Part shown: positions 1 through 27,172 of the stretch, in pieces
How the letters are laid out: every line of letters begins with the position of its first letter
How positions within the stretch are numbered: position 1 is the first letter of the stretch
DNA from: a virus
Virus record (IMG/VR): IMGVR_UViG_3300043548_000410
Coordinates: 1-27,172 of that record
Strand: one strand, 5' to 3'
Length of the DNA: 27,172 nucleotides
Program-made: the position numbers and the translations under genes
The notes under the pieces: generated by a model
Databases searched by the model: none
What the model saw: only the letters and a program-made list of their open reading frames with translations
Told to the model about the DNA's origin: nothing

Positions 1-325
1 CGGCATTCGGCGCGATGTAAGCGTCACGATTCATCACCTCATGTGCAGTGAGCCAGCATTCAACCTGCATTAGATCGTCCTTTGACACAAGATTAATTTC
101 GGGCTCATCAATTGAGTAGATATCATAACTGAATGATTCTTTCGTTTTGTTGAACCAGTACATGAAAGCATAACCATTTTCGAAGTGGTAAAGATTCTGA
201 ACTGGATCGAGAGTCAAAACTCTGTGCTTTTCAAGGGCCATCATATTGTCATCAGATAGCAAGTCCTGAAGACTAGATGGCAATGAGTTGACGTAGTCGG
301 ATGCTTGTTGAGCTGTGTATTTCAT
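1..325 (-). CDS. partial small conserved-type phage protein, C-terminus beyond window
   Basis: This is an open frame of 108 codons on the - strand. It begins MKYTAQQASDYVNSL and runs off the left edge without a stop. I do not recognise a family. The visible part is soluble and mixed-charge, with no membrane segment or signal peptide. The ATG at 325 is chosen because a promoter-like pair (TTGCGC, 17-nt spacer, TAGGTT) ends exactly 6 nt before it. That is the same spacing seen before several other genes of this array, and there is no Shine-Dalgarno sequence. It is the last visible cassette of the leftward array and lies downstream of the terminator-like block at 380-467. The promoter fit and an uninterrupted frame to the edge support it as a real gene. 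Confidence 0.75.
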   Translation of the reverse strand, partial: MKYTAQQASDYVNSLPSSLQDLLSDDNMMALEKHRVLTLDPVQNLYHFENGYAFMYWFNKTKESFSYDIYSIDEPEINLVSKDDLMQVECWLTAHEVMNRDAYIAPNA

Positions 326-331
326 GCGATT

Positions 332-360
332 AACCTAGTCCAAGCTGAGATATGGCGCAA
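332..360 (-). promoter_or_regulatory. leaderless-type promoter for the partial gene ending at 325
   Basis: Read on the - strand: TTGCGC (360-355), 17-nt spacer, TAGGTT (337-332), then six bases (AATCGC) and the ATG at 325. Initiation 6-8 nt after the -10 box would place +1 on or beside the ATG, so the mRNA would have no 5' leader. Transcription start is inferred, not measured. Confidence 0.55.
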
Positions 361-379
361 ATAAAAAATGCAAAAAAAT

Positions 380-467
380 TTACATCAAAGATGTAATAGT
401 TGTTGACACCCAAGCCAGGGGTAGCCCTGGAGCCCCCTCTGCGCAACAGAGAAACGCAGAGGGGGCT
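380..467 (-). terminator. repeat block A: three hairpins and U-run between cassettes
   Basis: On the - strand, after the 506-847 gene, the order is as follows. Hairpin 1 at 467-431 has a 13-bp perfect stem (AGCCCCCTCTGCG with its complement). Hairpin 2 at 430-415 is CCAGGG-CTAC-CCCTGG. The linker is TGTCAACAACTA. Hairpin 3 at 396-380 is TTACATC-TTT-GATGTAA, followed by a run of seven T. The last hairpin plus U-run resembles a weak intrinsic terminator. The order matches blocks B and C, although hairpin 1 is unrelated in sequence. Confidence 0.7.
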
Positions 468-505
468 TGCGCTATGCGCAACAGGGGAAACAAAAAAACC
501 CTGCC

Positions 506-847
506 CTACCGAAAGGTTCTTGTCAAGTGGTTTGTCACGCCATTTTTGAACAGTTCATAGTCAACGCATTCCAAAGCGTCGAGCTTGTAGCCGCCGACAT
601 TCCACTCAAACGCAACGTCTGGATTCTGCGGCACACGCTTCCATGCGTAAATGGTTGCCACCGTTCCGTTTGGAAACTTGAGACACCATTCGATGTTAAC
701 CTTGTCGCTTGGATCGACAGGATTATTGTACTTGCATGGCGCACCGAACACTGCAACCAATTGGTTGTATGTTGTTGAGATATAACCCTTGAGGCTGGTT
801 CCGTTGATGAGTGGAGTTCTGCGAACTGTCGATGTTGTAGTTGTCAT
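506..847 (-). CDS. conserved hypothetical phage protein (RTPLINGTSLKGYI type)
   Basis: A 113-residue protein beginning MTTTTSTVRRTPLINGTSL. The pattern of a Thr-rich start, RTPLINGTSLKGYI, then VFGAP and, further on, EWCLKFPNGTVATIYAWK is one I recall from small unannotated proteins in many environmental phages. The function is unknown. There is no catalytic motif, membrane segment or signal peptide. The ATG at 847 is preceded by TATCTT seven bases upstream and TTGCGT 16 bases before that, and no Shine-Dalgarno is present. The preceding gene stops 37 nt upstream, so this gene can be read from its own promoter or by read-through. Block A follows its stop. The family recall comes from memory, not from a search. 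Confidence 0.85.
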   Translation of the reverse strand: MTTTTSTVRRTPLINGTSLKGYISTTYNQLVAVFGAPCKYNNPVDPSDKVNIEWCLKFPNGTVATIYAWKRVPQNPDVAFEWNVGGYKLDALECVDYELFKNGVTNHLTRTFR

Positions 848-854
848 ATGTGGA

Positions 855-882
855 AAGATAGCAAAGAAAAGAGTGAACGCAA
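855..882 (-). promoter_or_regulatory. leaderless-type promoter for the 847 start
   Basis: On the - strand: TTGCGT (882-877), 16-nt spacer, TATCTT (860-855), seven bases, ATG at 847. The -35 box sits immediately after the stop codon of the upstream gene. Confidence 0.5.
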
Positions 883-884
883 GA

Positions 885-1106
885 CTAAAGAATAGCTTGA
901 GAGGGTTCTATCCTCTCACACACAAGGTCAAGAATTTTTCTCATGTAAGTGACAGATGTTTCGTGAACCGCATAACCTTCATGCTCTGCGATGTAGTTCA
1001 GAAGGAACTGAATTGATTCTGCTATAGACATGTCTTGTGCTTCAAGGATAGCTAGAACCGCAATCCTCACTGCGGTTCCTTGAGGTATATATTTTGAATC
1101 GGTCAT
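885..1106 (-). CDS. small hypothetical protein, 73 aa
   Basis: Translation starts MTDSKYIPQGTAVRIAVLAI and ends RIEPSQAIL. It looks like a compact, mostly helical soluble protein (AVRIAVLAILEAQDMSIAES, then a second amphipathic stretch FLLNYIAEHEG). The function is unknown. The frame stays open to 1382, but the start at 1106 is preferred: TACATT lies 6 nt upstream and TTGCGC 16 nt before that, as in the neighbouring cassettes. The longer version would run through block B. It is the first gene of a two-gene cassette with the gene at 506-847. Confidence 0.75.
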   Translation of the reverse strand: MTDSKYIPQGTAVRIAVLAILEAQDMSIAESIQFLLNYIAEHEGYAVHETSVTYMRKILDLVCERIEPSQAIL

Positions 1107-1112
1107 GCGAAA

Positions 1113-1140
1113 AATGTAGCACAGCAAAGAGTGAGCGCAA
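1113..1140 (-). promoter_or_regulatory. leaderless-type promoter for the 1106 start
   Basis: On the - strand: TTGCGC (1140-1135), 16-nt spacer, TACATT (1118-1113), six bases (TTTCGC), ATG at 1106. It follows block B after about 20 nt. Confidence 0.55.
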
Positions 1141-1159
1141 CATTTATTTGCAAAATATT

Positions 1160-1228
1160 TTACGTCGAAGACGTAATAGTTGTTGACAGGAGCCCAGGGG
1201 TAGCCCTGGCCCCAACCCTTTCGGGTTG
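1160..1228 (-). terminator. repeat block B: three hairpins between cassettes
   Basis: On the - strand: hairpin 1 CAACCC-GAAA-GGGTTG (1228-1213, GNRA-type loop), hairpin 2 CCAGGG-CTAC-CCCTGG (1209-1194), linker TGTCAACAACTA, hairpin 3 TTACGTC-TTC-GACGTAA (1176-1160), then AATATTTTGC. Hairpin 3 differs from those of blocks A and C at the base-paired positions but remains perfectly complementary. It lies 12 nt downstream of the 1240-1464 gene. Confidence 0.72.
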
Positions 1229-1239
1229 AGGCGTTTAGG

Positions 1240-1464
1240 CTACTCGATTTCCTGCTCCTCTTCTTCCTCTGGGCCACCGAATATCTCATCCCACTCTTCA
1301 GCGGTGATGCCCGATTTGATGAACTCGCGTTCATCGGGCGTGAGGTTGGGGAACGCATCCTGCAGCAGTGCGCCTGCTGCATAGAGGTTCATTTGCTCTT
1401 GCGTGACGGGGAGGTCAAAGGTGTTGACTTCGCCGCTGATCCATGATGTGCGTGTTATTTTCAT
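1240..1464 (-). CDS. conserved hypothetical phage protein with acidic tail (TPDEREFIKSGITAEEWDEIFG)
   Basis: A 74-residue protein, MKITRTSWISGEVNTFDLP..., containing QDAFPNLTPDEREFIKSGI followed by TAEEWDEIFG and a very acidic tail (GPEEEEEQEIE). Small proteins ending in a FPxLxxDEREFIxSGITxEEWDxxF motif are, from memory, common in freshwater and marine phages, usually without known function. The ATG at 1464 is chosen over the 1515 start because it removes a non-homologous-looking N-terminus and leaves only 5 nt after the previous stop, as expected for a two-gene cassette. No Shine-Dalgarno is present, so translational coupling to the upstream gene is likely. Block B follows. Confidence 0.82.
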   Translation of the reverse strand: MKITRTSWISGEVNTFDLPVTQEQMNLYAAGALLQDAFPNLTPDEREFIKSGITAEEWDEIFGGPEEEEEQEIE

Positions 1465-1469
1465 ACTAT

Positions 1470-1655
1470 TTATTTTTGGTTGTTGACTTGACGGACAGAA
1501 GAAACTAGTGGCCACTCAGGTGAGTCGCCATTGATGAGCTTGATTTGATATTCGCGCTCTTCGATCATGCACTCGATTGCGGTTTGCAACTGACGCAGGG
1601 AATCGAGGTCGCTGAAGTTTTGCCTAATTAGATCAATGAGGGGTTGAATGTTCAT
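1470..1655 (-). CDS. small hypothetical protein, 61 aa
   Basis: MNIQPLIDLIRQNFSDLDSL... is a short, amphipathic, helix-rich protein with the stretch LRQLQTAIECMIEEREYQI. It could form a small coiled coil or dimer, but no family is recognised. The start at 1655 is six bases after GAGTAT (a poor -10) with TTGCTT 16 nt further upstream, so its promoter fits the array's geometry but is the weakest. It is the first gene of the cassette with 1240-1464; the stop and the next ATG are 5 nt apart. Confidence 0.72.
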   Translation of the reverse strand: MNIQPLIDLIRQNFSDLDSLRQLQTAIECMIEEREYQIKLINGDSPEWPLVSSVRQVNNQK

Positions 1656-1661
1656 GTAGGA

Positions 1662-1689
1662 ATACTCTCACAGTTTTGTTTTTAAGCAA
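1662..1689 (-). promoter_or_regulatory. weak leaderless-type promoter for the 1655 start
   Basis: On the - strand: TTGCTT (1689-1684), 16-nt spacer, GAGTAT (1667-1662), six bases, ATG at 1655. The spacing matches the other array promoters; the -10 sequence itself is poor. Confidence 0.35.
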
Positions 1690-1708
1690 TAAAAAATAGC
1701 AAAAAAAT

Positions 1709-1780
1709 TTACGCTGCAAGCGTAATAGTTGTTGACAGCCCAGGCCAGGGGTAGCCCTGGCCCCCAACCCTTTCGGGTTG
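1709..1780 (-). terminator. repeat block C: three hairpins and U-run between cassettes
   Basis: On the - strand: hairpin 1 CAACCC-GAAA-GGGTTG (1780-1765), hairpin 2 GGCCAGGG-CTAC-CCCTGGCC (1762-1743), linker TGTCAACAACTA, hairpin 3 TTACGCT-TGC-AGCGTAA (1725-1709), then ATTTTTTTGC. This is the most complete copy. It begins 16 nt after the stop of the 1797-2027 gene. Confidence 0.75.
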
Positions 1781-1796
1781 AGGGGGTTAGCTGCGC

Positions 1797-2027
1797 TTAC
1801 TTGCCAAATGCGGCGAGCGCATCATGCGCGTATCGCTCGCGTTCTTCTTCATCAGCCACCTGCTGATTCAGGATATGCGCTTCCTGAATCATTATGCTGC
1901 AGGAATTAGCAAGCGAAAACAACAGCATATGCTGTTCGCAAGTGAGGTTCAGGGGATCAAGCCCCTCAACCATCTTGCGGGTTTCGATAAGTAGTTGATT
2001 CTGTAGGGTTTTGAGTGCGTCTTGCAT
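1797..2027 (-). CDS. small hypothetical protein, paralogue of the 2415-2651 product
   Basis: A 76-residue helical protein (MQDALKTLQNQLLIETRKMV...) ending EEERERYAHDALAAFGK. The product of 2415-2651 ends EERERYAHDALAACGK and shares a weaker middle (EQHMLLFSLANS against EEHIALLHQIAS), so the two are paralogues. The function is unknown. At the DNA level the last coding bases are far more alike than the rest and contain a hairpin (GCGAGCG...CGCTCGC). The gene starts 6 nt after the stop of 2034-2246, without Shine-Dalgarno, so it is the second member of a cassette. Block C follows its stop. Confidence 0.78.
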   Translation of the reverse strand: MQDALKTLQNQLLIETRKMVEGLDPLNLTCEQHMLLFSLANSCSIMIQEAHILNQQVADEEERERYAHDALAAFGK

Positions 2028-2033
2028 AGGATG

Positions 2034-2246
2034 TTACTTGGTGGTTGTGGTTTCTAACTTGTTGATAAAGAACTGCTTGGATTCGGGAACGAGTAGCATG
2101 AGCGTCATGACCTGCACTTTCAGGTGGCCAACCATAGCGGCATGCGCCACACCGACTCCACAGTCATCAAACTTCTCGCGCATATTGCGCTCAACCTGCG
2201 CGAAGTAGGTTTCGGCCAACTCAATCGGACAATTTGTTTTTTCCAT
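2034..2246 (-). CDS. small hypothetical protein, paralogue of the 3712-3912 product
   Basis: A 70-residue protein beginning MEKTNCPIELAETYFAQV. It resembles the product of 3712-3912: LAETYFAQVERNMREKF against LAENFVACVKRNAENTY, then AMVGHLKVQVMTLML against CTIAHLQSTLQIL, with similar length and a Lys-rich C-terminus. The family is unknown to me. The start at 2246 (not 2339) is supported by TATTGT six bases upstream and TTGCGC 16 nt before that. It is followed after 6 nt by the 1797-2027 gene. Confidence 0.78.
   Translation of the reverse strand: MEKTNCPIELAETYFAQVERNMREKFDDCGVGVAHAAMVGHLKVQVMTLMLLVPESKQFFINKLETTTTK
2053..2053. other. no additional feature; positional note on cassette overlap
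   Basis: Position lies inside the 2034-2246 gene. I looked for a separate promoter for the gene starting at 2027 here and saw none, so it is probably read from the 2246 promoter. Confidence 0.3.
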
Positions 2247-2252
2247 GCCCAA

Positions 2253-2280
2253 ACAATAGCAGAAAAAGAAACACGCGCAA
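2253..2280 (-). promoter_or_regulatory. leaderless-type promoter for the 2246 start
   Basis: On the - strand: TTGCGC (2280-2275), 16-nt spacer, TATTGT (2258-2253), six bases (TTGGGC), ATG at 2246. It sits directly after the hairpin at 2285-2312. Confidence 0.6.
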
Positions 2281-2284
2281 CACT

Positions 2285-2312
2285 CTTTTTTCATGCCAAG
2301 CATGAAAAAAAG
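2285..2312. terminator. additional bidirectional-type hairpin near block D
   Basis: CTTTTTTCATGC-CAA-GCATGAAAAAAAG is a near-perfect 12-bp stem with a 3-nt loop, flanked by T-runs on either strand. It lies just downstream of block D on the - strand, where the third hairpin of the block has lost its palindrome. It may replace that hairpin as terminator. Confidence 0.6.
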
Positions 2313-2324
2313 TTCATAAAAATT

Positions 2325-2395
2325 TTCACCTAATAGCATAATAGTTCTTGACGCCCAGGCCAGGGGTAGCCCTGGCCCCCAACCCTTTCGGGTTG
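2325..2395 (-). terminator. repeat block D, third hairpin degenerate
   Basis: On the - strand: hairpin 1 CAACCC-GAAA-GGGTTG (2395-2380), hairpin 2 GGCCAGGG-CTAC-CCCTGGCC (2377-2358), linker CGTCAAGAACTA. The aligned 17-mer TTATGCTATTAGGTGAA (2341-2325) no longer forms a perfect stem; AATTTTT follows. It lies after the stop of the 2415-2651 gene. Confidence 0.65.
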
Positions 2396-2414
2396 AGGGG
2401 TTTACGTTGTGAGG

Positions 2415-2651
2415 CTACTTACCGCATGCGGCGAGCGCATCATGCGCGTAGCGCTCGCGCTCCTCAAACTGCTCAACGGAGGCGACATCCGCCTCCTGCA
2501 CGAAACGCGCCTCCTGCGCGTTCGCGCATGCGAATGACGCAATTTGATGCAGGAGCGCGATATGCTCCTCCGTCAGGGAGGAGCAATTGAGGTCGCGCAC
2601 GCAGGCGCGAACGTGGATTAGGGTGGCGGTGAGGACGGATGAATTAACCAT
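2415..2651 (-). CDS. small hypothetical protein, paralogue of the 1797-2027 product
   Basis: A 78-residue protein (MVNSSVLTATLIHVRACVRD...) ending EERERYAHDALAACGK, homologous to the product of 1797-2027, most clearly at the C-terminus. It contains three Cys and Ala-rich helices, no membrane segment and no known motif. The start at 2651 lies six bases after TATTGT, like its neighbours, but the -35 region (TTCCAA) is weak. It is a single-gene cassette, lying between block E and block D on the transcript. Confidence 0.75.
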   Translation of the reverse strand: MVNSSVLTATLIHVRACVRDLNCSSLTEEHIALLHQIASFACANAQEARFVQEADVASVEQFEERERYAHDALAACGK

Positions 2652-2657
2652 GCGCGT

Positions 2658-2686
2658 ACAATACAAAAAGAGTGTTGCGATTGGAA
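2658..2686 (-). promoter_or_regulatory. possible leaderless-type promoter for the 2651 start
   Basis: On the - strand: TATTGT (2663-2658) six bases before the ATG; the best -35 is TTCCAA at 2686-2681 with a 17-nt spacer. The -10 hexamer is the same as in the 2246 promoter. Confidence 0.4.
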
Positions 2687-2705
2687 GGATTATTTTGCAA
2701 AAAAT

Positions 2706-2757
2706 TTCTCACCTTATGCTCAATAGTGCTTGACAGGGTGGCCAGGGCTCCCCCTGG
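2706..2757 (-). terminator. repeat block E, divergent copy
   Basis: On the - strand: hairpin 2 variant GCCAGGG-GGAG-CCCTGGC (2757-2740), linker TGTCAAGCACTA, a 17-mer (2722-2706) without a perfect stem, then AATTTTTTGC. There is no GAAA hairpin 1; a different structured region lies upstream at 2758-2932. Confidence 0.55.
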
Positions 2758-2932
2758 CAATTTTTGCCTAGTGAGTTTTTGCCGCCTTAGAGACTAGGCA
2801 CTTCTTGCCTAGCGCCAGGGATCATGCACTTTCTGCATCATGCACTGGCCACATGTACATGCACCGCATGCATGCGATGCACATGCCGCATGGCCATGCA
2901 TGGGCCGCATCCCATGCATGGCGTGCATGCAC
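2758..2932 (-). ncRNA. palindrome-dense noncoding segment, possible structured 3' RNA
   Basis: No convincing gene lies between 2652 and 2932. The segment is dense in CATG/ATGCA palindromes (CATGTACATG, GCATGCATGC, GTGCATGCAC). It has a perfect 12-bp stem GCCATGCATGGG / CCCATGCATGGC with a 6-nt loop (2893-2922), and a TGCCTAG/CTAGGCA set at about 2765-2803. Strand is assigned only because it follows the 35-codon gene on the leftward transcript. It may be a structured 3' region, a replication or packaging element, or a remnant of expanded repeats. Confidence 0.4.
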
Positions 2933-3040
2933 CTACTTCTTGCTTGTGAAGTAATCTACACCTTCCGCAACTAGCGCGACGATGGTGATGAATGTCATGG
3001 GGAATAGGACTAATGCAGATGCTGCAAGGATGTCTTTCAT
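2933..3040 (-). CDS. 35-aa single-membrane-span miniprotein
   Basis: The open frame encodes MKDILAASALVLFPMTFITI followed by VALVAEGVDYFTSKK and a TAG stop. One hydrophobic helix (about residues 4-25) is flanked by a short N-terminus with one Lys and a C-terminal tail ending in Lys-Lys, typical of a small inner-membrane protein. Holin-like, superinfection-exclusion or regulatory roles are possible, but nothing distinguishes them. It lies 54 nt downstream of 3095-3346, after a GAAA-capped hairpin. There is no Shine-Dalgarno and the -10 is unclear. Coding is supported by the coherent membrane-protein composition and by filling the gap between neighbouring same-strand genes. Confidence 0.6.
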   Translation of the reverse strand: MKDILAASALVLFPMTFITIVALVAEGVDYFTSKK

Positions 3041-3061
3041 GGTGTGTTTTTGTGTAGGTTG

Positions 3062-3080
3062 AGGGGGGCTTTCGCCCCCC
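3062..3080 (-). terminator. GAAA-capped GC hairpin between 3095-3346 and the miniprotein
   Basis: On the - strand, GGGGGGC-GAAA-GCCCCCC forms a very stable 7-bp stem with a GNRA-type loop, the same design as hairpin 1 of blocks B-D. No U-run follows, so it may stabilise the upstream 3' end or attenuate rather than terminate by itself. Confidence 0.45.
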
Positions 3081-3094
3081 CTTGTGATTCTTGC

Positions 3095-3346
3095 TTAGGC
3101 GTTTGCGTATTCTCTAACTAGCTTGAGGCCATTCACTTCCAAGGTGCGGATTTTTGCCGCACTAGTGAAGCTTCGCGTGCCCTTGGCCGTTGAGAGGATA
3201 TATTGCGTACCAGCGCCACATGCCTTGGACTCAACTAAGACGCCTTCTAGCGTCTTGAATTGGCCGTTATCATTCACGCGATCATTCGATGATGCGTGAT
3301 AGGTGACTTTGATGTTCGATCCGTTTGCGATTGTCAGGTTTGCCAT
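3095..3346 (-). CDS. small hypothetical protein, 83 aa
   Basis: MANLTIANGSNIKVTYHASS... ends KLVREYANA. The pattern of short polar and hydrophobic alternation (IKVTYHASS, FKTLEGVLVES, YILSTAKGTRSF) suggests a small beta-rich fold. No family is recognised. The frame extends to 3382, but the start at 3346 is preferred: TATACT lies eight bases upstream, TTGTTT 16 nt before that, and A-tracts lie beyond. The longer form would contain the whole core promoter. There is no Shine-Dalgarno. Confidence 0.75.
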   Translation of the reverse strand: MANLTIANGSNIKVTYHASSNDRVNDNGQFKTLEGVLVESKACGAGTQYILSTAKGTRSFTSAAKIRTLEVNGLKLVREYANA

Positions 3347-3354
3347 ATGTGAGA

Positions 3355-3402
3355 AGTATAGGGAATTGAGATTGAGAAACAAGGTTTTTTTCGTGTTTTT
3401 TT
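3355..3402 (-). promoter_or_regulatory. strong leaderless-type promoter with A-tract UP element (3346 start)
   Basis: On the - strand: AAAAAAACACGAAAAAAACC, then TTGTTT (3382-3377), 16-nt spacer, TATACT (3360-3355), eight bases, ATG at 3346. The two spaced A-tracts resemble an UP element. It is nearly the same as the promoter of the 3607 start. Confidence 0.65.
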
Positions 3403-3607
3403 AAGCTTTTTTTACCGAATGATCAAAGTGCATACTGCACTCTTTTGCATATTCTTCGTTGGTGAGGATAAGCGCGAAGCTGATATCGCAACGCCCGCTT
3501 GCAAAGAGCTCTGCGCGAACGGCTTTCGCCTCTTCGCGAGTCTCGCAACGAATCGCCTCATGCCCGAAGTTTCCTGCCTTGTTTAAGCTAACGTATAATG
3601 TGAACAT
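3401..3607 (-). CDS. small hypothetical protein, 68 aa
   Basis: MFTLYVSLNKAGNFGHEAIR is followed by CETREEAKAVRAELFASGRC and a tail ending SVKKA. The order of a beta strand, EEAKAVRAEL helix and a second strand (ISFALIL) suggests a small alpha/beta fold. No family is recognised. The start at 3607 lies six bases after TATACT with TTGTTT 16 nt upstream. Its stop overlaps the A-tract region of the next promoter. It is a single-gene cassette. Confidence 0.75.
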   Translation of the reverse strand: MFTLYVSLNKAGNFGHEAIRCETREEAKAVRAELFASGRCDISFALILTNEEYAKECSMHFDHSVKKA

Positions 3608-3613
3608 GTGAGA

Positions 3614-3661
3614 AGTATAGGTGAGCGAGAGAGAGAAACAAGTTTTTTTTTGTGTTTTATG
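3614..3661 (-). promoter_or_regulatory. strong leaderless-type promoter with A-tract UP element (3607 start)
   Basis: On the - strand: AAAACACAAAAAAAAAC, TTGTTT (3641-3636), 16-nt spacer rich in CTCT, TATACT (3619-3614), TCTCAC, ATG at 3607. The bases TATACTTCTCACAT are shared with the 3346 promoter. Confidence 0.65.
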
Positions 3662-3711
3662 CTACTTTTTTTTGCATGCGCAAAGCACTAAAAGAGAGAG
3701 AGTTAAGAAGC

Positions 3712-3912
3712 TCATTTGCCTTGGCCCTCCATCTTTTCGATCCTGAGTTTCAGAAACTCCTGAATTTGAGGGTGATGCGATGCTAGGATTTGCAGCGTGC
3801 TTTGAAGGTGCGCAATCGTGCATGTGTCAACATGCTCAGGTGCGTAAGTGTTTTCGGCGTTGCGCTTTACGCATGCGACGAAGTTTTCTGCTAGTGTTAG
3901 TGGGTCTTGCAT
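3712..3912 (-). CDS. small hypothetical protein, paralogue of the 2034-2246 product
   Basis: A 66-residue protein, MQDPLTLAENFVACVKRNAE..., with IAHLQSTLQILASHHPQI and a Lys-rich end. It resembles the 2034-2246 product over most of its length (LAExxxAxVxRN, then a HL-rich helix). The function is unknown. It starts 26 nt after the stop of 3939-4151, so it is probably the second gene of that cassette. No clear promoter with the array's spacing is seen before it, and there is no Shine-Dalgarno. The two LAE-type proteins sit in cassettes with different partners. Confidence 0.75.
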   Translation of the reverse strand: MQDPLTLAENFVACVKRNAENTYAPEHVDTCTIAHLQSTLQILASHHPQIQEFLKLRIEKMEGQGK

Positions 3913-3938
3913 AAGTAGGTGAATGAGAGAAGGTTATA

Positions 3939-4151
3939 CTAGTGAATGTAATCGTGAGCAGCATCTTGGCATTCATCCGAAGGGATGCTTTCCAATTCTT
4001 CGGGCGTCAGCGCAACGTACTTGTCGCCAACCTTTTTCGATGCATCGATGATGCACGCATCGCAAAAGTCAGGGTAATCCGCCATATCGATATCCATCAC
4101 GATATCAAAGCATTCGATCACTTCGCCGTTAACAGTCAATTTCATATCCAT
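3939..4151 (-). CDS. small acidic conserved-type hypothetical protein, 70 aa
   Basis: MDMKLTVNGEVIECFDIVMD begins a strongly acidic protein. Its central PDFCDACIIDASKKVG and the ending CQDAAHDYIH are, from memory, typical of a small phage or environmental family of unknown function. The three Cys do not form a CxxC zinc pair. Met1 at 4151 is preferred over Met3 because TAGTCT ends six bases upstream with TTGCGG 17 nt before that. It is the first gene of the leftward array at the boundary with the rightward genes, and shares the 4152-4408 intergenic region with them. Confidence 0.78.
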   Translation of the reverse strand: MDMKLTVNGEVIECFDIVMDIDMADYPDFCDACIIDASKKVGDKYVALTPEELESIPSDECQDAAHDYIH

Positions 4152-4157
4152 GTGAGA

Positions 4158-4186
4158 AGACTAAGCGAAGTGCTTTCGAACCGCAA
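4158..4186 (-). promoter_or_regulatory. leaderless-type promoter for the 4151 start
   Basis: On the - strand: TTGCGG (4186-4181), 17-nt spacer, TAGTCT (4163-4158), TCTCAC, ATG at 4151. The bases CTTCTCACATG are shared with the 3607 promoter. Confidence 0.5.
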
Positions 4187-4227
4187 CATTTATTTAATCT
4201 TTTTTTATCCCCCCCCATTATTTGAAA

Positions 4228-4262
4228 AATGCATGCGGTGCATTGGCGGCCAGGCCAGGGGG
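4228..4262 (-). terminator. truncated copy of the cassette 3' block
   Basis: On the - strand, CCCCTGGCCTG (4261-4251) matches the end of hairpin 2 in blocks C and D. It is followed after 6 nt by AATGCA-CCGCA-TGCATT (4244-4228), a 17-nt hairpin with a following TTTC run. The linker and the rest of hairpin 2 and hairpin 1 are missing. No - strand gene precedes it, so the array appears cut here. Confidence 0.45.
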
Positions 4263-4408
4263 GACTATTTTTTCAGTCCACCACCCAAAAATTTACCATT
4301 CCAAACTATACCCCTCCCCCTTTTTTTAAAATCATTATAATCTATCCCCATGTAACACATAACTAAACTCAAAAAAAATCGGACGCCTCTATTCGTGTAA
4401 CCTTTTTT

Positions 4409-5017
4409 ATGAACCACGACGTAAACTTCAAGTGCTTCGTCCGCAGATCACACTTTACTAAAAAAAATTTCGACAAAGAGGTTTTCGATCCCTGCATTGC
4501 ATTTGCCCTCCAATCAATCTCAGGAAAAATCCTAACATTTCACATCATGACTGACTACGGAATGCTTCGGTCTAGAGTACCAATATCAGAAATATTTCTA
4601 TCACCGCCAGGACATGACATCCCCTACCACTTCAAACAACTTTGGGACTGTTTTGGCGAAAAGGCTGAAGTCATAAGCTATGAATATCTCAAACAAAAGA
4701 GATGCCAAGTCATTTTAAAAGATAAAAAATTAATCTGGGCAACTTATATGTTTACTGTGGATTGGTATGACAATCCCTACAGCGAAGAACCTAGCGATTA
4801 CAAATGCGGTCACATCTTAGCGGCAGACGATGGCTATCTCCTCTGCCAACCAAACAATAGAATCTATTGGAAAGACTCGAATTTCATTTGCCGCGATTTT
4901 CCTATTGACAAAAAAGATATTAAAGTAGATCATGAGTTGTTATCTGTAGAAACTGCATCCGATAAATGGGTGTCAGAAGATACAGACTCATTTTACTATA
5001 ACATCAATGAAAACTGA
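4409..5017 (+). CDS. conserved hypothetical phage protein, 202 aa
   Basis: MNHDVNFKCFVRRSHFTKKN opens a protein with LTFHIMTDYGMLRSRVPIS, FKQLWDCFG, a LFT-like MFTVDWYDNPYSE and the ending half QPNNRIYWKDSNF. From memory, this order of an RSHF start, LWDCF, FTVDWY and QPNNRIxW marks a widespread phage and metagenome family of unknown function. No catalytic motif is visible. It overlaps the next gene by 11 bp, so the two are probably co-translated. The start at 4409 is the first ATG after the intergenic region; no Shine-Dalgarno is seen. Confidence 0.82.
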   Translation: MNHDVNFKCFVRRSHFTKKNFDKEVFDPCIAFALQSISGKILTFHIMTDYGMLRSRVPISEIFLSPPGHDIPYHFKQLWDCFGEKAEVISYEYLKQKRCQVILKDKKLIWATYMFTVDWYDNPYSEEPSDYKCGHILAADDGYLLCQPNNRIYWKDSNFICRDFPIDKKDIKVDHELLSVETASDKWVSEDTDSFYYNINEN

Positions 5018-5597
5018 ACAAATTAAAGTATTCACATCAACAAAAGAATTGCTCGAACACTATTCTGATATCACAACAGAAAAGAAAGATGAAGTTGGCC
5101 ACAAACATTTCATGATTCCAATTGAACATCAGCTCAAATGGTTCAATGACGGTCTAGGTTCAATCACTTATTTTGAAACAATTAAAAATGATAAAATAAG
5201 TAAAGCAGGCGAACATCTTTATCAAATGCACATGGAATATGTAAAAAATCTCAAAATGGGCGAAATCAAAGATAACGAATTAACAGAACCAGCATATATT
5301 AAAGCTGATGGATTCGATGATTGTCTTATTGGTTTGGGCTTTAAGTTTGGCAATAGAGGAACGCTCATCTATGACCAAGCAAAAGTAATTCAAAAACTAA
5401 TTGATGATAGCGAAGGCAAAATGACAGAAGACGAAGCTTTTGAATATTACGAATTCAACATCCTTGGAGCATATGTCGGAGAAAATATGCCAATCTTTGT
5501 TGAGTCATGCACGATGGATGAAATTCAAGAAATGATTGATCAAGATTGCCCCGAAAATGAATGCTGTGGTGGAGATTGTCACCAAACAGATTCATAA
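5007..5597 (+). CDS. conserved hypothetical phage protein with Cys-rich tail, 196 aa
   Basis: The C-terminal half contains DDCLIGLGFKFGNRGTLIYD and MTEDEAFEYYEFNILGAYVG followed by ENMPIFV. A DEAxEYFEFNxxGAxVGExTP motif is, from memory, shared by many phage hypothetical proteins. The N-terminal half (about residues 1-95) is charged and helical and is less familiar. Unusually, the protein ends with a cysteine cluster (CPENECCGGDCHQTDS), which could bind metal. It overlaps the previous gene by 11 bp and its last 19 bp overlap the converging deaminase gene. The function is unknown. Confidence 0.82.
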   Translation: MKTEQIKVFTSTKELLEHYSDITTEKKDEVGHKHFMIPIEHQLKWFNDGLGSITYFETIKNDKISKAGEHLYQMHMEYVKNLKMGEIKDNELTEPAYIKADGFDDCLIGLGFKFGNRGTLIYDQAKVIQKLIDDSEGKMTEDEAFEYYEFNILGAYVGENMPIFVESCTMDEIQEMIDQDCPENECCGGDCHQTDS

Positions 5598-5998
5598 GAG
5601 CCATCATCTAAGGTATAAAATATATTTTTAAACCCTAAACCCTGCAGGACTTTCATACAGTTCTGACAGGGTTTAGCCATTTTTACCTTATCTTCATTAT
5701 CAATTCTAACATTAATAAAGGTAAACTTAGAACAGTCAGTTTTGCCCATTTTAATGAGCGCATCTATCTCAGAATGGATTGAAGCAATATATTTCTCTGG
5801 ATTATCTTTGAATCCCTTATAAACCCCAAACATATTTCTTCTATGTAATTTTTTAAGATTATTTATTCCTATGCTTATTAATTTGTTTTTATTATAAACG
5901 AAAGTCATGTGAAAAGCTCTACCAGTTTGTCTGTCTTTCTTCAGGCATTTGGCTATTTCTATGCACTTTTTTATTTTGGTAGTTGCGCTCTTCGTCAT
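5579..5998 (-). CDS. zinc-dependent cytidine/deoxycytidylate deaminase-like protein
   Basis: A 139-residue protein with the deaminase metal site: H75-S-E77 in IASIHSEIDALIKM and P110-C-x-x-C114 in KPCQNCMKVLQGLGFKNIFY. The usual motif is H-A-E, so Ser replaces Ala. In this fold His and the two Cys bind zinc and Glu moves the proton. A phage enzyme of this type most often acts on dCMP or another nucleotide, but a base-modifying or nucleic-acid deaminase is not excluded; the substrate is unassigned. It is the only - strand gene among + strand genes here, has its own promoter, and converges on 5007-5597 with a 19-bp overlap. Confidence 0.8.
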   Translation of the reverse strand: MTKSATTKIKKCIEIAKCLKKDRQTGRAFHMTFVYNKNKLISIGINNLKKLHRRNMFGVYKGFKDNPEKYIASIHSEIDALIKMGKTDCSKFTFINVRIDNEDKVKMAKPCQNCMKVLQGLGFKNIFYTLDDGSYESVW

Positions 5999-6004
5999 AC
6001 TAAG

Positions 6005-6033
6005 AGTGTAAAAAGACTAAAGGAATAAGTCAA
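6005..6033 (-). promoter_or_regulatory. leaderless-type promoter for the deaminase-like gene
   Basis: On the - strand: TTGACT (6033-6028), 17-nt spacer, TACACT (6010-6005), six bases (CTTAGT), ATG at 5998. The -35 box reaches the first base of the divergent gene's ATG at 6033, so the two starts probably interfere. Confidence 0.6.
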
Positions 6034-6926
6034 TGGCATTTTTAAAATATTCAGATTTACCAGTTTTTGCAGAATTCACTTCACAAAATACAGCTCCCTC
6101 AAAAGATGTATCCAAGATATTTATGGCTACAGAAGCCAGCTTATCATTAGATACAAATTTAACTGCAAATCGTTATTTAGGTAAAGCTCAAGTAAGAAAT
6201 GACTTTTCTTTAACTGGACCATTGGAAGGTAAGTTTTCAATGACATTTATTCCAATAATTGAAAAAGATACCTCAATAACCAATATCCAAAAAAATAATC
6301 AATTGGGATTTTTTGGATTAACTGGTGACTACGCTAATGGTCATCAAATATACTTCTCAAATTTCTTGCTTAAAAAAGTATATCTTCAAGGATATTCAGT
6401 AAAAATAAATCCATATCAACCAGTATCTGTTTCAGCTAATTTTATAGCTTACGATGTGACAGATTTAAAGGGTCAAACTTTATCTGGTTTTTCTGAACAA
6501 TTAATAGTGCCTAAAAATACATCTAGTCCGTATTACGAAGCTCTTCACGCTTTAACAACTAAAATGGATGGATCTACAGTAAATATTCCATCGACCAAAG
6601 TATCAATAGAAATAAATGTAGACTGCCAAAGAACACCAATCTATCCATTAGGACAACAAACTCCAGAATCAGTAGTTCTAACTGCAGTAGAAAGAACTAC
6701 AACCGTGCAAGGAGAAAACATAGGAGCAGTTGTAGATGTAACAGGAGTAAATCCAGGTGCCACAAATGTATACTTCCTCCCATTAAGTAAAAAAGATTCA
6801 ACTCCAGATGGAAATTATAATTCCTTATCATTTGATATCAATGGAAGGATAACTTCCCAACAAGTTTCTATTGCTCAAAATTCAACACTTAACGGAAGAG
6901 TTATTATAAAAGAAGTCATTCTTTAA
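6033..6926 (+). CDS. probable tail tube or related beta-rich virion protein
   Basis: A 297-residue protein without cysteine except one, rich in beta-type alternation: SLSLDTNLTANRYLGKAQV, FSLTGPLEGKFSMTFIPII, then FSNFLLKKVYLQGYSVKINP and VSVSANFIAYDV. An early NRYLG/NDFSLTGP pattern followed by FxPI is what I recall from tail-tube-like proteins of large phages, so a tube or sheath-associated role is the best guess. Its C-terminus (about 215-297) looks like an added immunoglobulin-like domain. A plausible Shine-Dalgarno, AAGGA, lies about 9 nt before the ATG, unusual in this window. It is followed after 14 nt by the PhoH-like gene. Identity is inferred. Confidence 0.5.
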   Translation: MAFLKYSDLPVFAEFTSQNTAPSKDVSKIFMATEASLSLDTNLTANRYLGKAQVRNDFSLTGPLEGKFSMTFIPIIEKDTSITNIQKNNQLGFFGLTGDYANGHQIYFSNFLLKKVYLQGYSVKINPYQPVSVSANFIAYDVTDLKGQTLSGFSEQLIVPKNTSSPYYEALHALTTKMDGSTVNIPSTKVSIEINVDCQRTPIYPLGQQTPESVVLTAVERTTTVQGENIGAVVDVTGVNPGATNVYFLPLSKKDSTPDGNYNSLSFDINGRITSQQVSIAQNSTLNGRVIIKEVIL

Positions 6927-6928
6927 TT

Positions 6929-6934
6929 TATAAT
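6929..6934 (+). promoter_or_regulatory. TATAAT -10 box before the PhoH-like gene
   Basis: TATAATAT begins at 6929, and the hexamer ends six bases before the ATG at 6941. No -35 is recognisable 16-17 nt upstream. A -10-only promoter read by a phage sigma factor is possible; AT-rich chance occurrence is the alternative. Confidence 0.35.
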
Positions 6935-6940
6935 ATATTA

Positions 6941-7675
6941 ATGGCTAAAAAACCAAATCCCAAAAAGACCGAAGATCTAAATATTGCCCCAAGACCAAAA
7001 GAAAGAGTAAATTTTAAACAAAGACCTTTTAAATTTTCAGATAAGCAGAAACAATTTTTAGAGTTAGCATTGTCCGATGATTCTAAAATTATTTTCTTAG
7101 CAGGACCAGCGGGTACATCCAAAACGTATATGTCTGTTTATGCAGCAATCAACTTGTTGGCAAAAGACACAAATAAAGAAATAATTTACGTAAGAAGTAT
7201 TGCTGAAAGTGCAGAAAAAGGTCTTGGCAGTTTGCCAGGTGAAGCTGATCATAAATTTGAACCATTCGTAACTCCTCTCTGGGAAAAAATCGACGAAATG
7301 GTTTCAGAAGAGCATGCAGTATGGTTAAAAAAAAGTGAACTGCTATCTGCAAAGCCAATAAATTATCTTAGAGGTGCAAGCTGGGCTGATAAATTAATTG
7401 TAGCTGACGAAGCTCAGAATTTCTCGTATAAAGAATTAGTTACTCTCATTACTCGTATTGGAGAGAATAGTAAAATGTTTATCTGTGGAGATTTCATGCA
7501 GGCTGATGTTAAATCTACAGGCTTTAGACAAATGTTTAATTTGTTTAATGATCAAGACTCGCAAGATAATGGAATTTTTTGTTTTGAGTTCGATAACAAT
7601 GATATTTATCGAAGCGGAATTCTTAAATATATTATTATTAAATTGCAGCAGGAAAAAGAAAAAGAAAAACAATAA
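6941..7675 (+). CDS. phoH: PhoH-like P-loop ATPase
   Basis: Residues 55-62 (GPAGTSKT) are the Walker A motif and LIVADEAQN (152-160) the Walker B motif. The order IIYVRSIAES, GSLPGEADHKFEPFVTPLWE and, near the end, FICGDFMQADV fits the PhoH family, cytosolic ATPases common in large phages and related to the N-terminal half of some RNA helicases. Phage PhoH has been linked to phosphate stress, but its role in infection is not settled. The length (244 aa) is normal for the family. The protein ends in a Lys/Glu-rich tail. It begins 14 nt after the tail-tube candidate and is followed by a short palindrome-rich gap. Confidence 0.9.
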   Translation: MAKKPNPKKTEDLNIAPRPKERVNFKQRPFKFSDKQKQFLELALSDDSKIIFLAGPAGTSKTYMSVYAAINLLAKDTNKEIIYVRSIAESAEKGLGSLPGEADHKFEPFVTPLWEKIDEMVSEEHAVWLKKSELLSAKPINYLRGASWADKLIVADEAQNFSYKELVTLITRIGENSKMFICGDFMQADVKSTGFRQMFNLFNDQDSQDNGIFCFEFDNNDIYRSGILKYIIIKLQQEKEKEKQ

Positions 7676-7708
7676 TTGTTACTTGTCGTAAGTTTTAATT
7701 TCCCAGTT

Positions 7709-7748
7709 CTTCTTTAAAGAAGTTCTTTTTATCTTATTATATAATAAG
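7709..7748 (+). promoter_or_regulatory. two palindromes and a TATAATAA box before the zinc-ribbon gene
   Basis: CTTCTTTAAAGAAG (7709-7722) followed by TTCTTTTTATC could be a weak terminator for the PhoH-like gene. CTTATTATATAATAAG (7733-7748) is a perfect 16-bp palindrome that contains TATAATAA (7740-7747), ten bases before the ATG at 7756. It could be an operator over a promoter; this is inference. Confidence 0.4.
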
Positions 7749-7755
7749 AAAAAAT

Positions 7756-8148
7756 ATGGCGTCAATATTCTGTCCAAGCTGTGGTAGTAAATCTGAATAT
7801 CAATTCGCTGCGCCGAATTTTTGTTCAAAATGTGGGCAACCATATGCTGGAAGAACATCTCATAAAAAAATGCCGACTTCAGCTCAAGTAAAATTGCGTA
7901 AAACTCAATCGGATGAGCAAGATTTTGTTGAGGATGATGAAGATGGAGAGACTTATGCAGAAGATGTTTTTTCTGATTCTACTAGAGTTCCAAGACTTAG
8001 GTCTTTGCAAGTAGACATAGATAACTCTTCAGACGTTAGAGTAGTAAAAATGTCCGATTTACTAAATGGAAATTTTGAACATCAATCACTAAAACTTGGG
8101 CAACGCCAAAGCATAGATGAGGCAATGAATGAGCGCGAAACAAACTAA
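7756..8148 (+). CDS. zinc-ribbon protein with acidic middle, 130 aa
   Basis: The N-terminus has a four-cysteine zinc ribbon: C6-P-S-C9 and C23-S-K-C26 (FCPSCGSKS, FCSKCGQPY). An acidic stretch (EDDEDGETYAEDVF, about 57-74) follows, then a polar C-terminal third. Such ribbons bind nucleic acid or protein; no enzyme domain is seen. Its last 20 bp overlap the sigma-like gene, so the two are translationally linked, and a joint role in late transcription is plausible but not shown. The first ATG after the palindromes is the only sensible start; the A-rich leader has no clear Shine-Dalgarno. Confidence 0.7.
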   Translation: MASIFCPSCGSKSEYQFAAPNFCSKCGQPYAGRTSHKKMPTSAQVKLRKTQSDEQDFVEDDEDGETYAEDVFSDSTRVPRLRSLQVDIDNSSDVRVVKMSDLLNGNFEHQSLKLGQRQSIDEAMNERETN

Positions 8149-8833
8149 AAAATTCTCCTTTGAAGAAAAAAGCGACATAATAATAAAAGCAATAAATAAA
8201 AAAAGAAACAAATGGCAGTTAACGGCCATTGCTTGGATGGATTTTGATGATGTTTCTCAGATAATTAAACTGCACATATATAAAAAATGGGACATGTGGG
8301 ATCAATCAAAACCCCTTGAACCTTGGATTGGAAGAATTATATCTAATCAACTTAAAAATTTAATTAGGAACAACTACACTAATTATATTAGACCTTGTTT
8401 GGGGTGTCCGCATAACGGTGGCGAAGATCAGTGCATTATCTCTCCAAATGGATTACAAGGTGGCTTCTGCGAACTATTTAAAAAATGGGAAAAGCAGAAA
8501 AAAAGCGGATACGATTTAAAAATGCCACTGGCTTTGGAGAATCACAAAAAAGAAATTGAAGAAACAATAGATAATTCATTCTTTTCATTTACTTCTGTAG
8601 ACATGCTGAATGATGAAATGAAGAAAGTGCTGACATTAAAGCAATATAATGCATACGTAATGCTTTTCTTTGAGAAGAAGGATGAGGAAGAGGTGGCTAG
8701 ATTCATGGGGTATAAAACTACCGAAAAGAATAGAATGATTGGATACAAACAAATCAAAAATCTTAAAAAACTCTTTAGAGAAAAGGCTTTAGAAATTTTA
8801 AAGAATAAAGATATTTGTTATGGAGCAGAATAA
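8129..8833 (+). CDS. sigma-70-family-like phage transcription factor
   Basis: A 234-residue protein with a sigma region 2-like block (about 34-82: AWMDFDDVSQIIKLHIYKKW, then PLEPWIGRIISNQLKNLIR) and a region 4-like helix-turn-helix near the C-terminus (about 168-228: LTLKQYNAYVMLFFE, EEEVARFMGYKTTEKNR). Between them is an insertion with C90, C93, H95, C102 and C114, which could hold zinc. Short two-domain sigma proteins direct late transcription in T4-type phages. The assignment rests on pattern, not on a search. It overlaps the zinc-ribbon gene by 20 bp and the next gene by 14 bp, inside the packaging operon. Confidence 0.65.
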   Translation: MSAKQTKKFSFEEKSDIIIKAINKKRNKWQLTAIAWMDFDDVSQIIKLHIYKKWDMWDQSKPLEPWIGRIISNQLKNLIRNNYTNYIRPCLGCPHNGGEDQCIISPNGLQGGFCELFKKWEKQKKSGYDLKMPLALENHKKEIEETIDNSFFSFTSVDMLNDEMKKVLTLKQYNAYVMLFFEKKDEEEVARFMGYKTTEKNRMIGYKQIKNLKKLFREKALEILKNKDICYGAE

Positions 8834-9887
8834 ACCATCTAGTTTAACATTTGAGCAGGAGCAGTTTATTTTAAATAACTATAAACTAGTTAAAGATTTA
8901 AATATTCTAACAAAAAAAGTTTTTGAAGACGAAACAATTGATGGGAGATCAATCGAAGGCAAATTAATTAGAGCATTTTTAGTTAGAAACAAACTCGAAT
9001 ATAAAACTACTAAACATACGAAAGTAGATGCCGTAGAATTAACGGAAGCTAACAAACATTTTATAATGCAGTCTGCGGAAAATGGAATGAGTTCGTTTGC
9101 AATCGCTGAGTTATTGTTCCCAGATAGGCAAGTGAAGAAGCTGGGAGCCGAACAGAGGGCGGTATTGGAACACATCCGCACAGTCAACGAAGATTTTGTG
9201 CCAAGTCAAGAAAGTGGCTTATTGACGCAATACAGTCCACCCAAATCATACCCAAGACTAATTAAAAAAGTATTTGATTCTACTGGAACTCAATTGGAAG
9301 AATTAAAACTCACAAGAAATCAAAAAAATTGTCTAGACAAGATGGCAATAAATTTATCGAATTCTCGATTTATTAAAATAATGAATAATTATACTTCTAA
9401 AGATGATCGTAATCTTTTTGAAGAAGAATTTATTCGATTAACTTGGGATAAGCCAGATCTAACTGCAGACGAACTTAATTTGTACATGAATGTTTGCAAG
9501 GAGATTATTAATCTCGAAGTCATAAGTAAGCATTTAAATAAATTAAATGATTTATTTGAAGATGCGCAAGATCAAAATGAAATGACTGTCAAGCTGGCAG
9601 AAATTATCAAAGCTAAAAGTGGTGAATATCATCAATGTGAAGGAAGAATCGAAGCTTTGACAAAAAAACTTCAAGGAGATCGTTCAGAAAGAATGAAAAA
9701 CAAGCAAAGAGAAAATGCTTCTATTCTTTCGCTTGTTCAAATGTTTCAAGAAGAAGATGAACGCAAAAATATGGTTCGAATTGCTGAAATGCAAAAAGAA
9801 TTAGTGTCGAAAGAAGCTGAACGTCTTGAAGGAATGGCTGCGTTCAAAGCAAGAGTTTTAGGTATATCGAAAGAAGATGTCATTTAA
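8820..9887 (+). CDS. candidate terminase small subunit-like DNA-binding/coiled-coil protein
   Basis: A 355-residue protein. The first ~130 residues have two helical segments that could be helix-turn-helix units (FILNNYKLVKDLNILTKKVF, and MSSFAIAELLFPDRQVKKLG). The last ~130 are charged and helical (IEALTKKLQGDRSERMKNKQ onward) and probably form a coiled coil. This layout, with the position two genes before the large terminase, suggests the DNA-recognition subunit of packaging. It is longer than most small terminases and has no decisive motif. It overlaps the sigma-like gene by 14 bp and the nuclease gene by 11 bp. Confidence 0.45.
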   Translation: MEQNKPSSLTFEQEQFILNNYKLVKDLNILTKKVFEDETIDGRSIEGKLIRAFLVRNKLEYKTTKHTKVDAVELTEANKHFIMQSAENGMSSFAIAELLFPDRQVKKLGAEQRAVLEHIRTVNEDFVPSQESGLLTQYSPPKSYPRLIKKVFDSTGTQLEELKLTRNQKNCLDKMAINLSNSRFIKIMNNYTSKDDRNLFEEEFIRLTWDKPDLTADELNLYMNVCKEIINLEVISKHLNKLNDLFEDAQDQNEMTVKLAEIIKAKSGEYHQCEGRIEALTKKLQGDRSERMKNKQRENASILSLVQMFQEEDERKNMVRIAEMQKELVSKEAERLEGMAAFKARVLGISKEDVI

Positions 9888-10797
9888 CTGTTTAGAGTGT
9901 GAACAAGAGTTTGATTCCGAAAGATCTTTGCACGCACACATAAAAAAGCATGGAATTTATCTTCATGATTATTTTGTAAAACATTTTTCACGTAGAAATT
10001 TACTAACCAATGAATTACTTCCGTTCAAAAATAAAGAATCTTATTTTGAGTATGATTTTAATAATATATCTGAAGTTTATGCGTGGTGTGAGACTGCTAA
10101 TCAGAAAACTGTCAGAAATTATATATTAAGCAAGCTCGAAAATAGAATTAAAAGTCGAAATTTAAAATTTGCTCCGAACGAAATCGAATTGTACACAAGC
10201 ATGCTTCCAAGCATATCGATATATAAAAAATTTTTTAAAAGTTATACGTTTGCTTGTCAAGAAATAAATATAAAACCAATGTTTAGCGAAAAAATTCCAA
10301 CTAATTTTTGGAATAATGACTTGACAAAGAATATAAGAATATTAACGGATACCAGAGAGCAAGAACCTTTATTTTTTAATAACCAAATAATTAGAAAACT
10401 TGATGTTGGCGACTACGCAATCCAAGATCATTTTGATTATACATTTGTCGATAGAAAATCTGAAGGAGACTTTAAGTCCACACTAAGTAAAGACAATTTT
10501 TTAAGATTTAAAAGAGAATTGGATAGGTGCAGGGCAATGGATTGTTACTTGTTTGTTGTCATAGAATCTGATTTAAAAAGATTAGATGACTCAAATAAAA
10601 AATCAGCTCACAAAGCAAATATGAAATATATTTATCACAACATGCGGGTATTGCAACATGAATATAGAGATTGTTGTCAATTTGTATTTTCTGGAAACAG
10701 GCAAAATAGTGAAAATTTAATTCCTAAAATTTTACTGCATGGTAAAAAAATTTGGAACGTTGATTTACAATACTTTGTTAACGAAAGGCAATCATGA
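9877..10797 (+). CDS. C2H2 zinc finger fused to ERCC4/XPF-type nuclease
   Basis: Residues 5-25 form a classical C2H2 finger (C5-x2-C8-x12-H21-x3-H25). After a linker of about 130 residues follows an ERCC4-type nuclease core: LTDTREQEPL (156-165), KLDVGDYAI (174-182), VDRKSEGDF (191-199) and RFKRELDRC (210-218). In the XPF family the signature is ERKxxxD; here Asp replaces Glu in VDRK, and the remaining acidic and Lys residues are present. The domain usually cleaves branched or structured DNA and needs metal. Placed between the small-terminase candidate and the large terminase (4-bp overlap), it may resolve replicating DNA for packaging. The role is inferred. Confidence 0.8.
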   Translation: MSFNCLECEQEFDSERSLHAHIKKHGIYLHDYFVKHFSRRNLLTNELLPFKNKESYFEYDFNNISEVYAWCETANQKTVRNYILSKLENRIKSRNLKFAPNEIELYTSMLPSISIYKKFFKSYTFACQEINIKPMFSEKIPTNFWNNDLTKNIRILTDTREQEPLFFNNQIIRKLDVGDYAIQDHFDYTFVDRKSEGDFKSTLSKDNFLRFKRELDRCRAMDCYLFVVIESDLKRLDDSNKKSAHKANMKYIYHNMRVLQHEYRDCCQFVFSGNRQNSENLIPKILLHGKKIWNVDLQYFVNERQS

Positions 10798-12653
10798 GCT
10801 GGGAATTAGGAAATCAAAAGAGCAGAAATAGAGATCGAGATATCAATAAATTGATTCTTGAAAGGGAAGGCTTTTTAGACGAAAGAGAAGCTAAAATTTT
10901 ATTATATAAATTTCTAAGAGAGAATCCATCTTTCACTTCAGAACTTTTAACTGGAGTAGAATTGTTTCCATTTCAACATATGGCTATCAAAGCCATGTTT
11001 CAGACTGATTATTTCTTGGGTATTTGGAGTCGTGGTCTTTCCAAATCTTTTACTACTGGTGTTTTCGCAGTGTTAGATGCAATTATGCATCAAGGTGTTC
11101 ATATTGGCATCATATCTAAATCATTTCGTCAAGCAAAAATGATCTTTAGGAAGATTGAAGAGATTTCTAAGACGGTTAAAGCTTCTATGTTCGCAGAGGC
11201 TATTACAAGAGTTTCTAGAGGTAATGACGAATGGTTTATGGAGATTGGTAGATCTCGAATTACTGCTCTTCCGCTGGGTGATGGTGAAAAACTTCGTGGT
11301 TTCCGTTTTCAAAGAATGATTATTGACGAATTTTTGTTGATGCCAGAAAAGATTTTTACGGAAGTTATAACTCCATTCTTAGCTGTTGTAGAAAATCCTA
11401 CCGAAAGGCAAAACATTTACAACATGGAAACTAAAATGATTGCTGAAGGAAAAATGAAAGAGGATGATCGTACAATTTGGCCAAACAATAAAATTATAGG
11501 ACTATCTTCTGCGAGTTATAAGTTTGAATATCTTTATAAGATATATCAAGAGTACGAAAATTTAATTAAGTCAGAAGATACTAAAAATTTAGCGCATAGA
11601 GTAATTATGCATTTTAGTTATGATTGCGCACCAAGTCAACTGTATGATGCGGCAGCTCTACAACAAGCAAAAGCGACACTAAGTGAGTCTGCATTTCAAA
11701 GAGAGTATGGCGCAGTGTTTACTGATGATAGCAGTGGCTATTTTAAGGTAAGTAAAATGATCGCTTGCACAATAAAAGACGGAGAAGGTCAATCTGTAGA
11801 AGTAGCTGGAGAGTCTGGAGCAAAATATATTTTATCATTCGATCCTTCGTGGTCAGAATCTGAAGGGTCTGATGATTTTGCGATGCAAGTTATTAAATTA
11901 AATTTGGAAAAAAATACTGGAACAGTAGTTCATAGTTATGCCGTTGCAGGAACTACATTAAAAGATCATATATTTTATTTTCATTATTTATTAACTCATT
12001 TTAATATTGTTTGTATGGTTGGTGACTACAATGGAGGAGTCCAATTCTTGAATTCAGCAAATGAAAGTGAACTATTTAAAAGTTCAAAAATTAAAATTGA
12101 GACTTTTGACGCAGATTTCGAAAATCTTCCAGATTATCACGAAGCAATTAAAGAATGCAAAAATCAATACAACTTATCTCAAAAAAGAATCTGTCATTTA
12201 AGAAAACCATCTTCTGGTTGGATTAGATACGCCAACGAATTACTGCAAGCAGATTTCGATCACAAAAAAATATTCTTTGCTGGAGCTGCCATGAATGATG
12301 ATTATCAATCTCAAAGAAGCAAAAGCATTCCAATAGACAATATTAAATTTTTGCGAGTGGAAGATGAGAATCAAGGGTCTGGAGCAAAGATGATTGACTT
12401 CATTGAGCATCAAAAGGACATGTTAGACTTAACTAAAGCTGAATGTGCTCTTATCCAACCAAGTACAACAGCAAATGGCACTCAAACTTTCGATTTGCCT
12501 CCAAATCTAAAAGGTCAAAAGGGTCCAGACAGAGCGAGAAAAGATTCTTACTCGGCGCTCATTTTAGGTAATTGGATGATGAATGTTTATTATGATATGT
12601 TAAAAACTCCAGAGGTTAAAATAGCATCATTTGTACCAATGTTTATAAAGTGA
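10794..12653 (+). CDS. terL: terminase large subunit
   Basis: A 619-residue packaging motor. The ATPase half has a Walker A-like GIWSRGLSKSF (76-86) and Walker B RMIIDEF (174-180). The nuclease half has an RNase H-like set of acidic residues: D350 in ILSFDPSW, D411 in VGDYNGG, and D584 in RKDSYSALILGNW. The protein pumps DNA into proheads through the portal and cuts concatemers. Length and motif order fit T4 gp17-type terminases. Its ATG overlaps the nuclease stop (ATGA), so translation is coupled. A palindromic AT-rich segment (12654-12673) follows before the portal gene. Confidence 0.92.
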   Translation: MSWELGNQKSRNRDRDINKLILEREGFLDEREAKILLYKFLRENPSFTSELLTGVELFPFQHMAIKAMFQTDYFLGIWSRGLSKSFTTGVFAVLDAIMHQGVHIGIISKSFRQAKMIFRKIEEISKTVKASMFAEAITRVSRGNDEWFMEIGRSRITALPLGDGEKLRGFRFQRMIIDEFLLMPEKIFTEVITPFLAVVENPTERQNIYNMETKMIAEGKMKEDDRTIWPNNKIIGLSSASYKFEYLYKIYQEYENLIKSEDTKNLAHRVIMHFSYDCAPSQLYDAAALQQAKATLSESAFQREYGAVFTDDSSGYFKVSKMIACTIKDGEGQSVEVAGESGAKYILSFDPSWSESEGSDDFAMQVIKLNLEKNTGTVVHSYAVAGTTLKDHIFYFHYLLTHFNIVCMVGDYNGGVQFLNSANESELFKSSKIKIETFDADFENLPDYHEAIKECKNQYNLSQKRICHLRKPSSGWIRYANELLQADFDHKKIFFAGAAMNDDYQSQRSKSIPIDNIKFLRVEDENQGSGAKMIDFIEHQKDMLDLTKAECALIQPSTTANGTQTFDLPPNLKGQKGPDRARKDSYSALILGNWMMNVYYDMLKTPEVKIASFVPMFIK

Positions 12654-12679
12654 CTTTAAAGTTAACTTTTAAGTGTAAT
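12651..12679 (+). promoter_or_regulatory. possible promoter before the portal gene
   Basis: GTGACT (12651-12656), 17-nt spacer, TGTAAT (12674-12679), seven bases, ATG at 12687. The spacer holds nested inverted repeats (ACTTTAAAGT, AAAGTTAACTTT). It has the same short -10-to-ATG spacing as the left-arm promoters, but the hexamers are weak. Confidence 0.35.
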
Positions 12680-12686
12680 CAATAAT

Positions 12687-14738
12687 ATGTCAGAAAAGAG
12701 AAAGTATAATAAGAAGTCTGAATACTGGGGAAAATTCAAAAAAGAATATCCAGCAGAAGTAAAAATTTCACAAGGATCAGTATCAGTGCCTCCAGTTTCT
12801 GCTGGAGAACCTTTTTATACTTCCGACGCTTCAGTCTCCACTGCAAATTATACAAGATCTGGTGACAAAAATGGTTCAATAAGAACTAACTCAACAAGAG
12901 TAAATAGAGCTGCTTTTGCAAATCCTTACAATCGATTTAGCAGCATTCGAATGGGAATGTTGCCGTATGAATATGCGGCAGACGGAGTCAATGTAAGAGA
13001 GGCTATTGAGTTATGTCAAAAAGCGTATGCGAACGTTTCTATTTTCAGAAACTCAATCGACGTAATGGCAGAATTTGCCAATTCAGAAATCTACTTAGAA
13101 GGCGGCAATAAATCTTCTAGAGACTTTTTCTATAAATGGTTCAATAAGATACGTTTATGGGACTTAAAAGATCAGTATTTTAGAGAGTATTACAGAAGCG
13201 GCAATATCTTCTTATATAGAGTTGATGGAGAACTTTCAGTAGAAGATTTTGCAACCATTTCAAAAACTTATGCTGCGGAAGGATTGAAACCAAATAAGCT
13301 TCCTATTAAGTATATCTTATTAAATCCTTTCGATATCGTCGCTAAAAGAAGTACTAGTTTTGCAACTGGAGCTTATGAAAAAATTCTTTCCGAATATGAC
13401 ATGGAAAGACTGCGCAATCCAAAAGATGATTACGACAAAGAAGTGCTGAAAGCATTACCTCCAGATGTTCAAGAAAAAATTAAACAAGGTCAGTATTATA
13501 GTAGTGGATTATTAATAAAACTTGAAAATGATAAGTTGAGTTACAGTTTTTACAAAAAACAAGACTACGAACCCTTTGCTATCCCATTTGGTTTTTCAGT
13601 TTTGGAAGATATTAATGCGAAACTTGAATTAAAAAAGATGGATCAAGCTATAACTCGCACTGTAGAAAATGTTATTTTATTAATAACAATGGGAACTGAA
13701 CCAGAAAAGGGCGGAATCAATCAAAACAATTTATTAGCAATGCAACAATTGTTTATGAATGAAAGTGTTGGTAGGGTTTTAGTTTCAGACTATACGACAA
13801 AAGCTGAATTTATTATTCCAGACATTTCAAAAATTATTGGTCCAGAAAAATATCAAGTATTAAACGAAGACATTCGACAAGGCTTACAAAACATAATGAT
13901 TGGTAGTGAAAAATATAATACTACCGAAGTTAAAGCTCGAATATTCATGGATAGATTGAACGAAGCAAGACGAGCATTCTTAAATGATTTCTTGCAAAGA
14001 GAAATCAGAAGAACTGCAAAGAATTTAGGATTTAGATCTATTCCTGTAGCTAAATTTGTAGATATGGATTCTAAAGATGAGACTGAAGTTCTCAGGATTA
14101 CAACTCGTTTAATGGAATTGGGAATTATCACTCCTCAACAAGGATTAGACGTTTTCAATACTGGAAAATTTCCAAATTCTGAAGATATTGGAACCGTGCA
14201 AGAAGAATTTGTCAAGGAAAGAAAGAAAGGTTATTACAATCCTCTTGTTGGTGGTGTACCTGTTATTGCGCCTCCAGCTCCTAAACTTCCTGCTGGTGCT
14301 GCAGTGCCAGTAGCACCACCTTCAGCTAATGCAGTGCCCAAAAACACAACTCCAAAATCTCCAGGCCGTCCAGCTGGCACTAAAAAACCAACTGCAAAAA
14401 AAGTAGTAAAAGCTTATTCGCAAAAGAATATTCAAAACATTGTTGGCAAGGTAGATAATTTTAGAAAACAAGTTGAAGAAAAATTAAAAGCTAAATATGG
14501 CATTGAAACTTTAAATGAAAGCCAAAACCAAATGGCTGATAAACTTTGTGAATCAATTGTATGCGCAACAGAAATGGACGAGTGGATGAATCAGTTGGAA
14601 AACTGCATAGTTGACATAAATCAAATTCAAGAACTTCACACAATTGATAAAGTTTTAGATATTTCTGCTGAACACGAATTAGAAACTTATCCTTCTGCAA
14701 TTTTATATCATTCCGAAAAAGATGAACAGTCAATATAA
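12687..14738 (+). CDS. portal protein
   Basis: A 683-residue protein immediately after the large terminase, where portals lie. Residues about 300-470 carry portal-like helices and loops (FSVLEDINAKLELKKMDQAI, RTVENVILLITMGTEPEKGG, MNESVGRVLV, SEKYNTTEVKARIFMDRLNE). The portal forms the dodecameric ring through which DNA enters the head. The C-terminal ~160 residues are an extension: a Pro/Ala-rich linker (GGVPVIAPPAPKLPAG), a basic stretch (KSPGRPAGTKKPTAKKVVK) and a helical acidic end. The extension is longer than in many portals and may contact DNA or scaffold. It overlaps the protease/scaffold gene by 17 bp. Confidence 0.85.
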   Translation: MSEKRKYNKKSEYWGKFKKEYPAEVKISQGSVSVPPVSAGEPFYTSDASVSTANYTRSGDKNGSIRTNSTRVNRAAFANPYNRFSSIRMGMLPYEYAADGVNVREAIELCQKAYANVSIFRNSIDVMAEFANSEIYLEGGNKSSRDFFYKWFNKIRLWDLKDQYFREYYRSGNIFLYRVDGELSVEDFATISKTYAAEGLKPNKLPIKYILLNPFDIVAKRSTSFATGAYEKILSEYDMERLRNPKDDYDKEVLKALPPDVQEKIKQGQYYSSGLLIKLENDKLSYSFYKKQDYEPFAIPFGFSVLEDINAKLELKKMDQAITRTVENVILLITMGTEPEKGGINQNNLLAMQQLFMNESVGRVLVSDYTTKAEFIIPDISKIIGPEKYQVLNEDIRQGLQNIMIGSEKYNTTEVKARIFMDRLNEARRAFLNDFLQREIRRTAKNLGFRSIPVAKFVDMDSKDETEVLRITTRLMELGIITPQQGLDVFNTGKFPNSEDIGTVQEEFVKERKKGYYNPLVGGVPVIAPPAPKLPAGAAVPVAPPSANAVPKNTTPKSPGRPAGTKKPTAKKVVKAYSQKNIQNIVGKVDNFRKQVEEKLKAKYGIETLNESQNQMADKLCESIVCATEMDEWMNQLENCIVDINQIQELHTIDKVLDISAEHELETYPSAILYHSEKDEQSI

Positions 14739-16263
14739 ATACATAACTCAATTCACAACTGGACAAATTAAAGTTTGCCCGATTTTAACTGAAGAAAAAA
14801 TCACAAGAGCTTCTTTAGAAAATTTGTCTTCATTAATTCCGAATGATGAAGTCGATCTCAATGAAAACATTGATCTTTTGGGAGTAGCTTTCAATGCAGC
14901 GCTAGTAAATCGATTCAATAAAAATGATGACGGAATTGATACGGAAACAGCTTTAAGAATTGCTAAACTTTTTAAGCATAAACCGACAAACATAGAGCAT
15001 AAAAAAGAAAAAGTTGTTGGTCATATTTTAACTGCTGGTTTTAGCAGATATGGCGATAGTCAAATTTTAACTTTAGACGAATTAAATAATTATTCTGAAG
15101 TTTTTAATATTTCTTTGGGTGCTGTAGTTTACAAATTTGTAAATAAAGAATTTGCATCTGCACTTCAAGCTTCGTCTGAAGATCCATCAAGCGAATACTA
15201 TGGAAAGATTTCAACAAGTTGGGAGTTGGGTTTTAATGACTACAAAATTGCAATTGGTTCCGATAATTTAAAAGATGCGGAAATAGTTAGCGATGAAAAA
15301 CATATAGAAGAATTAAAAGGCAAATTAAAATCTTATGGTGGTTCTGGAAAGCTCGACGATGGAACAAAAATTTATCGTTTGGTTGTTGGGGAAGTCTATC
15401 CTTTGGGTATTGGTTTTACAACAAATCCAGCTGCAGATGTCAATGGAGTTATTACGGACAAAGCAGAAAATTATGAACCAAAAGAAGAACCAAAAGCTAA
15501 AATTTATCATTTTAAATCTCACTTTTTCACCAAAAAAAATTCCCAATCAGAAAACAACACTGTAAACCATCAAAAAGAAAGTGCCATGAATTTAGACAAT
15601 CTTATTTCCGAAGTTAAAGAAGCTCTTTTGGAAAAGAAAATTTCCCAAGAAGCTGCAGCAAACATGACTGCAACATTTACCGAAGCAATCAAAAAGAAAG
15701 ACGAAGAATATCGCAAAGACATTGAGCAAGCTAAACTTTCCGTTGAAAATGCGGAGAAAGAAAAATTAGAACTCAAAGCCTCAGTCGAACAAGTCCAAGA
15801 GCAATTAGCTCAAGCGCTTTCGAAAATTAATGAGTTTGAAACTCAAAGAAAAACTGCAGAAGCTCTCGCTCGCTTTAATGTTAGAATGCAAGAAATTGAC
15901 GAAGCATTCGAACTTGATGACGAAGATCGCCAAATTTTAGCGGAAGATATTAAAAATTTGGAAGAAAGCGAAGAAGCTTTCGCAGCTTACAAAAAGAAAC
16001 TTGGCGTAATGTGGAAGAACAAAGATAAGCAAGCAAAGCAAGAAAAAGAAAAAGAAATGAAAGCTGCTATCGACGCCGAAGTCGAAAAAAGAATTTCAGA
16101 ATTAAAGTCTAAAGCTTCCGCTTCCGTGGAAGACGCTTTGGATAAAGTAAAAGCTTCCGAAGTTGGAATGCCAAACAATAATGAGCAATCCTCTCAAGCT
16201 CCTAAATCGCTAATCGAAAAATTCAAAGGCGCATTTAGCAAAGACAATATCACAATTTCTTAA
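14722..16263 (+). CDS. prohead protease fused to scaffold
   Basis: A 513-residue protein. The N-terminal ~250 residues resemble a prohead protease: H93 in TNIEHKKEKVVGHI and S164/S166 in GKISTSWELGFNDY are candidates for the catalytic His and Ser of the herpesvirus-protease-like fold. From about residue 289 the sequence is Glu/Lys/Ala-rich coiled coil (SVENAEKEKLELKASVEQV) as expected for a scaffold core, ending in a basic tail. An in-frame ATG at 15586 (codon 289), with AAAGAAAG upstream, could give a separate scaffold, as in the lambda C/Nu3 pair. Position between portal and capsid supports the call. Confidence 0.75.
   Translation: MNSQYKYITQFTTGQIKVCPILTEEKITRASLENLSSLIPNDEVDLNENIDLLGVAFNAALVNRFNKNDDGIDTETALRIAKLFKHKPTNIEHKKEKVVGHILTAGFSRYGDSQILTLDELNNYSEVFNISLGAVVYKFVNKEFASALQASSEDPSSEYYGKISTSWELGFNDYKIAIGSDNLKDAEIVSDEKHIEELKGKLKSYGGSGKLDDGTKIYRLVVGEVYPLGIGFTTNPAADVNGVITDKAENYEPKEEPKAKIYHFKSHFFTKKNSQSENNTVNHQKESAMNLDNLISEVKEALLEKKISQEAAANMTATFTEAIKKKDEEYRKDIEQAKLSVENAEKEKLELKASVEQVQEQLAQALSKINEFETQRKTAEALARFNVRMQEIDEAFELDDEDRQILAEDIKNLEESEEAFAAYKKKLGVMWKNKDKQAKQEKEKEMKAAIDAEVEKRISELKSKASASVEDALDKVKASEVGMPNNNEQSSQAPKSLIEKFKGAFSKDNITIS
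15586..16263 (+). CDS. possible nested in-frame scaffold protein
   Basis: In-frame internal start at codon 289 of the protease/scaffold gene, preceded by the purine-rich AAAAAGAAAG at a suitable distance. It would encode a 225-residue protein beginning MNLDNLISEVKEALLEKKIS, almost wholly coiled coil. Nested protease/scaffold genes are known in lambda (C/Nu3). Here the internal start is inferred from the start context and from the domain border falling just before it. Confidence 0.4.
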   Translation: MNLDNLISEVKEALLEKKISQEAAANMTATFTEAIKKKDEEYRKDIEQAKLSVENAEKEKLELKASVEQVQEQLAQALSKINEFETQRKTAEALARFNVRMQEIDEAFELDDEDRQILAEDIKNLEESEEAFAAYKKKLGVMWKNKDKQAKQEKEKEMKAAIDAEVEKRISELKSKASASVEDALDKVKASEVGMPNNNEQSSQAPKSLIEKFKGAFSKDNITIS

Positions 16264-16293
16264 CAGAAAAACTAACAATACAAATAAAATAAT

Positions 16294-16911
16294 ATGGGCA
16301 AAAGACTATTACCCTTTAGACAATATAATGAACATGATGTTATCAACATGTTCGCACTCGAAGACGCTTCGGTAAACGAAAACATTACTGGCTTTGGTGC
16401 TGGTGATGCTGGAGTTTTCGTAAAAGTAGCGGCTGGAAATTTGGATCTTGATCCTGTTACATACGGATCGAATTCTTACCTTGGAAAAACTGATTATCCA
16501 TTTGTTGGATCAAATGCATATCCATCAGTATCTCTCAAGATTGGTCCCGCAGCTTCTGGCGATATCAAGCCTCTCGGAATCACACTTTTCGAAACTGCAA
16601 AGTACGATGAAAATGGAGAGAAGCTTCTCTATTACAAGCAAAAAGCTATGGATCATCAAGTGTTGCTCCCTGGCCAAGCTGTGCCAGTCGCAACTCGCGG
16701 AGTTTTCACAGTTTCTGCAAGAGCTTTTGATGGTACTTTAAGTGTTGGTTCTGGATTTAAACTTTCCGCAAATGCTGGAAAAATTACTGGTGCTGCATTA
16801 ACTGATTCTGCTTTAATTGGCGAAGTTCTCGCTACAGGTTCAAGAGGTGCTAATGGTGCTACTATCGCTGACACCTTCTCTGGTAATTACGCAATCATCA
16901 AATTAGGCTAA
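16294..16911 (+). CDS. candidate head decoration protein, 205 aa
   Basis: MGKRLLPFRQYNEHDVINMF begins a Gly/Ala/Thr-rich beta-type protein with repeated short turns (GAGDAGVFVKVAAGN, GVFTVSARAFDGTLSVGSGF) and no Cys. The small size, the beta-rich composition and the position just before the capsid gene fit a decoration or stabilising protein of the head surface. No specific family is recognised, and a head fibre or minor capsid protein is possible. Like the capsid gene, it uses more C-ending codons than the surrounding AT-rich genes, which suggests high expression. Confidence 0.5.
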   Translation: MGKRLLPFRQYNEHDVINMFALEDASVNENITGFGAGDAGVFVKVAAGNLDLDPVTYGSNSYLGKTDYPFVGSNAYPSVSLKIGPAASGDIKPLGITLFETAKYDENGEKLLYYKQKAMDHQVLLPGQAVPVATRGVFTVSARAFDGTLSVGSGFKLSANAGKITGAALTDSALIGEVLATGSRGANGATIADTFSGNYAIIKLG

Positions 16912-16932
16912 TTTTTAAATTTAAAAAGTAAT

Positions 16933-18093
16933 ATGAAAATCTCACTTAAAAGAACTCCTGAACAGATCGAATTGGTAAAGGCTATGGCCTCCAAGAATCG
17001 TGACGTTGCTTACGAAGCTCAAGTAGCTCTAGCGCAATTTCTCGGACCTGTTCTCGCGGAAGTTGTAAACAATGCTCCTGTATTGTCGAACCTCTTCTCC
17101 ACTCTTCAATTCAACTCGGAAGATAATCCTTCAATTCCTTTGGATTTGTACTACGATATCACCGATGAAGATTACATTCAAGTTTATAGTCAATCTGTAG
17201 CTGGTGGTCTTCCTACCAACCAAGTATTGCCTGTGACACAAGAAATGAAGATTACAACCTATACACTTGATTCTGCACTCAGCTTCGATAAGCGTTATGC
17301 AGCCAAGAGCCGTATGGATGTAGTCAGCAAAACCTTCACCCGCATGGCTCAAGAAATTCTCTTCAAACAAGAAAGAACTTCCGCCAGCTTGGTTTTGACA
17401 GCTTTGGCAAACGCAACCACAAATGGTCAAAAGCATGTTCAACGTGCCAATGCAGCAGGACGTTTCTTGTTGCAAGACATGAACGAACTCTTGACTCTTT
17501 CACGCAGGGTCTTCACTTCATTCACCGCTGGTACTCCTGCTGGTGGAGTTTCTGGAATGGGAATCACAGACTTGATGATTTCTCCAGAAATCGAAGAAGA
17601 ACTTCGCGCAATGGCCTACAATCCAATCAGCACTAAAGGTGTATTGGCCACAACTCCAGATGGTAGCAACCCTGGTATCGCGGCTCCTGACTCTGTTCGC
17701 GTTGGATTGTTCAATGGCGCTGGCGTTCCTTCTTTCTATGGCGTTAATCTTTTGATCTTTAATGAATTTGGTGTTGGCAGAAAGTTCAATGACATCTTCG
17801 ATACTGTAGCTTCAAGCACAACTTATGCTAAAGCTGATGGTACTGGTAGTGACGCTTTCAATGGCGCAACATCTGGAACAAGAGATGAATTGCTCCTCGG
17901 CATCAATCGTAATCGCGAGTCCTTGATTCGTGCAGTTGCAACTGATGCAGAAAGTGGCGCAGAATTCTCATTGATCGCTGACGATCAATACAGCATTCGC
18001 CAAAACAAGATTGGATACTTTGGTTCTCTCGAAGAAGGTCGTATGGTTCTCGACACCCGCGCACTCTTCGGTAAAATCATAAGACGCTCCTAG
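16933..18093 (+). CDS. major capsid protein (HK97-type)
   Basis: A 386-residue protein after protease/scaffold and decoration genes, followed by a strong terminator. An N-terminal helical segment (about 1-40, TPEQIELVKAMASKNRDVAY) precedes the body with DNPSIPLDLYYDITDEDYI, long helices (YAAKSRMDVVSKTFTRMAQE), GMGITDLMISPEIEEELRAM and the loop-rich VPSFYGVNLLIFNEFGVG. These fit an HK97-fold capsid subunit, the building block of the icosahedral head. The codon choice is distinctly richer in C/G third positions than in the neighbours, typical for the most abundant virion protein. The start has an AT-rich leader without a clear Shine-Dalgarno. Confidence 0.82.
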   Translation: MKISLKRTPEQIELVKAMASKNRDVAYEAQVALAQFLGPVLAEVVNNAPVLSNLFSTLQFNSEDNPSIPLDLYYDITDEDYIQVYSQSVAGGLPTNQVLPVTQEMKITTYTLDSALSFDKRYAAKSRMDVVSKTFTRMAQEILFKQERTSASLVLTALANATTNGQKHVQRANAAGRFLLQDMNELLTLSRRVFTSFTAGTPAGGVSGMGITDLMISPEIEEELRAMAYNPISTKGVLATTPDGSNPGIAAPDSVRVGLFNGAGVPSFYGVNLLIFNEFGVGRKFNDIFDTVASSTTYAKADGTGSDAFNGATSGTRDELLLGINRNRESLIRAVATDAESGAEFSLIADDQYSIRQNKIGYFGSLEEGRMVLDTRALFGKIIRRS

Positions 18094-18114
18094 TCTTAAT
18101 TAATTCAAAAACAG

Positions 18115-18147
18115 TGGCCGCTCCTTTAAAGAGCGGCCATTTTTTTT
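18115..18147 (+). terminator. strong intrinsic terminator after the major capsid gene
   Basis: TGGCCGCTC (18115-18123), loop CTTTAAA, GAGCGGCCA (18131-18139), followed by eight T. The perfect 9-bp GC-rich stem with a U-run is the clearest intrinsic terminator of the window. It separates high head-gene expression from the neck and fibre genes. Confidence 0.9.
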
Positions 18148-18152
18148 ATAAT
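18147..18152 (+). promoter_or_regulatory. TATAAT -10 box after the terminator
   Basis: TATAATAT starts within the end of the terminator T-run, eight bases before the ATG at 18161. No -35 is visible because the upstream bases are the terminator stem. It resembles the box before the PhoH-like gene and could restart transcription for the neck and fibre genes. Confidence 0.4.
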
Positions 18153-18160
18153 ATAATGAT

Positions 18161-18520
18161 ATGAAAGATATAGATTCGCTAGAACAAACAAATGGAAAAG
18201 ATTTTATTGCAAAACAAAAAAGCTTAGAACTACTTTTGGGGATTGATAAGATTAGTCCATTTGGAACAAATGAGCTAGAAGTTTTCGAGGATAATATCAA
18301 AGCTGCCACACACGCAGATCTTCAAAAGATTGCTCAAAGAGTTGGTCTAAATCCATTCTTAGACAGAAGCAGATTAAAGAATGCTTTAGTCAAGGAATTC
18401 AAAGCATACTCAAAAAACTCAAGAAGAAACTTAATTCCACAGGCTCCACAACAAATTAAACTTGACAAGAATAATCCCAAACACGCGAAAACTTTAAAGA
18501 TTTTGGGGGAAATTAATTAA
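18161..18520 (+). CDS. small hypothetical protein, possible neck/head-completion factor, 119 aa
   Basis: MKDIDSLEQTNGKDFIAKQK opens a basic, helical protein with a Lys/Asn-rich C-terminus (LDKNNPKHAKTLKIL). The part ATHADLQKIAQRVGLNPFLD looks like a small helix-turn-helix or SAP-like module (HADLQKIAQRVGLNPFLDRS, about 47-66). No phage family is recognised. The location directly behind the capsid gene fits head completion or neck proteins, but this is position only. It shares one base with the next start (TAATG), so the two are co-translated. Confidence 0.6.
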   Translation: MKDIDSLEQTNGKDFIAKQKSLELLLGIDKISPFGTNELEVFEDNIKAATHADLQKIAQRVGLNPFLDRSRLKNALVKEFKAYSKNSRRNLIPQAPQQIKLDKNNPKHAKTLKILGEIN

Positions 18521-19128
18521 TGAGCGAATTAGGCCAATTAGCTAGTGGCATATATAGTTCTGAATTTGATTCAGATTCTAGCGCAGCAAATTATAGTCAG
18601 ATTTCTGGATGGTTATCTGAAAATTTAGGTTTATTAAATACATTAATTAATACTAATTTTTCTGGACAGAATCCAAGTTTGGGTTTAGAAGAGCAAGCTA
18701 TTTATAAAGAAGTTTATCTTTATAATTATTACAATAAACAAGCTAGAAGTATTTTGCGAGGTATAACAGCTACATCTAATGCTGGAGATAACATATTATC
18801 TGTTTCTGATGGCGACAATAGCATTTCTTTTGTTAATAGAAATGAAGTGGGTAAAGTATATCGAGATCTTGCTAAAGAATCAAAACAGAAATTAGATGGT
18901 TTGATTACAAAATACACGATTTATGAATCTCAGCCATTGCAGGTTGGTGGATATGAGTCTGTGAGCTATGAAGCTCAAATTGTTGCAGCCGCAGCTGGAG
19001 GCGCAACTCAAATACCTATTATTCCTACTGGCGATCCTGGATCGGAAGAAACGCTTGATGATCAAGCTCAATTTTATTTTGATGGGCCATTACCAGATGG
19101 TGGAATTGTAGATGGTGGCGAAGAGTAA
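18520..19128 (+). CDS. hypothetical virion-module protein, 202 aa
   Basis: The N-terminal half is helical (ANYSQISGWLSENLGLLNTL, EEQAIYKEVYLYNYYNKQAR), the middle polar, and the C-terminal third flexible and acidic (AAAAGGATQIP, DGGIVDGGEE). No known motif is seen. The position after the capsid gene and before the fibre genes suggests a neck, connector or fibre-attachment protein. It overlaps the previous stop by one base and is 7 nt before the next ATG, all consistent with one transcript. The function is not assigned. Confidence 0.6.
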   Translation: MSELGQLASGIYSSEFDSDSSAANYSQISGWLSENLGLLNTLINTNFSGQNPSLGLEEQAIYKEVYLYNYYNKQARSILRGITATSNAGDNILSVSDGDNSISFVNRNEVGKVYRDLAKESKQKLDGLITKYTIYESQPLQVGGYESVSYEAQIVAAAAGGATQIPIIPTGDPGSEETLDDQAQFYFDGPLPDGGIVDGGEE

Positions 19129-19135
19129 TTAAGCA

Positions 19136-20089
19136 ATGTCTGAGCCACTTAGATTCTTACAAAGAAGAACTAGAGTTTCTGGAAGAATTCCAGAAACTAA
19201 TACTCTTTGTCATGGAGAATTATATTTGCAGCTTGCTGATAATTTTGTTTTATTTAAAAATGCTCAGAATCAATTAGCGTCAATTCCAACAGATAGAGAT
19301 GTTAGTGGCTTTAACAAATTAAAATGGTATGGTGCAGAATATGGCGATTTTCCATTATGGAATGGGGAATCGTTTGAGCCTGGATCTTTAGCAGATTTAA
19401 CCGATGATTTTTATACAAAGCTACAAGCTGATGAAAAATTTGTTTATGTAAATACTGGCTCAATTAATGAAGGCGATTCAATTTGTTGGCGCAGTGGAAA
19501 TTGGATTTTGCATAATCCTTCACAAGGAACTAGTGATGAAACTTTAACTAATCAAGGATTTTTTTCTTATTCGTTTGGCAATTGCAATGAAACAAATTGT
19601 CAGAATTCTTTTGCTTTTGGAAATTCTGGTTCAACTCTTCAAGATGGTGAATTTACGATTTCGAATGGATCTTTTGGACAAGCTGGAGATTCACAATACT
19701 CATTAATTGCAGCGAGAACTTCGACCGAAGACGATCAATACAAATTTTTAGAAATAAATTCTTCGACTGCTCTTTATCCAATTGATTATAATACTAATAT
19801 ATTTTTTACAGCTTATGTAGTCGGAGCTGGTGGATCTAAATATGCTGGTTTTGAAATAAAAGGAATTGTAAAAAGATCTTCGCAAATTGAAGAAACTTTA
19901 CAATATGATTCTGTTATGTTTCCAAGTAATCCAACTACAAATACTTTTGCAAGAACTGATTTAACTTATACTGCAGTTGCAATTGCTGACACAACGGATG
20001 GCTCACTTAAAATAAAAGTAAAGGGTGATGAAACTGTACCAATGAGATGGTTTGCAAAAATAGATTTGGTAAAAATAATTTCTTCTTAA
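19136..20089 (+). CDS. short fibre-type protein sharing the N-terminal domain of the giant fibre
   Basis: Residues 1-95 (LRFLQRRTRVSGRIPETNTL, GELYLQLADNFVLFKNAQ, GFNKLKWYGAEYGDFPLWNG) are clearly homologous to the start of the 20126-24613 product and resemble the small virion-attachment domain found at the N-terminus of many fibre and tropism proteins. The rest is different: a middle with several Cys (SICWRSGNWIL, GNCNETNC), then a beta-rich C-terminal domain (about 160-317) that may bind carbohydrate or act as a fibre tip. It probably binds to the same site of the virion as the giant fibre or attaches to it. Confidence 0.65.
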   Translation: MSEPLRFLQRRTRVSGRIPETNTLCHGELYLQLADNFVLFKNAQNQLASIPTDRDVSGFNKLKWYGAEYGDFPLWNGESFEPGSLADLTDDFYTKLQADEKFVYVNTGSINEGDSICWRSGNWILHNPSQGTSDETLTNQGFFSYSFGNCNETNCQNSFAFGNSGSTLQDGEFTISNGSFGQAGDSQYSLIAARTSTEDDQYKFLEINSSTALYPIDYNTNIFFTAYVVGAGGSKYAGFEIKGIVKRSSQIEETLQYDSVMFPSNPTTNTFARTDLTYTAVAIADTTDGSLKIKVKGDETVPMRWFAKIDLVKIISS

Positions 20090-20090
20090 T

Positions 20091-20118
20091 TTGGTTTAAA
20101 TTCAGGTGTAAGTATGAT
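20091..20118 (+). promoter_or_regulatory. promoter before the giant fibre gene
   Basis: TTGGTT (20091-20096), 16-nt spacer, TATGAT (20113-20118), seven bases, ATG at 20126. The short distance to the ATG again predicts a leaderless or nearly leaderless mRNA. Confidence 0.45.
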
Positions 20119-20125
20119 ATAGATC

Positions 20126-23100
20126 ATGGCTACTACACCTTTTAGATTTTTACAAAGAAGAACGTCTACATCTGGTAGAATTCCAGACATTGAAAGCTTA
20201 TTAAGCGGAGAACTTTATGTTCAACTTGCAGATGAAACAATTTATTTTAGAAATGATAAGGGCGAATTAGTCGCAGTTATTACCGATGGGGATAAGTTTA
20301 GTTTAGATAAAATTAAATTTACTGGAGCGAGTTCTGGAGATATAGCGGTTTGGAACGGATCTAAGTTTACGCCTTATGGAATAGCGAATTTAGCAGCAAA
20401 TTTGGACACTGGTGTTCTAAGTTCTGTTTTTGCTTCAATTAATCATAATCATGCCCAGTACGTTTCAACTGGTAGTACTGGTAGTTTTATTACTACATCG
20501 ATGACTGGTGCGTTTGGTGGTGGTGGCAATATTGATTTAAGTAGTTATATTACAACTGGTCAAACTGGTGATTTTGTTACTACATCTCAAACAGGCGCAT
20601 TCGCACCAACTGGCAATTACGTTGTAGCAAGTCAAACTGGCAATTTTTTAACAAATAACGATACTGGGGTATTTGCAAACGTATTTGCGCCTACTGGCGA
20701 TTATGTAGAAATAATTGATAATCGTGTACCAGCACAATATTTACCTTCTTATGTTGACGACATTCTTGAATTTGGATCTATTCAAGATTTTTGCACCCAA
20801 GCTGGAAGCCCAAATAACATTTATGTAATATCTGGATGCAATAGTTTTTGGAGATGGGGATCGTCTCAGTATGTAGAAATTTTTGCATCTCCTGGCACCT
20901 CTGATAGTATTCCAGAAGGCATAAATAATTTGTATTTTACAAATGAAAGATCTGCATGCTATGTTTTAAAAACACAAACAGGAAATTTCATAAAAGATTC
21001 TCAAACTGGAATATTTGCAAACATATTCGCGCCAAACGGAAACTATGCACTTGCATCACAAACTGGAAATTTTGTAACTAAATCTCAAACTGGAAATTTT
21101 ATTCACACTTCCATGATTTGTGCGTTTAGTGGTGGAAGTGGAGTCGATTTAACTAATTATGTTTCTGTTTCACAAACTGGCGATTTAATTAATGTATTTG
21201 CACCAACTGGAGACTATGTCACAGCTTCGCAAACTGGAGCGTTTGCATCAATCGGCAATTATGTTACAACTTCACAAACTGGAGATTTCATTACTTCATC
21301 TCAAACAGGCGCGTTTGCTCCTACTGGAGATTATGTTTTAGCTAATCAGACTGGTAATTTTATTGTTAGTTCTCAAACAGGAGAATTTGCGCCCACTGGA
21401 AATTATGTAGAAATAATTGATGGTCGCGTGCCAGCGCAATATCTACCTTCTTATGTAGACAATGTTTTAGAATTTGGAAATATTCAAGATTTTTGTAATC
21501 AATGTGGAAATGTTAATAATATTTATGTTATTTCTGGATGCAGTAGCTTTTGGAGATGGGGAAGTTCGCAATATGTAGAGATATTTGCGTCACCTGGAAC
21601 TTCTGATAGCGTGCCAGAAGGAATTAATAATTTATATTTTACAAATCAAAGATCCACATGCTATGTAGCCAAAACACAAACTGGATGTTTTGTTACGGCT
21701 GCACAAACAGGCACTTTGACAAGTGTTTTTGCTGTTACTGGAAATTATGTATTTAATTCTCAAACTGGAATTTTGACTAATGCATTTGCGCCTACAGGTA
21801 ATTATGTACAAACAGTTTGTGGACAAATACCTGCTCAATATTTGCCATCTTATGTTGATGAAATTACTGGATCTGCTTGTGTTCAAAATTTTTGCAATCA
21901 AAACGGTAATCCAAATTACATATATACAGTTTCTGGATGTAATAGCTTTTGGAGGTGGGATGGATCGAAGTACGTGGAAATATTCGCTTCCCCTGGAACT
22001 TCCGATAGTGTTGCGGAAGGGATTAATAATTTATATTTTACAACTCAAAGGTCGGCTTGTTATGTTGCGAAAACTGAAACTGGTTCCTTCATAACAACGT
22101 CAATGACTGGTGCTTTTGCTGTTGGAGGAGAATACGTCACAGTTTCTCAAACTGGCGATCTCACTGGCGCATTCGCTCCTAGTGGCAGCTACGTTACTAC
22201 GTCTCAAACAGGCCAATTCGCTCCTAGTGGCAGCTACGTTACTACGTCTCAAACAGGCCAATTCGCTCCTAGTGGCAGTTACGTTACTACGTCACAAACG
22301 GGTGAATTCGCTCCTAGTGGCAATTACGCAATTATAGTTGATGGACTCGTTCCTTCTCAATATTTACCAGCTTATGTTGATCAGATTTTAGAGTTCGGAT
22401 CTATACAAGATTTCTGTAATCAAGGTGGCAATTCTAATTATATTTATGTTATTTCTGGCTGCAATAGTTTCTGGAGATGGGGATCGTCACAGTATGTAGA
22501 AATTTTTGCATCTCCAGGCACTTCTGATTCAGTTCCAGAAGGAATTAATAATCTTTACTTCACAAATCAAAGATCAGCTTGTTATGTCGCTAAAACTCAA
22601 ACTGGATGTTTTATTACAGCCGCGCAAACAGGAACTTTAACAAATGTATTTGCTACTACTGGAAATTATGTGCTTAATTCTCAAACTGGAGTTTTAGCTA
22701 ACACATTCGCACCAACTGGCAATTACGTCCAAACGGTTTGTGGACAAGTGCCAGCTCAATATCTACCATCTTATGTCGATGAGATTGTTGGATTTGCCTG
22801 TGTTCAGGATTTTTGCAATCAAAACGGTAATTCTAATTATGTTTATATAGTTTCTGGATGCAACAGTTTCTGGAGATGGGGCGGATCTCAATACGTAGAA
22901 ATTTTTGCATCCCCTGGAACTTCGGATTCAGTGGCTGAAGGTATCAATAATCTTTATTTTACTGTAGAAAGATCAGCGTGTTATGTTTCCACTGGGCAGA
23001 CTGGCTCTTTCATAACGACATCAATGACTGGCGCATTTGCTGTTGGAGGAGATTACGTCACAGCCACTCAAACGGGTACGCTTACTAGCGTGTTTGCTCC

Positions 23101-24613
23101 TACTGGCGATTACGTCACAGCCACTCAAACGGGTACGCTTACTAGCGTGTTTGCTCCTACTGGCGATTACGTCACAGCCACTCAAACGGGTACGCTTACT
23201 AGCGTGTTTGCAAGCACAAGTAATGGATATCTTTTATCATCACAAATTCCCACAATCACTGGAGATGTTTGCATTATCGCTGGTTCCAATAACGCTTTAA
23301 TTTGCAAAATACAAGGATATCCAGTATCAAACGCTGCTCCAATAAATGGTCAAACTCTACAATTCAATGGTACTTCTTGGGTTCCAGGTGATATTCCTGC
23401 TGGTGGCAATGGTGGAGGTGGATTAATTTATTATTTTAATAATAATGTAGCCCCAGACTCTCCAACTGCAAATTTACCCGCTTCTATTTCTGGAACATTT
23501 GAATTAGGAAGAAGCGGAGTTTCCAGTCAACTTGCAATACAAAAAACAAACTTATTAACAAGTTTTGAGTCTATTGTCGGTTTTGTTACTGATGTTTTAG
23601 ACCCAAGCGTGGAAGCGATTCCTGCTGGTTTATTTGATTTTAATATTTGGGCTTCAAGCAATAGCCCAACAGACGTATTATTTCAAATAAAAGTTTACAA
23701 ATACGATGGATCAAATTCTCCTACTTTATTAGCTACGTCAAACGATGTCTACACATATGATGATGCTGCAGTATCTCAATATGCCGCATCTGTTATTTTG
23801 CCGCAAACGACTTTATCTACTAATGATAGATTGTATGTAGAGTTGTTGGCTAGGGCTTTGAATAATAATCATTCAATTACTTTTTATTTTGGCGGCGATA
23901 CGCCATCTCATATACATACGACAGTTCCTTCGGTTGGAGGTTCTGGATTGGTTAAAGTCATCAATGGCGTTACGCAAAGTAAAGCGAGTTTAATTACAAA
24001 TTCTGATATATCTGGAAGCGCAGCAATCGATGCAAGTAAAATACAATCTGGTGTGTTTGCTCTATGTTCTGAAACTGGCATATTCGAAACGACTGGTTAC
24101 GCACGCAACTGCTATGTTACTACGGGTCAGACGGGCGTCTACGAAACAACTGGCTACGCACGTAACTGCTATGTAACTACGGGTCAAACTGGAACGTTTG
24201 GTGGCGGCGGTGGATCTAGTGGAGTTAATACTATTTATGAAACCTTTACGCCTTCTAGTGTCATCAATACTAATTTAATTAATTTTGATGTTATACCCAA
24301 TTCTACTTTATTTTATACTGGGAATTCAACTAGTAATTTTTATATAAATTTAAGAGGTAGCTCTTCTTGCACTTTTGATAGTTTATTGCCACTAAACAAT
24401 AGCCTTTCGGTAAGTCTTGTGCATACTAATGTTGCAACCCCTTATGCCTTAACTGGAGTAAATATAGATGGAACTGCAAGATCTGTAATATGGGCTGGTG
24501 GTGGTGGTTTTCCATCTGGAGCGCCAAATGCAACTAATGTTTATTCTATAACTGCATTCAAAACGGGAAATAATTCATTCCGCATATTGGGGTCTTTAGG
24601 ATTCTTTTCTTAA
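20126..24613 (+). CDS. giant repetitive tail fibre protein, 1495 aa
   Basis: An N-terminal attachment domain (1-95, FRFLQRRTSTSGRIPDIESL) is followed by hundreds of residues of short TG-rich repeats (SQTGxFAPTGxYV) and five 87-residue modules with RVPAQYLPSYVDxxLEF, QDFCNQ, SGCNSFWRWG, ASPGTSDSVPEGINNLYFT and RSACYV. A SDSxxEGxxNLYFT motif is common in fibre shafts. Each module holds three or more Cys, rare in fibres that fold in the cytosol. A Gly-rich hinge (GGNGGGG) precedes two further beta domains near the C-terminus, the probable receptor-binding tip. It probably forms trimeric host-recognition fibres. Near-identical tandem DNA repeats inside make it prone to length change. Confidence 0.85.
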   Translation: MATTPFRFLQRRTSTSGRIPDIESLLSGELYVQLADETIYFRNDKGELVAVITDGDKFSLDKIKFTGASSGDIAVWNGSKFTPYGIANLAANLDTGVLSSVFASINHNHAQYVSTGSTGSFITTSMTGAFGGGGNIDLSSYITTGQTGDFVTTSQTGAFAPTGNYVVASQTGNFLTNNDTGVFANVFAPTGDYVEIIDNRVPAQYLPSYVDDILEFGSIQDFCTQAGSPNNIYVISGCNSFWRWGSSQYVEIFASPGTSDSIPEGINNLYFTNERSACYVLKTQTGNFIKDSQTGIFANIFAPNGNYALASQTGNFVTKSQTGNFIHTSMICAFSGGSGVDLTNYVSVSQTGDLINVFAPTGDYVTASQTGAFASIGNYVTTSQTGDFITSSQTGAFAPTGDYVLANQTGNFIVSSQTGEFAPTGNYVEIIDGRVPAQYLPSYVDNVLEFGNIQDFCNQCGNVNNIYVISGCSSFWRWGSSQYVEIFASPGTSDSVPEGINNLYFTNQRSTCYVAKTQTGCFVTAAQTGTLTSVFAVTGNYVFNSQTGILTNAFAPTGNYVQTVCGQIPAQYLPSYVDEITGSACVQNFCNQNGNPNYIYTVSGCNSFWRWDGSKYVEIFASPGTSDSVAEGINNLYFTTQRSACYVAKTETGSFITTSMTGAFAVGGEYVTVSQTGDLTGAFAPSGSYVTTSQTGQFAPSGSYVTTSQTGQFAPSGSYVTTSQTGEFAPSGNYAIIVDGLVPSQYLPAYVDQILEFGSIQDFCNQGGNSNYIYVISGCNSFWRWGSSQYVEIFASPGTSDSVPEGINNLYFTNQRSACYVAKTQTGCFITAAQTGTLTNVFATTGNYVLNSQTGVLANTFAPTGNYVQTVCGQVPAQYLPSYVDEIVGFACVQDFCNQNGNSNYVYIVSGCNSFWRWGGSQYVEIFASPGTSDSVAEGINNLYFTVERSACYVSTGQTGSFITTSMTGAFAVGGDYVTATQTGTLTSVFAPTGDYVTATQTGTLTSVFAPTGDYVTATQTGTLTSVFASTSNGYLLSSQIPTITGDVCIIAGSNNALICKIQGYPVSNAAPINGQTLQFNGTSWVPGDIPAGGNGGGGLIYYFNNNVAPDSPTANLPASISGTFELGRSGVSSQLAIQKTNLLTSFESIVGFVTDVLDPSVEAIPAGLFDFNIWASSNSPTDVLFQIKVYKYDGSNSPTLLATSNDVYTYDDAAVSQYAASVILPQTTLSTNDRLYVELLARALNNNHSITFYFGGDTPSHIHTTVPSVGGSGLVKVINGVTQSKASLITNSDISGSAAIDASKIQSGVFALCSETGIFETTGYARNCYVTTGQTGVYETTGYARNCYVTTGQTGTFGGGGGSSGVNTIYETFTPSSVINTNLINFDVIPNSTLFYTGNSTSNFYINLRGSSSCTFDSLLPLNNSLSVSLVHTNVATPYALTGVNIDGTARSVIWAGGGGFPSGAPNATNVYSITAFKTGNNSFRILGSLGFFS
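20705..22987 (+). repeat. five 261-bp fibre modules with 921-bp duplication
   Basis: Copies at 20705-20965, 21407-21667, 21806-22066, 22328-22588 and 22727-22987, each exactly 261 bp (87 codons). Copies 1, 2 and 4 begin with EIIDxRVPAQ-like sequence (type A), and copies 3 and 5 with VQTVCGQ (type B). Copies 2-3 and 4-5 are both 399 bp apart, and the pair is displaced by exactly 921 bp, showing a duplication of an A+B unit. Confidence 0.9.
22172..22326 (+). repeat. 45-bp tandem repeat in fibre gene (three units plus part)
   Basis: Units begin at 22172, 22217 and 22262, with a partial at 22307. Each encodes FAPSGSYVTTSQTGQ or a close variant. The DNA is almost identical, so the expansion is recent. 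Confidence 0.9.
23051..23221 (+). repeat. 57-bp tandem repeat in fibre gene (three units)
   Basis: Units begin at 23051, 23108 and 23165 and encode DYVTATQTGTLTSVFAPTG. Units 1 and 2 are identical; the third diverges after its first 47 bases. This indicates very recent expansion. Confidence 0.9.
24086..24199 (+). repeat. 57-bp tandem repeat near the fibre C-terminus (two units)
   Basis: Units at 24086 and 24143 encode ETTGYARNCYVTTGQTG followed by two variable residues. They differ by a few synonymous bases. Each carries one Cys. Confidence 0.85.
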
Positions 24614-24624
24614 GATATTAAGAA
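24607..24624 (+). promoter_or_regulatory. inverted repeat spanning fibre stop and propeller gene leader
   Basis: TTCTTAA (24607-24613, including the stop codon), GATA, TTAAGAA (24618-24624), one base before the ATG at 24626. A 7-bp AT-only stem is weak; it may simply help space or couple translation. No terminator is seen here, so both genes may share a transcript. Confidence 0.3.
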
Positions 24625-24625
24625 T

Positions 24626-27097
24626 ATGTCATTTTTTAAAAAATTTAATAATTTTAATACGAACAAGATTTCTATTGTAAATAATAGATTTTTAAAATTG
24701 GGGCAAGATATTGATGGAGAGGCATCTGGTGATCTATTCGGTGTTTCAGTTTCAATGAACGCTGCTGGTGATAGGGTTGCGATTGGAGGCAATGCAAACG
24801 ATGTAGATGGAGCAAGAACGGATGCTGGTCATGTTCGCATATATGAACTGCGATCTGGTACTTGGACGCAGTTGGGAGTGGATATTGATGGAGAAGCGGC
24901 TACTGACTATTTGGGCTGGTCAGTCTCAATGAACGCTGCTGGTGATAGAGTTGCGATTGGTGCGTGGGGCAACGATGTAGGTGGAGCAAGAAATGGAGCT
25001 GGTCACGTTCGCGTATACAGTTGGAATGGAACAACTTGGACGCAGTTGGGAGTGGATATTGATGGGGAAGCTGCTGGTGATCAATCGGGCTATTCGGTTT
25101 CAATGAATGCTGCTGGTGATAGAGTTGCGATTGGAGCGCGTAATAATGATGTGGGTGGAGCAAAAACAGATGCTGGTCATGTTCGCGTATACGAACTGCA
25201 ATCTGGTACTTGGACGCAATTAGGTGTGGATATCGATGGAGAAGCTGCTGGTGATCAATCGGGCTATTCGGTTTCAATGAATGCTGCTGGTAATAGAGTT
25301 GCGATTGGAGCGAATGGAAATAGTGTAGGTGGACTAAGAGCGTTCGCTGGTCATGTTCGCATATATGAACTGCGATCTGGTACTTGGACGCAGTTGGGAG
25401 TGGATATTGATGGGGAAGCGGCTAGTGATAGTTCAGGCGTTTCAGTTTCAATGAATGCTGCTGGTGATAGAGTTGCGATTGGAGCGACTGGAAACGGTGG
25501 AAACGGTTCTAGCGCTGGTCATGTTCGCATATATGAACTGCGATCTGGTACTTGGACTCAGTTAGGAGTGGATATTGATGGGGAAGCGGCTAGTGATAGT
25601 TCAGGCGTTTCAGTCTCAATGAACGCTGCTGGTGATAGAGTTGCGATTGGAGCGACTGGAAACGATGGAAGAGGATCTAATTCTGGTCATGTTCGCATAT
25701 ACAGTTGGAATGGAGCAGCTTGGACTCAGTTAGGAGTGGATATTAATGGGGAAGCGGCTGGTGATCAATCGGGCAGATCAGTTTCAATGAACGCTGCTGG
25801 TGATAGAGTTGCGATTGGAGCGACTGGAAACAAGGCAGGTAACGCTATTGGCAATTGGGGTCATGTTCGCGTATATTATGATTATTTAATCGGCAATAGA
25901 ACATCAATATATCAATTAGGAGTGGATATTAATGGAAAAGCTGCTAATGATGAATCAGGCTATTCAGTCTCAATGAACGCCGCTGGTGATAGAGTTGCGA
26001 TTGGAGCGCATTTGAATGATGCAAATGGACTAAGAACAAATGCTGGTCATGTTCGCGTATATCAACTGCAGTCTGGTACTTGGACGCAGTTAGGAGTCGA
26101 TATTGATGGAGAAGCTGCTAATGATGAATCAGGCTATTCAGTCTCAATGAACGCCGCTGGTGATAGAGTTGCGATTGGAGCGCCTAATAATTTAAATTAT
26201 AAGGGTCATGTTCGCGTATACGAACTGCAATCTGGTACTTGGACGCAGTTGGGAATCGATATTGATGGAGAGGCGGTTAATGATCAATCGGGCTGGTCAG
26301 TCTCAATGAACGCCGCTGGTGATAGAGTTGCGATTGGAGCGCCTGGTAATGATGGAAATGGTTCTAGTGCTGGTCATGTTCGCGTATACGAGCTGCAATC
26401 TGGTACTTGGACGCAGTTAGGCGTAGATATCAATGGAGAGGCGGCTAATGATTATTTTGGCTCTTCAGTCTCAATGAATGCCGCTGGTGATAGAGTTGCG
26501 ATTGGAGCAACTAATAATGATGTAGGTAAAACAAAAACAGATGCTGGTCATGTTCGCGTATATCAACTGCAGTCTGGTACTTGGACGCAGTTAGGAGTCG
26601 ATATTGATGGAGAAGCTGCTGGTGATCAATCGGGCTGGTCAGTCTCAATGAACGCCGCTGGTGATAGAGTTGCGATTGGAGCGCCGTTTAACAATGGAAA
26701 TGGTTCTACTGCTGGTCATGTTCGCGTATACGAGCTGCAATCTGGTACTTGGACGCAGTTAGGAGTCGATATTGATGGAGAAGCGGCTACTGATCAATCG
26801 GGCCGTTCAGTTTCAATGAACGCTGTTGGTGACAGAGTTGTGATTGGAGCGCGATATAACGATGCAAACGGATCTTGGTACGAAAGAACGGATGCTGGTC
26901 ATGTTCGCGTATATGGTTGGAATGGAGCGAGTTGGACAATATTATGCGGAGATATTGATGGAAAAGTGGCTGGTGATCAATCGGGCTATTCGGTTTCAAT
27001 GAACGCTGTTGGTGATAGAGTTGCGATTGGAGCGCCGTTTAAAACTAACAATGTTTCTAGTATTGGTTATGTTCGTGTATTTCAAATTAGTTTATAA
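24626..27097 (+). CDS. FG-GAP-like beta-propeller protein, fourteen repeats, 823 aa
   Basis: After about 25 residues (MSFFKKFNNFNTNKISIVNN), the protein consists of fourteen repeats of 50-60 residues: QLGVDIDGEA, a variable DxxGx, SVSMNAAGDRVAIGA, a variable Asn/Gly/Asp-rich loop, AGHVRVYELQSGTW. This is an FG-GAP/integrin-like blade pattern; fourteen repeats suggest two seven-bladed propellers. No signal peptide is seen, as expected for a virion protein. Located directly after the giant fibre, it could be the fibre tip or an accessory adhesin. The DNA of the repeats is highly alike, with changes gathered in two loops. A role in host binding is inferred. Confidence 0.8.
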   Translation: MSFFKKFNNFNTNKISIVNNRFLKLGQDIDGEASGDLFGVSVSMNAAGDRVAIGGNANDVDGARTDAGHVRIYELRSGTWTQLGVDIDGEAATDYLGWSVSMNAAGDRVAIGAWGNDVGGARNGAGHVRVYSWNGTTWTQLGVDIDGEAAGDQSGYSVSMNAAGDRVAIGARNNDVGGAKTDAGHVRVYELQSGTWTQLGVDIDGEAAGDQSGYSVSMNAAGNRVAIGANGNSVGGLRAFAGHVRIYELRSGTWTQLGVDIDGEAASDSSGVSVSMNAAGDRVAIGATGNGGNGSSAGHVRIYELRSGTWTQLGVDIDGEAASDSSGVSVSMNAAGDRVAIGATGNDGRGSNSGHVRIYSWNGAAWTQLGVDINGEAAGDQSGRSVSMNAAGDRVAIGATGNKAGNAIGNWGHVRVYYDYLIGNRTSIYQLGVDINGKAANDESGYSVSMNAAGDRVAIGAHLNDANGLRTNAGHVRVYQLQSGTWTQLGVDIDGEAANDESGYSVSMNAAGDRVAIGAPNNLNYKGHVRVYELQSGTWTQLGIDIDGEAVNDQSGWSVSMNAAGDRVAIGAPGNDGNGSSAGHVRVYELQSGTWTQLGVDINGEAANDYFGSSVSMNAAGDRVAIGATNNDVGKTKTDAGHVRVYQLQSGTWTQLGVDIDGEAAGDQSGWSVSMNAAGDRVAIGAPFNNGNGSTAGHVRVYELQSGTWTQLGVDIDGEAATDQSGRSVSMNAVGDRVVIGARYNDANGSWYERTDAGHVRVYGWNGASWTILCGDIDGKVAGDQSGYSVSMNAVGDRVAIGAPFKTNNVSSIGYVRVFQISL
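24701..27094 (+). repeat. fourteen in-frame ~150-185-bp propeller repeats
   Basis: The segment encoding SVSMNAAGDRVAIG recurs fourteen times with few changes (repeat 4 has N for D; repeats 13-14 have V for A before GDR). Length differences lie in the loop between AIGA and GHVRVY. The Trp of SGTW or NGxxW closes most repeats; repeats 7 and 14 lack it. Confidence 0.9.
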
Positions 27098-27102
27098 CGT
27101 CA

Positions 27103-27172
27103 TTACTGCCCCATCAATTTCATCATCTGCTCCATATTTAAAGAACCGCCACTCTTTTTAATCTCCTCAGAA
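27103..27172 (-). CDS. partial converging gene, C-terminal 22 codons
   Basis: Reading leftward from the right edge gives SEEIKKSGGSLNMEQMMKLM, then GQ and TAA (27105-27103). The frame is open to the edge. The Met-rich helical end could belong to any small protein, so no function is offered. Its stop lies 5 bp after the propeller gene's stop, so the two genes converge tightly. Support is limited to an open frame and the lack of alternatives. Confidence 0.5.
   Translation of the reverse strand, partial: SEEIKKSGGSLNMEQMMKLMGQ

What the first reader, a model, noticed from the sequence alone, without database searches (positions are those of the whole stretch)
326..4186. Array of leaderless-type promoters with fixed -10-to-ATG spacing
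Eight - strand starts (325, 847, 1106, 2246, 2651, 3346, 3607, 4151; 1655 more weakly) have a TANNNT-type -10 box ending 6-8 nt before the ATG. Most also have TTGCG[C/T/G] or TTGTTT 16-17 nt further upstream, and none has a Shine-Dalgarno. Since RNA polymerase normally starts 6-8 nt after the -10 box, +1 would fall on or near the ATG. Seen: the motifs and spacing. Established: sigma70 promoter geometry and leaderless initiation. Inferred: that the phage relies on leaderless translation for a whole set of accessory genes.
Basis: partly seen in the sequence, partly recalled or inferred. Interest (0 to 1): 0.78.

Follow-up and report, generated by a model that had tools for sequence, protein, structure and literature searches.

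The report
Phage genes with built-in leaderless promoters
An uncultivated phage family places its promoters so close to its genes that the messenger RNA should begin on, or within about three letters of, the start codon, so the phage appears to do without the usual ribosome-binding leader for whole blocks of genes.

Summary
All eight named starts have TANNNT ending 6-8 nt before the ATG, seven have a TTGNNN box 16-17 nt further up, and none has a Shine-Dalgarno. In the window plus six related contigs, promoter-like sites peak 6 nt before ATGs (62, against about 8 at other distances). There the base before ATG is C or T in 56 of 61 cases, against 39% at ATGs in general, fitting a transcription start on the A of ATG. 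Homologous genes keep the geometry where surrounding letters, or even the promoter, differ. A sister phage uses a fixed 9 nt with C/T-G at the predicted start in 14 of 14, predicting a 3-nt leader. Shine-Dalgarno motifs are not enriched in three relatives tested. Most units follow a conserved hairpin-box-terminator element. Leaderless mRNAs, including in phages, are known; this array and module extend that. No RNA 5' end has been measured, and the host (perhaps Verrucomicrobiota) is only suggested.

The parts
355..360 (-). -35-like TTGCGC of the unit starting at 325
332..337 (-). -10-like TAGGTT, 6 nt before ATG at 325
1..325 (-). ORF starting at 325 (runs off the window), 108 aa seen; 38% identical homolog in G015
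877..882 (-). -35-like TTGCGT
855..860 (-). -10-like TATCTT, 7 nt before ATG at 847
506..847 (-). leaderless-type gene, 113 aa, unknown function; 79-81% identical in G001/G016
1135..1140 (-). -35-like TTGCGC
1113..1118 (-). -10-like TACATT, 6 nt before ATG at 1106
885..1106 (-). leaderless-type gene, 73 aa; 66% identical in G002 with the same geometry
1470..1655 (-). first gene of a two-gene unit, 61 aa; weak -10 (GAGTAT at N6; GATGAT in relatives)
1240..1464 (-). second gene of that unit, 74 aa, no SD; homolog in G002 stands behind its own promoter of this kind
2275..2280 (-). -35-like TTGCGC
2253..2258 (-). -10-like TATTGT, 6 nt before ATG at 2246
2034..2246 (-). leaderless-type gene, 70 aa
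1797..2027 (-). second gene of that unit, 76 aa, no SD, starts 6 nt after the previous stop
2658..2663 (-). -10-like TATTGT, 6 nt before ATG at 2651 (no TTG box)
2415..2651 (-). leaderless-type gene, 78 aa; 83-91% identical in G001/G016, 47% in G002, -10 kept at N6
3377..3382 (-). -35-like TTGTTT
3355..3360 (-). -10-like TATACT, 8 nt before ATG at 3346 (TCTCAC-AT-ATG)
3095..3346 (-). leaderless-type gene, 83 aa, 75-99% identical in G001, G002, G003, G016
2933..3040 (-). second ORF of that unit, 35 aa, no SD, behind a GC-rich hairpin
3636..3641 (-). -35-like TTGTTT
3614..3619 (-). -10-like TATACT, 6 nt before ATG at 3607
3401..3607 (-). leaderless-type gene, 68 aa; in G001 the homolog has a different promoter sequence with the same geometry
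4181..4186 (-). -35-like TTGCGG
4158..4163 (-). -10-like TAGTCT, 6 nt before ATG at 4151
3939..4151 (-). leaderless-type gene, 70 aa
3712..3912 (-). second gene of that unit, 66 aa, no SD
6005..6010 (-). -10-like TACACT, 6 nt before ATG at 5998
5579..5998 (-). dCMP/cytidine deaminase-like gene, 139 aa; homologs in five relatives align from residue 1 with a TTGACT promoter close to the start
380..432 (-). intergenic element: CCAGGG/CCCTGG hairpin, GTCAACAACTATTAC box, T-tailed hairpin
1160..1211 (-). intergenic element, same layout
1709..1762 (-). intergenic element, same layout
2312..2377 (-). intergenic element, second class (box further from the promoter); lower limit approximate
2700..2757 (-). 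intergenic element, most divergent copy; lower limit approximate

Best explanation
These are sigma-70-type promoters (TTGNNN, 16-17 nt, TANNNT, about half with a TG before the -10) set at a fixed distance so that RNA polymerase starts on the A of the ATG or within about 3 nt of it. The resulting mRNAs have no leader and no Shine-Dalgarno and would be translated by leaderless initiation (ribosome binding to a 5'-terminal AUG). In the left 4.2 kb each transcription unit is one or two small genes, and most units follow an intergenic element that looks like a terminator for the previous unit, so the region reads as a string of self-contained terminator - promoter - ATG units. Shown: motifs, spacing, enrichment, conservation, -1 pyrimidine, no SD enrichment in three relatives. 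Inferred: the actual 5' ends, the translation mode, which polymerase and sigma are used, and that the elements terminate transcription.
For: Full motif at 8 of 14 curated starts, shuffles 0.057. Unsupervised ORF sets in G001, G015 and G016 minus strands: 7, 7 and 9 full matches, shuffle means 0.23, 0.65 and 0.49. Distance distribution over seven contigs: 62 at 6 nt, 23 at 7, 18 at 8, about 8 at other distances. Base before ATG is C/T in 56 of 61 at 6 nt; 39% C/T at all ATGs. Most homologs align from residue 1 at these ATGs and their promoters keep the geometry, including 3607 in G001 and 1464 in G002 where the promoter sequence is different or new. Among homolog pairs of equal lengths, -35 and -10 are more alike (86%, 90%) than spacer (70%) or discriminator (69%). 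SD motifs not enriched over shuffles in G001, G015, G016. Sister phage G007 (terminase 69% identical) has 14 promoters at exactly 9 nt with C/T-G at nt 6-7 in 14 of 14.
Against: No transcript data. Exact distance is not always kept: 46 of 78 homolog pairs share it, and 16 of 34 pairs under 75% identity, most of the rest differing by 1-3 nt (some pairs are poor matches). The host, and so its polymerase and ribosome, is not identified. A generic sigma-70 scan that demands closeness to TTGACA/TATAAT found no more sites than shuffles and only one of those described here (5998). Some left-region promoters may be copies of one ancestor and are not all independent.
Confidence: 0.85

Rival explanations
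1. The array is a duplication artefact: one promoter was copied with the intergenic repeat, so the fixed spacing reflects common descent and not selection.
For: Neighbouring units share repeats that extend into the promoter (D4, D7, D9); two small genes share sequence (D5).
Against: The same geometry occurs on the plus strand in relatives at unrelated genes (a RuvB-like gene and others) with unrelated spacer sequences; homologs keep -35/-10 better than the letters between; a homolog in G001 has a different promoter with the same geometry; a sister phage has a different fixed distance.
Confidence: 0.07
2. The ATGs are mis-assigned; translation starts at internal codons and the mRNAs have short leaders.
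For: Several ORFs are tiny and of unknown function, so their starts are hard to verify singly.
Against: Most homologs align from residue 1 at the same ATG with the promoter kept just upstream; ATGs at 6 nt have a specific -1 pyrimidine.
Confidence: 0.04
3. Transcription really starts far upstream and TANNNT is a translation or composition signal of SD-less genes.
For: The relatives tested show no SD enrichment and are AT-rich before genes.
Against: A TTGNNN box at 16-17 nt accompanies TANNNT, which a translation signal would not need; terminator-like hairpins lie between units.
Confidence: 0.04

Closest known systems
Leaderless bacterial genes with TANNNT about 12 bp before the start codon (Zheng et al. 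2011, PMC3160421); -10 regions adjacent to ORFs in Deinococcus-Thermus (PMC12340547)
   Same: -10 box at the same distance from the start, no SD; the Deinococcus-Thermus paper reports a spacing requirement relative to the ORF.
   Different: Here in an uncultivated phage family, with a -35 and often a TG before the -10, as an array of small genes separated by a conserved intergenic element.
Thermus phage phiYS40 (as described in PMC3594737, citing Sevostyanova et al. 2007, which was not held)
   Same: A phage reported to make most of its middle/late mRNAs without leaders.
   Different: No relationship found or tested; there the leaderless class is temporal (middle/late), while timing is unknown here; a sister phage here predicts 3-nt leaders.
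Leaderless transcripts of Akkermansia muciniphila (Cappable-seq, PMC4782308)
   Same: Measured in Verrucomicrobiota, the phylum suggested as host: about 10% of TSS at the start of annotated genes.
   Different: Cellular genes; the phage host is not shown to be of this phylum.
Start-associated sequences (SAS/ESAS) of cluster K mycobacteriophages (PMC3203893)
   Same: Repeated phage intergenic elements, nearly all in one orientation, tied to gene starts, some with inverted repeats.
   Different: SAS is placed at the start codon with a proposed role in translation initiation; here the box lies about 80-105 nt up, between hairpins, and the start has no SD.

Membership tests
leaderless-type genes | -10 box ending about 6-8 nt before the start codon | tested here: met
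leaderless-type genes | no Shine-Dalgarno | tested here: met
   window starts; G001, G015, G016; other relatives not tested
leaderless-type genes | mapped mRNA 5' end at or within a few nt of the start codon | not testable with these tools
   no RNA data; -1 pyrimidine is indirect
sigma-70-type promoter | two hexamers 16-18 nt apart | tested here: met
   spacer 16 or 17 in 59 of 61 at 6 nt, within a search range of 15-18
sigma-70-type promoter | closeness to TTGACA/TATAAT above chance in a generic scan | tested here: not met
   7 found against 10.6 in shuffles, one of them a site described here (5998)
intrinsic terminator (intergenic element) | stem-loop followed by a T run, kept by compensatory change | tested here: met
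   104 of 105 pairs kept in 15 hand-picked copies, shuffled arms mean 92.5, maximum 101; T tails; copies without a clear hairpin were left out
intrinsic terminator (intergenic element) | stops transcription | not testable with these tools
   no RNA data
relative of phage phiYS40 | sequence relationship to phiYS40 | not tested
   compared by strategy only

The most novel reading that the evidence does not exclude
A phage lineage has standardised its non-structural genes into interchangeable units, each made of a conserved terminator-plus-box element and a promoter that starts transcription on the AUG, with the box GTCAA(G/C)(A/C)ACTATTACG acting as a regulatory site that controls the whole set together; different sub-lineages fix different leader lengths (0 or 3 nt).
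Probability: 0.3. Interest if true: 0.72.

Novelty: new variant of a known kind. Interest (0 to 1): 0.55.

Why it matters
Leaderless translation is usually studied gene by gene or in a few cultivated bacteria. A phage family that fixes the promoter-to-start distance across many genes, with a sister lineage fixed at a different distance, gives a natural comparison of 0-nt and 3-nt leaders and would make it testable how a virus expresses gene sets without ribosome-binding leaders. The compact units could also explain how small accessory genes are exchanged while staying expressed.

Tried and rejected
Known phages: no DNA match to the window; terminase matches only at 21-27% identity in the rows listed. 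Rfam: nothing in 1-4600. Pfam/PHROGs: small left-region proteins unknown, one weak hit. Host: one genome scan with a DUF1501 protein from relative G015 gave a best match of 61% to a Chthoniobacteraceae (Verrucomicrobiota) MAG, next 45%; but the window's terminase was not found in 213 genomes of that order, only weak partial matches appeared in 11 of 388 genomes of the phylum, and the best-matching MAG shows no 6-nt peak in the 398 kb of it that I read. Phylum-wide pattern counts: 2070 at 6 nt against 2042 at 11 nt over 115 genomes, so by raw counts the phylum as a whole is not enriched at 6 nt (the reversed-pattern control gives 889 and 1304), though single genomes, picked after seeing the table, are (G058 31 against 2; G035 67 against 27; G019 60 against 31). 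I therefore do not claim the host. A recombination-site (integron-like) reading of the intergenic element was considered and not tested. A first covariation alignment of the hairpin misplaced the variable stems, so the pairs were counted on arms aligned by hand.
Full report
What the window is. The 27,172-base window is a whole virus record, probably a fragment. The right part (6-27 kb, plus strand) holds a PhoH-like gene, a gene with a sigma-70 region 2 match, an ERCC4-type nuclease, a T4-type terminase and large structural-looking genes. The left 4 kb has higher G+C (45-52% per kb, against 29-40% in most of the rest) and minus-strand small ORFs. Relatives used here are contigs G001 (79 kb), G002 (37 kb), G003 (41 kb), G004 (20.6 kb), G015 (71 kb) and G016 (86 kb). 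G015 was found through the intergenic repeat and shows no terminase match.

Checking the observation. All eight starts were re-read. Eight of 14 curated minus-strand starts have TTGNNN-N16/17-TANNNT-N6-8-ATG, six at exactly 6 nt, one at 7, one at 8, none at any other distance from 0 to 30. Dinucleotide shuffles give a mean of 0.057. The 2651 start has only the -10. The 1655 start is weak. No SD-like motif occurs in the 15 nt scanned before any of the 14.

Is it chance or copying? An unsupervised ORF set gives the same answer in the window and in relatives; G003 and G004 have few cases. Summed over seven contigs, TTGNNN-N15-18-TANNNT sites have 62 ATGs at 6 nt, 23 at 7, 18 at 8, 20 at 9, and about 8 at other distances. 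The cases include plus-strand genes with unrelated letters. Homolog pairs keep -35 and -10 (86%, 90% identical) better than spacer and discriminator (70%, 69%), counted on pairs with equal lengths; since the pattern itself fixes some letters of the two boxes, part of that difference is built in. 46 of 78 pairs share the exact distance, 16 of 34 among pairs under 75% identity. The distance is thus tight but not invariant. The 3607 homolog in G001 sits behind a different promoter with the same geometry, and the 1464 gene, second in its unit here, has its own such promoter in G002.

Where transcription would start. At 6 nt the A of ATG is the seventh nt after the -10. The preceding base is C or T in 56 of 61 cases; at all ATGs in these contigs C plus T is 39%. 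Sister phage G007 (terminase 69% identical) has, between 64 and 76 kb on its minus strand, 14 promoters at exactly 9 nt, most reading TTCCCCGYC-ATG or close to it; nt 6 is C/T and nt 7 is G in 14 of 14. That places +1 at the same distance from the -10 but three nt before ATG. These 14 are neighbours and may share descent. G008 (65% terminase; 140 of 194 kb read) peaks at 6 nt on its minus strand, with C/T before ATG in 12 of 13; G006 has five such sites, all with C before ATG, mostly in one short stretch. I read this as selection on where the RNA begins relative to the AUG. That is inference; no RNA was examined.

Translation. SD motifs are not enriched over shuffles in G001, G015 or G016 (17 against 13.0, 5 against 8.0, 11 against 12.1). 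Other relatives were not tested for this. Second genes of units lack both promoter and SD; two start 5-6 nt after the previous stop, which would fit reinitiation, untested.

The intergenic element. Between units lies a CCAGGG/CCCTGG hairpin, a box GTCAA(G/C)(A/C)ACTATTACG, and a short hairpin with a T tail. Matches to the box with at most one mismatch number 48 in the seven contigs against 1.5 in mononucleotide shuffles; 44 have the CCAGG hairpin upstream; 33 have a promoter of the described kind downstream, most often 81-83 nt to the ATG, a second class around 105-106. Exact multi-copy occurrence in the virus collection is confined to contigs of this family. In 15 hand-picked clear copies the hairpin keeps 104 of 105 pairs, with changes on both sides at three pairs; one more copy with arms identical to another was left out as redundant, and copies without a clear hairpin were not counted. 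Folding three of the window's regions gave z-scores of -3.1 to -4.9, but the minimum-energy structure forms this particular hairpin in only one of the three. Most likely reading: terminator of the previous unit. The role of the box is unknown.

Host. A DUF1501 gene in G015 is 61% identical to one in a Chthoniobacteraceae MAG. Akkermansia, same phylum, has about 10% leaderless TSS (PMC4782308). Against: terminase searches in the phylum and order found no close match, the best-matching MAG lacks the 6-nt peak, and by raw counts the phylum as a whole is not enriched. Host left open.

Novelty. Leaderless mRNAs are established in bacteria (PMC3160421, PMC12340547) and reported for most middle/late mRNAs of phage phiYS40 (PMC3594737). 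My literature searches, limited to open papers, found no description of this phage family or element. I rate it a new variant of a known kind.

Noticed in passing
G007 minus strand 64-76 kb (L245): Array of small genes with promoters at exactly 9 nt (TTCCCCGYC-ATG), predicting 3-nt leaders.
   Followed up: partly
window 380-432, 1160-1211, 1709-1762, 2312-2377, 2700-2757: Conserved intergenic element with a box of unknown role, in one orientation relative to the downstream gene in the copies tied to promoters.
   Followed up: partly
G016:C1:74443-77637: Terminase reading frame is 1064 aa against 619 in the window, with the match split around residues 84-137: an in-frame insertion of several hundred aa, possibly an intein.
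   Followed up: no
window 8129-8833: Phage gene with a sigma-70 region 2 match (Pfam, just above cut-off); could direct other promoters of this phage.
   Followed up: no
window 4409-5017: Matches PHROG 3704, labelled ferredoxin (E 7.6e-38); the label was not checked.
   Followed up: no
window 2839-2932: Stretch rich in CATGCATG-like words, partly palindromic, between two units.
   Followed up: no
window 24626-27097: 823-aa protein made of repeats (AGHVRVY...SVSMNAAGDRVAIGA), probably virion or adhesion related.
   Followed up: no
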